The translations under genes and the position numbers were made by a program. A stretch of DNA of 64,000 nucleotides from Rhodospirillaceae bacterium (lineage in GTDB: Bacteria > Pseudomonadota > Alphaproteobacteria > Dongiales > Dongiaceae), in contig SSEL01000023.1 in assembly GCA_008012315.1 (NCBI GenBank), positions 124,001 to 188,000 on the forward strand. Reading direction: 5' to 3'. The stretch's first letter is position 1, and the number at the start of each line of letters is the position of its first letter. The notes under the pieces are model-generated. The model had not been told where the DNA came from. It was given only the letters and a program-made list of their open reading frames with translations, and made no database searches. This document shows positions 1-64,000 of the stretch, one piece after another.

Positions 1-333
1 GAGGGCGGCGATCAGCATGCCATAGATGACGGGGGCGAAGACGAAACGGCCGACATGAAGTCCATAGGCCGCGGCGGTTCCGATCGGGGTCGCCAGCAGG
101 GTGGTGAAGAAGGCCACGCGAATGGAAACCCAGGTCGCCTCGAGCCATTGGGCCGAATGAACGAAATTGTCATACCAGCGCAAGGACCAGGTCTTCGGCG
201 GAAACATCAGCGAGTTCGCGCCGGAAAAGGACATTGGAATAACGACGAGACTCGGCAGGACGAGGAAGCAGATGACAAGAACGGTCAGCAGATAGAGCCA
301 GAGGCGCTGCCGGTGCGTGACGTGACTTTCCAT
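1..333 (-). CDS. ABC transporter permease, PotC-type (partial, cut by window edge)
   Basis: The N-terminal 111 codons of an inner-membrane permease are visible; the rest lies beyond base 1. The protein starts MESHVTHRQRLWLYLLTV and has one clear hydrophobic segment at about residues 12-35. An extracytoplasmic stretch with the family-typical words PMSFSGANSLMFPP and W-S-L-RWYDNF follows, then the start of a second membrane segment. Spermidine/putrescine-type PotC permeases begin in this way. The ATG at 331-333 lies 10 bases past the stop of the preceding permease, so it closes the D-A-B-C ordered leftward ABC operon. It would form the heterodimeric membrane channel with the neighbouring PotB-type subunit. 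The substrate cannot be read from this fragment. Confidence 0.9.
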   Translation of the reverse strand, partial: MESHVTHRQRLWLYLLTVLVICFLVLPSLVVIPMSFSGANSLMFPPKTWSLRWYDNFVHSAQWLEATWVSIRVAFFTTLLATPIGTAAAYGLHVGRFVFAPVIYGMLIAAL

Positions 334-343
334 CTCGCCCTCC

Positions 344-1249
344 TCAGCCGAGACGCCGGCGCCAGCGGCCCAGCAGCCAATGGCTTGCGAGCAGGATGAG
401 CGTGGTCAGGAGCAGCAACACGACGCCAAGCGCACTTGCCGGCCCCCAGGTGGGATAGAGATGAACCGAGGCCTCGATCCGCTGGGCAATCATCTGGACC
501 CGGCCGCCGCCGAGAACCGCCGGCGTGATATAGAAGCCGAGGCAGAGGATGAAGGTCAGGACGAGACCGGCGACCAGGCCTGGCAGGGATAGCGGCAGAT
601 AAATCTCCCAGAAGGCGCGGGTGGGCGAGGCGCCCAGATTGGCGGCGGCCCGGAGATAGGTGCCGTCGATCGATTTCATCGAGGCATAAAGCGGCAGGAC
701 CAGGAAGGGGATCATGATATGGACCATGCCGATGATGGTTCCCGTCATGTTATGCACCAGTGGCAGCGGTTGCTGCACGATCCCGAGATCGATCAAGGTA
801 TCGTTGACGATGCCGCGCCGCTGCAGCAGGACGAGCCAGGCATAGGTCCGCACCAGCAACGAGGTCCAGAAGGGCAGCAGAATGCCGATCAACAGCAGCC
901 CGGACCATTTGGGCGGCAGTTGCGACAGGCAATAGGCGACGGGATAGCCGAGCAGGACGCAGATCGCCGTGACCAGGATGCTGATCTGGAAGGTGATGAT
1001 GAAAATCTGCACATAGGCACCTTCCGTCCAGATCCGGCTGTAATGTTCGAAGGTCGGGTTGCCGTCGGCATCGATGAAGGAGAACCAGAACAGCCAGCCG
1101 ATCGGCAGGAAGAGGAGAAGCATCGTCAGCAGCAGGCCCGGCGTGCAGAGCGCGAAAAGCTGCCGCCGCTCGCGGCGCGCATCCTGCTCAAGCTCCGTGA
1201 GGTAATGGGCTTCGCCGGTGAGATGGGGAGCTGTCGTGGATATGGCCAT
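344..1249 (-). CDS. ABC transporter permease, PotB-type
   Basis: This 301-residue inner-membrane permease belongs to the spermidine/putrescine/opine ABC importer family. Hydrophobic segments are visible at about residues 33-56, 84-108, 117-140, 170-192, 222-245 and 270-292, giving the usual six. The EAA loop that docks on the ATPase is at residues 200-225 (AAANLGAS, then F-x-x-I-x-LPLSLPG). The start codon shares one base with the stop of the ATPase gene upstream, so translation is probably coupled. A long charged cytoplasmic N-terminus precedes the first membrane segment, as is normal for PotB proteins. Substrate is inferred only by class: polyamine, betaine or opine-like cation. Confidence 0.93.
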   Translation of the reverse strand: MAISTTAPHLTGEAHYLTELEQDARRERRQLFALCTPGLLLTMLLLFLPIGWLFWFSFIDADGNPTFEHYSRIWTEGAYVQIFIITFQISILVTAICVLLGYPVAYCLSQLPPKWSGLLLIGILLPFWTSLLVRTYAWLVLLQRRGIVNDTLIDLGIVQQPLPLVHNMTGTIIGMVHIMIPFLVLPLYASMKSIDGTYLRAAANLGASPTRAFWEIYLPLSLPGLVAGLVLTFILCLGFYITPAVLGGGRVQMIAQRIEASVHLYPTWGPASALGVVLLLLTTLILLASHWLLGRWRRRLG

Positions 1250-2358
1250 CAGCGATCTCCCGGCACCAGCAAGGCATCTTCGGCGGCAAGACCCAGCTCG
1301 ATCGGCGCACCGATCTCCGGCACCGCGGCGCTGTCGAGCTGGCGATTGGGCAGGCGCGTGTGAATTTCATGCCCGCCTTGCAGGCGCACGGTCAGCAGCA
1401 CGCTTTCCCCTTGGAAGACGGTTTCGGTAACGGTGCCCTGCAGCCGGTTCACCGCGGTGGCACGGCCGGGCGCCTGGCCGTTCAGGAAGAGCAGTTTCTC
1501 CGGCCGCAGCAGCAGAAGCTGTGCGGCAGTGCCGGATGGTGCTTCCGCCAGCGACAGGACCGTGTCGCCGTAACGCGCAATGCCGTTCTCGATGGAAACC
1601 GGCAGGAAGCTGGATTCGCCAATGAACTCGGCGACAAAACGGTTGGTAGGCCGCTCGTAAAGGCGGCGCGGCGTATCGAATTGCGTCAGCCGGCCCTGAT
1701 GCAGGACGGCGACCCGGTCCGACATGGTCAAGGCCTCGCGCTGATCATGGGTGACGGCAATCGTCGTCATCCCCAGCCGGTCGTGCAGGCGGCGGATCTC
1801 GATCTGCATCCGCTCGCGCAATTGCTTGTCGAGGGCGGAAAGGGGTTCGTCCATCAGCAGAATGCGCGGCTCGAAGACGATGGCCCTGGCAAGGGCGATG
1901 CGCTGCCGCTGGCCGCCCGAGAGCTGATCCACCCGGCGGCCGCCATAGCCGGCCAACTGGACGAGATCGAGCACCTGTTCCACCCGCTCAGCGGTCTCGG
2001 CCTTGGGCTTGTTCCGCAGGCGCAGCGGATAGGCGACATTCTCGCCAACGGTCATATGCGGGAACAGGGCATAATTCTGGAAAACCATGCCGATATCGCG
2101 CTTATGTGGCGGCAGGCGCACGACCTCGGTATCGCCGACCACGATCGATCCGGCGGTGGGACGCGCAAAGCCGGCGATGGTCATCAGCAAGGTCGTCTTG
2201 CCGGAACCGGAGGGGCCGAGCAGGGTGACGAATTCACCCTGCCCGACGGTCAGGGAGACATCGTCAAGGGCACGGACCGCCCCGTAATGTTTGACGATAT
2301 TGCGAATGACGACAGGCAATGCCCGACCCGCCGTCGACCGGCTGCCGCTAGTCTCCAT
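1249..2358 (-). CDS. ABC transporter ATP-binding protein, PotA-type
   Basis: Cytoplasmic ATPase of the importer. Counting from an upstream TTG at 2364 (371 residues), the Walker A motif GPSGSGKT is at residues 50-57, the Q-loop FQNY at 95-98, the signature LSGGQRQR at about 148-155 and Walker B ILLMDEP at 168-174. The switch histidine lies in AVTHDQREA. A C-terminal TOBE-type region of about 120 residues follows the nucleotide-binding domain, as in PotA. The TTG is two codons upstream of an ATG; I prefer the ATG at 2356-2358. The gene lies between the binding protein and the permeases and overlaps the first permease by one base. Confidence 0.93.
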   Translation of the reverse strand: METSGSRSTAGRALPVVIRNIVKHYGAVRALDDVSLTVGQGEFVTLLGPSGSGKTTLLMTIAGFARPTAGSIVVGDTEVVRLPPHKRDIGMVFQNYALFPHMTVGENVAYPLRLRNKPKAETAERVEQVLDLVQLAGYGGRRVDQLSGGQRQRIALARAIVFEPRILLMDEPLSALDKQLRERMQIEIRRLHDRLGMTTIAVTHDQREALTMSDRVAVLHQGRLTQFDTPRRLYERPTNRFVAEFIGESSFLPVSIENGIARYGDTVLSLAEAPSGTAAQLLLLRPEKLLFLNGQAPGRATAVNRLQGTVTETVFQGESVLLTVRLQGGHEIHTRLPNRQLDSAAVPEIGAPIELGLAAEDALLVPGDR

Positions 2359-2407
2359 GGTCAATCCAGACGTTCAGTTCGATGATGTGTGACGCGTCGT
2401 TCAGGGA

Positions 2408-2432
2408 TGGGCGGCCGGTCATCGGCCGCCCA
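2408..2432 (-). terminator. Hairpin downstream of binding-protein gene (attenuating or RNA-protecting)
   Basis: A perfect 10-bp stem (TGGGCGGCCG paired with CGGCCGCCCA) with a 5-base loop lies in the short gap between the binding-protein stop and the ATPase start. No U-run follows, so it looks more like the intercistronic hairpin that protects binding-protein mRNA and keeps it in excess over the membrane components than a full terminator. Confidence 0.6.
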
Positions 2433-2440
2433 GGTCCGTC

Positions 2441-3481
2441 TCACTTCTGCAGGAAGGCGTCCCAGCGCTCCTGCGCCGCCTGGCCGTTCTTGGCCCAGTA
2501 CGGCTTGTCCTGGATCACCTGCTTCGCCAGGTTCTCCGGCGTCGAGTTTGCGTTCTTCAGCAGATCCGGCGTGATCTTGCCGGTCTTGTAGGCGTCCTGG
2601 TTGACCGGGCCGTAAGGCACATATTTCGGCAGATCGGCTTGAAGTTCCGGCTTCAGGAACTCGTTGATCACTTTCATCGCGAGATCCTTGTGCTTGGCGC
2701 CCTTGGGAACCACCAGGCATTCGATATCGACGACGCCCTGGTTATAGGTGAAGTCGTAGGGCGCGCCTTCCTTGATCGCCGCATCGATACGCGCCACCCA
2801 GATCGCCAGCATGTCGGCTTCCTGGTTGACCGCCAATTGCCCGGATTGCGCGCCGGAATTCCACCAGACGGTGATGTCCGGCTTGATCTCCTCCAGCTTC
2901 TTGAAGGCCCGGTCCATGTCGAGCGGATAGAGCTTGTCGGCGGGAACGCCATCCGCCATCAAGGCGATTTCCGCATTGGTCGACGGGCCGTAACCGGAGA
3001 GCGCGCGCGTGCCGGGGAACTTCTTGACGTCCCAGAAATCCGCCCAGTTCTTCGGCGGATTGTCCTTATAGACATCCTTATTCCAGGCAAGAACCGTGGA
3101 ATAAGCGGTGAAGCCGACCCAATGGCTCTGTACCAGCTGCTTCGGCACGCCGTCCGTTTTGATGACATTGTAGTCCAGTGGCTCGATCAGGCCTTCATCG
3201 GCTGCCTGCTGGCATTGCCCGGCATATAATTCCACGACATCCCATTCGACCGCACCGGCTTTCACCTGGGTACGCACATCGGTAATGCCCGAGAGCGTGA
3301 ATTCCTTGATGTCGATGCCCAGGGTCTTTGCCGTCGGTGCATAGAACGCCTTGTGCAACGCTTCCTGATAGGCACCGCCATAGGATGCGACCGCGACGCT
3401 GTCTGCCGCGAAAGCTGGTGCTGCATTGGCAAGGGTAGCCAGCGACAAGGACGCCGCCGCAGCCGTCGTAAACCGCTTCAT
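2441..3481 (-). CDS. Extracellular solute-binding protein, spermidine/putrescine (PotD/F) type
   Basis: A 346-residue periplasmic binding protein. The first 25 residues form a Sec signal peptide (Lys-Arg n-region, Ala/Leu-rich core, cleavage after A-F-A). The mature chain has the cluster 1 fold features of the polyamine group: VASYGG near the start, D-V-V-E-L in the first lobe and AYSTVLAWNKDVY in the hinge region. It is the first gene of the leftward importer operon and is preceded by a strong GGAGGAG ribosome site. A BetI-like palindrome lies between this gene and the next. The ligand may be a polyamine, a betaine or a similar cation; the sequence alone does not decide. Confidence 0.93.
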   Translation of the reverse strand: MKRFTTAAAASLSLATLANAAPAFAADSVAVASYGGAYQEALHKAFYAPTAKTLGIDIKEFTLSGITDVRTQVKAGAVEWDVVELYAGQCQQAADEGLIEPLDYNVIKTDGVPKQLVQSHWVGFTAYSTVLAWNKDVYKDNPPKNWADFWDVKKFPGTRALSGYGPSTNAEIALMADGVPADKLYPLDMDRAFKKLEEIKPDITVWWNSGAQSGQLAVNQEADMLAIWVARIDAAIKEGAPYDFTYNQGVVDIECLVVPKGAKHKDLAMKVINEFLKPELQADLPKYVPYGPVNQDAYKTGKITPDLLKNANSTPENLAKQVIQDKPYWAKNGQAAQERWDAFLQK

Positions 3482-3576
3482 GGATATCTCCTCCGCACGA
3501 GGCCGTGACCGGCTTCTTTCCGGAGCGTTCCGGCGGCCGGCTCATAGGTGGCCTTACGCGCCGACTGTTCCACACA

Positions 3577-3602
3577 TTTGTTGGACGTTCAACAAAATTA
3601 TC
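3577..3602 (-). promoter_or_regulatory. BetI-like operator abutting a -10 box of the ABC operon
   Basis: Bases 3577-3596 read TTTGTTGGACGTTCAACAAA, an 18/20 palindrome centred on ACGT. On the minus strand it directly follows a GATAAT -10-like box (3602-3597), so it would cover the transcription start of the binding-protein operon. The core TTGGACGTTCAA resembles the BetI (TetR family, choline-responsive) operator as I remember it. No BetI gene is in the window, so the regulator is inferred. Confidence 0.55.
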
Positions 3603-3620
3603 GGATCAAAACAGCCCTAA

Positions 3621-4433
3621 TCAGCGGCCGCGCCAGACCGGTTCCCGCCGCTCCAGAAATGCGCGCGGCCCTTCCTTGGCATCCTCGCTTGTCCACATGC
3701 GTTGGAAGACCGGCATCCGCGCATCCGGCTCCCGGGTGGCCTGGATCGCTTCTTGCACCGGCAAGTGATCGATGGCCTGCATGACTTCCTTCAAGGCCTG
3801 CAGCGCGAGCGGCGCGCCTTTCGCAATCTGCGCAGCCAGGGCAATCGCCGTTTGCCGCAGCTCCGAGGCAGGCACCACATCGTGCACCAGCCCCCAGCTT
3901 CTTGCCTCAGATGCCGACATGCGCCGGCCGCTCAGGATCATCTCCATGGCGACATTATAGGGTATGCGCCGTGGCAGCCGCTGGATGCCGCCGGCATCCG
4001 GCAGGAAGCCGCGTTGCATTTCGGGCAGCTCAAAATAAGCATTTTCCGCAGCAATGATCACATCGGCAGCGAGCGCGATCTCGAAGCCACCGCCGATCGC
4101 CGCGCCATTGACTGCAGCGATCAACGGCTTCTTCAAGTCCCAATACCGCGTGATGCCGGCAAAGCCGCCAGGTCCGTGGGTGGTGTCGAAATCGCCGTCG
4201 GTTGTCTCGGCATCCTGCTCCACCTTATCGCGAAAATCCCAGCCGGCGGAAAAGACCCGATCGCCCTTCGCCGTAATCACGCCGACGCGGAGATCGGGAT
4301 CGGTTTGCAGCCGTTCGGCCGCAGCATGAATGGCGCGGCTCAAAGCACGGCTGATGGCATTCACTTTCGGCCGGTTGAGGGTGATGACCAGGACATGACC
4401 GAGTTGCTCCAGTTCGACGAATTGCTCTGTCAT
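3621..4433 (-). CDS. Enoyl-CoA hydratase/isomerase, CaiD-like
   Basis: A 270-residue crotonase-fold cytoplasmic enzyme acting on an acyl-CoA. The oxyanion-hole segment FSAG is at residues 61-64, and the glycine stretch IGGGFE ends in Glu118. Glu138 follows exactly 20 residues later, so both catalytic glutamates of true hydratases (144 and 164 in rat crotonase) are present. The C-terminus EGPRAFLERREPVWRGR is very like carnitinyl-CoA dehydratase CaiD. An in-frame ATG 11 codons upstream exists, but the start at 4433 has GGGGAG five bases before it and fits the family N-terminus. No CaiB or CaiC partner is in the window. A perfect TTGACA lies upstream on the minus strand (4497-4492). Confidence 0.88.
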   Translation of the reverse strand: MTEQFVELEQLGHVLVITLNRPKVNAISRALSRAIHAAAERLQTDPDLRVGVITAKGDRVFSAGWDFRDKVEQDAETTDGDFDTTHGPGGFAGITRYWDLKKPLIAAVNGAAIGGGFEIALAADVIIAAENAYFELPEMQRGFLPDAGGIQRLPRRIPYNVAMEMILSGRRMSASEARSWGLVHDVVPASELRQTAIALAAQIAKGAPLALQALKEVMQAIDHLPVQEAIQATREPDARMPVFQRMWTSEDAKEGPRAFLERREPVWRGR

Positions 4434-4449
4434 TATCTCCCCGCGGAAC

Positions 4450-4467
4450 ATTGGACGTTTGTCCAAT
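4450..4467 (-). promoter_or_regulatory. Second BetI-like inverted repeat, upstream of the CaiD-like gene
   Basis: The arms ATTGGAC and GTCCAAT are perfect 7-bp inverted repeats separated by GTTT. The site shares the nonamer TTGGACGTT with the operator at 3577-3596. It lies between a perfect TTGACA (4497-4492, minus strand) and the ribosome site of the crotonase gene, so a bound repressor would block initiation. The 245-base gap also serves the divergent fusion gene; a further half-site TGTCCAAT is at 4655-4662. Confidence 0.5.
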
Positions 4468-4678
4468 ATTTGGCGGCCGCGAGAGACAGGTTGTCAAGGA
4501 TGATCAAGAATCCGTATTGCCTTTATCCGGTCGATCACGCTAGTTGGCATGGCCGGAATCTGCGTAGGGGAGGGATGTCGAGATCGCTGCTGTCTCACTC
4601 CACCGATCCTGCAAGCGCGTACCGCCGATCGCAAAGGATGCCGGGTGGCGCGGATGTCCAATTTTTGAGAGATAGATC

Positions 4679-7009
4679 ATGAAGTTCCTGCATGCCAATG
4701 CGCCGCGTTTCCCGATTTCCGAGATCGAACGTCTGGCTGAACAGCATTTCGGCCTCAGGGGCGCCCTGGAACCGCTTTACAGCGAGCGCGACCAGAATGT
4801 CAGATTGCGTGAGGCCGACGGCAAAGCCTGGGTTCTCAAAATCTCCAACACGGAAGAGCCTGAAGACATCATCAATGCGCAGATCGAGACGCTGCGCCAT
4901 ATCGCTGCCGTCGATCCGACGCTGCCCGTGCCGCGCGTCCGATCCTGTAAGACGGGCGAAGCGACGGTGCGGATCGCATCGGGCGACGAAAAATCGCAGC
5001 ATCTTTTCTATGTGCTGTCATTTCTCGATGGACGGATCGCCGATGCCTCGGTCCTAGACACGGCGATGAACCGCAAGATCGGCACGATGGTGGCCCGGCT
5101 CGGGCGGGCGATGCGCGGCCTCTCCTTGCCGGCGATCGCCAATCGCGGCTTGCTGTGGGATATTCGCGAAATTTCGAAATTCCAGCCTTATGTCGACCTG
5201 CTGCCGGCTGCACATCGGGACATGGTCCGGCATATCGTCAGCAGCTTCGAACCCGCCGTGCTGCCGTCCCTGGCGCGGTTGCGTGCGCAGGTGATCCATG
5301 CGGATGTGCATGCGCATAATCTGATCGTGACGGAGGGCACCTCGCCGGAAATCGCCGGCATCATCGATTTCGGCGACATGGTGCATGGGCCGCTGGTCCT
5401 CGATATCACCAATGCCATCGCGGATTTCACCATCACGCCGGACAAGGCCGTGGAGGTGATGCAGGCGATGCTCGCGGCCTATCATGCGGTGACGCCATTG
5501 GAGGAAGAAGAGGCCGGCCTTCTCTATGATCTCATTCTCGCACGCCTGCTACTGACCCCCCTGACCAATGCCGTGCGCTCCAAGGAAACGCCGGACGAAG
5601 CCAATTATCTGGCCGAATATGGCGAAACGGGCCTGGATGCCTGCGCGGCGATCATCGCAATCGGCCGCGAGGCGTTCACACGAAAGGCTTTTGCGGCCTG
5701 TGGCAACTTTAAGGGCAAGACGGCAGCTGTCGGTGTCGATCGCATGATCGAGCGCCGCAAAGCGGTGATGGGTTCGCGCCTCTATGTCTTCTACGACCCG
5801 CCCCTGCATATGGTGTCTGGCGAAGGTGTCTGGCTAACCAGTGCCGAAGGGAAGCGCTATCTCGACTGCTACAACAACGTGCCGCATGTCGGTCATTGTC
5901 ATCCCCATGTCGTCAATGCCTTGACCCAGCAGATCAAGACGCTCAACACGAATACGCGGTATCTGGGCGAGCAGGTGCTGGACTACAGCGAACGCCTGGG
6001 CGCGACGTTGCCGGGAAAATTGAAGGTCTGTGCCTTCGTCAATTCGGGCAGTGAGGCCAATGACATCGCCTGGCGCATGGCCAAGGCCTATACCGGCAAT
6101 ACCGGTGGCTTGACCATGGATTTCGCCTATCACGGCATCACCGATGCGGTCGACGCCTTCTCGCCGTCAGGCAGCCTGACCGGTGCCATCGCACCGCATA
6201 TGCGGACCCTGGTGGCACCGGACGGCTATCGCGGTATCCATAAATATGGCACGCCCGATCTCGGCCGGCTTTATGCCGAGGATGCCGACCGGGCGATCGC
6301 GTCGCTGGCGGAGGCCGGGATGAAGCCGGCCGCCTTCATGGTCGATTCCGCTTTCATGACCAATGGCGTGCTGGAGCCGCAGAAGGATTATCTGGCAAGC
6401 GTTTTCGCCAAGGTACGGGCTGCGGGCGGCCTTTGCATCGGCGATGAGGTGCAGTCGGGTTTCGGACGCATGGGCGATATGATGTGGGGCCATGCACATC
6501 ACGACGTCGTGCCGGATATCGTCACGATCGGCAAGCCGGCCGGCAACGGTCACCCGCTCGGCGTGGTCATCACCACGCCGGAGATCATGGAGTGTTTCCT
6601 CAGGGAAACCGCTTTCTTCTCGACATTCGGCGGTAACAACGTCTCCTGCGCGGCGGGTCTTGCGGTGCTCGATGTCATCGAGCGCGAGAACCTGATCCGG
6701 AATTCCAGCGTGACCGGGCGATATCTCAAAGACGGCATCAAGCGGCTGATGGAGAAGCACGACCTGATCGGCGATGTGCGTGGGACGGGGCTGGCGCTCG
6801 GTGTCGAGCTGGTGACCGATCGCAAGAAACTGACGCCGGCAAAAGACGAGACGGCACGCGTCCTGAATTTCATGCGGGATGAGGGTGTGCTGATCGGCAG
6901 CGAAGGTGTGCTGGGCAACATCCTGAAGATTCGCCCGCCCGTCGTCTTCCAGCGCGGGCATGCGGATATCGCGATTGCGGCCTTGGATCGGGCGCTGTCG
7001 AAGATCTAA
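4679..7009 (+). CDS. Fused APH-family kinase and class III PLP enzyme (putative kinase-phospholyase)
   Basis: This 776-residue cytoplasmic protein has two enzymes in one chain. Residues 1-340 are an aminoglycoside-phosphotransferase/choline-kinase fold: the ATP lysine is in VLKIS (Lys54), the catalytic loop is HADVHAHN (Asp209, Asn214) and the metal DFG is at 230-232. Residues 355-776 are a class III aminotransferase fold with the PLP lysine Lys619 in TIGKPAGNG. Human relatives of the halves are hydroxylysine kinase and the AGXT2L phospholyases, which eliminate phosphate from phosphoethanolamine or phosphohydroxylysine. I infer sequential phosphorylation and elimination on a hydroxylated amine. 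Some bacterial relatives carry an additional M23 peptidase domain; it is absent here. GAGAG precedes the ATG. Confidence 0.9.
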   Translation: MKFLHANAPRFPISEIERLAEQHFGLRGALEPLYSERDQNVRLREADGKAWVLKISNTEEPEDIINAQIETLRHIAAVDPTLPVPRVRSCKTGEATVRIASGDEKSQHLFYVLSFLDGRIADASVLDTAMNRKIGTMVARLGRAMRGLSLPAIANRGLLWDIREISKFQPYVDLLPAAHRDMVRHIVSSFEPAVLPSLARLRAQVIHADVHAHNLIVTEGTSPEIAGIIDFGDMVHGPLVLDITNAIADFTITPDKAVEVMQAMLAAYHAVTPLEEEEAGLLYDLILARLLLTPLTNAVRSKETPDEANYLAEYGETGLDACAAIIAIGREAFTRKAFAACGNFKGKTAAVGVDRMIERRKAVMGSRLYVFYDPPLHMVSGEGVWLTSAEGKRYLDCYNNVPHVGHCHPHVVNALTQQIKTLNTNTRYLGEQVLDYSERLGATLPGKLKVCAFVNSGSEANDIAWRMAKAYTGNTGGLTMDFAYHGITDAVDAFSPSGSLTGAIAPHMRTLVAPDGYRGIHKYGTPDLGRLYAEDADRAIASLAEAGMKPAAFMVDSAFMTNGVLEPQKDYLASVFAKVRAAGGLCIGDEVQSGFGRMGDMMWGHAHHDVVPDIVTIGKPAGNGHPLGVVITTPEIMECFLRETAFFSTFGGNNVSCAAGLAVLDVIERENLIRNSSVTGRYLKDGIKRLMEKHDLIGDVRGTGLALGVELVTDRKKLTPAKDETARVLNFMRDEGVLIGSEGVLGNILKIRPPVVFQRGHADIAIAALDRALSKI

Positions 7010-7016
7010 CAGATGT

Positions 7017-7049
7017 CCTGGATGTCCGGAATGTTCCGGGGCATCCAGG
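7017..7049. terminator. Bidirectional hairpin between convergent genes
   Basis: CCTGGATG (7017-7024) pairs with CATCCAGG (7042-7049), enclosing a second stem CCGGAA/TTCCGG. It sits exactly between the stop codons of the rightward fusion gene and the leftward REC-EAL gene, so it probably terminates both. There is no long U-run on either side. Confidence 0.55.
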
Positions 7050-7054
7050 CAGCA

Positions 7055-8221
7055 TCAATCACGGGCGCCGCGAATCCATTGCTCCGCCGCTTCGGCGGAT
7101 AGGGGGCGAGAAACATAAAATCCCTGGCCGTAATCGCATCCCAATTCGCGGACGACCTGCAGGGCCGAGGCATCCTCGATACCTTCCGCAACGACAGCCA
7201 GCCCCAGGTTCTTGCCGAGATCGATCATCGTCTTGACAATGATTTCGGACTGCCGGGAACTGCCGCAATCGCGAATGAAAGCGCGATCGATCTTCAGCTC
7301 GGAGAAAGGCAGCAAGTGCAACTGCACCAGGGATGAATAACCCGTTCCGAAGTCGTCGATGGAAAGCCGGAATCCCTTAAGCCGCAGCCGGGTAAGGATA
7401 TCCATCGCCATGGCGGCATCGATCATCGCGGCGGTTTCCGTCAGCTCGATGATCAGGCTTTCCGGCGGTACTTCGCATTCCCTGCAGCGTGCGACCAACT
7501 GGTCGGTGAAGTCGGTGGCATGCAAGTTCTGTGCTGATATGTTCACGGCGATCGATGTCTGAATCCCGCGGTTGCGCCATATGCGCTGCTGTTGCAGGGC
7601 AAGTGAGAAGACGAGATCGGTGACATCATCCATCATGCCCGCCGCTTCCATGATCGGCAGGAAATCAGCCGGCGCGATGATGCCGCGTGTGGCATGTGTC
7701 CAGCGCAGCAGGGCCTCGAAACCGACCGTGCGATGCGTAGGGTTCGCACCGGTCTTCTGCAAATCGATTTTGGGCTGATAAACCAGATGGAAGGCATTGG
7801 CGTCGATGGCTGCCCGGATCGACGCCTCATCAATGACATCCGAGCCGCGCCTCAGGCCGATCAGCACGCGTTCAAGTTCGTCAGCTCGGAACGGCTTCTG
7901 GATGGTGGCGATCATCTTCAGGCCACGTTCGATGCCAAGGTGGCGGGCCGACTGGATCACTTTCTCATCGAAGCCACTCATGATGATGATCTGCGCCTGA
8001 GATTGAGCTTCGGCCAATTTCCTGAGAATTTCGATGCCGTCGACATCCGGCATCTGAAGGTCGAGAACGATGATGGAAGGTTGCCAATCGCCGCGAATAT
8101 TGTCGAATTCATCGGCGGTGATCACGGGTATCGCCGTGAAACCGCAATGGACAGCAATGCGGGAGATCAACTGCCCGACGGCCGGTTCGTCATCCAGGAC
8201 GAGAATCTTGTTATTTGACAT
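7055..8221 (-). CDS. Response regulator with EAL domain (c-di-GMP phosphodiesterase)
   Basis: 388 residues. The N-terminal receiver domain has the phosphoacceptor Asp in VLDLQMPDVDG (about residue 54) and the conserved Lys in QKPF. The C-terminal EAL domain keeps the catalytic set: F-EALLRW, ELTE, DDFGTGYSSL, the Lys of LKIDR, VAEGIE and QGF. It is therefore predicted to hydrolyse cyclic di-GMP to pGpG, controlled by phosphorylation. It is the last gene of the leftward chemosensory operon, 18 bases after the hybrid kinase, so its likely phosphodonors are the CheA-REC or hybrid kinase upstream. It replaces WspR, the GGDEF output of the classical Wsp system. Confidence 0.93.
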   Translation of the reverse strand: MSNNKILVLDDEPAVGQLISRIAVHCGFTAIPVITADEFDNIRGDWQPSIIVLDLQMPDVDGIEILRKLAEAQSQAQIIIMSGFDEKVIQSARHLGIERGLKMIATIQKPFRADELERVLIGLRRGSDVIDEASIRAAIDANAFHLVYQPKIDLQKTGANPTHRTVGFEALLRWTHATRGIIAPADFLPIMEAAGMMDDVTDLVFSLALQQQRIWRNRGIQTSIAVNISAQNLHATDFTDQLVARCRECEVPPESLIIELTETAAMIDAAMAMDILTRLRLKGFRLSIDDFGTGYSSLVQLHLLPFSELKIDRAFIRDCGSSRQSEIIVKTMIDLGKNLGLAVVAEGIEDASALQVVRELGCDYGQGFYVSRPLSAEAAEQWIRGARD

Positions 8222-8239
8222 GGCTCAGCTTCCAGCTTC

Positions 8240-10885
8240 TCAAGGCTCCAATACGCGGCGTATCGAGCGTGCCAAATCTTCCGTGCGGTACGGCTTGCTC
8301 AGGATGGTGGGGTGAATCTCGGGAGACGACTTGTTGAGCGCGGTTTCGGGGAAGCCTGAGGTCAGGAGAACGCGAATGCGTGGCCACCGCCTGGCAACCT
8401 CCGCGGCGAGCTTAAGTCCGTTCATTTCGCCGGGCATGATCACGTCGGAAAAAACCAGATCGATATCTTCGCTGCCCCGCTCGATGATATCGATGGCCTG
8501 CTTCGCATCGGCTGCCGCCCGAATCTGGTAACCCAGGCCGGCAAGCTGTCGTTGCACCAGCTGTCGTACCGCCGAATTGTCCTCCACCACGAGAATTTTC
8601 ACGGTGCTATCTGCCTTGATCGATTCCGGGGCGGCTTCCGTTGCATTGGCTGATGCGGCGATATGCTGAGCCCTCGGCAAGTAGAGACGGAATACGGTGC
8701 CATTGCCGACCTCGCTATAGACGGTCACATGGCCGCCTGACTGCTTCACGAAGCCATACACCATGGCAAGGCCAAGGCCGGTTCCCTTATTGGTTTCTTT
8801 CGTGGTGAAGAAAGGCTCGAAGATATGCGCCAGAATTTCGGGCGACATGCCTGTGCCGGTATCGGTGATGGAAATGACCACATAATCTCCGGCGGAAAGA
8901 TCAATGCGCGTCGGCATGGAGGTGTCATCGATACGGGTATTGGAGGTTTCGATGGTCAGCATGCCGCCATTCGGCATGGCATCGCGTGCATTGACGGCCA
9001 GATTGAGAACGGCGGCATCCAGTTGCGCGGCATCCACCAGCACTGGCCAGACGGCATCACCTTCGGCAAGCTCGATACGGACACCTTCGCCGAGCGTCCG
9101 GGTGAGCAGTTTCACCATGCCCCGTACCAGCCGGTTCACATCGACGATGGCCGGCTTCAACGTCTGCCGCCGGCCGAAGGCCAGCAACTGCCGGGTCAGG
9201 TCAGCCCCGCGTTGGCAGGCATCCAGTGCACTGTTCAACAGCGCACTCGCCTCCTGACGGTCATTGACATAGCGAAGGCTGAGATCGATGTTGCCCATCA
9301 GGATCGTCAACAGATTGTTGAAGTCGTGGGCAATGCCGCCGGTCAGGTTGCCGATGGCTTCCATCTTCTGCGCCTGCCGGAGCTGTTCCTCGATGCGCTT
9401 CTGATTGGTGACATCGTTCATCAAGACGACCCGGCCGAGCGTTTCGCCGTGGTGAATAGGGGCGGAAGACATCCGGATATCGATCAAGCGGCCGTCCTTG
9501 CGTCGGCGTTTCAGCTCGATTTCGCGGATGATGCCTTCTGCTCCTCTTAACGCGATTGCCTTTCCTTCGTCTTCGGCGGTCACGGTCGGATCGGGAGCGC
9601 CGATCACGTCTTCGGCCGGATAGCCAAAAATGTCTTCCGCGGCCTGGTTCCAGGTCAGTACCCTGCCGTCTTCATCGACGGTTTCGATGGCGATCGGTGA
9701 GGAATCCAAGACAGCGGATAAAAGCTCGTTCGTCTGGCGCAACTGGTTGCCGGCGGCGACGGCAGCGGCCTGCGCCTGTTCCCGTTCCTGGACCTCGGCG
9801 CGCAACGCCGCAGTCCGCTTGCGAACCTTCCGCTCCAATGTCTCGTGCAAATGCGCGCGTTCGAGCGCCACGGCGATCTGGCTGCCGATGCCGGACAGGG
9901 TGCGTAGTTCCTCTTCCGAGAATTTCAGTTCGGATGACCCGATGAGGTTGAAGATGCCCCTGGCTTCGCCATCCGCCACCAATGCCACGCTCGCGTGATA
10001 GCGTAAATCGCCCACATTCTTTGCCTTGGCCAGGCGTTCGCATTCCAGAACCTGGGCGCGTACCGCATTATCCTTTGTGCCGAACAATCGCTGACAGGCA
10101 CAATCTCCACAGAGAGACCCGCCATCGAACAATCCTTCCGGCGCACCCTTGATCGCCGCGAGGCGAAAGGCGCCATCCTCCAGCAAATAGATCCAGCCGG
10201 CCTTGACGCCGGGAAGCGCCAAGCCATTCTCCACGGCGCTGGTGGCGACTTCACTTTCGCTGCGACAGCGGTTCAAGCCTTCGGCGATGCCATAGAGTGC
10301 GTTGAGTGTCTTATAGGACTGCGTCAGCTCCTGCTGCCGTTGCTCCAGGGATTCATTGAGATGAACCGCCTGTTCATAGGTCGAGATGAGCAGATCGAGA
10401 ATCTGCTGCCGGCCGGCAGTGATGAAATGCCGCTGACCCGATAATTCGATCTCGATACCGACTTCGAGTTTGCCAACGCCACGGAGGTCGCGATTGGTCA
10501 ACAGGTAATTGATGCGCGATAGCAGCAGGCTCTCGTCATAAGGTTTGACGATGAAATTGTCGGCACCGGAATCGAGACCTTTAAAGACATCGTGGGGACT
10601 GGAAAGCGAGGTGACGAGAATGAAAGGAATGCTGCTGGTCTTCAGGCTGGTCTTGATCGTCCGGCAAAGCGTATAGCCATCCATCTCCGGCATGACGATA
10701 TCGCTGATGATCAGGTCGGGCATCTCCGCTTCGATCATCGACAAGGCCTGCCGGCCATTTTTGGCGATCAGAACTTCAAATCGCTGTTCTTCCAGAAGGA
10801 AGGCCAGTTGCTGCGCCTGGGTGGTGCTGTCTTCGGCGATCAGCAATCTCGCTGCTTTCTTATTGTCATGGTTTTTTGATGTCAT
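8240..10885 (-). CDS. Hybrid histidine kinase (REC-GAF-PAS-HisKA-HATPase-REC)
   Basis: 881 residues from the ATG at 10885, one base after the CheB stop; a longer frame reaches back into cheB and is unlikely. Domains in order: receiver (Asp62 in [11 protein letters not shown]); coiled linker; GAF at about 195-345, with a Cys259-x2-Cys262-x-Cys264 cluster; coiled coil 345-385; PAS 390-495; dimerisation helix with phospho-His520 in [11 protein letters not shown]; ATPase with [11 protein letters not shown] and [11 protein letters not shown]; and a second receiver with [13 protein letters not shown]. No transmembrane helix is visible, so it is cytoplasmic. It probably takes a signal through the first receiver from the CheA-like kinase and passes phosphate to its own second receiver or to the downstream REC-EAL. 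Confidence 0.92.
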
Positions 10886-10886
10886 G

Positions 10887-11942
10887 TCACACCCCCCGTT
10901 TTTTCGCGAGCGACCGAATTGCACCGGCAATTTCCGGCGGCGAAAGCACTTTCTCCACGGCATTTTGCCGGATCGCTTCACGTGGCATCCCGAAGACGAC
11001 ACAGGATGCTTCATCCTGTGCGATGGTCAGGCTGCCGGCGCGACGCATGGCGCCAAGACCGGTGGCACCATCCCGGCCCATGCCGGTCAGCAAGACGCCC
11101 ATGGCCGATCGTCCGAAATGCTCGGCGACCGATCGGAAGAGATAATTCGCCGACGGCCGGAAGCCTTCCTCCAGCCCCGATTGGCTGAGGACGACATGGC
11201 CCAGCGAATCGATTCCCATATGGTGGTCGTCGGGCGCCAGATAGGCTGTTCCGGCTGTCGGCAAAATCCCATGTTCGGCGACATTGACGTTGATGCCTGA
11301 GCGTTCGGAAAGCCACTTTGCAAAACCGGTCACGAAGCCGACCGCCATATGCTGGACGATTAAAATCGGCGCGACAGGTTCACCGGCAATGCCCTTCAAC
11401 ACGTCACCAATGACCGCCGGTGCGCCGGTCGACCCAGCGATAGCAACCAGCTTGATCCGACGGCCGGCAATTTGCGCACCATCCGGTATCGATGCTCTGA
11501 TCGCCGCTGGAGGACGACGCTTGATGACCTTCACCTCCGCCATCAACCGGATCGTGCGTATCAGGTCGTCTCGGACTTTTACATCGCTATCGGCATCGGC
11601 CGGCTTCGCGGCAAAGGCCAATGCGCCGCTTCGGATGGCTTCAAAGGCATACTCCACTTCACCATAGGAGCTGGTGGCGCTGATCAGGACGATGGGTGTG
11701 GGGCAGCGCCGCATGATTTCCTGCGTCGCCTCGAAACCGTTAGCCTCCGGCATCAGGCAATCCATCACCACGATGTCGGGATGCAGGGCCTCCACCTGGG
11801 CAATGGCTTCCCGGCCGTTTTTTGCCACCCCAACCAGATGAAATCCGCCGATGTCTTCGAGGATCCAACTGAGCAGGACACGTTGGGTCGGCGAGTCCTC
11901 GGCGAGCACAACGGTAATTGCCCGTGTTGGCGGCGTGTTCAT
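10887..11942 (-). CDS. CheB-type protein-glutamate methylesterase (WspF-like)
   Basis: 351 residues. A receiver domain (phospho-Asp in VVMDCLMPEANG) is joined to a CheB methylesterase domain. The catalytic triad can be read as Ser in AGSTGAP, His in VQHMAVGF and Asp in GMGRDGATGL. It removes methyl groups from, or deamidates, receptor glutamates to reset the adjacent MCP. The start overlaps the CheA stop by 4 bases (ATGA). In the Pseudomonas Wsp system the equivalent WspF holds signalling down, and its loss locks the output on; the same role is inferred here. Its stop is followed after one base by the hybrid kinase start. Confidence 0.93.
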   Translation of the reverse strand: MNTPPTRAITVVLAEDSPTQRVLLSWILEDIGGFHLVGVAKNGREAIAQVEALHPDIVVMDCLMPEANGFEATQEIMRRCPTPIVLISATSSYGEVEYAFEAIRSGALAFAAKPADADSDVKVRDDLIRTIRLMAEVKVIKRRPPAAIRASIPDGAQIAGRRIKLVAIAGSTGAPAVIGDVLKGIAGEPVAPILIVQHMAVGFVTGFAKWLSERSGINVNVAEHGILPTAGTAYLAPDDHHMGIDSLGHVVLSQSGLEEGFRPSANYLFRSVAEHFGRSAMGVLLTGMGRDGATGLGAMRRAGSLTIAQDEASCVVFGMPREAIRQNAVEKVLSPPEIAGAIRSLAKKRGV

Positions 11943-14203
11943 ACGAGCCGCCCGACGATTTGCAGAAGATTCGATTGATCGAATGAAGACTTCAGGACGT
12001 AGGCGTTCGCCCCGACGAGAATGCCCCGCTCCTTGTCCTCGCGGGTTTCCAGGGCGGTCACCAGGACGACGGGCATATCCGTCAGCTTTTTATGGCTGCG
12101 GATCCTGGCTGTGAGCTCGAAGCCGTCCAGGCCAGGCATGTCGATATCGGAGACGACGATATCAACCGGCTCAGCTTGCAGGATGTTCCATGCTTCCAGG
12201 CCGTCCGCCGCAACGAGCACGTCATAACCGGCCGTTTCGAAGAGATTTCGCTCCATCGTGCGGGTGGTGATGGAGTCATCGACGATCAGGACTCGAGCCG
12301 GCCTTGTATCATTGACTTCCTGGGCGGTATCCGTGGCGCCGGATCGCAGCGAGACGAGCAGGTCGGAAGGACGAAGAATCAAAGCAAGTTGTCCGGAAGC
12401 CAGTAATCCCGTTGCCGAGATATTACGGATCCGGCGCAGTGGTAGCGGCAGGTCTTTGATCAGCACTTCCATCTCGCCATGCACTTCGTCGACGATGAGA
12501 ATGCCGCCCCGGGTTCCGCTGCGGGCAAGAACGCAGGAGATAAGGGGGCGTGATTCCCGTGAGCGGTCGACGGCCCGTCCGAAGATGACAGTGCCGAGGT
12601 CGCCGAATGGCAAAGCCTCGCCGTCATGAACGAGGACGCCGCTCCGTCCCGCGCTCGTGGCTTCCTGCCGGGATATGCCGATAACCCGTTCCACCGTCTC
12701 AGCCGGCCAGAGCATCTTTTGGTTTCCAACGGAAACGAGCAGGCCGCGATAGCTGACGACGCTGGCGGGAACCTCCAATCGGATCGTGGTTCCCTCGTTC
12801 GCAACGCTGCGGATCTCGACCTTGCCGTCGACACGTTCGATTTGTTCCCGAACAATAGCGAGACCCAGGCCCAGCCCGGAAAGGCTGGTGATGACCGTCT
12901 TCGTGCTGACGCCGGGTGCGAAGGCGAAATTGAGGATCTCGTCGTCGGATAGCGCCGCTATCCGAGCCGGCGTGACAAGGTTGGATCGCGCGACGGCGTC
13001 GCGAAGTGCGGCTATGTTCAGGCCACGGCCGTCATCGACGACTTCGATGATGACCCAGCCAGCCTCGACCGATCGCACCGAGATGGTGATCCTGCCGCGC
13101 TTGGCTTTTCCGGCTGCTTCCCGTTCTGCCGGCGCTTCGATCCCATGATCCACGGCATTGCGGACGATATGCATCAGCGGATCCTTGACCAACTCGATGA
13201 CTTTGCGGTCAATCTCCACATTGGTTTCACGGAGCCGCAATTTGACGTCTTTGCCGAGCTCCCGGCCGAGATCCTTCACCATCGCTGGAAAGGCGGCCAG
13301 CATGGTGCTGACCGGCATCATCCGGGCCTGCTTCGTTTCCTGCAGCAGATCCTCGACAACGGATCGCAGCACTTTGCTGTCATCGGCAAGAGCCGTGCTC
13401 AATTGCCGGGCGAGCATTTCCAATCCGCCGATCCTGCCGAGAACGGCTGGGTCGAGTGCGGTCTGGCGATCGGCAGTTTTGGGTGAAAAGCGGGCTTTCC
13501 GTAGGTCTCCGCGCAGGGATGTCAGTTGCTCCGTCAGGTGGCGTGCGGCCTGGACTCGCTCTTTCGCAACCAGACTTGGCATCAGCAGGTCTTCCGCGAT
13601 CTGCATGAGCCGGTCCAAGCGCCCGACATCGACACGCACACTCTCGGTTTTCCACAGCCGCTCCATTTCCGGTCGGGCCGGCGGTGTCCGTGCCTCCCAA
13701 GGCAGAGCCGGCGATTCCATCTGGTCCGAAGCCGGCATCGATGGCCCTTCGGGGGTTGCGAGAGCAGCCAATTCCGCCGTCGGCTTCTCGATTTCGGCAG
13801 GCGCCGGCGGTGACGGCGTTGGAGCAGGAGAGGGGGCCGTTGCGGAACTTGGTGCCCGCCCTTCGCTGAAGAGATTGGAAATCAAGCTTTGAAGCCGGTC
13901 AACGGTGGCTCTCAATGCTCGGACCGTTGCGGAATCGATCGATATTTCCCCGCGCGTCAATCGCTGGAGAAAATACTCGCTCTCTTGGCAAGCCGACTCG
14001 ATATCGCTGGACCGGACGGACCTGGCAGCACCTTTGAGTGTATGCACGACGCGGAACAGGACATTGACATGTCCCCTAGCCGAACCGTCGGCGGGAGCCG
14101 CGGCCAATGCGTCGACCTCCAGGGTCAGGACCTGCAGATGCTCCGCAGCTTCCTCCCGGAATGTCGCCAGCAATTGCTTCTGCATTTCCTCGCGGCTGAC
14201 CAT
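11939..14203 (-). CDS. CheA-type hybrid kinase with C-terminal receiver (WspE-like)
   Basis: 754 residues. The P1/Hpt domain has the phospho-histidine His54 in VVHTLKGAAR. A Pro/Ala/Ser-rich linker spans about residues 115-190. Then come the dimerisation region, the ATPase with MHIVRNAVDHGIE, VVDDGRGLN and SLSGLGLGLAIV, a CheW-like regulatory domain, and a C-terminal receiver with VLIVDDS and VVSDIDMPGLDG. No separate P2 CheY-binding domain is seen. Fusion of a receiver to CheA is typical of the alternative-cellular-function and Wsp classes rather than flagellar chemotaxis. It lies 12 bases after the MCP gene and overlaps cheB by 4 bases. Confidence 0.94.
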   Translation of the reverse strand: MVSREEMQKQLLATFREEAAEHLQVLTLEVDALAAAPADGSARGHVNVLFRVVHTLKGAARSVRSSDIESACQESEYFLQRLTRGEISIDSATVRALRATVDRLQSLISNLFSEGRAPSSATAPSPAPTPSPPAPAEIEKPTAELAALATPEGPSMPASDQMESPALPWEARTPPARPEMERLWKTESVRVDVGRLDRLMQIAEDLLMPSLVAKERVQAARHLTEQLTSLRGDLRKARFSPKTADRQTALDPAVLGRIGGLEMLARQLSTALADDSKVLRSVVEDLLQETKQARMMPVSTMLAAFPAMVKDLGRELGKDVKLRLRETNVEIDRKVIELVKDPLMHIVRNAVDHGIEAPAEREAAGKAKRGRITISVRSVEAGWVIIEVVDDGRGLNIAALRDAVARSNLVTPARIAALSDDEILNFAFAPGVSTKTVITSLSGLGLGLAIVREQIERVDGKVEIRSVANEGTTIRLEVPASVVSYRGLLVSVGNQKMLWPAETVERVIGISRQEATSAGRSGVLVHDGEALPFGDLGTVIFGRAVDRSRESRPLISCVLARSGTRGGILIVDEVHGEMEVLIKDLPLPLRRIRNISATGLLASGQLALILRPSDLLVSLRSGATDTAQEVNDTRPARVLIVDDSITTRTMERNLFETAGYDVLVAADGLEAWNILQAEPVDIVVSDIDMPGLDGFELTARIRSHKKLTDMPVVLVTALETREDKERGILVGANAYVLKSSFDQSNLLQIVGRLV

Positions 14204-14215
14204 GGCGGGCTTGCC

Positions 14216-16327
14216 TCAATCCACGACCGATGTCTGGATGGTTTCGGAAAGCCGCTGGGCGAGGTTGTTGAGATCCAGTGTCGCGCGCTCCACCTGTTTC
14301 ATGGCGGCGACCGTCTGGGCCGAGGATTGTTCGATATCACGGATGGCGAGGGCGATCTGATCCATGCCGGCCTCCTGCTGTGTTGCCGCAGCCATGATCT
14401 GCTGCGCGGCCTGAGACGCATCGACCACACTGGTCGCCAGGGCGCCGATGGCGTCCCCGGAACGCGCGGCGATGGTTGCGCCACTCTCTGCCGCTTTGAC
14501 GCCCTGTTCGGCAGCCATGACGGTCGATTGTGCGGATTTCTGAATCTCAACGACAATCCGGCGCACCTGGACGGTCGCTTCCTTGCATCTCTCCGCCAAA
14601 GCCTTGACCTCTGTGGCTACCACAGCGAAGCCCTTGCCTGCCTCGCCGGCTTTGGCGGCTTCAATTCCGGCATTCACCGCCAGCAGATTGGATTGTTCGG
14701 CGAGCTCGCTGACCGTTGCATTGATCTCGGCGATGGCCTCGGCCTGTTCGCTGAAGGTGAGGATGCGTTCTGCCAATGTTTCCATGCGCTGCCTGGCTGA
14801 ATCGCTGCCTTTGATGCTCTCTTCCACGGAATCACGACCGTCTTCCGCAATCTTCGCCATTTTCTGCGCCATATCGGCAACGAGGCGAGTCTTGCGGGCG
14901 GAGACCTCCGCAGCCTGTTTGACTTCGGCGACCGTGGCGGCGGTCTGGCGCACGGCCGTGGCCTCTTCGGCCGTTGCCGATACCTGCTGGCTGGTTGCTG
15001 CCAGGATCTCGGCGCCGGCGGAAGAAACACTGTCCGCGGCAGCGCGGATTTCCCGGACCAGTTCGCCGAGCGATGCGGTCATTCGGTTCAGATTGGAACC
15101 GAGGCGCCCCAGGGATCCGTCTCCATCTTCGGAAACGCGTGCGCGCAGATCTCCCGCCGTGACGCGGCTTGCGAGCCCGGCAAATTCCTCGACGGATTTT
15201 TCCAGCCTTTCCTTGCCTGCACGTTCCGCTTCCAGCGTATGCTGCAGCTTATCTGCCATGCGGTTGAGCGAAGTTGCCAGCGCCGTCACTTCCGTGGGGC
15301 CGGATTCCTCCGCGCGCTCATCGAATGCGCCGCCGGCAACGCGTTCTGCGGTTTGGCGCAGTGAATCGATGGGGCGGATCACGTAGCGGACGAGGAGGAA
15401 GGCGCCCAGAACCGCCAGGACAACGGATAACCCGACCCAGATGATCTCTTTGGATTGGCTGCTGGAGATGTCGCCGCTGATTTCGTCATAGGAGCGGCTG
15501 ACCCAGATCTTCCATCCCGTTGACGGGACGGTCGCGAATCCGCCTAAACGTTGGACGCCCGTTTCATCGGCGAATTGCGGCAGATCGCCCTCGTCGCTAT
15601 CGGCAATGGTTTGCCAGACGGGCTGCTTGGAGAAATTGGTTCGTTTCAGGACGAGGTCCACATTGTTATGTGCGACCACGATGCCATTTTCCGTCGCAAC
15701 GACAGCGGAGCCCGTTCGGCCATACTTCGCACGGTCGACCAGTGCCTTGACGTCGCTGACCTCGATCGTCGATGCGATCACGCCGGCGACCTGTCCGTCC
15801 GGGCTGAAGGCCGGGGCAGCGATGATGATAAGCGGCTTTCCGGTCGTCTTTCCGACGACGATTTCGCGGGTGATGATGGCGCCATTGGCGGCGAGCGCCT
15901 GCTTGAAATAATCGCGATCGGCGATGCTGGTACCGATCGAACTGCGGCCATCTTCGGGCGATGACGGGTCGGCAGCGATGATGCGGCCATTGAGATCGGA
16001 AACCAGGAGACGGTCTATTACCGGCCGGTTGGCATGATATGTCTGCAACAGTGGGGAAAGGGCGTCGACGCTGAAGCTGCTGAGATATTTGGTCGAGGCA
16101 CCAAGGGTTTCGATCGTTCGCTGCTGCGCCGTCAGGCTTTGATTCAGAACATCGGCGATATTGTTGGCATTGCGACGCGCACGCGCGACTTCGTTATCGA
16201 TCGCCCAGGAGCGGACGGCGATATTCGAACCGATGGCGAGGACGATGACGGGCACGATGGCGCAGATCAATGCGCCGACGAGTGTAATTGCGCGGAGGGA
16301 ATGACCCTCCAGCAAGAATTTTCTCAT
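14216..16327 (-). CDS. Methyl-accepting chemotaxis protein with double-Cache sensor (WspA-like)
   Basis: 703 residues. The first membrane helix is at about 12-34, followed by a periplasmic dCache sensor of about 270 residues containing DRDYF and PVWQT-type Cache words. A second helix follows at about 311-333, then a HAMP domain beginning with [10 protein letters not shown], a second HAMP-like segment ([14 protein letters not shown]) and the signalling coiled coil. The hairpin tip reads [21 protein letters not shown] with [15 protein letters not shown]. There is no C-terminal NWETF-type tether, which agrees with the adaptation enzymes being locally encoded. The start overlaps the cheW stop by 4 bases and has GGGGGAG before it. 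The ligand is unknown. Confidence 0.94.
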
Positions 16328-16977
16328 TTACTCCCCCCTTCATGTCCCGAAGAAATGACCGGCATGTCGTCAACGATGAGCCGGGCATCGCGTAGCAGTG
16401 AATCGATGTCGATGATGAGCGTTGAATTCGGACCGATACCGGAGACTGCATGAAATCCGGATCCCGTTTCCGGACTGCTGGCCGCGATCTGCTCGATCGG
16501 GATCTTCGTCATGCCGTGGATTTCCGATGCAGCCAGGCCAATGGCGTATTCACCCAGTGTGACGAGTATCGCGTATTGCGAGGTTTCTTCGGTTCCATGC
16601 CGATGCCTGACGCCGAGCAATGGCCGTATGTCGATTACAGGAAAGACGGCGCCGCGGTGGGTGACGAGGCCGAGGTAAAACGATGGTACGCCAGGGAGTC
16701 GTGCCATCTCATCCAAGGGAATGACAACGGCGCAATCAGTGGCTTGAACCGCGAAGCGGTTTTCATCGACAGTAAAGGCAATCGTCTCCATGTAATCGGG
16801 CTCGACCGAAGGAACGGGCGGGACCGCATATTTGGCCGCTCTTTCCCGGAAAAGCTTCTCCAGGCCCGGAGCAGAGGGATTGTCGATTTCCGCGATACGC
16901 GCAGCCGCTTTGGCCAGACGCGCGTAAGCTGCATCCCAGTCGAAACTGGAACTCGGCGCGATCGGATCGTCATGCAT
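16324..16977 (-). CDS. CheW-like adaptor (WspB/D-like)
   Basis: 217 residues. An N-terminal alpha-helical extension of about 60 residues ([18 protein letters not shown]) precedes a CheW SH3-like domain starting near [15 protein letters not shown]. The CheW pattern [21 protein letters not shown] is clear at about 102-122. The protein would scaffold the MCP to the CheA-like kinase. It overlaps cheR upstream by 8 bases and the MCP gene downstream by 4 bases, so the subunits are translationally coupled. The operon encodes two different CheW proteins, as in wspB and wspD. Confidence 0.92.
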
Positions 16978-18424
16978 GAGGTGATGAATCCCCCGATTTC
17001 AAATTGGTCCCCGATTTCAAATTCGCATGGTGCTGCAGGAACGTGGCCGCTGCCGCACAGAGGTGGCCATGCGTCATTTCAGAGTAAGACGTCACGGGTG
17101 TATCCGCGCTTCCGGCTTGGGCGAGAGACAAGGCAATTCGCATCGCTTGTTGCGCCTTGCGCGCATGTCCTTGCTTTGCGAAATTGTTGCCGAGCAGGAA
17201 ATGTGCCATCGGCGAAGACGGCGCCAGATAGATCGCCTGTCGCGCCGCTTCAACGGCAAGCGGGGTGTCGCCCAGTTCAGTATAGATTTCCGCCAGCAGT
17301 AGCTTGGCATCGCCGTTCAGCGCGTCATCGCCGATCAATGTGAGGCATCGTTGCTTGGCTTCCGCCAGTTGCCCGCGGTCTGCCAGCGATCGAATGTCCG
17401 TCAGCCACTGTTCCATCGAGCGGCTCGTTTTCGGCTTCGGCCCCGCCGGTTTCGCAGAACGCTGAGGGGCCGAGCGATGCGCCGGGAGTGCGCGATCTCG
17501 CCCGTCGGCATGTGATGTCGGCCGCAATGCGGAATAATGGGATATCGGCGTCAGGAGCGGGGCGGAGCGCCGGAATGATTTCGGGCGATAGAACAAAATA
17601 GCGCTTGAAGTATTGACTGGTGTCAGGTCTTTAAACCATTCCGCCATCGCTTCGGTCGGGCTGACGGCTAGCCAGCCCTCCGGCCTGAGCATATGAGACA
17701 GATGGCGGGCAATGGCACGCTGATTGGCCGGCGTCATATAGATCAGAACATTGCGGCATATGATGAGGTCGAATTGTCCGCCCTGCACGGCCGGCGACTG
17801 GCAGGCATCCTCGATCAGAGAAGCTTGGCTGAATCTAACGATATTGCGGAGCGCATCGACCACCCGGTACTGGTCCCCGCCCTTGGGATCCCGTTCGAAA
17901 TAGCGAGAAATGCGATCCGCATCGACTTCCCGCAATTGCCGCTCGCTATAGATGGCCTCCATTGCCTGGAGCAGGGCTGTGGCATGGATGTCGCTGGCTA
18001 GGATATCGATCTTCCATGCCGAAAAATCGGGCAAGAGGCCATGCAGGATCATCGCAAGGGTATAGGCCTCTTCACCAGTGGAGCAACCGGCACTCCAGAA
18101 TCGCAAGGTGAGGATCCCTTCCGATCGGCGCTGCGCAATCAAGGGGGCCAAGGCCAGTTGCGCGATCTCACCGAACCAATCCGGCTGGCGCAGGAAGCGG
18201 GTTTCGCCGATGACAGTGGCATCGACAATATGCTGCCAGGCCGACGAGTCCAGCGGCAGATCCTGTAAAAGACGGAGAGCGTGGTCGATCGTCTCCGCTC
18301 CCAGCATCGCCGGCAAGCGCTGAACAGCTGCAAGCAATGAATCGCTGCGCATGTCGTTGACGGCGGAACCGAGCCGCTTGGCTATGACAGAATGCATGCA
18401 CTCCATCACGCCCGGCTGTATCAT
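16970..18424 (-). CDS. CheR-type methyltransferase with TPR domain (WspC-like)
   Basis: 484 residues. The N-terminal helical domain and SAM-dependent methyltransferase core (FWSAGCSTGEEAYTLAM for SAM binding, ILASDI, ICRNVLIYM) methylate receptor glutamates. A low-complexity linker rich in Ser/Arg/Pro covers about residues 285-340. Tetratricopeptide-like helices then run from about 345 to 455 (LAEAKQRCLTLI, AVEAARQAIYLAP, KAQQAMRIAL). A CheR-TPR fusion is the hallmark of WspC and FrzF-type systems. The start overlaps the upstream cheW by 4 bases. The C-terminus contains a duplicated hexapeptide NLKSG(T/D) from an 18-base tandem repeat. Confidence 0.93.
   Translation of the reverse strand: MIQPGVMECMHSVIAKRLGSAVNDMRSDSLLAAVQRLPAMLGAETIDHALRLLQDLPLDSSAWQHIVDATVIGETRFLRQPDWFGEIAQLALAPLIAQRRSEGILTLRFWSAGCSTGEEAYTLAMILHGLLPDFSAWKIDILASDIHATALLQAMEAIYSERQLREVDADRISRYFERDPKGGDQYRVVDALRNIVRFSQASLIEDACQSPAVQGGQFDLIICRNVLIYMTPANQRAIARHLSHMLRPEGWLAVSPTEAMAEWFKDLTPVNTSSAILFYRPKSFRRSAPLLTPISHYSALRPTSHADGRDRALPAHRSAPQRSAKPAGPKPKTSRSMEQWLTDIRSLADRGQLAEAKQRCLTLIGDDALNGDAKLLLAEIYTELGDTPLAVEAARQAIYLAPSSPMAHFLLGNNFAKQGHARKAQQAMRIALSLAQAGSADTPVTSYSEMTHGHLCAAAATFLQHHANLKSGTNLKSGDSSPHA
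16991..17023. repeat. 18-base tandem duplication at the 3' end of cheR
   Basis: CCCCGATTTCAAATT occurs at 16991-17005 and again at 17009-17023, a perfect 15-base match in an 18-base period. It encodes NLKSGT then NLKSGD near the protein C-terminus and keeps the frame. It looks like slippage and has no obvious function. Confidence 0.8.
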
Positions 18425-18948
18425 TGGAGAAGGCCGCCGATCGCCGCTGACAAGGCCGCTTCGTCTTCTCTGACGAGGAGGTTGTCGGGAGCATAGATGT
18501 AGATAAGGTCACTACCTAATGTGCCGACCTCACGCAACAGCATCACATCAGAACTCAGTTGCTCCATGTGCCGAAATGTTTCAGCCGGTATATGCTTCAC
18601 GCCATCGACGGCATCCGCGACGAAAGCGACCAAGCGGGTCGGGGTTTGCGCGATGATGAAACGGGATTGCAGGGTGAGGGCGGCGGGCACACCCCGCATC
18701 ATGAGCCGATGCGGATCGATGACCGGCATCAATATCCCCTCTGCCTGGATGACGCCACCGACGATTGCCGGTACATCGCCAGGCAGAGGGCTGATTTGAA
18801 AAGCAGAGATGACCCGCCGGACAGCTTCCACCGGAAGTCCGAAACACAGGCCGGAAACACAGAACGCAACGATGGTTTTGGAGTGATCTACCCCTCGCCC
18901 ACGCGTTAAGTCCTCCCCCGACACAAGTTGCGGCGTAGTGTTGATCAT
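18421..18948 (-). CDS. CheW-like adaptor, first gene of the Wsp-like operon
   Basis: 175 residues, a single CheW domain: IVAFCVSGLCFGLPVEAVRRVI at the start, then VGGVIQAEGILMPVIDPHRLM at about 63-83. It links receptor and kinase. It is the first gene of the leftward chemosensory operon and its 3' end overlaps the CheR-TPR gene by 4 bases. The ribosome site AGGA is very close to the ATG, so initiation may be weak or the true start slightly downstream. The 230-base AT-rich region upstream is the only plausible operon promoter region. Confidence 0.9.
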   Translation of the reverse strand: MINTTPQLVSGEDLTRGRGVDHSKTIVAFCVSGLCFGLPVEAVRRVISAFQISPLPGDVPAIVGGVIQAEGILMPVIDPHRLMMRGVPAALTLQSRFIIAQTPTRLVAFVADAVDGVKHIPAETFRHMEQLSSDVMLLREVGTLGSDLIYIYAPDNLLVREDEAALSAAIGGLLQ

Positions 18949-19178
18949 CTTCCTAAAATATCGTGATTATCCTTAAAAATCTATAAATCTATGAAAATTA
19001 TCGTGGGAAAATGGTGTTCTTAAGCACCAGAAGTTGAAAAAAGCATTCCAGGAAAATGGACACTGTATTGCGATGGGCTTATCGGCCCGCTTATGCAACC
19101 TTTAGACAGGGGGCTCCTGTTCAGTGGCATCGCGGCAAATATTGTTTTGCTTATGAAGCGCCTAACGGCATCGATTTA
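18949..19178 (-). promoter_or_regulatory. AT-rich upstream region of the Wsp-like operon
   Basis: This gap separates the chemosensory operon from the DadA-like gene, both leftward. Bases 18950-19020 are markedly AT-rich, unlike the surroundings, with GATAAT-like and TATAGA-like words on the minus strand, so the operon promoter probably lies here. An imperfect palindrome GGTGTTCTTAAGCACC is at 19013-19028. I cannot fix -35 and -10 boxes with confidence, and the rest shows no gene. Confidence 0.4.
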
Positions 19179-20417
19179 CTAGAACCGGTCGATGCGGAAA
19201 GGGCGCATATCCAGGCCGGGATCGCGTCCGGCGGCAAGATCGGCGATCAAACGGCCGGTCAGCGGCCCCAAGGTCAGGCCGATATGGCCGTGTCCGTAGC
19301 CGAAATAGGTATTCGCCCAGCGTCTACCGCGTGAAATCACCGGCAGGGAATCCGGCATCGAGGGGCGGAAGCCCATCCAATCGCTGCGGCCGGTTTCATC
19401 CAGGTTGCCAAACAGCCGGCGGCCATGCTTCATCAATATCTCCGCCCGGCGGTAATCCGGTGCGGCGTCGAGTCCGCCTAATTCTACGGTGCCGGCGAAT
19501 CGCAGGCCGACATCCAGCGGTGTAATGACAAAGGAGTTGTCGCTGGAATAAAGCGGCATCCGTGGCATGCGGCCGGCATTGGGCAGGGTCACGTGATAGC
19601 CGCGTTCGGTATCCAGCGGCACCTTGTGGCCAAGCTGCCGCGTCAGGTGTTTCGACCAGGCGCCGGCCGCGACCACCACGGAATCGGCGGCATGCTTGCC
19701 GGAGGTGGTGTTGACATGGGTTGGGCCATTCGGGCCGATATCGAAGCCGGTCACCTTCTCTTTGAGGATGACGCCGCCACGGCGGGCAAAATCGGCGGCC
19801 AGCAGTTTGACCAGGCGATAGTTGTTCGCCGCATAGGCATTTTCCGGATAATAGACGGCATGCCGGATGATCGGTTCCAAACTCGGTTCGATCTGGCGAA
19901 CTTCTTCCGCCGGGATGATGTCGAATTTGACGCCACGACGGCGCTGGATGTCGAGATCCCACTGGTAGGATTGGAATTTCTTGTCCGTTTCAAAAATCGC
20001 CAGCCAACCGGTCTCGCGCAGGATTTCCGGCTCGCCGGTTTCCTTCAGCAAGGTTTTGTGGGCACCCAGCGCCTGGAGCATCAGGCTGCGCAAGGCGATC
20101 GAGATTTCCTCGACCCGGTCCGGCTTGCTGGCGGCAATGAAGCGGATGAGCCAGGGCGCGATTTTCGGCAGGTAAGACCAGCGGATTGCCAAGGGCCCCA
20201 TCGGATCGGAGAGATAGCCCGCCACGTCCCAGGCGACGCCGGGCGTGGCCATCGGGATGCAGGATTCGATGGCGATGATGCTGGCATTGCCCTTTGAGGT
20301 GCCATCGCCCGGATCACGTTCGTCGATCACTGTGACGCGATGCCCGTCGCGCTGCAAATAAAGGCCTGCGGAGATGCCGACAATACCGGCGCCAATGACG
20401 ATGAAATGCTGAGCCAT
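19179..20417 (-). CDS. FAD-dependent oxidoreductase, D-amino-acid dehydrogenase (DadA) like
   Basis: 412 residues of the DAO/glycine oxidase superfamily. The N-terminal FAD motif is GAGIVGISAGLYLQRDG, with the Glu that binds ribose in VIDE. The C-terminal part has DSLPVISRG, FGYGHGHIGLT and the substrate-domain pattern MGFRPSMPD of DadA small subunits. It would oxidise an amino acid or secondary amine to the imino product, feeding electrons to FAD at the membrane. It follows the TetR regulator by 68 bases on the same strand and is divergent from the ABC-gamma-glutamyltransferase operon, which suggests it acts on the imported compound or a product of it. D-amino acid or N-alkyl amino acid are both possible. 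Confidence 0.9.
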   Translation of the reverse strand: MAQHFIVIGAGIVGISAGLYLQRDGHRVTVIDERDPGDGTSKGNASIIAIESCIPMATPGVAWDVAGYLSDPMGPLAIRWSYLPKIAPWLIRFIAASKPDRVEEISIALRSLMLQALGAHKTLLKETGEPEILRETGWLAIFETDKKFQSYQWDLDIQRRRGVKFDIIPAEEVRQIEPSLEPIIRHAVYYPENAYAANNYRLVKLLAADFARRGGVILKEKVTGFDIGPNGPTHVNTTSGKHAADSVVVAAGAWSKHLTRQLGHKVPLDTERGYHVTLPNAGRMPRMPLYSSDNSFVITPLDVGLRFAGTVELGGLDAAPDYRRAEILMKHGRRLFGNLDETGRSDWMGFRPSMPDSLPVISRGRRWANTYFGYGHGHIGLTLGPLTGRLIADLAAGRDPGLDMRPFRIDRF

Positions 20418-20485
20418 TATTGCCTTACCTTACCCCTGACATTGTTCCGCCTCGAATATCGCTTCTGCACGGCACCGATCTGGCG

Positions 20486-21217
20486 CTATTTCCGTGCTTT
20501 GCGTGCGCCCGTCGCTGCCTTGTCGTCGCTCCAAGCCTTGAATAACAGGTCCAATTGCGCCCGTGCCGAGGTCAATGCGCCCTCGACCGTCAAGCTCGGC
20601 TCCATACAGAAATGTTCGAAGTTTTCGGAATGCACGATGTGAATGATATGGGCGGCGAGCGCGACGTTGAGCGACGATGATATCTTGCCGGCTGCCTGGA
20701 AATGGCTGAGCAAGGTCTCGAAATAGGACGTGAACATATGGCGGTAGCTCCGGAAGCGTTCGTCCCCCCGCTCGCGTACCGTCACCGCCATGATTTCAAG
20801 CCAGAGCGCCCGTTCACCCGGCGAAAGGACATCGCCGATATCCGCTTCCATCAGTCTTACCAGATCGTCGATCGGATTGCCGGCCGGCGTTTCGATGACC
20901 TTCCGGAATTCGGAAATCGCTCTTTCACGATCGGCGACGAGGAATTCGATAAGAATATCGCGCTTCGTCGGGAAGTAGTTGTAAACCGTTTTGGTGGAGA
21001 CATCGGCCTTCGAGGCGATGTCTTCCATGCGGACGGCTTCATAGCCCCGTTTCTTGAAGAGCTTGACCGCGACCTCGATCAGGTCAAGCCGCTGCTGCGC
21101 CTTCTTGCGATCGCGAAGACCTAATGTCTCGGCGGGCTTTCCCATATGTGGCAATGCAATGGGTGACCCTCCCATCCGCTTTTTGCCGGTATTGGCGCGA
21201 TTGGCACTACTCATCAT
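20486..21217 (-). CDS. TetR family transcriptional regulator
   Basis: About 243 residues from the ATG at 21217; a frame opens 23 codons earlier and other Met codons lie downstream, so the start is uncertain. The HTH is at the family position: LIEVAVKLFKKRGYEAVRMEDIA, then DVSTKTVYNYFPTKRDIL as the recognition helix and following turn. The C-terminal ligand domain is not diagnostic. The gene precedes the DadA-like gene and is divergent from the ABC transporter-GGT operon, so it probably represses one or both. Palindromic sequence overlapping the divergent promoter (21338-21353) is a candidate operator. Confidence 0.92.
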   Translation of the reverse strand: MMSSANRANTGKKRMGGSPIALPHMGKPAETLGLRDRKKAQQRLDLIEVAVKLFKKRGYEAVRMEDIASKADVSTKTVYNYFPTKRDILIEFLVADRERAISEFRKVIETPAGNPIDDLVRLMEADIGDVLSPGERALWLEIMAVTVRERGDERFRSYRHMFTSYFETLLSHFQAAGKISSSLNVALAAHIIHIVHSENFEHFCMEPSLTVEGALTSARAQLDLLFKAWSDDKAATGARKARK

Positions 21218-21337
21218 CTGCTCGAATACTGAAAAGCCCCCGTTTCCCCTGTGAAGCGTTTTAGGCCGGGTTGCGAGTCCGGGCAAGGGGGAGGGGGTTC
21301 TCCCATCCGCCGGCCGGAAATTTTTGAAATCGGCAGC

Positions 21338-21353
21338 TCAAGAACTAGCTTGA
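21338..21353. promoter_or_regulatory. Candidate TetR operator
   Basis: TCAAG and CTTGA form 5-bp inverted arms separated by AACTAG. The palindrome covers the first bases of the -35 box at 21350-21355, which places it where a repressor would act. It lies between the divergent TetR gene and the ABC operon. Assignment to this TetR is inference. Confidence 0.4.
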
Positions 21354-21377
21354 AAAATAATAGCCGTCCAATATAAT
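21350..21377 (+). promoter_or_regulatory. Sigma70-type promoter of ABC-GGT operon
   Basis: TTGAAA at 21350-21355 is followed by a 16-base spacer and a perfect TATAAT at 21372-21377, about 45 bases before the binding-protein ATG. The spacer contains GTCCAATAT, the same nonamer found in the inverted repeat at 4461-4469, which hints at shared regulation but is only a half-site. Confidence 0.65.
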
Positions 21378-21420
21378 TATTCAGTCAAATATAAAAATAT
21401 ATCGGGAGGAGAGTTTCATT

Positions 21421-22539
21421 ATGCGTGCGGATGACCTCAAATCGCTTTTCGGCGGTAAGGACCTTACACGCCGGCATTTCCATAAGCTGCTTGCCTCCGC
21501 GGGCATCGTGGCGGCATCGACCCGGTCGCGTCTCGCCTCTGCGGACCAGAAGCAGCTCGAAGTCTTCACTTGGGCGAATTACGACCAGAAGGAACAATAC
21601 GCCCCCTATATGGCCAAGCATCAGCAGGCGCCCAGTTTCTCGATCCTGACGGAGAACGACCAGGCGCGGGCGAAGATTCGCAGCGGGTATCATCCCGATG
21701 TCGTGACGCCGACCGAGAATTACGTCCCCTTCTTCGTGAAGGATGACCTGCTGGCGCCGATCGACACCGCCAAGCTCAGCAACTGGAATCAGGTGTTGAA
21801 GCCGCTGCGCGATCAGAATGTGGCGGCCGGGCCGAATGGCGAGCGTTACTTTGTTCCCTGGGTCTGGGGCACGAATGGCGTGGTGTTCCGCAAGGATGCG
21901 GCGCCGGAATATGCCGATAACCCAACCTGGAACATTCTCTGGGATCCCAAATTGAAGGGCAAGATCGCGCTGCGCGATGCGCCCAATGCGACAATCATTC
22001 CCGCTGCCCTGATTGCCGGTGCGAAGGATCCCTACGACCTCACCGACGACGAATTGAAGACCGTCGGCGAGTTGCTGCGCAAGCAGCGTGAACTGGTCCG
22101 CTTCTATTGGACGACCGAGGCCGAGGTGCAACAGGCGCTGTCCTCAGGCGAGATCGATGCGGCCTATGGTTGGAATTCGACCTATGCCGGTCTGAAGGAG
22201 CGGAATGTCCCGGTCGATTACCTAGTGCCGAAGGAAGGCATGCCGATCTGGATCGATGGGTTCTCGCTGGTCAAGGGCGGCACGGCGGACGAGCAGCTCA
22301 AATATGATTATCTCGATGCCGTTCTGTCGGCAGAAACCGGCGCCTTCAATATCTCGAAGCTCTATTACGGCTCATCCAACGAAAAATCCTTCAGCATGGT
22401 GTCGCCGGAGATTCTGGAGCGTCTTGGTTTCGATAAGCTGGACCAGATCATGAAGCACGGTCTCTGGGCAAAAGCAGTGCCGCAGGCGACCCTGCGCAAG
22501 ATGGTCGCCTTACATAACCGGATCAAATCCGGCTTCTGA
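21421..22539 (+). CDS. Extracellular solute-binding protein, polyamine type, Tat-exported
   Basis: 372 residues. The N-terminus has a twin-arginine-like signal (LTRRHFHKLLASAGIVAAST), followed by a mature PotD/F-type chain starting EVFTWANYD. Export through Tat would mean folding before translocation. The lobe words PFFVKDDLLAPID and IPAALIAGAKDPYDLTDDEL are typical of family 1 binding proteins. GGGAGGAG precedes the ATG. It begins a rightward operon with two permeases, an ATPase and a gamma-glutamyltransferase, so its ligand may be a gamma-glutamyl compound or an amine; this is contextual inference. Confidence 0.92.
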   Translation: MRADDLKSLFGGKDLTRRHFHKLLASAGIVAASTRSRLASADQKQLEVFTWANYDQKEQYAPYMAKHQQAPSFSILTENDQARAKIRSGYHPDVVTPTENYVPFFVKDDLLAPIDTAKLSNWNQVLKPLRDQNVAAGPNGERYFVPWVWGTNGVVFRKDAAPEYADNPTWNILWDPKLKGKIALRDAPNATIIPAALIAGAKDPYDLTDDELKTVGELLRKQRELVRFYWTTEAEVQQALSSGEIDAAYGWNSTYAGLKERNVPVDYLVPKEGMPIWIDGFSLVKGGTADEQLKYDYLDAVLSAETGAFNISKLYYGSSNEKSFSMVSPEILERLGFDKLDQIMKHGLWAKAVPQATLRKMVALHNRIKSGF

Positions 22540-22540
22540 C

Positions 22541-23491
22541 ATGACATCTGCCAAGGTTATGGCGCGACCGGGCGGCCGTCCAACACGGCTTGCCCGGTTG
22601 TCGGATATCCTGCCGCCGCAATGGCGGCGATCCGATGCATTCATCAGCTTGCTGCTGATGGCACCTGCTTTCCTGTTCATTGCCGTGATGCTTTTCGCAT
22701 CGGTGTCGACCCTGGTCCTGGTGAGCTTCAGGGAGCTCACCGATCCGGGCGCGCCGGTCGCTTATACCTTGAGCAATTATCTGGCGCTCTTTTCACCGGA
22801 AGGGGATATCTACCGGGCGCTCCTGCTGCGGTCGCTTTGGATTCCGCTGCTGACGACCGTCGCCGTCATTCTCGTCGCCTATCCATTCGCTTACATCCTG
22901 GCGTTTCACGTGCACCGCTACAAGGCGGTCTGGCTGATCCTCGTCACCATCCCCTTTTGGATCAGCTATTTCCTGCGCGTCGCTTCCTGGAAGGTGATTC
23001 TCGGCGAGAATGGTGTCGTGAACTCCTTCCTAGCCTGGCTCGGTGTGATCGACCACCCGCTGGAATTCCTGCTTTATAACATGGGTGCGGTTGTTATCGT
23101 TCTGACGCATTCCTGGCTGGTCTTCGCCATTTTGCCGATCTATGTCTCCTTGGAGAAGATCGATCGTTCCTTCCTGGAAGCGGCGAAGGATCTGGGCGAT
23201 GGCTCGATGCAGGTCTTTCTGCGCGTCACCTTGCCGTTGTCACTGCCGGGCGTTTTCAGCTCGGCAATCCTAATTTTCGTCCGGGCAGCCGGCGACTATG
23301 TGACGCCGTCGCTGTTCGGCGGCATCTCCGGCACCATGATCGGCAACCTGATCGTGTCGCTGTTCACCGCCGAAGACAATGCACCGATGGCGGCGGCGGT
23401 TTCCGTCTTCCTAATGCTTGCACTCGTCATCGTGGTTTGCGCCGTGGCCTTGCTCTATTGGCTCTGGAAGAAATGGAGGGCCAACCTATGA
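22541..23491 (+). CDS. ABC transporter permease, PotB-type
   Basis: 316-residue inner-membrane permease with six predicted helices; the first is at about 42-65, after a long basic N-terminus. The EAA loop is at about residues 206-232 (LEAAKDLGDGSMQVFLRVTLP). It starts one base after the binding-protein stop. Its 3' end overlaps the next permease by 4 bases (ATGA), so the two channel subunits are coupled. Confidence 0.93.
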   Translation: MTSAKVMARPGGRPTRLARLSDILPPQWRRSDAFISLLLMAPAFLFIAVMLFASVSTLVLVSFRELTDPGAPVAYTLSNYLALFSPEGDIYRALLLRSLWIPLLTTVAVILVAYPFAYILAFHVHRYKAVWLILVTIPFWISYFLRVASWKVILGENGVVNSFLAWLGVIDHPLEFLLYNMGAVVIVLTHSWLVFAILPIYVSLEKIDRSFLEAAKDLGDGSMQVFLRVTLPLSLPGVFSSAILIFVRAAGDYVTPSLFGGISGTMIGNLIVSLFTAEDNAPMAAAVSVFLMLALVIVVCAVALLYWLWKKWRANL

Positions 23492-23514
23492 GCGCCACCC
23501 CTATGAGCGCCACC
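23485..23514. repeat. Perfect 15-base tandem duplication spanning a start codon
   Basis: CCTATGAGCGCCACC is repeated directly at 23485-23499 and 23500-23514, so the second permease begins MSATPMSAT and has two in-frame ATG codons. Only the first overlaps the upstream stop and is well placed behind GGAGG. Confidence 0.9.
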
Positions 23515-24312
23515 GTCCGACGGAGTCGTTTGCCGCTGATTCTGTCCCTGATCCTGGCCTTTTACGTGCTGGTTCTCTATGGGCCGGTCGTGCTGCTGCC
23601 GGTCTTCTCCTTCAACGACAATATCTATGCCGTCTTTCCGCTCACGCAGTTTACCACCAAGTGGTATCAGGAGCTGACCGGCAATCAGGCGATGCTCTTC
23701 GCCTTATGGGCCAGCATCAAGATTGCCATGGCCTCGGCCATCATCGCGACGATCCTCGGCTTCCTGGTGGCAAAGGCGATGACGCGCTACCGGGTGCCGG
23801 CGAAGAATTTTTTCTATGGCATTTTCATGTTGCCGCTGATCCTGCCCACCATCATCAAGGGCGCGTCGCTCCTCAGCTTCTTCCGCCAGTATCTCGATGT
23901 CCCGCTGTCGCTTTGGACGATCGGCGCGGCGCATGTCACGGTGACGATCCCCTTCGCCATGCTGATCCTGATCGCCCGGCTCGAAAGCTTCGACCGGAGC
24001 CTCGAAGAGGCGTCGGCCGATCTCGGCATGAATGCCTGGGAAACGGCCTGGCGGATTACACTGCCTTTGGCGATGCCGGGAATCATCGCCAGCCTGCTAT
24101 TATGCTTCATCGTCTCCTTCGATGAATTCATGCTGGCCTTTTTCCTCAGCGGCAGCCAGCCGACATTGCCGATCTATATGTTCGGCCTTCTGCGGTTCCC
24201 CGAGAGCATGCCGATGATGCTTGCACTGGGAAGCTGTATCCTTTTCTTCTCCATCATCGCAGTGACGATCACCGAAATGCTGCGCCTGAAGCGGTCGGAG
24301 GCTCTATTGTGA
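23488..24312 (+). CDS. ABC transporter permease, PotC-type
   Basis: 274 residues from the ATG that overlaps the stop of the previous permease; GGAGG lies nine bases upstream. A longer frame begins inside the previous gene and is unlikely. Six membrane segments are visible, with the first at about 15-37. The EAA loop is LEEASADLGMNAWETAWRIT followed by LPLAMPG. It is the partner of the PotB-type subunit. The start is duplicated by a 15-base tandem repeat. The 3' end overlaps the ATPase start as GTGA. Confidence 0.92.
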   Translation: MSATPMSATVRRSRLPLILSLILAFYVLVLYGPVVLLPVFSFNDNIYAVFPLTQFTTKWYQELTGNQAMLFALWASIKIAMASAIIATILGFLVAKAMTRYRVPAKNFFYGIFMLPLILPTIIKGASLLSFFRQYLDVPLSLWTIGAAHVTVTIPFAMLILIARLESFDRSLEEASADLGMNAWETAWRITLPLAMPGIIASLLLCFIVSFDEFMLAFFLSGSQPTLPIYMFGLLRFPESMPMMLALGSCILFFSIIAVTITEMLRLKRSEALL

Positions 24313-25412
24313 ACGCAGTCCCCAAAGATCCGATGATTGTCGTCTCGAATGTCAGAAAATCTTTTGGGCCGGTTCATGCCGTTGACGGCATCGATCTCAC
24401 CATCGGGACCGGTGAGTTTTTCGCCCTGCTCGGCCCGTCCGGCTGCGGCAAGACCACATTGCTGCGCATGCTGGCCGGTTTCGAAGCACCGACAAGCGGC
24501 GAGATCTATATCGATGGGGACGGGATGGCGACGGTGCCGCCCAATCTCCGGCCCACCAATATGGTGTTTCAGAGCTATGCGATCTTTCCCCATCTGAATG
24601 TACGCCAGAACATCGGCTACGGACTTCTGAAAAAGGGCCTTTCTCGAACGGAGATCCGTTCCCGTGTCGATGAGATGCTGGAGCTGACGCGCCTTCCCGG
24701 TCTCGGCAACCGGGCGGCCACGCAGCTCTCCGGCGGACAGCGTCAACGGGTTGCCTTGGCACGCGCCTTGATTTGCCGGCCGAAAGTCTTGCTGTTGGAC
24801 GAGCCGCTGGGAGCGCTGGACAAGCAGCTCCGGGAAGAGATGCAGATCGAGCTGCGGCAAATTCAGCGATCGGTCGGCATCACCTTCGTCTTCGTGACCC
24901 ATGACCAGGAAGAAGCACTGGCGATGGCGGATCGCGTCGCGATGATGTCGGCCGGCAAGGTCGCCCAGGTCGGTACGGCCAGCGATCTGTATGAGCGTCC
25001 CGTCTCGACCGAGGTGGCGCGCTTCGTCGGCACCATCAATCTGTTTCCCGGACAGGTTCGGGAGGTGCGGGACCACGTCACTGTCGATGCCGGCGCCGCC
25101 GGCATGATTGTCGTACCGACCGGCGGTCGCGCCGTCAGGGCTGGCGACAAGGTTGTCGTCGCGGTCCGGCCGGAAAAGATGTCGCTTGATGATGGGGAAG
25201 CGGATGCGCGCAGCAACGCGGTCAAGGCGCGTGTGCTGTCGGCCTCTTATGTCGGCGATCGGACCTATTATCATCTGGAGCTCGCAAATGCGGGCCAGCG
25301 TCTGGCGGTTGCGAGCTTGAACAGAAGCCCGGTCAATGGTGGCGCGCTGAATGCGGGACAGGAGATGCGGGTGACTTGGCCGCATCAGAACGGCATCCTC
25401 CTCCAAGCTTGA
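24309..25412 (+). CDS. ABC transporter ATP-binding protein, PotA-type
   Basis: 367 residues with a GTG start that overlaps the permease stop. Walker A is GPSGCGKT at about 45-52, the Q-loop VFQSYA, the signature LSGGQRQRVALARAL, Walker B VLLLDEP and the switch His in FVTHDQEEA. A TOBE domain follows (about 280-360), where many members of this family modulate activity. It energises uptake by the preceding binding protein and permeases. The downstream gamma-glutamyltransferase follows after 11 bases. Confidence 0.94.
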   Translation: MNAVPKDPMIVVSNVRKSFGPVHAVDGIDLTIGTGEFFALLGPSGCGKTTLLRMLAGFEAPTSGEIYIDGDGMATVPPNLRPTNMVFQSYAIFPHLNVRQNIGYGLLKKGLSRTEIRSRVDEMLELTRLPGLGNRAATQLSGGQRQRVALARALICRPKVLLLDEPLGALDKQLREEMQIELRQIQRSVGITFVFVTHDQEEALAMADRVAMMSAGKVAQVGTASDLYERPVSTEVARFVGTINLFPGQVREVRDHVTVDAGAAGMIVVPTGGRAVRAGDKVVVAVRPEKMSLDDGEADARSNAVKARVLSASYVGDRTYYHLELANAGQRLAVASLNRSPVNGGALNAGQEMRVTWPHQNGILLQA

Positions 25413-25423
25413 GGGATACTCAG

Positions 25424-27172
25424 ATGGTACATGAACTGGAGACACCGCCGGGCACGCAACCAACCGGCCGCAAAAGCTATCGGCCACCGATCGTCGGCCG
25501 CGATGTCGCGGCATCGACCGGCCATCCTCTTGCGACCTTGGCCGCCATGCGCGTTCTCGACAGTGGCGGCAATGCCGTTGATGCCGGTGTGGCGGCCGGC
25601 ATGGCGCTGGGCGTGCTGCAGCCGGATATCGTCGGCTTCACCGGCGTCGCGCCGATCATTCTCTATCTCGCCAAGGAAAAGAAAGTCATTTCGATCAGCG
25701 GTCTTGGACGCTGGCCGAAGCGCACCGATGCCGATTACTTCAGGCGCGAGACCAATGGCGAACTGCCGCTCGGCGTCTTGCGCACCGTGGTGCCGGCATC
25801 GATCGATGCCTGGGTCACGGCCTTGGCCAAATACGGCACGAAGACCTTTGCTGAGACGGCACAGGCGGCTTACGATCTGGCGGCGCGCGGATTCCCGGCG
25901 CATGCCTTGCTCTGCCAGACAATCTCCGACGAACCGCAGGAATTTTCGCATTGGCCGGCCAATGCCAAGGTCTTCATGCCGGAAGGCCGGCCGCCGATGG
26001 TCGGTGAAATTTTTCGCCAACCCGATCTCGCGCGAACGATCTCCCGGCTGATTGGCGCCGAGAAAGCGGCGGGCGGTAGCCGTATCGCCGGCCTGGAAGC
26101 AGTGCGGCATTGTTTCTATGAAGGTGAAATCGCCCAGGACATCCTGTCCTTCTACGAGCGCGAGGGCGGCTGGCTCTCCGCCGAGGATATGCGCGACTTC
26201 CATGTCGGCATCGAAGACGCACAGACGACGACATTCGGCGCGTATCAGGTCTATAGCTGCGGTGCCTGGTGCCAGGGGCCGGTCCTGCTCGAATTCCTGA
26301 ATATGCTGGAAAACGACGATCTGCGCCGGCTCGGCTGCAATTCGCCCGACTATATCCATCTCGTCACCGAGGTGATGAAACTGGGCTTTGCTGATCGCGA
26401 AGCATATTTCGGCGATCCGGACTTCATCGATGTGCCTTTGGATGTCCTGCTCTCCAAAAGCTATGCGCAAGAACGGCGGGGCGCGGTTTCCATGGATCGC
26501 GCTTTTCCCGATATGCCGCCGGCAGGCCATATCGCACGCTTGTCGCCGCATGGCGGCAAAACGAAGGAGCGAAGATCGGAAGATCGCGCGCGTGACACGA
26601 CCTATTGCTGCGTGATCGACAAGGACGGCAACGGCTTCTCGGCAACACCCAGCGATGGCTATTCGACGACACCGGTGATTCCGGGATTGGGATTCTCGGC
26701 ATCCGACCGCGGTACGCAATCGCGCGTCGAGGCCAACCATCCCAGCACCATCGGACCCTGGCGCCGCCCGCGCTTGACGCCCAATCCGGCCCTTGCTCTC
26801 AAGAACGGCAAGCTGGCAATGGTCTTCGGCACACCGGGTGGCGATGTCCAGTGCCAGGCCATGCTGCAGTTCTTCCTCAACGTCACGACCTTCGGCATGG
26901 ACGCCCAGCAGGCGATCGAAACGCCACGTTTCTTCACCTCAAGCTTCCCCAGCTCCTTCTATCCGCATCACAGTGAGCCGGGCATGTTACGGCTCGAGCA
27001 CGCCTTGCGTCACACGGCGGATGCGTTGTCGAGTCGTGGCCATCGTATCGGCATCTGGCCGTCCCTGCACTGGCGTGCCGGCGGCGTCTGCGGGATCACG
27101 GTCGAAGAGGCGACCAACTATCGATCGGCGGGCGCCGATCCGCGCCGCGAATGCTACGCCATGGCGTGGTGA
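25424..27172 (+). CDS. ggt: Gamma-glutamyltransferase family Ntn-hydrolase
   Basis: 582 residues from the ATG at 25424, preceded by GAGGG; a longer frame starts inside the ATPase gene and is not credible. The protein matures autocatalytically. The nucleophile is read as Thr392 in RARDTTYCCVIDKDGN, matching the TT(H/Y) site of E. coli enzyme, and the small subunit starts there. The N-terminal DSGGNAVDAGVAAGMALGV is the family large-subunit signature. No Sec signal is evident, so cytoplasmic action on imported gamma-glutamyl compounds is likely. Co-transcription with an ABC importer supports this. It resembles the GGT family broadly and need not use glutathione. Confidence 0.93.
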   Translation: MVHELETPPGTQPTGRKSYRPPIVGRDVAASTGHPLATLAAMRVLDSGGNAVDAGVAAGMALGVLQPDIVGFTGVAPIILYLAKEKKVISISGLGRWPKRTDADYFRRETNGELPLGVLRTVVPASIDAWVTALAKYGTKTFAETAQAAYDLAARGFPAHALLCQTISDEPQEFSHWPANAKVFMPEGRPPMVGEIFRQPDLARTISRLIGAEKAAGGSRIAGLEAVRHCFYEGEIAQDILSFYEREGGWLSAEDMRDFHVGIEDAQTTTFGAYQVYSCGAWCQGPVLLEFLNMLENDDLRRLGCNSPDYIHLVTEVMKLGFADREAYFGDPDFIDVPLDVLLSKSYAQERRGAVSMDRAFPDMPPAGHIARLSPHGGKTKERRSEDRARDTTYCCVIDKDGNGFSATPSDGYSTTPVIPGLGFSASDRGTQSRVEANHPSTIGPWRRPRLTPNPALALKNGKLAMVFGTPGGDVQCQAMLQFFLNVTTFGMDAQQAIETPRFFTSSFPSSFYPHHSEPGMLRLEHALRHTADALSSRGHRIGIWPSLHWRAGGVCGITVEEATNYRSAGADPRRECYAMAW

Positions 27173-27199
27173 CGCAGAAGGTCGCATGAACGCGACGTC

Positions 27200-27227
27200 T
27201 TGACAGCGCCGATCAACGGCGGATGAT
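27200..27227 (+). promoter_or_regulatory. Possible promoter of the AmiC-like gene
   Basis: A perfect TTGACA (27200-27205) is followed after 16 bases by GATGAT (27222-27227; 4 of 6 consensus positions). It lies in the 89-base gap after the GGT gene, 34 bases before the AmiC-like ATG. Read-through from the GGT operon is equally possible. Confidence 0.35.
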
Positions 27228-27261
27228 CGTCAGCCAGCGATCACTGTGCGAGGCCTGGCTG

Positions 27262-28419
27262 ATGGGACTTGACCGCGCTTACTGGAACTTCGGTGTCCTG
27301 GCGTCGCAGACGGGTGTTGCCGCGATTACCGAACGGACCCAGCTCAACGGAGCATTATTGGCCATTGAGGAAATCAATGCCCAAGGCGGGATCGATGGCC
27401 GGCCGATACGGCCGGTCATCTACGATCCCGGATCGGTTCCCGCCAATTTCGCCACCTATGCGCGGCGAATGCTCGCCGACAACAACGTGAACATCATTTT
27501 CGGCTGCTATATGTCGAGCCAGCGGAAGGCGGTTCTGCCGATCATCCGTGAATACGGCGCCCTGCTTTGTTATCCGACGATGTATGAGGGCTTTGAGTTT
27601 TCCGACAACGTGATCTACTCGGGCGCGGCGCCGAACCAGAACAACATCCCCATGGCTAAATACATGATGGAACATTGCGGCGAGACGTTCTGCCTCGTCG
27701 GATCTGATTATCTGTTCCCGCGTGAGGCCAATCGCATTTTTAAGGAAACCATTCAAGCACTTGGTGGGTCCGTCCTGTCGGAAGACTACCTGCCGCTGGA
27801 GGCCGATGCGGCGGCGGTGGAACCGGTGATCGACCGGATGGTTGCCTTGGAGCCGGATGCGATCTTTTCGACGATCGTCGGCGATTCCACGATCCCATTC
27901 TATCGCGGCCTGGCAAAGGTGCGGGCCGGCCGGCGACACATCCCTGTCGGCAGCCTGAATACCAGCGAGGCGGAGATTGCCGTCATGGGCCCCGCTGTGG
28001 CTTCAGGGCATTTGATTTCAATGCCTTACCTCACTCCGATCGATAGCGAAACGAATGCGCGATTCAAGCGCCAATATGGCGCGCGTTTCGGCGGCGCCGG
28101 CATCACCAGCTGTACGGAGGCCGCTTATTTCCAGGTGCATCTGGTCGCCCGGGCTATTGCCGAGATCGGCACCGATGACACCCATGCGGTGGTGCGCGCG
28201 TTGCATAACCGCCGCTTTGCCGCGCCAGAAGGTGAAGTCTGGGTCGATCCGGAGAACAACCATACCTATCTCTGGCCGCGCATCGCCGAAATCGGCGCAA
28301 AAGGCGAGCTCAATATCGTGCAAGACTGCGCAGCACCGGTGAAGCCGGATCCCTATCTGGTTTTCCCGCGAGATCGCGACGACGATGGCCGGCATCTGCT
28401 GGCCGAAGTCGTCAGCTAG
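27262..28419 (+). CDS. AmiC-like cytoplasmic ligand sensor (type 1 periplasmic-binding fold)
   Basis: 385 residues from the ATG at 27262, which aligns with the AmiC N-terminus (FGVLASQTGV, GALLAIEEINAQGG); the frame begins 13 codons earlier. It has no signal peptide, unlike the related UrtA 1.9 kb downstream, and so should be a cytoplasmic sensor. The type 1 solute-binding fold is seen in FGCYMSSQRKAVLPI, YPTMYEGFE and WPRIAE. In Pseudomonas, AmiC sequesters the antiterminator AmiR and releases it on binding amide. The next gene is AmiR-like, so the same control is inferred, with urea or a short amide as ligand. Confidence 0.85.
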   Translation: MGLDRAYWNFGVLASQTGVAAITERTQLNGALLAIEEINAQGGIDGRPIRPVIYDPGSVPANFATYARRMLADNNVNIIFGCYMSSQRKAVLPIIREYGALLCYPTMYEGFEFSDNVIYSGAAPNQNNIPMAKYMMEHCGETFCLVGSDYLFPREANRIFKETIQALGGSVLSEDYLPLEADAAAVEPVIDRMVALEPDAIFSTIVGDSTIPFYRGLAKVRAGRRHIPVGSLNTSEAEIAVMGPAVASGHLISMPYLTPIDSETNARFKRQYGARFGGAGITSCTEAAYFQVHLVARAIAEIGTDDTHAVVRALHNRRFAAPEGEVWVDPENNHTYLWPRIAEIGAKGELNIVQDCAAPVKPDPYLVFPRDRDDDGRHLLAEVVS

Positions 28420-28428
28420 GGCGCGCCG

Positions 28429-29034
28429 ATGACCCCAACGCTGCTCCGCGATCTGCGCCTGCTGCAGGTTCTCGTCAACCATCCGGAAGACACCGATTGT
28501 CAAACGCTGGTGAGGCATTTGCACCGGATTGGCTGCCGGGTCGATGTGGAATGGCCGCCGGCCGAAGTGCCGCCGCTCTGGCCCGATGTGATCTTTCTGA
28601 TGATCAAGCAGGAGATGGTGGCGCAGTACAAAAGCGCCTGGGCGGAACAACATGAGCGCGGCCCCGCTTTGATCATCATCGTTGACTACGAAGATCCGAC
28701 GACATTGCAGACGGTGCTGGAAATGTCGCCGAATGCGGTCATCGGCAAACCGATCCAGCCTTATGGCGTGCTCGCCAATCTCGTCGTCGCGCGGCAGTCG
28801 AAACTGCATCACGTCGAACACCATCAGGCGATTGAAAAACTTGAACGAAAGCTGAAATCAGTGAAGCTGATCAGCCAAGCGAAAGCGGTGCTGATGAACC
28901 AGCACGGCATCAGCGAGGAAGAGGCTTATCGTCGCCTGCGAAGCCAGGCGATGGCGAACCGTGTGACAACGGAAGATATTGCCATGAGCCTGATCAGTGC
29001 GGGCAATCTGCTGAAAAAGTCAGGATTGCCTTGA
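28429..29034 (+). CDS. AmiR/NasT-type response regulator with ANTAR RNA-binding domain
   Basis: 201 residues. The N-terminal pseudo-receiver (about 1-125) lacks the acidic DD pair of true receivers, as in AmiR, so it is not phosphorylated in the usual way. A coiled coil follows at about 128-150, then the ANTAR domain: LISQAKAVLMNQHGISEEEAYRRLRSQAM, the classical three-helix pattern with the conserved Ala and Tyr. It binds tandem RNA hairpins and prevents termination. It lies 9 bases after the AmiC-like gene. Its stop codon overlaps the -35 box of the promoter for the urea operon leader, which carries matching hairpins. Confidence 0.9.
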   Translation: MTPTLLRDLRLLQVLVNHPEDTDCQTLVRHLHRIGCRVDVEWPPAEVPPLWPDVIFLMIKQEMVAQYKSAWAEQHERGPALIIIVDYEDPTTLQTVLEMSPNAVIGKPIQPYGVLANLVVARQSKLHHVEHHQAIEKLERKLKSVKLISQAKAVLMNQHGISEEEAYRRLRSQAMANRVTTEDIAMSLISAGNLLKKSGLP

Positions 29035-29059
29035 CGGCATCCGGCGATCGCGTTCTAAT
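29031..29059 (+). promoter_or_regulatory. Sigma70-type promoter of the urea/urease operon
   Basis: TTGACG (29031-29036) and TCTAAT (29054-29059), each 5 of 6 matches to consensus, are separated by exactly 17 bases. The -35 box overlaps the stop codon of the ANTAR regulator gene. The expected start at about 29066-29067 lies directly before the first leader hairpin, which is the arrangement expected for a transcribed antitermination leader. Confidence 0.7.
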
Positions 29060-29067
29060 GCGTTGGA

Positions 29068-29124
29068 CTGATCGAGGCTGATCAGGGAGTAGCACCTGCG
29101 TATAGTCGGGCAACGATGCCCGGC
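29068..29124 (+). promoter_or_regulatory. Tandem hexaloop hairpins, predicted ANTAR-binding RNA leader
   Basis: Hairpin P1: CTGATC (29068-29073) pairs with GATCAG (29080-29085) around a six-base loop GAGGCT. Hairpin P2: GTCGGGC (29105-29111) pairs with GCCCGGC (29118-29124) around a six-base loop AACGAT. Published ANTAR targets have two hexaloops with A at position 1 and G at position 4. P2 fits both; P1 has G at 4 but G rather than A at 1. The intrinsic terminator follows 15 bases later, separate from P2, as in the nasF leader. The adjacent regulator supports binding here. Confidence 0.72.
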
Positions 29125-29139
29125 AAGAGACAGCAACGG

Positions 29140-29175
29140 AGCTCCGAGAGGTATTTACCTCGCGGGGCTTTTTTT
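29140..29175 (+). terminator. Leader intrinsic terminator upstream of urtA
   Basis: A 13-base arm, AGCTCCGAGAGGT, pairs with ACCTCGCGGGGCT (one G-U pair, one A-G mismatch) around loop ATTT, and seven Ts follow immediately. It stands after the ANTAR gene and the P1/P2 hairpins but before urtA, so without antitermination transcription should stop here. It is the strongest Rho-independent terminator in the window. Confidence 0.88.
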
Positions 29176-29287
29176 GTGTTCCGAAGGCAGCGGTGCAGTT
29201 GGCTGCCATCAAAAAAAACATAATTGAACCGGCTAGTTGCCGGTCTGGGCTTTAGGAAACGCAACCGAACCTAACAGGGGAAGGGCG

Positions 29288-30535
29288 ATGTCTCTCTCAA
29301 GACGTAATCTGCTCAAGGGAGCAGCGATATCTGCTGCCGTCATTCAAGCGCCATTGGTGTTTCGTACGCTGAGTTCCCGTGCCTGGGCCGCAGACGAAAT
29401 TCCTGTCGGCGTGATGTATTCGCTTTCCGGCACGACGGCGATCGTCGAGAAATCGATGAACCAATGCGCCTTGATGGCGATCGAGCAACTCAATGCGAAA
29501 GGCGGCGTGCTCGGCAAAAAGCTGAAGCCGATCGTCGAGGATCCGAATTCGGACCCGCGCACCTATGGCGAAAAAGCGCGCAAGCTGATCATCGATGACA
29601 AGGTGCCGGTGATTTTCGGCTGCTATACGACGGCCAGCCGCAAGGCTGTGCTGCCTGTCGTCGAGCGGCGCAAGAATCTGCTGGTCTGGCCAACCTGGTA
29701 TGAGGGCGAGGAATGTTCGAAACACATCCTCTATGCCGGTTCCGCCGTTCCCAACCAGCAATTGGAAAACTCCATTCCTTATCTGGTCAATAAGCTGGGG
29801 AAGAAGAAGCTGTTCATTGTCGGATCAGATTATGCTTTCCCGCGCGGCATGGCCAAGACGACGAAGATCATCTGCCAGAAATTGGGCGCTGAAGTCGTCG
29901 GTGACGAATACCTGCCACTCGGGCACTCGGAATGGGCCGCCATGGTTTCAAAGATCGGCAAGAGCGGTGCCGATGCGATCTTCTCCAACGTGGTCGGTGA
30001 TTCCATCGTCGCCTTCTATCGGGAGTTCCGGAATCAAGGCTATGATTTCGATAAGCTGCCGCTTTGCTCTTCGACGACGACGGAGGTCGAAATCAAGGCG
30101 ATGGGGCCGGAATATGCCCTTGGCAGCTATGTGTCCTTGCCTTATTTCCAGTCGGTCGATACGCCGGAAAACAAGAAGTTCGTGGCCGATTTCAAGGCCT
30201 ATGCCGGCGCGGATTCGGTGACGCATGCGGCCATGGAGGCCGTCTATATCGGCGTGAACATCTGGGCCATGGCGGCGGCGAAGGCGAAGGACGTTGCACC
30301 GGAGGCAGTGATCGACAATGCCGGCGGCATCGAATTTGCCGCACCGCAGGGCAAGGTCAAGATCGATCCGGAGAACCTGCACACCTATCTGACACCGCGG
30401 ATCGGCCAGACCCAATCAGATGGGCAGTTGAAGATCGTCGATCAATACAGCGAGCCTCTGGTACCTTTGCCCTATTCCAGTCAGGGCGAGACGGCTGAAA
30501 AGCGTATCTGCACGACAAAGGGTGCGATGCTTTAA
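29288..30535 (+). CDS. urtA: Urea ABC transporter substrate-binding protein UrtA
   Basis: 415 residues from the ATG at 29288 behind AGGGGAAGGG; a frame begins 17 codons earlier in the leader. A twin-arginine-type signal (MSLSRRNLLKGAAISAAVI) is removed at about residue 35. The mature protein has the UrtA words VGVMYSLSGTTAIVEKSM, FGCYTTASRKAVLP, WPTWYEGEECS and LGSYVSLPYFQ. It binds urea in the periplasm for the UrtBCDE importer. It resembles the AmiC-like sensor encoded upstream, so the sensor may have arisen from a UrtA-type ancestor. A strong hairpin follows, which would favour excess UrtA. Confidence 0.95.
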   Translation: MSLSRRNLLKGAAISAAVIQAPLVFRTLSSRAWAADEIPVGVMYSLSGTTAIVEKSMNQCALMAIEQLNAKGGVLGKKLKPIVEDPNSDPRTYGEKARKLIIDDKVPVIFGCYTTASRKAVLPVVERRKNLLVWPTWYEGEECSKHILYAGSAVPNQQLENSIPYLVNKLGKKKLFIVGSDYAFPRGMAKTTKIICQKLGAEVVGDEYLPLGHSEWAAMVSKIGKSGADAIFSNVVGDSIVAFYREFRNQGYDFDKLPLCSSTTTEVEIKAMGPEYALGSYVSLPYFQSVDTPENKKFVADFKAYAGADSVTHAAMEAVYIGVNIWAMAAAKAKDVAPEAVIDNAGGIEFAAPQGKVKIDPENLHTYLTPRIGQTQSDGQLKIVDQYSEPLVPLPYSSQGETAEKRICTTKGAML

Positions 30536-30565
30536 ACCCGGCGAGGCCCCCTCTCGGGCCACCCT

Positions 30566-30614
30566 GTCTCGCCAGAGCGGTCTATCGACGACACCGGATT
30601 GTCTCTGGCGAGAC
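30566..30614 (+). terminator. Long hairpin between urtA and urtB (partial terminator)
   Basis: GTCTCGCCAGAG (30566-30577) and CTCTGGCGAGAC (30603-30614) are perfect 12-bp inverted arms, followed by TTTTGTT. The 25-base loop holds a weaker CGGT/ACCG stem. In the 114-base urtA-urtB gap it probably attenuates transcription and protects urtA mRNA. Confidence 0.7.
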
Positions 30615-30649
30615 TTTTGTTCTGCTGATGAGCGACGGAGCAGGCAACC

Positions 30650-31540
30650 GTGGAAACCATCATCATCGGTCTGAGTATCGCGTCAATTCTGTTCCTGGTT
30701 GCCTTGGGCCTGGCGATCATTTACGGCGCAATGAAAATCATCAATCTCGCCCATGGCGAAATGGTGATGATCGGCGCCTATGTCACGGTGCTGGCGACCA
30801 AGCATCTGGGCGCCAATCTCTATCTCTGTATTCCCATTGCCTTCATCGTCACGGCGGCGATCGGCTACGGGCTGGAAGTCATCATCGTGCGGCGGCTCTA
30901 TGGGCGTCTGCTGGATACGTTGCTGGCGACCTGGGGGGTATCGCTCATCCTGCAGCAATTGATCCGCATTCATCTGGGCCTCGGGCTCTTCGATATCCAC
31001 ATCGACGGCCTGGGTTCCGATCTCCAGAATGTGCAGGTGCCGGAATTGCTGCGCCAGACCCTGACACTGGGTGATGCCAATATTCCTGTCTATCGCGCTT
31101 TTGTCTTTATCGTCGCGATCTTGCTCGGTTGCATCACGTGGTGGCTGGTCTATCGGACGCATTTCGGCGCGCAGCTGCGCGCTGTATCGGTCGCCCGCGG
31201 CATCGCCTCCTGCTGTGGCATTAACGAAAAGCGCATCAACAGCCTGGCTTTTGCCTATGGCAGCGGGCTTGCCGGTATCGCCGGTGTGATGGTGTCTGGC
31301 TTCAAGACGGTTTCGCCGGATATGGGAACGCCTTATGTCATCGACGCCTTCCTGGTCGTCGTGGCTGGCGGTGTCGGTCATCTCTTCGGCACCGTCGCCT
31401 CGGCCGGTATCCTCGGCGAGCTGCAGAGTTATGTGTCCTCGATACTGAACGACGTCTATGGCCGCACCGCTGTGTTCGCCACGGTCATCGCCGTCCTTCT
31501 GTGGAAGCCGCAAGGCTTGTTCGTGATCCGGAGTCGCTGA
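30650..31540 (+). CDS. urtB: Urea ABC transporter permease UrtB
   Basis: 296 residues with a GTG start preceded by GGAGCAGG. It is a LivH-type branched-chain permease with about eight membrane segments. Family patterns include LGLAIIYGAMKIINLAHGEMVMIGAY near the start and the loop FGAQLRAVSVARGIASCCGINEKRIN, which contacts the ATPase. It forms the membrane channel with UrtC. UrtB proteins from some bacteria carry a long N-terminal extension; this one is the short form. Confidence 0.95.
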   Translation: METIIIGLSIASILFLVALGLAIIYGAMKIINLAHGEMVMIGAYVTVLATKHLGANLYLCIPIAFIVTAAIGYGLEVIIVRRLYGRLLDTLLATWGVSLILQQLIRIHLGLGLFDIHIDGLGSDLQNVQVPELLRQTLTLGDANIPVYRAFVFIVAILLGCITWWLVYRTHFGAQLRAVSVARGIASCCGINEKRINSLAFAYGSGLAGIAGVMVSGFKTVSPDMGTPYVIDAFLVVVAGGVGHLFGTVASAGILGELQSYVSSILNDVYGRTAVFATVIAVLLWKPQGLFVIRSR

Positions 31541-31542
31541 GT

Positions 31543-32700
31543 ATGATCAGGCAGGATTTGATCGCCGCCCGCAAGCATCGCATTCAATTGCAATGCTATG
31601 TCGCATTCATCGCCATTCTTCTCATGCTGCCGCTCATGCTCGATGCCTTCTGGCTGAACCGCATTGCGACCTATCTTGTCTATGGCATCTGCGCCGTCGC
31701 GATTTGCCTGTCCTGGGGATGGGCCGGCATCTTGAACCTTGGTCAGGGTGCCTTCTTCGGCATGGGCGCGTATATGATGGCGATGTCGCTGACCCTGGCC
31801 AGTCCGGATAACAACCCGGTGCCGCAACTGATGCTGCTCAACATGGAGCCGACCGCACCGCGCGAGCTTTGCTGCATCACGCCGGGATCGTTCCTTTGGA
31901 TCCCCTTCCGCTGGCAGGCGGTCGGTGTCGCGGCGTCGATCATCGTCCCGATGATCATGGCCCTAGGTATCGGCTATGCGATGTTCAAGCGCCGCACCAG
32001 TGGTGTCTATGTCTCCATCATCACACTGGCTCTGGCGCTCATCATCCAGTTGATCATCATCAACAACCAGCCCTTGACCGGCGGCTTCAACGGCCTGGCG
32101 GACCTGGCGCCTCTGACGATCGGCAGCTTCGAATTCGATCCTTATGGCAACAGCACCTATTATCTTGTCACGGCGGTTCTGGCGGCGGCGCTGTTCGGCG
32201 GCCGTTATTTGCTGAGCGGCAAGATGGGATTGATTCTGCGGGCAACCCAGGAAGACGAAGCCCGCCTGCGGTTCCTCGGCTATGAAGTCGAGAAATATAA
32301 GATGCTGGCTTTCTGTCTTTCGGCGGGGTTGGCCGGTCTGGCCGGCATGCTCTTCGTCATATGTGCGGAATTTGCCTCGCCGGCTTTGATGGCGACGGGA
32401 TTCAGCGTCTCCATGGTGATCTGGGCAGCCGTCGGCGGACGCCATTCCCTGATGGGAGCCTGCGTCGGCGCGGTGCTGGTGAATGTCATCGGCGCCGGCG
32501 CCAGCGAAAGCCCCCTGTTCCAACCGATCTGGCCGATCATCCTCGGCCTGCTTTTCATCGGCGTCGTGCTGGTGATGCCGAATGGCATCGCCGGCGTTTT
32601 CGACAGCTTGCTCGATCGGAAGTTACGCAATGGCGGCGCTGCAGCATCAACCGATGCCAAGCATGTGTCACCACGCCCCAAGACATCGGAGGCGCGCTGA
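31543..32700 (+). CDS. urtC: Urea ABC transporter permease UrtC
   Basis: 385 residues from the ATG at 31543, two bases after the UrtB stop; the frame is open 14 codons upstream inside urtB. This LivM-type permease has the conserved LSWGWAGILNLGQGAFFGMGAYMMAM, a periplasmic insert with two adjacent cysteines (ELCCITPG), and the ATPase-contact loop SGKMGLILRATQEDEARLRFLGY. Its stop overlaps the urtD start by one base. Confidence 0.95.
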   Translation: MIRQDLIAARKHRIQLQCYVAFIAILLMLPLMLDAFWLNRIATYLVYGICAVAICLSWGWAGILNLGQGAFFGMGAYMMAMSLTLASPDNNPVPQLMLLNMEPTAPRELCCITPGSFLWIPFRWQAVGVAASIIVPMIMALGIGYAMFKRRTSGVYVSIITLALALIIQLIIINNQPLTGGFNGLADLAPLTIGSFEFDPYGNSTYYLVTAVLAAALFGGRYLLSGKMGLILRATQEDEARLRFLGYEVEKYKMLAFCLSAGLAGLAGMLFVICAEFASPALMATGFSVSMVIWAAVGGRHSLMGACVGAVLVNVIGAGASESPLFQPIWPIILGLLFIGVVLVMPNGIAGVFDSLLDRKLRNGGAAASTDAKHVSPRPKTSEAR

Positions 32701-33497
32701 TGCAGGACATCGTTTCCCAGCCGACGAACGACCCTCAAGCCGGTGCGCCCTGGGCGCTTGAAACGACCGATCTGACCGTCAAATTCGATGAGTTTCCCTC
32801 GGTCAACGGTGTGAATCTAAAAGTGGAAGCCGGTGAGCTGCGTGTCATTATCGGTGCCAATGGCGCCGGCAAATCAACGCTGCTCGACCTCATCTGCGGC
32901 AAGACCCGGCCGACCAGCGGCGTCATCCTGTTACGCGGACGAGACGTGACGGGCATCGGTGAAGCGCAGATCGCCCGTGCCGGAATCGGCCGCAAGTTCC
33001 AGACGCCGACCGTCTTCAAGTCGATGTCGGTCTGGGAGAACCTGCAAGTCGCGGGCAACAAGCAGTTCGGCGTCTCACATAATTTCCTCTGCCGGACCGA
33101 GTCATCACCGGCGGAACAGCAGAGGCAGGTCATCGATCAGATTGGCCTTGGCAGCTTGTTGCACCGCTCCGCGGCGGAGCTTTCCCATGGTCAGTTGCAA
33201 TGGCTGGAACTCGGCATGTTACTGATGCAAAGCCCCTCCATCCTGCTGTTGGATGAACCCACCGCCGGGATGACGACGGAAGAAACCGACAAGACGGCGG
33301 ATATCATCCGATCTCTCGCAGGCAATCATACAATCCTGGTCATCGAGCATGACATGGCCTTCGTCAGGCAGATTTGCCGCAAGATCACCGTGCTCCACCA
33401 GGGCCGCATCCTCGCCGAGGGGGCGGCCGAGGAAATCGAACGCAATGCGGATGTCATCCAGGCCTATCTGGGATCGGCGATGGTGAGCCATGCTTGA
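32700..33497 (+). CDS. urtD: Urea ABC transporter ATP-binding protein UrtD
   Basis: 265 residues from the ATG that shares one base with the urtC stop; a much longer frame reaching back into urtC is a reading artefact. Walker A GANGAGKST, the signature LSHGQLQWLELGMLL (LivG group), Walker B ILLLDEPTAGM and the switch His in IEHDMAFV are all present. One of the two ATPases of the importer. It overlaps urtE by 8 bases. Confidence 0.95.
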   Translation: MQDIVSQPTNDPQAGAPWALETTDLTVKFDEFPSVNGVNLKVEAGELRVIIGANGAGKSTLLDLICGKTRPTSGVILLRGRDVTGIGEAQIARAGIGRKFQTPTVFKSMSVWENLQVAGNKQFGVSHNFLCRTESSPAEQQRQVIDQIGLGSLLHRSAAELSHGQLQWLELGMLLMQSPSILLLDEPTAGMTTEETDKTADIIRSLAGNHTILVIEHDMAFVRQICRKITVLHQGRILAEGAAEEIERNADVIQAYLGSAMVSHA

Positions 33498-34185
33498 TGT
33501 AAAGAACCTGCACGCCTATTACGACAGCAGCCATATTCTGCATGGCATCGATCTGGAAATCCGCCAGGGCGAAATCTTCTGCCTGCTGGGGCGGAACGGT
33601 GTCGGCAAGACGACTTTCCTGAAAAGCCTGCTCGGCCTGACGGTCCGCACCGAGGGGACGGTGCAATTCGACGGACGGGAAATCGCCGACCTCGACACCT
33701 ATGAACGGGCAAGGCTCGGCATCGCCTATGTGCCGCAGGGGCGGGAGATCGTTCCCGGCCTCACCGTGCTCGAGAATATCCGCCTCGGCTGTTTTGCCCG
33801 GCGCGACCGCAAGGTGACAATTCCCGAGTACATCTGGTCGATGTTCCCGTTCCTGCGCGAACACCTCAACCGGCGTGGCACCAATCTCTCCGGCGGCCAG
33901 CAGCAGCAGCTTGCCATCGCACGGGCGCTGGCATCGGAGCCGACCGTCCTGCTGATGGACGAGCCGACCGAAGGCATCCAGCCGAATGTGGTGCAGGAGA
34001 TCGAGCGCACGATCGTTCGCCTCAACCGCGAATTCGGCCTGACGATCATCCTGGTCGAACAGAAGGTGCAATTCGCCCGCACCTCCTGTCATCGCTTCGC
34101 GTTCATTGAGAAAGGGCAGATCGCAGCCGCCGGCGCCGCAGCCGACTTATCGGACACGCTGCTGCATCGCTACATGGCGGTCTGA
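33490..34185 (+). CDS. urtE: Urea ABC transporter ATP-binding protein UrtE
   Basis: 231 residues, LivF-type ATPase: Walker A GRNGVGKTT, the signature LSGGQQQQLAIARAL, Walker B VLLMDEPTEGIQPNVV and the switch region ILVEQKVQFA. It forms the heterodimeric motor with UrtD. The start overlaps urtD by 8 bases. The urease accessory gene ureE follows after 19 bases, so uptake and hydrolysis are a single transcription unit. Confidence 0.95.
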   Translation: MLDVKNLHAYYDSSHILHGIDLEIRQGEIFCLLGRNGVGKTTFLKSLLGLTVRTEGTVQFDGREIADLDTYERARLGIAYVPQGREIVPGLTVLENIRLGCFARRDRKVTIPEYIWSMFPFLREHLNRRGTNLSGGQQQQLAIARALASEPTVLLMDEPTEGIQPNVVQEIERTIVRLNREFGLTIILVEQKVQFARTSCHRFAFIEKGQIAAAGAAADLSDTLLHRYMAV

Positions 34186-34204
34186 GCAGGAGAGGGAGAC
34201 GCAT

Positions 34205-34696
34205 ATGCTGATGGCGGAAAAATCTGTCGCAACCGGTGCCGATCCGTTGCGGCTGGACGCAATCCTCGGATTGCTGTCCGAGCCCTCGATGGCGGATTAC
34301 ATCCATGATATCGGCCAACATGGTGTCATCGAATATATCGATCTCGGCGGCGATGATATCCGGCGTCATCGGCTGAGGGTGACGACCGATCGCGGCACCG
34401 ACTGTGCGATCTCGCTGCCGCGCAGCCAGCATTTGCAGAACGGCGCCGTTCTGCTTGCGGAAAAGGACCGCGCCATCATCGTGCGGATGCTTGCCCGGGA
34501 ATGGCTGCGGCTGGCGCCCAGGGATGCCGCAGCGGCACTGGAGCTTGGCTATTTCGCCGGCAACATGCATTGGCCGGTCCGCTTCGACTCGGAGCTGCTG
34601 CTGATCGAACTCCAGGGGCCGCGGCAGCGTTATCTCGATCGCCTCGACTTCATGGTCGCAGCCGGGCAGATCCGCATCGTCGAGGAGGCGGCGTGA
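34205..34696 (+). CDS. ureE: Urease accessory protein UreE (nickel metallochaperone)
   Basis: 163 residues from the ATG at 34205 behind GGAGAGGGAG; a frame extends upstream into urtE without coding logic. The UreE N-terminal peptide-binding domain and the C-terminal dimer domain with GNMHWPVRF (metal-binding His region of UreE) are recognisable. The chain ends at EEAA with no histidine-rich tail, unlike Klebsiella UreE, so nickel storage capacity should be low. It delivers Ni to the UreDFG-apo-urease complex. Placing ureE and ureF ahead of the structural genes is unusual. Confidence 0.88.
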   Translation: MLMAEKSVATGADPLRLDAILGLLSEPSMADYIHDIGQHGVIEYIDLGGDDIRRHRLRVTTDRGTDCAISLPRSQHLQNGAVLLAEKDRAIIVRMLAREWLRLAPRDAAAALELGYFAGNMHWPVRFDSELLLIELQGPRQRYLDRLDFMVAAGQIRIVEEAA

Positions 34697-35376
34697 CGAC
34701 GGAGACGCAGGCGCTACTGGCAGCTTTCCAGCACGCGGACAGCTTTTTCCCGGGAGGTGCGACCGCATTCTCCTGGGGCTTGGAGACATTGGTGTCGGAT
34801 GGCGTGATCGGTGATGCCGCCAGCGTCGAAGTCTATCTCCGCGCCCAGATCACCCATCGCTGGTCGACATCCGACCTGCCGATGCTGCAGGCGGCGCTGC
34901 TGGCCCGCGAGGACGAGACAAGGCTGATCGAACTCGATCACCTTCTCGACGCGATGTCGCTCGCCGCCCGGCAACGCATCGGTTCGACCCGTTGCGGGGC
35001 GGCCTTGCTTTCCGTTCATATGCGTTTGGGTTCGGCGGCTGCGACCAGCTATCGGGGGCTCGTTAGCCGCGGCGACGCCCTTGGTCATTTGCCCATCGTC
35101 CAGGGCCTGGTTTGGGGGGAGATGGGACTCTCCTTGCCGATCGCCAGCGCTATTTCCGCCAATAGCCTCTGTCAATCGATCGTCAGCGCCGCGATCCGCC
35201 TCGGCATCGTCAGCCATATCGACAGCCAGCTCATCATTGGTCGATTGCGGCCGGTCATCGCAACGGCGATCGATGGCGACGTCCCGGCCGCCGATCAAAG
35301 CCACGCTTATATACCGCAGAGTGAAATCGCGCTGATGCGCCATGAGATCCAGGACAACCGGCTGTTCGCCAATTAA
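34693..35376 (+). CDS. ureF: Urease accessory protein UreF
   Basis: 227 residues from a GTG at 34693 that overlaps the ureE stop (GTGA). The all-helical UreF fold is recognisable from [23 protein letters not shown] near the N-terminus, then the central [18 protein letters not shown] and the C-terminal [12 protein letters not shown]. UreF bridges UreD and the GTPase UreG and gates nickel insertion. A much longer frame starting inside ureE is a shadow. The fused ureAB gene begins 20 bases downstream. Confidence 0.9.
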
Positions 35377-35396
35377 GGGGGAGTGAAGGAAACGTC

Positions 35397-36098
35397 ATGC
35401 TTCTTACACCGACCGAATTCGAGAGATTGACGATTTTTACGGCGGCCGAACTGGCGCGCAAACGGCGCCTGCGCGGCTGCCGCCTCAACCACCCCGAAGC
35501 GACGGCCATCATTGCTGATGAAATCCTGGAAGGTGCCCGCGACGGCCGCTCGGTGGCGGAGCTGATCGGCTATGGCTCGACAATCCTCAATGCCGATGAC
35601 GTCATGCCGGGCGTTGCTGAAATGATGCCGGTATTGCAGGTCGAAGCCACCTTTCCCGACGGGACGAAGCTGGTGACCGTACATGAACCGATCCGTCCAG
35701 GCCGGGCCGCGATGGCGGCAGATGATGCGATCGTCCCGGGAGAGATCATTGCGGCGCCCGGCGATATTGAGCTGAATGCGGGACGTCGGTCCGTGACACT
35801 GGTTGCCAAGAACAGCGGCGACCGGCCAATCCAGGTCGGCAGCCACTATCATTTCTTCGAAGCGAATCGTGCGCTCGATTTCGATCGTGCCGCCGCCTTC
35901 GGCCTGCATCTCGATATTCCCGCAGGTACGGCGGTCCGGTTCGAGCCGGGCGAGGAGAAGGAGGTCACGCTGGTGGCCTTCGGTGGTGCGGGCGAAATTC
36001 TCGGTCTCAATGGCCTGACCGATGGATCGACCTTGTCCGACGACAACAAGGCTGCCGCCATCGCGCGGGCAAAGGCTGCTGGATTCAGGGGAGCTTGA
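35397..36098 (+). CDS. ureAB: Fused urease gamma-beta subunit (UreA-UreB)
   Basis: 233 residues combining two normally separate small subunits. Residues 1-100 are the gamma subunit ([46 protein letters not shown]). Residues from about 115 are the beta subunit ([46 protein letters not shown]). The junction is about 15 residues with no extra domain. Such fusions are known in Helicobacter and some alphaproteobacteria, where the enzyme is built from two polypeptides. It is a cytoplasmic structural component. GAAGGAAA precedes the ATG. Confidence 0.95.
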
Positions 36099-36103
36099 TT
36101 GGC

Positions 36104-37816
36104 ATGGCACGGATTTCGCGGCGCGATTATGCGGCAATGTACGGACCGACCACGGGAGACGCCGTTCGTCTCGGCGATACATCCTTGTTGGCGGAAGTGG
36201 AATTCGACCATGCCGTCTATGGCGATGAATGTCTGCATGGCGGCGGCAAGACCTTGCGCGACGGGCTCGGCCTTGCGGCCGGCGTCGATAGCGCCATGGG
36301 CTCGCTCGACATGCTGGTCAGCAATGCCGTCATCATCGATCCGGTCGTCGGCATCGTCAAAGGCGATATCGGCATCAAGGAAGGCAAGATCGTCGGCATC
36401 GGCAAGGCCGGCAATCCGGCCACGATGGACGGCGTCGATACCAAACTGATCTGTGCCGCGGCGACCACGGTGCGTGACGCCGAAGGCTTGATTGCCACGC
36501 CGGGCGGGATCGATGTCCATGTGCATTTCGACAGCGCACAGCTCTGCGAACACGCGATCTCGTCCGGCCTGACGACCATGATCGGCGGATCGCTGGGGCC
36601 GATCACCGTCGGCATCGATTGCGGCGGTGCCTGGAATGCCGGCAAGATGCTGCAGGCGGCGGAGAACTGGCCGATCAATTTCGGCTTCCTCGGCCGCGGC
36701 AACAGTTCGAAGCCGAAATCCTTGCTGGACCAGCTGGCCGGCGGCGTCATGGGGATGAAGATCCATGAAGACTGGGGCGCCATGCCCTCGGTCATCGATG
36801 TCTGCCTGTCGGTCGCGGATGAATATGACTTCCAGGTGCAGTTGCATACCGACACGCTGAACGAGAGCGCCTTCCTGGAAGATACGCTGGCGGCCATCAG
36901 GGGCCGGACGATACACATGTATCACACCGAGGGTGCGGGCGGCGGCCATGCGCCGGATATCATTCGCGTCGCCGGTGAGCAATATTGCCTGCCGTCCTCG
37001 ACCAATCCCACCAATCCCTTCACCGTCAATACCTTCGACGAACATCTCGACATGATCATGGTGTGCCACCACCTGAATCCGGCAGTGCCAGAGGATGTGG
37101 CTTTCGCCGAAAGCCGTATCCGGGCGCAGACCATTGCCGCCGAAGATGTGCTGCATGACATGGGTGCCATTTCCATGCTGGGCTCCGACAGCCAGGGAAT
37201 GGGGCGGATCAACGAAGTGATCTGCCGGACCTGGCAGCTCGCCAGCAAGATGAAGGATCAGTTCGGCCGCCTCGGCAGCGAAAAAAGGCGCATCGGCGAC
37301 AACGAACGGATCAAGCGTTACATCGCCAAATACACCATCAATGCCGCGCGCACCTTCGGCATCGATGACTATATCGGCTCGCTGGAGGCGGGAAAGATGG
37401 CCGATATCGTCCTTTGGCGGCCAGCCTTTTTCGGGATCAAGCCGGAACTGGTCATCAAGAGCGGCTTCATCGTCTGGTCCGCCATGGGCGATAGTGCCGC
37501 ATCGCTGATGACCTGCGAGCCGATGGCGATGCGGCCGCAATGGGGTGCCTTCGGCAAGGCGGCACAGCCGCTCAGCGCCAGCTTCGTCTGTCAGGCGGCT
37601 TTGGAAAACGATTTGGCGGGGAAGCTCGATCTGCGGAAGCAGCTTCTTCCCGTACATGGAACGCGAAAGCTGCGTAAGAGCAACATGCTGCATAACGATG
37701 CCTGCCCCGGCATCACCGTCAATCCGCAGAATTTCGATGTCTTCGTCGATGGCAAGCTTGCGACTTGCGAACCAGCAAAGAGGGTGCCGCTATCTCAGCG
37801 GTATATGATGCGATGA
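36104..37816 (+). CDS. ureC: Urease alpha subunit UreC (catalytic)
   Basis: 570 residues from the ATG at 36104 behind GGGGAG; a TTG three codons earlier is less likely. It hydrolyses urea to ammonia and carbamate at a di-nickel site. Nickel ligands can be read: His139 and His141 in DVHVHF, carbamylated Lys219 in GMKIHEDWG, the His of [14 protein letters not shown] and the Asp of [10 protein letters not shown]. The catalytic flap is [19 protein letters not shown], with catalytic His322 or 323. No active-site residue is missing. ureG starts within the stop codon. Confidence 0.97.
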
Positions 37817-38463
37817 TCCAGGATAGCGTTTTGGTGAAGCCTAAGGCGATGTCGGCGGGTGCCGCCCGGGTCGGCATCGGCGGACCGGTCGGATCGGGGA
37901 AGACGGCCTTGCTCGAGCAGATGATCCCGCGCCTGATCGCACGCGGCCGGAACATCGCCGTCGTCACCAATGATCTGGTGACCAAGGAAGATGCGGAGCG
38001 GGTCCGGCGCAGCGGCCTGATCGCGCCGGAACGGGTGCTGGCGGTAGAAACCGGCGCCTGTCCGCATACGGCGATCCGCGAAGACCCGACATTGAACATC
38101 CAGGCTGCCGATGACCTCGAAGCCAGGTTCGCAAATCTTGAACTGGTCTTGATCGAGAGCGGCGGCGACAATCTCGCCTCGACCTTTTCCTTGGATCTTG
38201 TCGATTTCTGGATGTTCGTGATCGATGTTGCCGGCGGCGATGATATTCCGCGCAAGCGCGGGTTGGGCATCCTGCAATCGGATCTGCTGATCATCAACAA
38301 GACCGATCTGGCACCCCATGTTCGGGTCGACCTGCCGCGCATGGTCGCCGAAGCCAATGAGGTGCGCCGCGGTAAGCCGGTCATGCTGACCAATTGTGCT
38401 ACGGGTGCCGGCGTCGATGAGGTGATCGATCACCTGTCATCCACCGTTCTGTTTGATCGCTGA
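37813..38463 (+). CDS. ureG: Urease accessory GTPase UreG
   Basis: 216 residues from the ATG at 37813, overlapping the ureC stop as ATGA; the frame is open 16 codons earlier. It has the P-loop [16 protein letters not shown], the metal-binding Cys-Pro-His in [13 protein letters not shown], the switch [13 protein letters not shown] and the base-specificity NKTDLAP. It hydrolyses GTP to drive nickel transfer into urease together with UreE, UreF and UreD. Confidence 0.96.
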
Positions 38464-38469
38464 GGCGAC

Positions 38470-39363
38470 ATGCCGGAAGACGGTTATCTGCAACAATCCG
38501 CATCGGCCTATGCCGAAACCGCGCGGCCGGTTCTCGGCCGCACCGGATATGCACGGCTCGAAGCCGGCCTGTCACCTGCGGGGAAGAGCTTTCTGCGGCG
38601 GCAGGATGTCTGTTATCCGTTTCATATCTGCCGCCCGTTCTATTTCGACGGCGATCCGAACGGCATGGCGACGATTTATCTCCAATCCTGTGCCGGCGGG
38701 ATCTTCGATGGCGACGATCTGCGGCAGTTGGTTTCGCTGGAAACGAACACCGGCCTGCATGTGACCACCCAGGCTTCGACCATTGTTCATGAGACACCTG
38801 GTTGTGGTGCTGAACAGGTGACGGAATTGCGAGCGGCGGCGGGATGCTTTCTCGAATACCTGCCGGACCCGCTGATCCTCTTTCCAGGTGTTCGGTTGAA
38901 AACGCGGCTGGCCGTCGAACTCGATCCGGATGCGGTCGCTATTTTGGCCGATTCCTTCCTGTGTCACGACCCAAGCGAGCAAGGCAAGGTTTTCGACAGC
39001 CTCTTCAGCGAGACGAAGATCACGATCACCGGCAAGGGGCTGGTCGCCCTGGACCGCTTTGCGATCACCGGCGGCGATTTGCAGGCTAGGCTGATCGGTG
39101 CGAACGGGCCTTACATCGCCCAAGGATCGATGGTCATCCTGCCGGGCCGGATGGCGGTCGATCCATTGATCGACGGCCTGCAAGCGGCGCTGACGGATCA
39201 TCCGGGCGCTTACGCCATGGCGTCACGCCTGTCGCGCGATGCTGGAATTTGGCTGCGGATCCTGGCCCGTGATGCCGTGGCGTTGCGCCGGGTTCAGCGG
39301 ATGGTGTGGATCACTGCCAGACGGATCCTGGTGGGGCGGGAACCGGCGGTCCGCAGCAAATAG
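38470..39363 (+). CDS. ureD: Urease accessory protein UreD/UreH
   Basis: 297 residues, the scaffold that binds apo-urease and receives nickel. Recognisable words are YLQSCAGGIFDGDDLRQ (typical NPGGG.GGD region, here with CAGGIFDGD), VTTQAST and the C-terminal LARDAVALRRVQRMVW. It is the last gene of the urt-ure operon, whereas in most bacteria ureD comes first. GAGG precedes the ATG. The convergent D,D-carboxypeptidase gene ends 69 bases away. Confidence 0.9.
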   Translation: MPEDGYLQQSASAYAETARPVLGRTGYARLEAGLSPAGKSFLRRQDVCYPFHICRPFYFDGDPNGMATIYLQSCAGGIFDGDDLRQLVSLETNTGLHVTTQASTIVHETPGCGAEQVTELRAAAGCFLEYLPDPLILFPGVRLKTRLAVELDPDAVAILADSFLCHDPSEQGKVFDSLFSETKITITGKGLVALDRFAITGGDLQARLIGANGPYIAQGSMVILPGRMAVDPLIDGLQAALTDHPGAYAMASRLSRDAGIWLRILARDAVALRRVQRMVWITARRILVGREPAVRSK

Positions 39364-39370
39364 AACTGCC

Positions 39371-39406
39371 TCTCTCACGCGCGCCGATATGTGCAAGCAT
39401 GAGAGA
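39371..39406. terminator. Weak hairpin between convergent ureD and carboxypeptidase
   Basis: TCTCTCA (39371-39377) pairs with TGAGAGA (39400-39406) with a long interrupted loop and no U-run. It may help to end the long urea operon, but the signal is weak. Confidence 0.35.
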
Positions 39407-39432
39407 AGCGATATTGACCAGCGGAAATTCGC

Positions 39433-40911
39433 TCAGTTGCTGTCCATGGCGAGGTTGCTGTCGGATTTCAGGATCATGCAGTCCTTCAGTTTCCGGCAGG
39501 CGCTTTCGGCGTCATTGCGGGTCAAACCGAAGACGCGGGCGCGATACAGCGTGTTACTGCTGCTCTTTTGCTGATCGATGACGACCCGGGCATCGGCCAA
39601 GAGGTTGGGCAGCGACTTGGTTGCCTTGCTGGCGGCGCGCTGGGCGCTTTTGAACTGCGAATAGGCGCCGACCTGAATGCCGTAATTGCCGGTGCTCGAT
39701 TTCCACACATTGGCGGTTGTCTGGTCATCGACGCTGAGTTGCTTCCTGTGCTTCGCCGAGGCAACCTTGGTCTCGCTCACCGATGCCGAGGCAAGCTGCG
39801 TGCCGGGCTTCAGGATCGGCTTCAACGCATCCGCATTGCCGCTGGATGATGTCGAGGCCGAAGCGGCCGCCAGCGCCGGCGTCGCAATGGTTTCAGCTTC
39901 CGCAGTTTCCGGCGTGTTCGAGGTCGTGGACGCGGGTTCGCTCAAAGCAGCAGCCACCGCATCGGACATGCTCTTATTGGTGCCGCTCTTCCCGGTGCCG
40001 CCCCGCAGATTGGCGATCAGCATATCGCCGGTGCCGCCATTGGTATTGAAGGCAGTCTGCATCAGCGAGGCCATCTTCTTGTCGCGCGTCGGGACACTTT
40101 CGCCGCCGAGCACGACGCCGATCAACCGGCGCCCGTTGCGTTCGGCGGAGGTCACCAGATTGAAACCTGAGGCGCGGACATAGCCGGTCTTGATACCGTC
40201 AGCGCCCTTGAAGCTCTTCAGCAAGCGGTTATGGCCGGTGTATTTCACGCCGTGATAGCTGAAGGTGTAGCGCGAGAAATAGGGATAATATTGCGGGAAG
40301 TCGCGCATCAGCGCGATGCCGAGCACCGCCATGTCGCGCGCCGTCGTGCGTTGAGCCGCATCCGGCAACCCCGATGCATTGTGGAAATTCGTGCTGTTCA
40401 TGCCCAGTTGACGGGCTTTGACCGTCATCTGTCGGGCAAAAGCCTCTTCGGTGCCGCCAAGCGTCTCGGCGATGGCCGTCGCCACGTCATTGGCGGAGCG
40501 CACAACGATCGCCAGGATCGCGGTTTCCACGCCGATCTTGTCGCCGGCCTGCACATTCAGATTGGTTGCCGCGCGACTGGCGGCATAAGACGAAAAGGTG
40601 ATGCTGTCGGTCAGCTTGACCTTCCCTTGTTCCAATTTCTCGAACAGGAGATAGAGCGTCATCATCTTGGTCAGCGAGGCGGGTTGCGTTACCGCGTCGG
40701 CATTGGATTCGGAGATGACAGAGCCGCTCTTGGCATCGACGATGATATTGGACTGGACGGGTTTCGCCTGTGCCTGATGGCTAAGGGAACCGAGCAGCAA
40801 AAGAACCGCGCCGACAAGTATTGGGCGATGGACGCGTTTGATTGTGCGCTGCAGCATAGCGGGTAAGCCCTGCTTCTTCGTCAACCGACCGGCCCGCTGA
40901 GCTGATGTCAT
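39433..40911 (-). CDS. D-alanyl-D-alanine carboxypeptidase (PBP5/6 family) with SPOR domain
   Basis: About 492 residues from the ATG at 40911 behind GGGGGAT; an internal Met at 40857 directly before the signal peptide (LQRTIKRVHRPILVGAVLLLLG) is an alternative. The serine peptidase S11 domain has the SxxK motif SLTK, the SxN-type motif RSAND and KTG in DGIKTGY, so it trims the terminal D-Ala of peptidoglycan stem peptides in the periplasm. A Ser/Thr/Ala-rich linker follows at about 310-400, then a C-terminal SPOR domain (YGIQVGAYSQF, YRARVFGL) that targets septal, denuded peptidoglycan. It faces ureD convergently. Confidence 0.93.
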   Translation of the reverse strand: MTSAQRAGRLTKKQGLPAMLQRTIKRVHRPILVGAVLLLLGSLSHQAQAKPVQSNIIVDAKSGSVISESNADAVTQPASLTKMMTLYLLFEKLEQGKVKLTDSITFSSYAASRAATNLNVQAGDKIGVETAILAIVVRSANDVATAIAETLGGTEEAFARQMTVKARQLGMNSTNFHNASGLPDAAQRTTARDMAVLGIALMRDFPQYYPYFSRYTFSYHGVKYTGHNRLLKSFKGADGIKTGYVRASGFNLVTSAERNGRRLIGVVLGGESVPTRDKKMASLMQTAFNTNGGTGDMLIANLRGGTGKSGTNKSMSDAVAAALSEPASTTSNTPETAEAETIATPALAAASASTSSSGNADALKPILKPGTQLASASVSETKVASAKHRKQLSVDDQTTANVWKSSTGNYGIQVGAYSQFKSAQRAASKATKSLPNLLADARVVIDQQKSSSNTLYRARVFGLTRNDAESACRKLKDCMILKSDSNLAMDSN

Positions 40912-41066
40912 CGGAGATCCCCCATGGAGCGGACACAAAATTGTCCTGAGAATGCCAAAATTTCCATGAATTCTATGAAACCCTACGAATCTTGTCTATA
41001 CCACAATGGCGATTTAGAATTGATTAAGGGCAGAATAATTCAGTTTTTTCCGTCAGGTAGGGGACG

Positions 41067-41792
41067 ATGTTCACAAAGGTTTGCAATTTATGCCTGATAT
41101 CGTTGCTGCTGGCGGGTTGTGCGTATCACGAAGGACAGCAGTATGATGTGAATAACCCCGTCGTGCGCAAGGTCGGCTGGTTCAGCTATCTCGACGGTAA
41201 TGATATCCGTGAAAGTTGTGCAGCCGGCAGCGCCGACCGGACCCGGCTCGTCTATAACGGCCAGTACGACTCGCAGTTACGGAGTTATGACATCTTCGTG
41301 GACAAGAAGGGCGGCGCTGTCATGAATGTCCGCGCCATGAACAACGACGGCAATCTAATGAACTGGTCGACCGACAACATCTTCGGTCCCTGGACCTGGA
41401 AGCAATCGCAGGTCACACTGACAGCGGCGGAATTGCAGGAGTTCCGCGGGCTTTTGACGCAAAGCGGCTATGGCGGTCAGGCGCCGCAAGGCTTGAAACT
41501 GCATTCGCAGGACTTCTATTGGATCGCCGCAGGTTGTGAGGGCGGTGTGTTTCACTATTACGCCTGGAACAACCGGCCGCAATCCATGGCCCGGCAGGGC
41601 TTTGCCGGGATCAAATTCCAGGATTTTCTGTTGAAACGTGACAAAACCGGCGTGGCCTTCCGGCAGCCGCATGTGACCAGCCCGGCCGAGCGAACCTCCA
41701 TTCGGCGGGACGCGGGCGGGCGGGCGCCGACCGGCGCCTTTGAGTTGACCGTCAAGGGGGACGGCTTGGGCGGTCTATTGAACGCTTTTTGA
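41067..41792 (+). CDS. Putative lipoprotein of unknown function
   Basis: 241 residues. A lipoprotein signal with lipobox LLAG-C18 indicates membrane anchoring after lipidation. The mature part contains aromatic-rich segments (SYLDGNDIRESC, GPWTWKQSQ, HYYAWNN) and three further cysteines that might pair (DIRESCAAGS, IAAGCEGG), but I recognise no family. A Pro/Arg-rich C-terminal tail follows. The 155-base AT-rich gap upstream probably holds its promoter. It is not obviously linked to clpS downstream. Confidence 0.75.
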   Translation: MFTKVCNLCLISLLLAGCAYHEGQQYDVNNPVVRKVGWFSYLDGNDIRESCAAGSADRTRLVYNGQYDSQLRSYDIFVDKKGGAVMNVRAMNNDGNLMNWSTDNIFGPWTWKQSQVTLTAAELQEFRGLLTQSGYGGQAPQGLKLHSQDFYWIAAGCEGGVFHYYAWNNRPQSMARQGFAGIKFQDFLLKRDKTGVAFRQPHVTSPAERTSIRRDAGGRAPTGAFELTVKGDGLGGLLNAF

Positions 41793-41951
41793 TGTAGAAA
41801 CGGCATGATTTGTGTGCCGGCGGTCGATATTTTTGCAGGTCAGGTTTCTGCCGCTGTCGTATGGTCTTTGCGAAGGTTGGGACTATATGACAAAGCGATC
41901 ATTTCTTGGCCTATTCGGTCGTTCGGTTCACGGCAAATCGCCGACCCCCTT

Positions 41952-41992
41952 TTAACGAAGCCTTGATATCCAATATTATATCCTGATCAGGA
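41952..41992 (+). promoter_or_regulatory. Possible clpS promoter with start-site palindrome
   Basis: TTAACG (41952-41957) and TATTAT (41974-41979) are separated by 16 bases, 33 bases before the clpS ATG. A perfect 12-bp palindrome TCCTGATCAGGA (41981-41992) lies at the expected start point and could be an operator. The remainder of the 41793-42011 gap holds only a doubtful 22-codon frame. Confidence 0.4.
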
Positions 41993-42011
41993 ACGAGACT
42001 TTCCCCGGACA

Positions 42012-42368
42012 ATGCTGAACTGGACGATTACCAACGCACAAAACGACGACGACAATAACGGCGGGCAGCAGGGGCCCGGCACCGGCACCGTCGTCAAGGT
42101 CCGGCCGAAAACCCAGAAGCCGGCGATGTATCGCGTGCTGCTTCTGAACGACGATTACACGCCAATGGAATTCGTGGTTCATGTCCTTGAGCGGTTCTTC
42201 AACAAGAGCCGTGAGGCAGCGACCGAGATCATGCTCCATGTGCACCATCGTGGTGTCGGCGTCTGTGGCGTCTATACCTATGAGGTTGCGGAAACCAAAG
42301 TGGGGCAAGTCATCGATTTCGCCCGTCGGCACCAGCATCCGCTGCAATGCACGATGGAGAAAGAGTGA
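42012..42368 (+). CDS. clpS: ATP-dependent Clp protease adaptor ClpS
   Basis: 118 residues. After a variable Asn/Gly-rich N-terminus comes the ClpS core: [21 protein letters not shown], with the N-degron pocket residues Asn-Asp-Asp, then [20 protein letters not shown]. It delivers proteins with N-terminal Leu, Phe, Trp or Tyr to ClpAP. It is followed after 97 bases by clpA, the usual alphaproteobacterial arrangement. Confidence 0.96.
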
Positions 42369-42425
42369 CCGGCGGACTGGTCCCGTCGGTTTGGCATGGC
42401 ATCTACCTGTATCGCGCCGGTATCC

Positions 42426-42465
42426 CGGCCGATATGGCTGATGCTAAGAAAGGATAGATCGGCCG
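42426..42465 (+). promoter_or_regulatory. Inverted repeat enclosing the clpA ribosome site
   Basis: CGGCCGAT (42426-42433) and ATCGGCCG (42458-42465) are perfect 8-bp inverted arms; the second arm ends directly before the clpA ATG, and AAGAAAGGA lies in the 24-base loop. Formation of the hairpin could hinder clpA translation, possibly tuning ClpA against ClpS. No evidence beyond the sequence. Confidence 0.45.
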
Positions 42466-44778
42466 ATGTTGTCGCCCAATCTCGAACAGACCCTGCACCG
42501 CGCCCTCGCTTATGCAAACGAACGGCGTCACGATTTCGCGACGCTGGAGCATCTGCTTCTGGCTTTGGCCGACGATCAGGACGCCATCGCCGTGATGCGT
42601 GCCTGCAATGTCGATGTCGAGCGCTTGAAAAGCGATCTGACGGACTACATCGACAACCAGCTCGGCAATATCGTCGGCAAGCACAACAACGAAGCGAAGC
42701 CGACCGCCGGCTTTCAGCGCGTCCTCCAGCGTGCCGCCATTCACGTGCAGTCTTCCGGCCGCGAGGAAGTGACCGGCGCCAATCTTCTGGTGGCGCTGTT
42801 CTCCGAGCGTGAGAGCCATGCCGTCTATTTCCTGCAGGAACAGGAAATGACGCGGCTTGATGCGGTCAATTACATCAGCCATGGTATCGCCAAGACACCG
42901 GGCCGTGCGGAGCCGCGACGGGTGCGCGGGACCGGCGGCGCTACCGAGCAGGAAGCTGGCGAGGGCGGCGTGAAGACCGGCGCCGAGGCTTTGGATGCTT
43001 ATTGTGTCAACCTCAATCGCAAGGCGAGCGACGGCAAGATCGATCCACTGATCGGCCGTGAAGCCGAGGTCAGCCGCACCATCCAGGTGCTGTGCCGCCG
43101 CACCAAGAACAATCCGCTTTATGTCGGTGATCCCGGCGTCGGTAAGACGGCGATTGCCGAAGGCCTGGCGCGGCGGATCGTGCAGGGCGATGTGCCGGAC
43201 GTGCTGAAGAATGCGACGATCTTTGCCCTGGATATGGGGGCGTTGCTGGCCGGTACGCGCTATCGCGGCGATTTCGAAGAGCGCCTGAAGGCCGTGGTGA
43301 AGGAATTGGAGGCGACCGAAGGTGCGGTCCTCTTCATCGACGAGATTCACACGGTGATCGGTGCCGGCGCGACGTCCGGCGGGTCGATGGATGCTTCCAA
43401 TCTGTTGAAGCCGGCCTTGCAGTCCGGCGCGCTGCGCTGCATGGGCTCCACCACCTATAAGGAATACCGTCAGTATTTCGAAAAGGACCGCGCTTTGGTG
43501 CGGCGCTTCCAGAAGATCGACGTCAACGAACCGTCGATGGAAGATGCCGTGAAGATCCTGCGCGGCCTGAAGCCCTATTATGAGAAGCACCACAATATCC
43601 GCTATACGACGGAAGCGATCCGTTCGGCGGTAGAATTGTCGGCGCGTTATATCGGCGACCGTAAGCTGCCGGATAAGGCCATCGATATCATCGACGAGGT
43701 GGGTGCCGCGCAGATGCTGCTGCCGGAATCGAAGCGCAAGAAGACGATTACCGTGAAGGATGTGGAGGCCGTCGTTGCGATGATTGCCCGTATCCCACCA
43801 AAAACCGTCTCGAAGGACGACAAGGCGGCGCTCAAGAACCTGCAGCGCGATTTGCGGACCATGGTCTTCGGCCAGGACAAGCCGATCGATGCGCTCTGCG
43901 CGGCGATCAAACTGTCGCGTGCGGGCCTGCGCGAACCGGAAAAGCCGATCGGCTGCTATCTCTTCTCCGGCCCCACCGGCGTCGGCAAGACCGAGGTCGC
44001 GAAGCAATTGGCGCGTTGCCTGGGGATCGAGCTGGTTCGCTTCGATATGTCCGAATATATGGAACGCCATACGGTGTCGCGCCTGATCGGTGCGCCCCCG
44101 GGCTATGTCGGCTTCGACCAGGGTGGCCTGCTGACCGATGCGATCGACCAGCATCCTCACGCTGTGCTGCTGTTGGACGAAATCGAAAAGGCACATCCCG
44201 ATCTCTTCAATATCCTGCTGCAGGTGATGGATCACGGCAAGCTGACGGATCATAACGGCAAGTCGGTGGACTTCCGGAATGTCATCCTGATCATGACCAC
44301 CAATGCCGGTGCTTCGGAAATGTCGAAAGCCGCGATCGGCTTTGCGCGGGAGAAGCGTGAAGGCGAGGATGCGGAAGCGATCAACCGTCTGTTCACGCCG
44401 GAATTCCGCAACCGTCTCGATCAGATCATTGCCTTCTCCAATCTGCCGGCGGAAATCGTCGCCCAAGTGGTCGACAAATTCGTCATGCAGTTGGAGGCGC
44501 AGCTCGCCGATCGCCATGTCACCATCGAACTGACCGATGGCGCGCGGCGCTGGCTGGCGGCCAAGGGCTTCGATCCCCTTTACGGTGCACGCCCGCTCTC
44601 GCGGACGATCCAGGAGCATATAAAGAAGCCGCTGGCGGACGATATTCTGTTCGGCCGCCTGGAAAAAGGCGGTACGGTCCGCATCGATCTCGATCAGGAA
44701 GCCGACAAGCTCGTTTTCGAAATCGTCGAAAGCAAGGGGCAAAGCCGCGAGGAGACGGTGGAGCCCGTCGAGGCTTGA
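42466..44778 (+). CDS. clpA: ATP-dependent Clp protease ATP-binding subunit ClpA
   Basis: 770 residues, AAA+ unfoldase partner of ClpP. The N-domain (1-145) binds ClpS and is followed by an acidic linker. D1 has Walker [15 protein letters not shown] and Walker [11 protein letters not shown]2 has Walker [15 protein letters not shown], Walker [14 protein letters not shown] and sensor [10 protein letters not shown]. The ClpP-binding IGF-type loop is probably [12 protein letters not shown]. It is terminated by the clear hairpin at 44800-44831. Confidence 0.97.
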
Positions 44779-44799
44779 AAACAGGGCAGATGGAACAAG

Positions 44800-44831
44800 G
44801 AAACGGCAGCCGGCGGGCTGCCGTTTCTTTT
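44800..44831 (+). terminator. Intrinsic terminator of clpS-clpA
   Basis: GAAACGGCAGCC pairs perfectly over 12 bases with GGCTGCCGTTTC around GGCG and is followed by TTTT. It starts 21 bases after the clpA stop. The rest of the gap to 45024 shows no gene and must hold the promoter of the Tex gene, which I could not locate with confidence. Confidence 0.9.
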
Positions 44832-45024
44832 ATGGCTTCCTGCCAAGCGGAAAGCCGCATAACAGTCAAATAAAATCAGCGTAAAAGCCTTGAAAATAGA
44901 GCGATAACAACTTCGCCAGGATGATCGCATGGGCTTGAGCCGAGACCTCTCAAGGGCTAGAACAGCGGCCCAGAAAAGGCGCGTTCACGAGTCGGAGCCG
45001 CCGGAACGAAAATGAGGTAACAGC

Positions 45025-47382
45025 GTGTCCCTGCCATCGATCGAAGCCAGAATTGCCACCGAATTGAATGCGCGTGACGCGCAGGTCAAAGCCGCTGTGG
45101 AACTGCTGGATGGTGGTGCGACAGTTCCCTTCATTGCCCGGTATCGTAAGGAAGTGACCGGCGGTCTGGACGATATCCAGCTTCGGACCCTGGACGAGCG
45201 GCTGCGTTACTTGCGTGAGCTGGAAGAGCGCCGGACGGCGATCCTGAAAAGCGTCGAGGAGCAGGGCAAGCTGACGCCGGAGCTGGAAAAGGATATCCGC
45301 TTCGCCGATAACAAGGCGCGGCTGGAAGATCTATATCTGCCCTATAAGCCGAAGCGCCGCACCAAGGCGCAGATCGCGCGCGAAGCCGGCCTCGAACCCT
45401 TGGCCGATCTGTTGCTCGGCGATCCCACGAAGACACCGGAAACCGAAGCCGCGGCTTTCATCGATGCCGAAAAGGGTGTTGCCGATACCAAGGCGGCGCT
45501 GGACGGCGCGATGCAGATCCTGATGGAGCGCTTCGCCGAAGATGCCGATCTGATCGGCCGCTTGCGCGACTTCGTCTGGGAGAATGCCCGCCTGGTCTCG
45601 AAGGTGGTCGAGGGCAAGGCTGATGCCGGCGCGAAGTTCTCCGATTATTTCGATGCCGCCGAGCCGATCGCCAAGATCCCCTCGCATCGTGCCTTGGCCC
45701 TGTTCCGCGGCCAGAAGGAAGAAGTGCTGACGCTGGCTTTGGTGATGGACGAACCGGAGGATCGCAAGACCCTCAACGTCGCCGAAACCATGATCGCCGC
45801 CAAGTTCGGTATCAGCGACCAGAAGCGCGCCGCCGATCCCTGGCTGCAGGATGTGGTGCGCTGGACCTGGCGGGTGAAGGCCAAGCTGCATATCGAAATC
45901 GAATTGATGACCAAGCTGCGCCAGGCGGCGGAAGAAGAGGCGGTGCGGGTCTTTGCCGCCAACCTCAAGGATATCCTGATGGCGGCGCCGGCCGGCGGTC
46001 GCGCCACCCTCGGTCTCGATCCCGGCATCCGCACGGGCGTCAAGGTGGCTGTCATCGCCGCGACCGGCAAGGTACTGGAAACCACGACGGTCTATCCACA
46101 TGAACCGCGTCGCGATTGGGATCAGTCGATTGCCGTTCTCGCGGCGCTCGCCCATCGCCATAAGGTCGAGCTGGTTGCCATCGGAAACGGCACGGCGAGC
46201 CGCGAGACCGATCGCCTGGTGATCGATCTGCAGAAGCGCCATCCGGAATTGACGCTGGCCAAGATCGTCGTTTCGGAAGCCGGCGCATCAGTCTACTCGG
46301 CCTCGGAATATGCCTCCAAGGAACTGCCCGAGCTCGATGTGTCGCTGCGTGGTGCTGTTTCCATCGCCCGACGTTTGCAGGACCCGCTGGCCGAGCTGGT
46401 CAAGATCGATCCGAAGTCGATCGGCGTCGGCCAGTATCAGCATGACGTCAACGAATTTCGTCTGGCGCGGGCGCTCGATGCCGTCATCGAAGATTGCGTG
46501 AACGCCGTCGGCGTCGAGGTGAATACTGCTTCGGCCAAGTTGCTGGCGCGGGTCTCGGGTCTCGGCGAAAGCCTGGCCCAGAATGTCGTTGCCTATCGCG
46601 ACCAGAATGGCCCTTTCAAGACCCGCCAGGAACTGCTCTCGGTTTCGCGGCTGGGGCCCAAGGCGTTCGAACAATGCGCCGGCTTCCTGCGCATCGGTGA
46701 GGGCGATGATCCGCTGGACAGTTCCTCGGTCCATCCGGAAGCCTATCCGGTGGTGCGGCGCATCCTCGCTTACACCAAGAGCGACGTGAAGGCCCTGATC
46801 GGCGACACCAAGGTGCTGCGCAGCCTGAAGCCGGATGAGTTCACCGATGAGCAGTTCGGTGTGCCGACCGTCACCGATATCATCAAGGAATTGGAAAAGC
46901 CGGGGCGCGATCCGCGGCCGGAATTCAAGACGGCGACCTTCAAAGACGGCGTCGAGGAAATGACCGACCTGCAGCCCGGCATGATGCTGGAAGGCGTGGT
47001 GACGAATGTCACCAATTTCGGCGCCTTCGTTGATATCGGCGTGCATCAGGACGGGCTGGTGCATGTCTCGGCCCTGGCCGACCGCTTCGTCAAGGATCCG
47101 CGCGAAGTGGTGAAATCCGGTGATGTCGTCAAGGTGAAGGTGCTGGAGGTCGATCTGAAGCGCAAGCGCATCTCGCTGACCATGAGGATGGCAGATCAGC
47201 CCGGTGCGGCGAAGCGCGAGAATGCCAACAGCAATGACCGTCCGCTGGCGCAGCGCGACCGCAAGTTCATGACGGCCCAGCCGCCACGCGGCAATAGCAG
47301 CACCGGCGGCAATGCCGGTTCCGCCATGGGCGGCGCCTTGGCGGCGGCTTTCGCCAAGGCCGGCCTCGATAAGCGGAAATAA
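45025..47382 (+). CDS. Tex family S1 RNA-binding transcription factor
   Basis: 785 residues with a GTG start behind GAGG. The Tex order is complete: N-terminal HTH-like region ([17 protein letters not shown]), YqgF/RuvC-like domain ([17 protein letters not shown]), tandem helix-hairpin-helix motifs ([39 protein letters not shown]) and a C-terminal S1 domain ([30 protein letters not shown]). A Gly/Ala-rich tail follows. Tex proteins bind RNA and influence transcription; no enzymatic activity is established. It converges on the next gene with 5 bases between stops. Confidence 0.95.
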
Positions 47383-47387
47383 ACGGA

Positions 47388-48572
47388 TTAGCTATCGGAT
47401 TGGCGGAACGGGCCGTAATCGGCAAGTTCCGCCATTTCCTGTTCCAGGGCGCGGGTTTCGCGGTTGAGAAATTCGGCGACGGCATCGCGGAAGCCGGGAT
47501 CGGCGATCCAATGCGCGCTATGGGTCTCGACCGGCAGGTAGCCGCGCTGGATCTTGTGCTCGCCCTGGGCGCCGGCTTCGACCCGGGCGAGATTATGGGT
47601 GATGGCGTAATCGATCGCCTGGTAATAGCAAAGCTCGAAATGCAGGAAGCGATAATCGGCGAGGCAACCCCAGTTGCGGCCGTAGAGTGCATCCGAGCCA
47701 CGTAGATTCAGCGCACCGGCAACCGGCTGGCCGTCCTTCTCCGCCAGCATCAGCACGACCTGCTGGCCCATCGTCCGGCCGATCAGGTCGAAGAAGCGCC
47801 GGGTCAGATAGGGCTGGCCCCATTTGCGGTTGCCGGTATCCATGTAAAAATCGAAGAAGGCGTCCCAATGCTGGGGTTCGATCTCATCGCCGCTCAATTG
47901 CCGGATGGTGAGGCCATAGCGATCTACGGCGGCGCGCTCTTTGCGGATCGCCTTGCGCTTGCGTGAATTGAGCGCGGCCAGGAAATCATCGAAGCTTCCA
48001 TAGCCCTGGTTTTGCCAGTGATATTGCACGCCACGCCGATGCAAGAAATCTGACTTGCTGAAGGCTGCTGCCTCTTCCGCCGTGCAGAAGGTGACATGCA
48101 GCGAGGACATCTTGCTACGGTTGACCGTGGTAATGAGCGTCTCGATCAGCGCCTGGCGGAGGGCGGCATGATTGGCCCCGGGCCGCACCAGCAGCCGGGG
48201 GCCAGGAACCGGTGTAAAGGGAACCGCCACCTGCAATTTGGGATAATAGCGGCCACCGGCGCGCTCATAGGCATCGGCCCAGCCGTGATCGAAAACATAT
48301 TCGCCGTAAGAATGCCCTTTGACGTAAAGCGGGCAGGCGGCCTGGAGGTGGCCGTCTCCATCCTCGATCAGCATATATTGGGGCAGCCAGCCGCTTTTTC
48401 GGCCGACCGAGCCGGAACGCTCCAGTGCCGACAGGAAGGCATGGGCGACAAAAGGATTGACGCCCGTACCGTCGTCACGCCATCCGGCGCAGGCATCCCA
48501 TTCTTCGGCTGCTATCTCGCTGAGAGAGTCGATGATCCGTGCTTGCAAAGCGACTTTGCCCGGTTGCTTCAT
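47388..48572 (-). CDS. DUF482/FemAB-like GNAT-fold acyltransferase
   Basis: 394 residues of the family often annotated as peptidoglycan-related GNAT (PF04339). Recognisable words are AFLSALERSGS, YPKLQVAVPFTPVPGPRLLV, the charged SRKRKAIRKERAAV, then RNWGCLADYRFLHFELCYYQAIDYAI and VEAGAQGEHKIQRGYLP. No membrane segment is seen. The fold resembles Fem aminoacyltransferases, but the substrate is unknown. It overlaps no other gene and converges with the Tex gene. Confidence 0.9.
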   Translation of the reverse strand: MKQPGKVALQARIIDSLSEIAAEEWDACAGWRDDGTGVNPFVAHAFLSALERSGSVGRKSGWLPQYMLIEDGDGHLQAACPLYVKGHSYGEYVFDHGWADAYERAGGRYYPKLQVAVPFTPVPGPRLLVRPGANHAALRQALIETLITTVNRSKMSSLHVTFCTAEEAAAFSKSDFLHRRGVQYHWQNQGYGSFDDFLAALNSRKRKAIRKERAAVDRYGLTIRQLSGDEIEPQHWDAFFDFYMDTGNRKWGQPYLTRRFFDLIGRTMGQQVVLMLAEKDGQPVAGALNLRGSDALYGRNWGCLADYRFLHFELCYYQAIDYAITHNLARVEAGAQGEHKIQRGYLPVETHSAHWIADPGFRDAVAEFLNRETRALEQEMAELADYGPFRQSDS

Positions 48573-48633
48573 TTTCCCGATGTCAGAGTATATGGGTCTG
48601 ATGACGGATCAAGTCACGTCCTGAAAAGCAGAA

Positions 48634-48655
48634 GGCGGGCCATTGCTGGCCCGCC
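48634..48655 (-). terminator. Intrinsic terminator of the RidA gene
   Basis: Read on the minus strand, GGCGGGCCA pairs perfectly with TGGCCCGCC over 9 bases around GCAA and is followed by TTCTGCTTTT. It lies 45 bases after the RidA stop and separates RidA from the DUF482 gene. Confidence 0.8.
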
Positions 48656-48699
48656 CCCAAATCTTGCAGATGCACTGCGCCGATTCAGGCGAATGCGAC

Positions 48700-49164
48700 T
48701 CAGGCAAATTCGACGATGGCATCGACCTCGACGGCGACATTGAGCGGCAGCACATTGACGCCGACCGCTGACCGGGCGTGCTTGCCGGCATCGCCGAACA
48801 CCTCGACCATCAAGTCGGAGACGCCATTGGCGACTTTGGGCTGCTCGGAGAATTCAGCCACGCTGTTGACGAAAACGCCCAGCTTGACGACGCGTTTCAC
48901 GCGATCGAGATCGCCGAGCGCCGCCTGAAGCTGCGCCAGGACGTTGAGGCCGCACAGTCGGGCCGCTTGCTGGCCTTCATCCGCGGTATATTCCTTGCCC
49001 AGCTTGCCGATGAACTTGCGCTCGCCATTCCAGACGGTAACTTGGCCGGCGACGAAGGCCTGGTTCCCGGTGATCACCACCGGTACATAATTGGCGACAG
49101 GCGCTGCGGCTTGCGGCAGTTCGATTTTCAGCTCGGCCAGTTTTGCGGCAATCTTTCCCGACAT
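48700..49164 (-). CDS. RidA family protein (enamine/imine deaminase-like)
   Basis: 154 residues from the ATG at 49164 with AAGGAG eight bases before it; upstream in-frame Met codons are less well placed. This is the longer YjgF/RidA subgroup: VPVVITGNQAFVAGQVTVWNG, then QQAARLCGLNVLAQLQAALGDLDRVKRVVKLGVFVN, and the C-terminal HARSAVGVNVLPLNVAVEVDAIVEF. The Arg of canonical RidA that binds the substrate carboxylate (ARSAVGV) is present. It would hydrolyse reactive enamines from amino-acid metabolism, though subgroup members differ. Confidence 0.92.
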   Translation of the reverse strand: MSGKIAAKLAELKIELPQAAAPVANYVPVVITGNQAFVAGQVTVWNGERKFIGKLGKEYTADEGQQAARLCGLNVLAQLQAALGDLDRVKRVVKLGVFVNSVAEFSEQPKVANGVSDLMVEVFGDAGKHARSAVGVNVLPLNVAVEVDAIVEFA

Positions 49165-49341
49165 CTCATGCTCCTTCTGTGTCATATATCCCGCCATTCC
49201 TGCAGAAAATGCCTGGAACGGGGATGATCCTGGGTTTCCCAGCTGTAAAAGCCGGGGCAGCATAGCGGCAATGGTGCCACCGATCCATCCCTGGCTGCGC
49301 CGTCGATTTCACTCCCCGCGTCACCGGTATCTGCTATTATC

Positions 49342-49370
49342 CCGTCAGCCCCGGCGTAATGGGGTGACGG
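49342..49370 (+). promoter_or_regulatory. Hairpin just upstream of the antitoxin-like gene
   Basis: CCGTCA plus CCCC pairs with GGGG plus TGACGG (10 bp with one bulged G) around GGCGTAAT, ending 11 bases before the ATG at 49382. It could be an autoregulatory operator or an RNA structure over the ribosome site; a TATTAT word lies at 49335-49340. Confidence 0.35.
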
Positions 49371-49381
49371 ATGGCGTTGGC

Positions 49382-49765
49382 ATGGCGATATCGAACAAGA
49401 TCGGGCTCAGTTCGGACGAAATCAGGCATGGCGTGGCGGGAGCGCTCAGCGTCCTCAAGACCTGGTCGATAACGGACCAGCAGATATTGGCGATCCTGGG
49501 GGCCCGGGACCTGACCGAATTGAAGCACTGGGTCTCCGGTCAAGTGTGCGATTTTCCCGGCGATCTGCCGCATCGCATCGGCCTTGTCAGCGGTATTCAT
49601 ACGGCTTTGCTCCAGCGCATCCGAGATAAAGATCGCGCCATTCAATGGCTGGGCAAGCCGAATGCGTCGCTGGAGGGCAAACGGCCGATCGATTTGATGA
49701 CCGGCGGCAATATCGTCGGCTTGATGCTGGTGCGCGACTATTTGCGGGGCGGTTCCTCCTGCTAG
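49382..49765 (+). CDS. Orphan MbcA/ParS/Xre-type antitoxin-like protein
   Basis: 127 residues from the ATG at 49382; a GTG six codons upstream is possible. The N-terminal half has an Xre-like HTH pattern (VLKTWSITDQQILAILGA-type helices). The C-terminal half matches the toxin-binding domain of MbcA/ParS antitoxins (DUF2384): IQWLGKPNASLEGKRPIDLM followed by NIVGLMLVRDYLRG. Such antitoxins normally pair with a RES-domain NADase encoded next to them, but no RES gene is present. The downstream convergent gene overlaps it by 4 bases. It may be a solitary regulator or a relic. Confidence 0.75.
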   Translation: MAISNKIGLSSDEIRHGVAGALSVLKTWSITDQQILAILGARDLTELKHWVSGQVCDFPGDLPHRIGLVSGIHTALLQRIRDKDRAIQWLGKPNASLEGKRPIDLMTGGNIVGLMLVRDYLRGGSSC

Positions 49766-50004
49766 CTATCGGGGTGGAGAACGAAGAAGCCGGTGACGCC
49801 GCCTTCGTCATCGGGAACCGATTTGATCGCCCCCTGATCCTCCAAGGCCAACAGCGCCTCGACGACCTGATCGACATCACTCTCAGGGAATTCCTCGAAC
49901 CATCTTTCGGTAATCTGCTCGGTGGTCAGAAAATCGTCGTGATGGATTTCCGCCGCGAGGGTCTTGATGATGCCAAGCAACTCCTGCTGGATGGATTGGT
50001 TCAT
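49762..50004 (-). CDS. Small protein of unknown function
   Basis: 80 residues, acidic, with a winged-helix-like arrangement of helices (DFLTTEQITERWFEEFPESDVDQVVEALLALEDQGAI, then a short strand-turn VTGFFVLHP). The frame has GGAG nine bases before its ATG, so it is likely real. I recognise no family. Its last 4 bases overlap the end of the antitoxin-like gene on the opposite strand; it is not RES-like. Confidence 0.65.
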   Translation of the reverse strand: MNQSIQQELLGIIKTLAAEIHHDDFLTTEQITERWFEEFPESDVDQVVEALLALEDQGAIKSVPDDEGGVTGFFVLHPDS

Positions 50005-50113
50005 CGATAATCTCCAATGATCCGGTTCATTCGACGTCTGTTATGACAACAATGACATCACGCAAGTGTCCCGTCGATCCCGTGTTATTCGCGCGATACG
50101 CGTGTCAATATTG

Positions 50114-50128
50114 GCATTCCTAGAATGC
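50114..50128. promoter_or_regulatory. Short inverted repeat upstream of the SBP56 gene
   Basis: GCATTC and GAATGC flank CTA in the 267-base gap between the small leftward gene and the SBP56 gene. It may be an operator for either divergent gene. Otherwise the gap (50005-50271) shows no gene and no clear promoter boxes. Confidence 0.3.
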
Positions 50129-50271
50129 AGGCGAAATCACAATCCGGCTAGCGGCGCTTCTGTGTGCGCCCCGTTTGTGGCAAGCTGTATTCCTGCCGCC
50201 CGATAGATCAGGCCGGTGCAGTTACTGCCGAATATATCGTTGCACATATCGCCGCTGAAGGGAGGATGCTC

Positions 50272-51663
50272 ATGCCTACCTGGAAACCGGATCCGACTTT
50301 CTATCCGTCGCCACGCCTTGCCGTGGCCGCACCGCCGGAGAAGCTGGCTTATGTCGCGAGCTTCGATCCGACCAGAAAACAGAAGGACGTGCTGGCGGTG
50401 GTCGATCTCGAGGAGGGCTCGGCAAGTTACGGAGACATCGTCGGGCGCGTCGAAATGCCAATGCTCGGCGACGAGCTGCATCATTTCGGCTGGAACGCCT
50501 GCAGTTCCTGTCTCTGTCCCAATGCCCCGCATCCGCATGTCGAGCGCCGCTATCTGGTGGTGCCGGGATTGCGGTCGTCCCGCATTCATATTCTCGATAT
50601 CAAGCCGGATCCGAAATCTCCCAAGGTCGTGAAAGTGATCGAGCCGGAGGACTTGGCGAAGCGTGCGGGTTATTCGCGGCCGCATACCGTGCACTGCGGT
50701 CCGGGCGGCATTTATGTGACCGCGCTCGGCGATGCCGAGGGCAAGGGGCCCGGCGGTGTCTTCGTGATGGACCACGAAAGTTTCGAGGTTCTCGGCCGCT
50801 GGGAAGTCGATCGCGGCCCACAGGAATTTGCCTATGACATGTGGTGGCATCTTGGTCATGACACCATGGTGACCAGCGAGTGGGGCACGCCCGACATGTT
50901 CGAAAATGGGCTTGTGCCGGAATTGCTGCTCGGCGCCAAATATGGCCGCAAGCTGCATTTCTGGGACCTTCAGAAGCGGAAACATGTGCAGGAGATCGAT
51001 TTCGGTGCGCAGCAGCAACTGGTCTTTGAATTGCGTCCCGCGCATGATCCGACCAAGGCCTATGGCTTCGTGAATTGCGTGCTGAGCCTGGAAAATCTCT
51101 CCTCCTCGATCTGGACCTGGTATCGCGACGGCGACAAATGGGCGGTGCAGAAGATCATCGAAATTCCCGCCGAGCCCGCCGATCCGGATCAATTGCCCCC
51201 AGCCTTGAAGGATTTCAAAGCCTGTCCGCCCTTGGTGACCGATATCGATCTCTCGGTCGACGACAAACACCTCTATGTCTCCTGCTGGGGCACCGGCGAC
51301 TTCCTGCAATATGACGTCACCGATCCGCTCACGCCCAAACAGACGGGCAAGCTGCGTATCGGCGGCATCGTCTCCCGCGCCGGCCATCCGAAAGCGAAAG
51401 GGCCGCTCAATGGCGGCCCGCAGATGGTGGAGTTGAGCCGAGACGGGCGTCGCATCTATTTCACCAATTCACTCTATGGCGCCATCGACGCACAATTCTA
51501 CCCGGACGGCATCAAAGGCTGGATGGTGAAGATCGATGCCAAGGAGGGCGGCGGCATGGCGATGGATCCCGGCTTCTTCATCGACTGGCCGGCCGGACAT
51601 CTGCCGCACCAGATACGGCTGCAAGGCGGCGACGCCTCCTCGGATTCCTATTGTTATCCGTGA
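50272..51663 (+). CDS. Selenium-binding protein SBP56 / methanethiol oxidase family
   Basis: 463 residues from the ATG at 50272, six bases after GGGAGG; another ATG six bases upstream overlaps that ribosome site. The copper-binding SBP56 fold is clear: DELHHFGWNACSSCLCP, SRPHTVHCGPGGIYVTALGD, MWWHLGHDTMVTSEWG, GGPQMVELSRDGRRIYFTNSLY. Family members in methylotrophs and humans oxidise methanethiol to formaldehyde, hydrogen sulfide and peroxide. No signal peptide is visible, so periplasmic location, described for bacterial MtoX, is not supported here. A membrane protein gene follows after 19 bases. Confidence 0.92.
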   Translation: MPTWKPDPTFYPSPRLAVAAPPEKLAYVASFDPTRKQKDVLAVVDLEEGSASYGDIVGRVEMPMLGDELHHFGWNACSSCLCPNAPHPHVERRYLVVPGLRSSRIHILDIKPDPKSPKVVKVIEPEDLAKRAGYSRPHTVHCGPGGIYVTALGDAEGKGPGGVFVMDHESFEVLGRWEVDRGPQEFAYDMWWHLGHDTMVTSEWGTPDMFENGLVPELLLGAKYGRKLHFWDLQKRKHVQEIDFGAQQQLVFELRPAHDPTKAYGFVNCVLSLENLSSSIWTWYRDGDKWAVQKIIEIPAEPADPDQLPPALKDFKACPPLVTDIDLSVDDKHLYVSCWGTGDFLQYDVTDPLTPKQTGKLRIGGIVSRAGHPKAKGPLNGGPQMVELSRDGRRIYFTNSLYGAIDAQFYPDGIKGWMVKIDAKEGGGMAMDPGFFIDWPAGHLPHQIRLQGGDASSDSYCYP

Positions 51664-51682
51664 CGCGGCCCGATTGCCGGCG

Positions 51683-52318
51683 ATGCAGCAAACCTGGTGG
51701 CCCTGGTTCGCGCTGATCGGGCTTGGTCTCTATCACGGCCTCAACCCGGCGATGGGCTGGCTTTTCGCTGTCGCGCTCGGATTGCATCGGCATAGCCGGC
51801 TGACCGTGCTCATGTCCCTTTTGCCGATTGCCGCCGGCCACGCTTTAGCTGTTGGTACTGTGGCAATGCTTGTGATCGGGGCCGGCCTGGTCATCGACCA
51901 TGCCTTGATCAAGACCGCCACCGGCGTGCTGCTGATCATCTGGGCAATCTATCATCTGTTCTATCGGGGCCGTCATCGGCTGCGGATCGGGATGCAAACC
52001 GGCTATGCGGGCTTGCTGGCCTGGTCCTTTTTGATGGCGGCAGGTCATGGCGCAGGGCTGATGCTGTTGCCCGTGCTGATGCCGCTTTGCCTGCCGGCAG
52101 TGCCTTCGTTGCCAGATGCCGGTCCATCAACGCCACTGCTGCTCGCCTTCGCGGCAGTCGGCCTCCATACGGTGACGATGCTGCTCGTGATCGGCATCGT
52201 CTCCATCCTGGTCTATGACTGGCTCGGTGTCGGCTTCCTCCGGACCGGCTGGATCAATCTGGATTTGCTCTGGTCCATCGCATTACTCGGGACAGGCATC
52301 CTTGTTTTCCTAATTTGA
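51683..52318 (+). CDS. Membrane protein, partner of SBP56 gene, unknown function
   Basis: 211 residues with about six hydrophobic helices (first at about 6-30). Conserved-looking polar positions inside helices are GLYHGLNPAMGWLFAVALG near the start, PIAAGHALAV at about 50-59 and MAAGHGAGLMLLPVLMP at about 117-133. The paired His-in-helix pattern is reminiscent of metal-exporting NicO/RcnA-type or sulfite-exporter-like proteins, but this is only a resemblance. It starts 19 bases after the SBP56 stop. The frame extends upstream into SBP56 but the ATG at 51683 is the only sensible start. Confidence 0.8.
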   Translation: MQQTWWPWFALIGLGLYHGLNPAMGWLFAVALGLHRHSRLTVLMSLLPIAAGHALAVGTVAMLVIGAGLVIDHALIKTATGVLLIIWAIYHLFYRGRHRLRIGMQTGYAGLLAWSFLMAAGHGAGLMLLPVLMPLCLPAVPSLPDAGPSTPLLLAFAAVGLHTVTMLLVIGIVSILVYDWLGVGFLRTGWINLDLLWSIALLGTGILVFLI

Positions 52319-52358
52319 GGTCGAGAAAGCGGCCGCTCGCGGCAAGGATTGCGGAATA

Positions 52359-53267
52359 TTATGCCGCGGAGCGCCGTGCCCGCTGCACCTCGGCCTTGAT
52401 CCAGCTGCGAAACAGTTTCGCAGCGGCCTTCTCCCGACTGCCCTCAGGTGCTGCGAGGTAAAAGGCTTCGCTCGTTTCGATCACCTGATCATAGGGTGCC
52501 ACCAGCCGGCCTTCAGCCAGTAAATGATCGACATAGCAGCTCCGCCCGAGCGTCAAGCCGTTGCCCAGCAACGACTGCTCGATCGCCAGGATTGCGGTGT
52601 CGAATTCGATTCCCGAACCGAGATTGGCCGGCACAGGAATGCCGGCAGCTGCGAACCATTGCGGCCAGCCTTCGCGAAAGCCGAAGACATGCAACAGATC
52701 CGGGGCCTTCAGTTCCGCCGGTTTTTTTAGCCTCCGCTGCCGGCGCAATAAAGCCGGGCTGCAAACCGGAAAGACCTTGTCCCAGGTGAGTCGCTCGGCC
52801 TTGAGGCCCGGCCAATTACCGCTGCCGAGACGGATCTCCAGATCAATGCCGGCCGCCGGATAATCCACCGACCAGACCGATGTGATCAGGCGCAGATTAA
52901 TTTCGGGATGGGCCGCGCGGAAGCCGGCGAGACGGGGGCCCAGCCATAATCCGGCGAAACCCAAGGTTGCCCGGACAACCAATCGATCCGCATTGGACGA
53001 GCCGAAAATTTCCGTCGTTCCATCGGCCAGACGGCTGAACGTGTCCCGCAACAAGGGGACGAGCGCTTCGCCCGATGCTGTCAGTTTCAACCCGCGTGGC
53101 AGACGATGGAAGAGAGCCTGGCCCAGATGACTTTCCAGAAGCCGGATACGCTGGCTCACCGCCGATTGTGTTACGCCCAGCTCCACGCTGGCTTCGGTAA
53201 AGCTCATATGCCGCGCCGTCACCTCGAATGCATAAAGCCAGTTCACCGGCGGCAGGGATTTCGACAT
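52359..53267 (-). CDS. LysR family regulator, GcvA type
   Basis: 302 residues from the ATG at 53267, the GcvA-like start MSKSLPPVNWLYAFEVTARH; the frame opens 13 codons earlier. The HTH is MSFTEASVELGVTQSAVSQRIRLLESHLG, followed by LF-R-LPRGLKLTASGEAL. The ligand domain is typical. It is divergent from the gamma-butyrobetaine-hydroxylase-like gene, with 108 bases between starts, and so probably controls it and itself. Confidence 0.93.
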   Translation of the reverse strand: MSKSLPPVNWLYAFEVTARHMSFTEASVELGVTQSAVSQRIRLLESHLGQALFHRLPRGLKLTASGEALVPLLRDTFSRLADGTTEIFGSSNADRLVVRATLGFAGLWLGPRLAGFRAAHPEINLRLITSVWSVDYPAAGIDLEIRLGSGNWPGLKAERLTWDKVFPVCSPALLRRQRRLKKPAELKAPDLLHVFGFREGWPQWFAAAGIPVPANLGSGIEFDTAILAIEQSLLGNGLTLGRSCYVDHLLAEGRLVAPYDQVIETSEAFYLAAPEGSREKAAAKLFRSWIKAEVQRARRSAA

Positions 53268-53375
53268 GATCAACCAGACCATTAGAAAAATTAATACGAA
53301 GGGCATAGCTTAGTCGTTTGTCGGCCGGCGGGACAACCACTAACCTCGCGACGAACACCTTGCAGGGAGGCTGGT

Positions 53376-54578
53376 ATGTTGAATTTGGATGCGCCACGGC
53401 CGTCAGACGATCCGGCGGATATGCTGGACCTTGCGACTTATCGAACGCCGCATAAAATCGTTGCCGCAGAACTGAAGGATGGCTTGGCGGTCGTCCGCTG
53501 GAGCGACGGACGCGTCAGCCGGTTTCATGCGATCTGGCTGCGCGATAATTGCGCTTGCCTGGCCTGCCGTCATCCCAAAGCATTGGAGCGTCGGTTCCTG
53601 CTGATCGATGAGACCGGCGAAATTCGCATCAAGGACATTGACTTGACCGGTGCCGGCGATGTCGAAATCCGGTTTGCGGCCGATGCGGCCGGCAAGCCCC
53701 ATCTGAGCCGTTTTTCCGCCGCCTGGCTTCGCCATCACGATTATGGCGATGCCGCGCGCGCGGAACGGGACCACAAACCCAAGCTCTGGAGCGGTATAAA
53801 AGATTTCGAATTGCCCAGCTTCGACTATCGGGATGTCATGAAAACCGATAAGGGCCTGCATGCTTGGTTGTCGGCCTGGAAGGATTACGGCGCGGCGTTA
53901 TTGCGCGGCGCCCCGGCTGAACCGGGCGAGGTCGTCAAGATCGCCAGCCGTATCGGGCCTTTGCGGCCGACCAATTTCGGCACGATATATGACGTCATCA
54001 CCATGCCCAATCCCAATGCCAGTGCTTATACCGCCATGGCGCTGGAGCCGCATACGGATCTGTCGAATTGGCAATCGCCGCCGGATTGCCAGTTTCTGTT
54101 CTGCGTGGCGAATGAAGCGGAAGGCGGCAGTTCCGTCCTGGTGGATGGTTTCAGTGTGGCCGAGGAGATTCGGCGGGCCAATCCCGATGCTTTCGAGATT
54201 TTATCCACCCGCGAGATCGAGTTCCGGTTCCAGGATGATGGCTGCGATATCCGGCGTCGATCCCGCATGATCCAACTTGCTGATGACGGCCGCATTACGG
54301 CGATCCGTTTCAACAACTGGCTGCGGACGGCCGTCGATCTGCCGTCGACGGAGGTCGAATCGATCTACCGGGCTTTGCTGGTCCTGTGGCGCGCCTTGCG
54401 CAATCCGCGCTTTTATACTCGCCCCCGGTTGATGGCCGGCGACATGTTTATCCTGGACAATTATCGCATTCTGCATGGCCGGGATTCATTCGATCCCAAT
54501 ACCGGTCGACGCCATCTTCAGGGCTGCTATGTCGACCGGGATTTCGTGTTGAGCCGGCTTCGTCTGCTCGAGCGATAA
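53376..54578 (+). CDS. Gamma-butyrobetaine/trimethyllysine hydroxylase-like Fe(II)/2-oxoglutarate dioxygenase
   Basis: 400 residues. The N-terminal zinc-binding domain (IWLRDNCACLACRHP: Cys59, Cys61, Cys64 with His66 near) is diagnostic of the BBOX/TMLH group. The TauD-type catalytic domain follows with the iron triad, read as His-x-Asp in EPHTDLSNW and the distal His in GRRHLQGCYVDRD, plus the 2-oxoglutarate Arg near the C-terminus. It hydroxylates a betaine or trimethylated amino acid. Together with the CaiD-like crotonase elsewhere in the window it suggests carnitine-type metabolism. GGGAGG precedes the ATG. Confidence 0.92.
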   Translation: MLNLDAPRPSDDPADMLDLATYRTPHKIVAAELKDGLAVVRWSDGRVSRFHAIWLRDNCACLACRHPKALERRFLLIDETGEIRIKDIDLTGAGDVEIRFAADAAGKPHLSRFSAAWLRHHDYGDAARAERDHKPKLWSGIKDFELPSFDYRDVMKTDKGLHAWLSAWKDYGAALLRGAPAEPGEVVKIASRIGPLRPTNFGTIYDVITMPNPNASAYTAMALEPHTDLSNWQSPPDCQFLFCVANEAEGGSSVLVDGFSVAEEIRRANPDAFEILSTREIEFRFQDDGCDIRRRSRMIQLADDGRITAIRFNNWLRTAVDLPSTEVESIYRALLVLWRALRNPRFYTRPRLMAGDMFILDNYRILHGRDSFDPNTGRRHLQGCYVDRDFVLSRLRLLER

Positions 54579-54611
54579 GCGCAAAAGGATGGACCCAGAA
54601 GACGATAAGAA

Positions 54612-54642
54612 GCGTCCCGGAGATCCACGATCTCCGGGACGC
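54612..54642. terminator. Strong bidirectional terminator between convergent genes
   Basis: GCGTCCCGGAGATC and GATCTCCGGGACGC form a perfect 14-bp stem around CAC. It sits between the stops of the dioxygenase gene (+) and the binding-protein gene (-). On the minus strand TTCTTAT follows, a modest U-rich tail. Confidence 0.75.
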
Positions 54643-54699
54643 AATCCTTGCCAAGGAACGTGCATTGCGGCAGCGAGGGGTTTCTGATCGCCGAGGCGG

Positions 54700-55809
54700 T
54701 CAGCCGCCGGTCTTGACGCGGGTGAAATAGCGGGTCATCTCCCGTTCGGTACGGTCATCGAAGGGGACATCGGGCAGGACGGATTCGGCTCTGTCGGCCG
54801 GCGGGTAGATGCCGGGATTATCCCGCAGCTCCGGCTTCAGATAATCGCCCGCCTTGAGGTTCGGAGTTGCGATGAGTGTATTCTCGGTGAAGGCTGCCGC
54901 CGACTTGCCTTCCAGCAGGAAATTCAAGAAGGCGTAAGCGGCCTCGGGATGCGGGGCGTCCTTGGGAATGACCAGGCGATCGGCCCAACCCACCAGGCCT
55001 TCCTTGGGCATCATGACCTTGAGGTTGAGCTTTTGCCCGGCATCGGCGGCAACCTGCATGAGGCGGACGGCGTCATAGTTCCAGACCATCGCGACGCAGA
55101 GGTCGCCCGAAGCAAGATCCTGAGGATAGCGTGTACTGTCATAATAGCGGACATAGGGGCGAACGGCTTTCAACGCTTCATAGCCGCGCTTCAGCTCATC
55201 ATCGGTCGGCTTGTCGATATTCTTGACGCCGGTATAGAGCAAGGCAAGGACCATGTCGTCATCGGCGGAATCCAGCATGCTGATGCCGCAATCCTGCAGT
55301 TTCGCGGCAATTGCCGGATCGAACAACATGGCCAAACTGTCGGTCGGCGCGTCGGGGCCGAGAATTTGCTGAATCTTATCGGCATTATAGGCGATGGTGG
55401 TCAGGCCCCAATCGAGGGGAATGGAATGACGCATCTCCGGATCGGTCAGCGCCAACTGCCGTTTGATGAAAGCGGGATCGATATTGGCGAGATTTGGCAG
55501 CTTGCTGTGGTCGATTTCGTGCAGGACGCCGGCTTGGGCCAAGCGTGGCGTGGTGAATCCCGCCGTGAGTACCACGTCGAAGCCGGTGCTGCCGGCCATC
55601 AACTTGGTTTGCGGAACGACGATGCTGTCGTAATTCGATTCCTTGACCTCGATGCCGGTCTGTTTGGTGAAATCCTGCAGGACCTGTTCGGGGAAGAAAC
55701 CGGCCCAGGTATATAGATAAACTTCTTCGGCTTGCGCCGATGTGGTATTCACGGTTCCCACCGTCGCGAGGGCCAGAAGCGCCGTCGCGAAAATTGTCGT
55801 CGATTTCAT
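54700..55809 (-). CDS. Extracellular solute-binding protein, PotD/F-like, without adjacent permease
   Basis: 369 residues. A Sec signal ends near A-Q-A (about residue 27), followed by EEVYLYTWAGFFPEQVLQDF, the start typical of putrescine-binding proteins (cf. YNWSDYI in PotF). Other family words are DVVLTAGFTTP, IPLDWGLTTIAYN and VMPKEGLVGWADRL. Unlike the other two binding proteins in the window it has no permease or ATPase genes nearby. It lies 35 bases after the NylB-like hydrolase gene on the same strand, so the ligand may be a product or substrate of that hydrolase. Confidence 0.9.
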   Translation of the reverse strand: MKSTTIFATALLALATVGTVNTTSAQAEEVYLYTWAGFFPEQVLQDFTKQTGIEVKESNYDSIVVPQTKLMAGSTGFDVVLTAGFTTPRLAQAGVLHEIDHSKLPNLANIDPAFIKRQLALTDPEMRHSIPLDWGLTTIAYNADKIQQILGPDAPTDSLAMLFDPAIAAKLQDCGISMLDSADDDMVLALLYTGVKNIDKPTDDELKRGYEALKAVRPYVRYYDSTRYPQDLASGDLCVAMVWNYDAVRLMQVAADAGQKLNLKVMMPKEGLVGWADRLVIPKDAPHPEAAYAFLNFLLEGKSAAAFTENTLIATPNLKAGDYLKPELRDNPGIYPPADRAESVLPDVPFDDRTEREMTRYFTRVKTGG

Positions 55810-55844
55810 CTATTTCCTCCCATATGCGCTGCAACGGCGGCCGG

Positions 55845-57044
55845 TCATCGGCATCCGGTGCAGAAATTTCTGATGGCGTGGATCGCCGCCAAGGATTCCT
55901 TGAAGTAGTCCATGCTGAGCGCTTCCGGCCATGTTGACAATTTGACCACGGCGAAATCGGCTGCAGGGTCGAGATAGATATGCTGGCCGTGAATGCCGAG
56001 GCACATGTAGGTGCCCTTCGTCGCATCCTCGATCCAGAACTGGTTCCGATAAGTACCGTTCGGCAACTGATAGATTTCGGCATCCAGGGCGCCGCCGTGA
56101 TTGCCGAACCGCGTATCTTCAATCCAGTCGCGCGGCACGATCTGCCGTCCATTGGCTTTGCCGTTTCGTAGATGCAGCAGGGCAAAGCGGCCGAAATCCC
56201 GCAAGGCTGCGTTGAAGCCGCCATCGGCCAGCGCGGTACCCGCGCGATCCACCGTGATATAGGCGTCTTCCCCGGCGCCCATCGGCACCCATAATTCCTC
56301 GCTGATGAGCTCGGCCAGGCGCCGGCCACTCGCCCGTTCCATGATCAGCCCGAGAACATCGGTCTCGATCGAACGGTAGTTGAAAACTTGGCCATGCGGC
56401 TGATCCTGTTTGGTCAGCGTCAGGATGAACTGCCAGATCGTCTGCGGGCCATCCGGATGTGAAAGCGGCTTCCAGCCGCTGACCTCGTCGAGCTTTTGAA
56501 TGTCGGAATCGGGTGAATCATACGTCTCGTCGAAATGCACGCCGCTCATCATATCGAGTACATGTTGCACGGTGGCGCCGCGATAGGCCGTCGCGTCGAG
56601 CTCAGGCAAATAGCGCGTCACGGGTGCGGCGGGATCGATCAGGCCGCGATGGACGAGAATGCCGCAAACCGTTGCAGTGACGGATTTACTGACTGACATC
56701 GCCAGGTGCTGGCCATGTGGGGCGAAACCGTTCATATAGCGTTCCATGACGATCTCGCCCTGGGACAGGACCAGGAAGCCGCTGGTGAAACTGCCCTTGA
56801 GGAAATCGCCGACGGTGCGGCGGCGCCCCGCGAAATCGAATTCGATGCCGTCGAGATCCTGCTTGCGCTCCGGCAACTGTGCGACGGGGCCGGGGCCACG
56901 CCAGATCTTGGCGGTCGGGGTCATCTCGCGGACATTCTGGAAGGTCCAGCGGTTATAAGGTGCGAACATCCAGCCGGTACGCGGGATGATGGGCGCACCC
57001 CGCTTCATGGGATCGCGGAAGGTCGTGCTCTGGTCGGCGGTCAC
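55845..57044 (-). CDS. Serine hydrolase, class C beta-lactamase fold, NylB-like
   Basis: 399 residues, no signal peptide. The SxxK nucleophile motif is AMSVSKSVTATVCG. The second-motif Tyr is in VFNYRSIETDVLGLIMERASG, the arrangement seen in 6-aminohexanoate-dimer hydrolase NylB and carboxylesterases of family VIII. The C-terminal part has the GIHGQHIYLDPAADFAVVKLS segment. It would hydrolyse an amide or ester. It is the first gene of a leftward pair with an orphan binding protein and is divergent from a LysR gene. It need not act on nylon oligomers. Confidence 0.88.
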   Translation of the reverse strand: MTADQSTTFRDPMKRGAPIIPRTGWMFAPYNRWTFQNVREMTPTAKIWRGPGPVAQLPERKQDLDGIEFDFAGRRRTVGDFLKGSFTSGFLVLSQGEIVMERYMNGFAPHGQHLAMSVSKSVTATVCGILVHRGLIDPAAPVTRYLPELDATAYRGATVQHVLDMMSGVHFDETYDSPDSDIQKLDEVSGWKPLSHPDGPQTIWQFILTLTKQDQPHGQVFNYRSIETDVLGLIMERASGRRLAELISEELWVPMGAGEDAYITVDRAGTALADGGFNAALRDFGRFALLHLRNGKANGRQIVPRDWIEDTRFGNHGGALDAEIYQLPNGTYRNQFWIEDATKGTYMCLGIHGQHIYLDPAADFAVVKLSTWPEALSMDYFKESLAAIHAIRNFCTGCR

Positions 57045-57162
57045 GGTCGTCGAATCTCCTGATCTCGGGGTGTAAGACGATAGAAAATGCCGGGCAAGCG
57101 GGACAAATAGCTATTGCTCACCGTCGCTTGACAAAAACTCAACTAAAGGCCATGCAAGGACC

Positions 57163-58071
57163 ATGACCTTCCCATCCCTCAATGCGATCCGGGTATTCGA
57201 AGCGGCTGCCCGCCTTGGCAGCCTGAAGGATGCCGCGACCGAAATGGGACTGACGTCGTCGGCCGTCAGTCGCCATATCCGCTCGCTGGAAGATGCGCTG
57301 GGGGCGCAGCTTTTCAACCGGGGATTCCGCGAGGTGACGCTCACTACCCGGGGACGGGATTATGCCCGTCGCCTGAGGGAAGCCTTCAGGATCATCGAGA
57401 CCGCCACGGAAGATGCCAGCGTTCACAGCCAGATCCGACCCAATCGCTCCAAGTACATCGTTCTGTCCGGTGAAACGACTTTCATCAATTTATGGCTGAT
57501 GGACCGGCTGGCGAAGTTCCGCCAGCTCCATCCCGAATTCGAGTTCGAAGTCTCGACATCCACTTCCGATGACAATCCGAAAGCCGATCTATCGGTCTTC
57601 TCGGCCTTCGAAGAAAAGAACGATCCTGCGCTCAAGCCCCTGCTGCCGCTCAGCACCATGGCGGTCTGTTCGCCGTCTTTGCTACAAGGCGCACGCCCGC
57701 TCAAAGTGCCTGCCGATCTCGCCGGGCATCGCCTGTTGCATGAAGGCACGACGGCCTGGTGGGAGGAATGGCTGGCGCAGGAAGGGGTTAGCGACATCGA
57801 CGTCAAAGGCGGCGCGGTCTTCCATGATCCGACGCTGGTCATCCGCGAGGCCGTCAATGGTGGCGGTGTCGCGCTTGCCGACACGATCATGGCTGAGGAC
57901 CTGATGAAGCGCGGCCATCTGGTTTCGCCATTTCCGATCCGCCACCGGCTGACCGCCGGCTACTATCTGAAGCAGAAGCCAAGCGTCGCCAGCAAGCCCG
58001 GCATCCGCCAGTTCCGCGACTGGCTTTTTGCCGAAATCGAGCAACATAAGCGCGACATGCAGTTGACGTAA
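57163..58071 (+). CDS. LysR family regulator, GcvA type
   Basis: 302 residues. The HTH reads LGSLKDAATEMGLTSSAVSRHIRSLEDALG, followed by LFNRGFREVTLTTRGRDYA. The ligand-binding half is typical of GcvA-like proteins. It is divergent from the serine hydrolase gene with 118 bases between starts, and is followed after 75 bases by an EamA transporter, so it may control either side. AAGGAC precedes the ATG; a TTGACA word at 57127-57132 is close to the start. Confidence 0.92.
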   Translation: MTFPSLNAIRVFEAAARLGSLKDAATEMGLTSSAVSRHIRSLEDALGAQLFNRGFREVTLTTRGRDYARRLREAFRIIETATEDASVHSQIRPNRSKYIVLSGETTFINLWLMDRLAKFRQLHPEFEFEVSTSTSDDNPKADLSVFSAFEEKNDPALKPLLPLSTMAVCSPSLLQGARPLKVPADLAGHRLLHEGTTAWWEEWLAQEGVSDIDVKGGAVFHDPTLVIREAVNGGGVALADTIMAEDLMKRGHLVSPFPIRHRLTAGYYLKQKPSVASKPGIRQFRDWLFAEIEQHKRDMQLT

Positions 58072-58146
58072 CGGCATAGGTCCGGCGCTTCCGGCAAGCA
58101 GGGGAAGTTGCTAGATTGCGCTCGGGCATGTGGTCGGCGGGGGGAC

Positions 58147-59046
58147 ATGACGAAGGCTCAGGGAACGACGTTAGGCGTGATCGCGATCGCCTGCTGGTCC
58201 GTTTATGGCGTGTTGCTCGCGTCGAACGCTGTCACCCCACCCTTTCGCTCGATGGCAATCGTCTTCACGTTTGCCACTGCCGTCTTGCTGGGGCGCCGGC
58301 TCGTTAAAGGGCATGGCCTGCGCGATCTCTTTCGTATTCATCTATCGACCCTGGCTTTGGGGGTCTTGGGTCTGTTCGGCAGCAATTGCCTCTATGTCGT
58401 CGCCCTGTCGCTGGGTGGTGAACCGGTCACGGTCAATATCGCCTCGCTGAGTTGGCCGGTCTTCATGGTGGCGCTGATCGCCGCCTTCGGCATCGGACGC
58501 CCCGGCCGATGGGATGCCATTGCCATGATTGTCGGCTTCAGCGGCGTCGTGCTGGTTTCCCTGAAAGAAAGCCGCATCGAACTCGATTGGCCGGTCTGCG
58601 TCGGCCTGGTGGGTGCGCTCTGCTGGGCGGTCTATTCGGGCTTTCGCACCCGCGTTCCGGCCGGGCCGCCTGATGCCATGATCGCCTTCGTGGGGACGAG
58701 CGCACTGATCTGCTGGGGCATCACGCTGGGCTTCGAACGAGGGGAGGTTCCCTTGAATGAATTCATCCGGCTGGCGGCGGTGGGACTGATTCCGGTCGGT
58801 TTGGCCAATCTCGCTTGGGATCTGGGCGCGCGGCATGGCGATCCCATCCTGCTTGCCGGCTTCAGCTTTGCCGAACCGGTCGCTTCGACGGCGCTCATCG
58901 CTCTGATCCTGGCGCATCCGGTCGGGCCAATCGACATCGCCGCATTAGGGCTTGTCTGTGTCGCCATATGCCTTAGCGTTGCCGGTGAGCGCCAAAGACG
59001 CCTGATCAGGCAACGACATCGACCTGACGATCGCCGAGTTGTTTAG
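58147..59046 (+). CDS. EamA/DMT family transporter
   Basis: 299 residues from the ATG at 58147 behind GGGGG; the frame begins earlier at a TTG. Ten hydrophobic segments and two EamA repeats are visible (LGVIAIACWSVYGVLLASN; LVGALCWAVYSGFRTRVP). The C-terminal repeat ends with LLAGFSFAEPVASTALIALIL. It is a drug/metabolite-type transporter of the inner membrane, function by homology only. It lies 30 bases before the DddQ-like cupin and probably exports or imports its substrate or product. Confidence 0.9.
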   Translation: MTKAQGTTLGVIAIACWSVYGVLLASNAVTPPFRSMAIVFTFATAVLLGRRLVKGHGLRDLFRIHLSTLALGVLGLFGSNCLYVVALSLGGEPVTVNIASLSWPVFMVALIAAFGIGRPGRWDAIAMIVGFSGVVLVSLKESRIELDWPVCVGLVGALCWAVYSGFRTRVPAGPPDAMIAFVGTSALICWGITLGFERGEVPLNEFIRLAAVGLIPVGLANLAWDLGARHGDPILLAGFSFAEPVASTALIALILAHPVGPIDIAALGLVCVAICLSVAGERQRRLIRQRHRPDDRRVV

Positions 59047-59076
59047 CCGCTTCGCCGCCCTTAAAGGATTGCCGCT

Positions 59077-59667
59077 ATGAGCAGAGACCAGAATCTTCAA
59101 CAATTCGTGAGCGCGCTCGACAAGGCCATCTTCCATCGCTTGGCGGCCGGATCGCCGGAGCGCGATCTGGCGCGACGGATCTTCGAGGCGCTGCAAAAGC
59201 CCGGCGAGCGGGGTCAACGCGCCGACCAGGCAGCCTTGCCGGCGCAGCAATATCTGCCGCAAGCTTTGGAAACGGCCAGAAGCGGTCCGGCGGATCTTGC
59301 GGCCGTGGCGGATGCCTTCGAGACACTGGCGCCGCAGCTGAACTGGTACCGGCGGAAAGGCAGCGACGCCGCCGGGCAAATATTCGCCGATGGCCATGCC
59401 AATGCCAGCATCGTCGGCGCCGAGGGATTTGAGCGCCGCACGGATGTGCAGGTCGGCGTCAGCCTGCTTGCGCCGAACATTCAATATGTCGATCATCATC
59501 ATCCGCCGGCGGAGGTCTATCTGGTCCTGTCACCGGGGGCCTGGCGGCAGGAGCAGCGTACCTGGCACGAGCCCGGCCTTGGCGGCATCGTCTACAACAC
59601 GCCGGACATCGTGCATGCCATGAAAGCCGGCGACCATCCGCTCTTCGCCATCTGGTGCCTGGCTTGA
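59077..59667 (+). CDS. Cupin of the DMSP lyase family, DddQ-like
   Basis: 196 residues, cytoplasmic. The metal site is YVDHHHPPAEVYLVLSPG: His140-142, Glu146 and Tyr148, with His180 in TPDIVHAMKAGDHP. From His142 to His180 is 38 residues, the same spacing I recall for His125 and His163 of DddQ, whose Glu129 and Tyr131 would correspond to Glu146 and Tyr148 here. DddQ cleaves dimethylsulfoniopropionate to dimethyl sulfide and acrylate. Family members in soil bacteria may use another substrate. AAGGA precedes the ATG. A LysR gene and an EamA transporter lie upstream. Confidence 0.85.
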   Translation: MSRDQNLQQFVSALDKAIFHRLAAGSPERDLARRIFEALQKPGERGQRADQAALPAQQYLPQALETARSGPADLAAVADAFETLAPQLNWYRRKGSDAAGQIFADGHANASIVGAEGFERRTDVQVGVSLLAPNIQYVDHHHPPAEVYLVLSPGAWRQEQRTWHEPGLGGIVYNTPDIVHAMKAGDHPLFAIWCLA

Positions 59668-59811
59668 GCGGACAAGCACAATCTTGCCGGGGCGAAGATC
59701 GGCCGCGTCGCGACAACCTTTACATCCGCCGCTGATCGGGGTTAGTACCGGATGTTAATTTGAACTGGTCCTCTAGCCGCTGACTTGGCGCGTTCAGCCG
59801 GATTTGCTGCT

Positions 59812-61026
59812 ATGGCCATCCGTCCCGATGGCCCTTTAATGGATGGTCGTTTTAAAGATCGGGATGTCATGGCATTGCGCGCAATAAACCCCCATCGCAA
59901 TCTCTGGCTGGATTTTTTCCGTGGCCTGGCGCTTGTCTTCATCGTTGTCGATCACATTTCAAACAGTCCAACATCGCTGCTGACGCTGCGCAATTACGCA
60001 TTATGTGATGCCAGTGAAGTGTTCGTCTTCATTTCCGGTGTCGCGACCATGATGGCCTTCCGGAAATATGTGGCGACGCGGGGATTGACAGCCGCCTGGG
60101 CCAAGCTGCTGTATCGCTCGGGCAAGATCTATGTGGCTTATCTGTTGGTCGCGCTGGCATTGACGCTGGTCGGCGTCCTGCTCAACCGGTGGGGATGGAC
60201 CTATGCGGCCGTCTGGCTCGGCCATGCCGCGCAGTTTCTCGATGATCCGCTGCTCTATCTCTTCCATATCGCGGTCTTTTATCTGCAGCCGGCGCTGTCC
60301 AACATCCTGCCTCTTTACGTTTTTCTGATGCTGGCGGCGCCGCTTCTGATCTGCTCGATCGAGCGGGCGCCGGTTTTGACCTTTTTCCTCAGTCTGCTGA
60401 TCTGGCGGTTCGCGCCGCATCTCAATGCCTTGCTGCCCAGCGATACAGGTGACGGATATTTCTTCGATCCTTTCGCCTGGCAATTGATCTTTACCCTGGG
60501 ATTGCTGTTCGGCAGATGGGGCGGCAATATCCTGGCATTCCTGGATCGCCATCCCGTCTGGATCACCTGGCTTATGGGGATTTTTGCCGCCTTGGCCGCC
60601 ATACAGGCCTGGATCTGGCATCGCCCGGAGCTCTACGCAGTCTTTCCGCCACCGGAAGTGAAAGGGTGGCTGTATCCGATCAGCAAGACGCATCTCGATA
60701 TCTGCCGGGCCATCAGCTTTCTGGCGATTGCCTGGCTCATACGAATGAGCGTCAGCAAGACGCATTTGAACTGGTCCCGGCCGCCAGTGGCTTTCATTGC
60801 GCTGATCGGCCGGAACGGGCTTCCGTGTTTCGCGCTTGGCACGATCATTTCCCTGATCGGCGATGCGATCACCCTCAATACCGCCTGGATGTCGTCGCTT
60901 TATGAGGGGATGCTGATCGACTTGGCGGCCGTTTCCGCGATGACCATAACGGCTTACTGCTCGGAATCCTGGCGTGACGTAAAGGCGCGCCTGATGTCGT
61001 TCCGGATGGCTTCCGATGCGGGTTGA
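59812..61026 (+). CDS. opgC: OpgC family membrane protein (glucan succinyltransferase-like)
   Basis: About 404 residues if it starts at 59812; ATGs at 59839 and 59869 are alternatives and the last directly precedes the conserved ALRAINPHRNLWLDFFRGLALVFI. At least ten membrane segments are visible. Diagnostic OpgC words are LDFFRGLALVFIVVDH, ASEVFVFISGVATMMAF and FYLQPALSNILPLYVFLMLAAP. OpgC transfers succinyl groups to periplasmic osmoregulated glucans; opgG/H are not in the window, so the role may be elsewhere. No obvious link to neighbours. Confidence 0.88.
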   Translation: MAIRPDGPLMDGRFKDRDVMALRAINPHRNLWLDFFRGLALVFIVVDHISNSPTSLLTLRNYALCDASEVFVFISGVATMMAFRKYVATRGLTAAWAKLLYRSGKIYVAYLLVALALTLVGVLLNRWGWTYAAVWLGHAAQFLDDPLLYLFHIAVFYLQPALSNILPLYVFLMLAAPLLICSIERAPVLTFFLSLLIWRFAPHLNALLPSDTGDGYFFDPFAWQLIFTLGLLFGRWGGNILAFLDRHPVWITWLMGIFAALAAIQAWIWHRPELYAVFPPPEVKGWLYPISKTHLDICRAISFLAIAWLIRMSVSKTHLNWSRPPVAFIALIGRNGLPCFALGTIISLIGDAITLNTAWMSSLYEGMLIDLAAVSAMTITAYCSESWRDVKARLMSFRMASDAG

Positions 61027-61092
61027 ACGCGGCTAGGCTCGTAAAGGGCAGGATTTGTCAGGGGCGTTGCCTCGGGCGGGGGATGTGGGCGG

Positions 61093-62571
61093 ATGGTTTC
61101 CATAACATCACCGATCTTCAGGCTGCCGAAAGAGTCGCGTCTTCCTTTGCGTGACCAGATTTGCGAGGTCGTGAGCAAGGCGCTCGCGACCGCGGCCCTC
61201 CCGCTGGATATGCCCTTGCCGTCCTGCCGCGATCTTGCCCAGCAGCTTGGCGTGTCGCGGAACACCGTCTATTCGGCCTATGCCCGGCTCGTCGACCTCG
61301 GCCTCATCTATGCGCGTGACCGGTCGGGGTATTACGGCTGCGAAGGCGCCGCCGCACTGCAACCGACGATGATCGAGCGTGACGCCCCGGCCCTCAGCGG
61401 CGATGACCTGTTGTCGATCGACGGGATCAAGCCGGCGGCGTTGCGGCGTGTCCGCCATCCCGGCGACTGGTTCACTTACCAATATCCATTTGTCTATAAC
61501 CAGACGGAGCCGGGGCTTTTCCCGATCGATGCCTGGCGGGAATGTTCCCGCCGCGCACTCAATCGCGGCACGGTCGATGAATGGACCAGTGATTCCATCG
61601 ATGGCGACAGCGCGCATTTGCTGCGCCAGTTGCGGCACCGTCTCCTGGTTTATCGTGGTCTCTATGTAAACGACGATGAGATCATGATCACTTTGGGCTC
61701 GCAAAACGCGCTGGCGATCATCGGCCTTCTGATGCGCAGCCTGAAAGGCAGGATCGCCATCGAGGATCCGGGTTATCCAGATGCGCGAAATGCATTCCTG
61801 ATCGCTGGCAATGCGCTTGCCGGCGTTCCGGTGGACCGGGACGGCCTGACCGTGTCGAAAATCCCATCCGGCTGCAAGCTGGTGTATGTGACGCCCAGCC
61901 ACCAGTTTCCCACCTCCGTCACGCTGTCATTGCAGCGGCGCCATGATCTGGTGCAAGCGGCAGGCAAAGGCGGATATCTGGTTTTGGAGGATGATTACGA
62001 GGCTAATCTCAGCAGCACCGGTCCTTCATTGCCCGCATTGCGCTCTCTCGATCGTGACGGCCGCGTCATTTATATCAGCAGCTTTTCAAAGACATTGTCG
62101 CCGGGCTTGCGGCTCGGCTTCATGGTCGCACATCGGGACATCATCCGCGAAGCACGCGCGGTCCGCGGCTACCTCGTCCGGCATGCGCCGACGCTCATCC
62201 AGGAGACGGCGGCATTGTTTCTCGGTCTCGGTTATCACGATTCGCATTTGCGCAAGGTGGAGCGCCGCCGCCGGGAAGGATGGAAGAGCATGCAAAAGGC
62301 TATCGAGCGCTATCTCGACGACTTCGAGGTCATGCAGTCGCCGGGCGGGACTTCCTTTTGGCTGAAAGGTCCCGATGGCTTCAATGCATCGATCCTCCGG
62401 GAACGTCTTCTGCAAAAGGGCGCGATCATCGACCAGGGCCAGACCTTCTATCTCAAGAACGATATCCTCAATACCTTCCGTCTGGGATTCGCCTATATCG
62501 ATCTCGATCGTATCGAGGCGGGCATCCGGCTCATCGGAAAGGAAGCCAGGCAGTGCCTGGACATGCGTTAG
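61093..62571 (+). CDS. MocR-type regulator (GntR HTH fused to aminotransferase domain)
   Basis: 492 residues. The N-terminal winged helix is PLRDQICEVVSKAL, then PSCRDLAQQLGVSRNTVYSAYARLVDLGLIYARDRSGYY. The C-terminal part has the fold type I aminotransferase pattern: ITLGSQNALAIIGLLMRS, EDPGYPDARNAF, YVTPSHQFPTSVTLSLQRR, LEDDYEANLS and the PLP lysine in YISSFSKTLSPGLRLGF. MocR proteins such as GabR are PLP-dependent regulators of aminotransferase or PLP-related genes. Here the next gene on the same strand is a class III aminotransferase, with direct repeats in between. Confidence 0.93.
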   Translation: MVSITSPIFRLPKESRLPLRDQICEVVSKALATAALPLDMPLPSCRDLAQQLGVSRNTVYSAYARLVDLGLIYARDRSGYYGCEGAAALQPTMIERDAPALSGDDLLSIDGIKPAALRRVRHPGDWFTYQYPFVYNQTEPGLFPIDAWRECSRRALNRGTVDEWTSDSIDGDSAHLLRQLRHRLLVYRGLYVNDDEIMITLGSQNALAIIGLLMRSLKGRIAIEDPGYPDARNAFLIAGNALAGVPVDRDGLTVSKIPSGCKLVYVTPSHQFPTSVTLSLQRRHDLVQAAGKGGYLVLEDDYEANLSSTGPSLPALRSLDRDGRVIYISSFSKTLSPGLRLGFMVAHRDIIREARAVRGYLVRHAPTLIQETAALFLGLGYHDSHLRKVERRRREGWKSMQKAIERYLDDFEVMQSPGGTSFWLKGPDGFNASILRERLLQKGAIIDQGQTFYLKNDILNTFRLGFAYIDLDRIEAGIRLIGKEARQCLDMR

Positions 62572-62605
62572 GCCCGGCTTGCTCCGAGGCTATCTCTCCG
62601 CCGAA

Positions 62606-62637
62606 CTGTCCCTTTAAATCTGCAAATCTGTCCCTTT
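62606..62637. repeat. Direct repeats, candidate MocR binding site
   Basis: CTGTCCCTTT occurs at 62606-62615 and 62628-62637. The copies are 22 bp apart, two helical turns, so both lie on the same face of the DNA. They are in the 178-base gap between the MocR gene and the aminotransferase gene. GabR-type regulators bind direct repeats, so this is a good candidate operator. A near-copy of the reverse complement, AAAGGGCAG, is at 61047-61055 before the MocR gene. Confidence 0.6.
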
Positions 62638-62749
62638 TCCTCGCTGCCCGCTGTTGCCATCGTGAACGGGAGTGGGCGAGGAGAGGCCATGTTGCCTTGC
62701 TTGGGTTCCGCCCCGGCTCCCGCTGCGCAATCGGACAGAGAGGCTTGTC

Positions 62750-64000
62750 ATGGTTACCGCATCTGCCGCCATCCCCGATGTCGACTGGTCACGTGACGCG
62801 ATCATCAAGCGGCGGGACAAATATTTCGCTGCGACGCAAAGGGCTTTCGTCCCATACCGAACGCCTCTGATCATCAAGAAGGGCAGGGGCCAATATCTCT
62901 GGGATGAGGACGGCAACAGGCTGATCGACCTGCTGGGGATGAATCTCTGTATCAGCGTCGGCCATGCCCATCCCGCCATCGTTGCGGCGGTCCGGGAGCA
63001 GGTCGAGGCGCTGACCCATTGCACCACCATGTTCCATCATCCGATCCCGGCCCATTTCGCCGAGGAATTGGCCGCCACCATGCCGAAAGGGCATGATTGG
63101 GTAGTGCATTTCACGAATTCGGGGGCGGAGGCGATCGATTTGGCGCTGATGATGGCGCGCTGCAGCACCGGCAATTCGGATCTGATCGCCCTGCGGAATT
63201 CCTATCATGGCGCGACCTTCGGTGCCCAGGGTGTGACCGGCGTGCGGAACTTCCGGCACAATATTGGTCAATTGCCCAATGTCTCCTTTGTCGCGGAGCC
63301 CAACCAGTATCGCGGCATTTTCGGTCCCGGTACGCAGCCATATCTCGACGAAATCGACCGGACGATCGCCTATACGACATCGGGCCGTCTCGCCGGCATG
63401 ATCATGGAAACGGTGCAGGGCTATGGTGGCATCGTCTTCATGCCCGACGGTTACATGAAGGGAGCGTTCGAGCGCATTCGCGCGGCCGGTGGCGTCTGCA
63501 TCGTCGACGAGGTTCAGTCCGGCTTCGGCAAGACCGGTGACGCAATGTGGGGTTTCGAAGCGCATGGCGTCGTTCCCGATATCGTCGTCATGGCCAAGGG
63601 GATCGGCAACGGTATTCCGCTGGGTGCGGTGGTGGCAAAGCGTGATGTTGCAGAATCGATGTCACAGAAATTCCTCTTCCACACCTACGGTGCCAATCCC
63701 ATGGCCTGTGCGGCAGGGCGGGCGGTGCTGCGGGTGATCAAGGAGGAGAAGCTGATCGAGAATGCCCGGAAGGTCGGTGCCGCCTTGAAGGCCGAGCTCG
63801 ATGCATTGATGCAGCGTCACAAGATTATCGGCGATGTCCGTGGCCGCGGCTTCATGATGGCGGTCGAGCTGGTGGAAGACCGGCAGACGAAACGCCCGGC
63901 ACCCGAGGAAACGGCGGAGGTCTTCGAAGCGACCCGGCGAAACGGCCTGGTCATGTCGAAGTCGGGGAATTTCAAGAACGTGCTGCGCATGGTTCCACCT
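62750..64000 (+). CDS. Class III PLP-dependent aminotransferase, AGXT2-like (partial at right edge)
   Basis: 417 codons are visible; the stop lies beyond base 64000. AGAGAGG precedes the ATG. Class III words are YLWDEDGNRLIDLLGMNLCISVGHAHP, TNSGAEAIDLALMMAR, SYHGATFGAQGVTG, the PLP-phosphate region IVDEVQSGFGKTGDAMWGFE, the internal aldimine lysine in VVMAKGIGNGIPLG and HTYGANPMACAAG. Closest in style to alanine-glyoxylate/beta-aminoisobutyrate aminotransferase. Reaction: transfer of amino group from an omega- or beta-amino acid to a keto acid. MocR upstream probably controls it. Confidence 0.94.
   Translation, partial: MVTASAAIPDVDWSRDAIIKRRDKYFAATQRAFVPYRTPLIIKKGRGQYLWDEDGNRLIDLLGMNLCISVGHAHPAIVAAVREQVEALTHCTTMFHHPIPAHFAEELAATMPKGHDWVVHFTNSGAEAIDLALMMARCSTGNSDLIALRNSYHGATFGAQGVTGVRNFRHNIGQLPNVSFVAEPNQYRGIFGPGTQPYLDEIDRTIAYTTSGRLAGMIMETVQGYGGIVFMPDGYMKGAFERIRAAGGVCIVDEVQSGFGKTGDAMWGFEAHGVVPDIVVMAKGIGNGIPLGAVVAKRDVAESMSQKFLFHTYGANPMACAAGRAVLRVIKEEKLIENARKVGAALKAELDALMQRHKIIGDVRGRGFMMAVELVEDRQTKRPAPEETAEVFEATRRNGLVMSKSGNFKNVLRMVPP

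Follow-up and report, generated by a model that had tools for sequence, protein, structure and literature searches.

Known AmiC/AmiR and ANTAR systems and the urt-ure locus

Urease genes are usually described as being controlled by UreR, by NtrC/NAC or by nickel. In the known leaders that are recognized by ANTAR proteins, the second of two hexaloop hairpins is embedded in the terminator and the guanine at loop position 4 (G4) is read by the protein, while the linkers between the stems of the eut leaders measure 5-12 nt and a length of 14 nt is already harmful to induction (PMC3369931, PMC8934654). A pair of A1/G4 hexaloops, of which the second lies within the terminator, is found in EutV/eut of Enterococcus faecalis and in NasR/nasF (PMC3369931, PMC8934654, PMC7496416) as well as in the locus described here; however, the signal would be relayed here by a ligand-binding partner protein in place of phosphorylation or an internal NIT domain. 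With the amidase (ami) operon of Pseudomonas aeruginosa the locus shares a cytoplasmic AmiC-type sensor, an AmiR-type ANTAR protein, a terminator in the target leader and the fold families of the proteins, but here amiC-amiR precedes a urea-type ABC transporter and a urease, with no amidase, and a separate leader lies between amiR and urtA. An enterobacterial plasmid operon (amiC-amiR-amiE-ABC transporter) follows a similar logic of sensor, antiterminator and transporter, yet encodes an amidase instead of a urease and another transporter cluster (PMC13209695). A computational ANTAR motif in front of urea transporter genes has also been reported by Ramesh 2012 (PMC3369931), although these cases were listed among many hits and the text describes neither AmiC/AmiR-urt-urease operons nor urease. 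In the literature searched, with most subscription papers outside its scope, no description of ANTAR control of urease was found. The term "under-described", used for this locus in a first-pass annotation, is thus apt for urease, but not for the control mode, which is that of the known AmiC/AmiR pair, nor for ANTAR RNAs before urea transporters, which have already been published (PMC3369931).

The window, that is, the whole stretch of DNA that was analysed, comprises 64,000 nt of Rhodospirillaceae bacterium GCA_008012315.1 (contig SSEL01000023.1, positions 124,001-188,000, forward strand). From sequence and open reading frames, the order on the + strand is amiC-like, amiR-like, a 253-nt leader, urtABCDE and ureE-F-AB-C-G-D, with the urt-ure gene set downstream of the leader spanning 10 kb. 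This gene set is very probably controlled by an AmiC/AmiR-type transcription antitermination leader. What was observed directly is the anatomy of this leader, how it is conserved and covaries among relatives, and what the genes encode. The genes are:

27223..28419, + strand: amiC-like sensor gene (PF13433; best PDB match AmiC 1pea)
28429..29034, + strand: amiR-like ANTAR antiterminator gene (Pfam AmiR_N and ANTAR; PDB AmiR 1qo0_D)
29288..30535, + strand: urtA-like substrate-binding protein gene (TIGR03407, 408 bits; twin-arginine-type N terminus)
30650..34185, + strand: urtB, urtC, urtD and urtE (NCBIfam equivalogs above cut-off)
34205..39363, + strand: ureE, ureF, ureAB (fused gamma/beta), ureC, ureG and ureD (basis of names given below)

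Based on domain and structure-sequence matches, the regulator genes are an AmiC/AmiR pair. The sensor is a Peripla_BP_5 protein nearer to AmiC than to UrtA (310 bits to AmiC 1pea, 220 bits to the urea-binding 7s6e among PDB sequences), its gene adjoins amiR, and it has no export signal, inspection of the sequence by eye having revealed no signal peptide. Its translation may start at 27265 (MGLDRAYW) instead of 27223; a TTGACA lies just 5' of the annotated start (window 27190-27265), and the later start would leave space for a promoter. The amiR-like protein scores above the Pfam cut-offs for both AmiR_N (114.8 bits) and ANTAR (65.7 bits), matches PDB AmiR 1qo0_D with an E value of 1.5e-23, retains four of the six RNA-contact residues of EutV (residues from PMC8934654) and is encoded by the only ANTAR gene in the whole genome. 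Downstream, the urtA-like protein scores 408 bits on TIGR03407, under that model's cut-off of 492.75. Within the urease genes, ureE and ureAB were named by NCBIfam, and ureF, ureC, ureG and ureD by ORF position together with matches to annotated urease loci. The genome holds one urease, inside the urt-ure operon; an AmiE-like amidase was not found in it, the best match (28% identity) being at nitrilase-family level.

Anatomy of the leader and proposed mechanism

Between amiR and urtA, the following elements were located:

29031..29036, + strand: -35-like hexamer TTGACG (sequence)
29054..29059, + strand: -10-like hexamer TCTAAT, at 17-nt spacing from the -35-like hexamer
29068..29085, + strand: P0, 5' hairpin CTGATC[GAGGCT]GATCAG, formerly called P1 (folding)
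29105..29124, + strand: P1 hairpin GTCGGGC[AACGAT]GCCCGGC, loop 29112-29117, formerly called P2 (folding; covariation in relatives)
29132..29143, + strand: P2 hairpin AGC[AACGGA]GCT, loop 29135-29140 (P2 GGC/GCC invariant in 42 relatives)
29139..29170, + strand: intrinsic terminator stem, 13 pairs around one mismatch, -20.4 kcal/mol
29169..29175, + strand: terminator T7 tract (sequence)

Much of this had been recognized in the first-pass annotation: the GAGGCT and AACGAT hairpins exist where it placed them, its 13-bp terminator with seven Ts corresponds to the stem and T7 tract listed above, and both urtA (29288, after the terminator) and the ANTAR gene directly upstream were correctly located. 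The promoter-like pair over the amiR stop is likewise present as described, with 10 of 12 consensus positions matched by consensus comparison only; a stricter promoter scan did not list it, since TCTAAT lacks an A at position 2. Relatives have similar promoter-like pairs where their amiR ends.

The arrangement of P1 and P2 is that of an ANTAR dual-hexaloop element. Both loops have A1 and G4 and are closed by C-G pairs, the linker between the hairpins is short (7 nt, 29125-29131; loop-to-loop distance 17 nt), P1 covaries in relatives, and P2 excludes the terminator, as its 3' strand sits within the terminator 5' arm (29132-29143 overlapping 29139-29170). P2 itself is weak (three base pairs, -1.1 kcal/mol), and a fold in which it is imposed lies about 5 kcal/mol above the free one.

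The start site, protein binding, read-through and ligand are predicted from this anatomy. Transcription would start around position 29066. As long as no inducer is present, the AmiC-like protein would keep its AmiR-like partner inactive and the emerging transcript would form the terminator at 29139-29170, halting the polymerase after about 110 nt. Binding of a small amide or urea to the AmiC-like sensor would release AmiR, which may then take hexaloop P1 (AACGAT) first and P2 (AACGGA) thereafter; P2 would remove AGCU from the 5' base of the terminator and leave the U-tract hairpin open at its foot, so that the polymerase could run on into urtABCDE-ureEFABCGD. If true, this substrate-responsive RNA antitermination before both a transporter and its enzyme would add an extra layer of control in soil- and plant-associated bacteria.

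Conservation and specificity

Relatives were collected by a scan of genome contigs, in which a single-protein query returned no loci and an alignment-based query gave 80; after addition of plasmid and genome-search loci, 90 loci with homologous amiR formed the leader comparison set. The amiC-amiR-urt gene order is common to alpha- and betaproteobacteria, and urease genes lie downstream in 34 of the 90 loci. Two G4 hexaloops with a loop spacing of 15-18 nt were found in 86 of the 90 leaders. In every one of these 86, the 3' strand of P2 is paired to the stretch that immediately precedes the T run, and the deeper terminator pairs vary with compensation. The first loop position may be A, G or T in P1, and in P2 it is mostly A, T or G; knowing that A1 can be replaced where G4 is retained should be useful for later searches for ANTAR RNAs in proteobacteria.

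Covariation was assessed in 42 distinct relatives, excluding the window and omitting ten leaders with doubtful P1. For P1 it amounted to 0.360 versus 0.148 in shuffles (reached by none of 500; slid controls at most 0.203), and 10 of its 11 pairs change on both sides somewhere. The segments had been picked partly for a short stem and G4 and the ten leaders had been omitted, and the counts of closing pairs and G4 are therefore not independent evidence; the outer P1 pairs largely are. The covariation that the first-pass annotation called for is thus strong in P1, while the P2 pairs never vary and are uninformative in this respect. A covariance search with the ANTAR RNA family had been suggested there as well; searched against Rfam at gathering and relaxed thresholds, the leader matched no relevant family. 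A covariance model built from the 42 relatives and run on window and genome likewise did not recognize the divergent leader: the correct placement received 6.4 bits, which is not significant and is outscored by chance hits in other parts of the window and by a hit to the reverse strand of the leader.

Loci from genomes of the same family offer close comparisons. Two amiC-amiR-urt loci carry the loops P1 [AGCGGC] with P2 [GATGAA] (L002) or P2 [AACGTA] (L003), a third has a leader with weaker P2 (L005), and in L004 the P2 loop AACATA lacks G4. In G015, amiC-amiR-urtA-E runs on into ureEFABC (UreC 87% identical), and its leader combines P1 [AGCGGC] and P2 [AACGTA] at a distance of 18 nt; the amiC-amiR-urt loci of G012 and G014 run on into an aliphatic amidase.

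A geometric rule derived from the relatives requires two G4 hexaloops with C-G closing pairs at a distance of 15-21 nt, and a P2 3' strand that pairs to the arm in front of a T run. Applied to both strands of the 64-kb window, it selected a single site, with loops at 29112 and 29135. On both strands of 1.35 Mb of related loci it selected 64 sites, 53 of them after amiR (49 in relatives, three in the refetched leader of the window itself and one in G015), 10 upstream of amiC and one elsewhere. None of 2000 leader shuffles reached the observed score, which is supporting only, as the window was already known when the rule was made; the sites upstream of amiC, by contrast, played no part in making it. 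There, a second dual-hexaloop element with terminator lies directly upstream of amiC in L052, L061, L066, L078, L088, L091, L094 and L101 (about 5720-5755), and further ones occur at L018:8699 and L022:7876. These elements suggest autoregulation in several relatives; in the window, the rule scan found none upstream of amiC.

Alternative readings of the leader

In the first-pass annotation, GAGGCT served as the loop of P1 and AACGAT as that of P2, jointly controlling the downstream terminator. Both are stable G4 hexaloops, and GAGGCT and AAGGCT serve as the P1 loops of L035 and L047, two relatives linked to urease, but the AACGAT hairpin does not overlap the terminator and leaves it intact, both coexisting in the free structure. 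As the two fold together and the GAGGCT and AACGAT stems are 19 nt apart, where a 14-nt linker already reduced induction in EutV leaders, the pair fails the known ANTAR layout; its loops, moreover, are 32 nt apart compared to 15-18 nt in relatives, and a G4 hexaloop at the P0 position occurs in only 3 of 84 leaders. We consider this assignment very improbable. The AACGAT hairpin, which resembles GGCAACGTTGCC in L057, was dropped as a P2 candidate on terminator overlap and loop spacing. The remark that P1 keeps only G4 accordingly came from choosing the wrong hairpin, and the switch called complete is indeed so, though only after re-assignment, the AACGGA hairpin having been overlooked. A somewhat better case, if still an improbable one, can be made for a three-hairpin leader to which AmiR binds at P0, P1 and P2 in turn: P0 is a C-G closed G4 hexaloop of a kind present in just 89 of 5000 shuffles, and G4 hexaloops lie about 28-30 nt upstream of P1 in L038, L039 and L048 (in L042 with a shorter stem). 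However, the P0 hexaloop is unconserved in most relatives and lies beyond the known inter-hairpin distance. In most relatives the segment from the amiR stop to P1 is more stably folded than its mononucleotide shuffles, with a mean z of -3.1. We regard the GAGGCT hairpin as the form that this 5' hairpin, P0, takes in the window. Terminators are possible at any gene end and the promoter is a consensus match only, which could speak for chance hairpins beside an ordinary amiR terminator, with urt-ure driven from elsewhere; given that the elements are conserved position by position in 86 of 90 leaders and that the rule has a single hit in 64 kb, such a coincidence is extremely improbable. The leader is a real ANTAR-type antitermination leader, with P1 and P2 re-assigned to the AACGAT and AACGGA hairpins.

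Ligand and substrate

Homology, synteny and the conserved build of the leader speak for the chain from sensor via ANTAR protein to read-through, as originally proposed, and urea as the ligand is a prediction. In a UrtA structure, urea contacts Trp120, Ser122, Gln144, Tyr190 and Asn246 (PMC10392092). At these positions the sensor has Tyr, Ser, Met, Tyr and Val, and the UrtA of the window, which does not retain the full set of urea contacts, has Tyr, Thr, Trp, Tyr and Val; judged by these alignments, the canonical urea site is absent from both proteins. The pocket signature YTWTWEYFVT of UrtA (29288-30535) is identical in all seven closest operons, all of which have a urease, and departs from the canonical urea residues. 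Position 144 was also considered as a ligand code (mostly Phe in sensors of urease-only loci, Leu in those of the amidase type), but is broken by L024, L025, L054 and L078 and serves as a lead only.

A variant of the antitermination model, differing in the ligand alone, holds that the sensor answers a short-chain amide and that urt-ure is induced by or for a compound other than urea. In its favour, an amidase is present in many amiCR-urt relatives, the pocket of the sensor resembles that of AmiC, and a urt-like cluster beside amidase genes has been argued to carry amides (PMC3098086). Here, however, the genome is devoid of an AmiE-like amidase and urease is the sole hydrolase of the operon, and none of the seven closest operon relatives has an amidase in the fetched flanks, which makes a non-urea ligand rather unlikely, if worth keeping in mind. 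Urea is the most likely ligand and the most economical substrate, favoured because urease is the only hydrolase that the operon encodes. The system would also offer a clean way to test the ligands of AmiC-like sensors.

Divergence and wider occurrence of the regulator module

UrtA clusters with full support with its counterparts from Aminobacter, Labrys and Aestuariivirga (about 76-80% identity), whereas AmiC and AmiR share only about 41-44% identity with their counterparts in these genera and do not group with them; for AmiC, which sits on a long branch, such a grouping is rejected (AU p 0.003). Exchange of the regulator module, or its rapid evolution, could account for this.

More tentatively, and perhaps a little short of an even chance, these loci could belong to a widespread and largely undescribed AmiC/AmiR urease regulon of Hyphomicrobiales and allies, with a cytoplasmic AmiC variant retuned to urea, a leader reading straight into urease in two genera (L035, L047) and an autoregulatory switch upstream of amiC in several members. 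In these two loci, from Ancylobacter moscoviensis and Bosea sp. 117, amiC-amiR and the ANTAR leader are followed by ureE-F-AB-C-G-D with neither urt nor amidase genes in between. A further variation is seen in L122 (G001), where two amiR-like genes lie about 0.6 kb apart (8650-10409), separated by a masked stretch and a further leader of terminator-like appearance.
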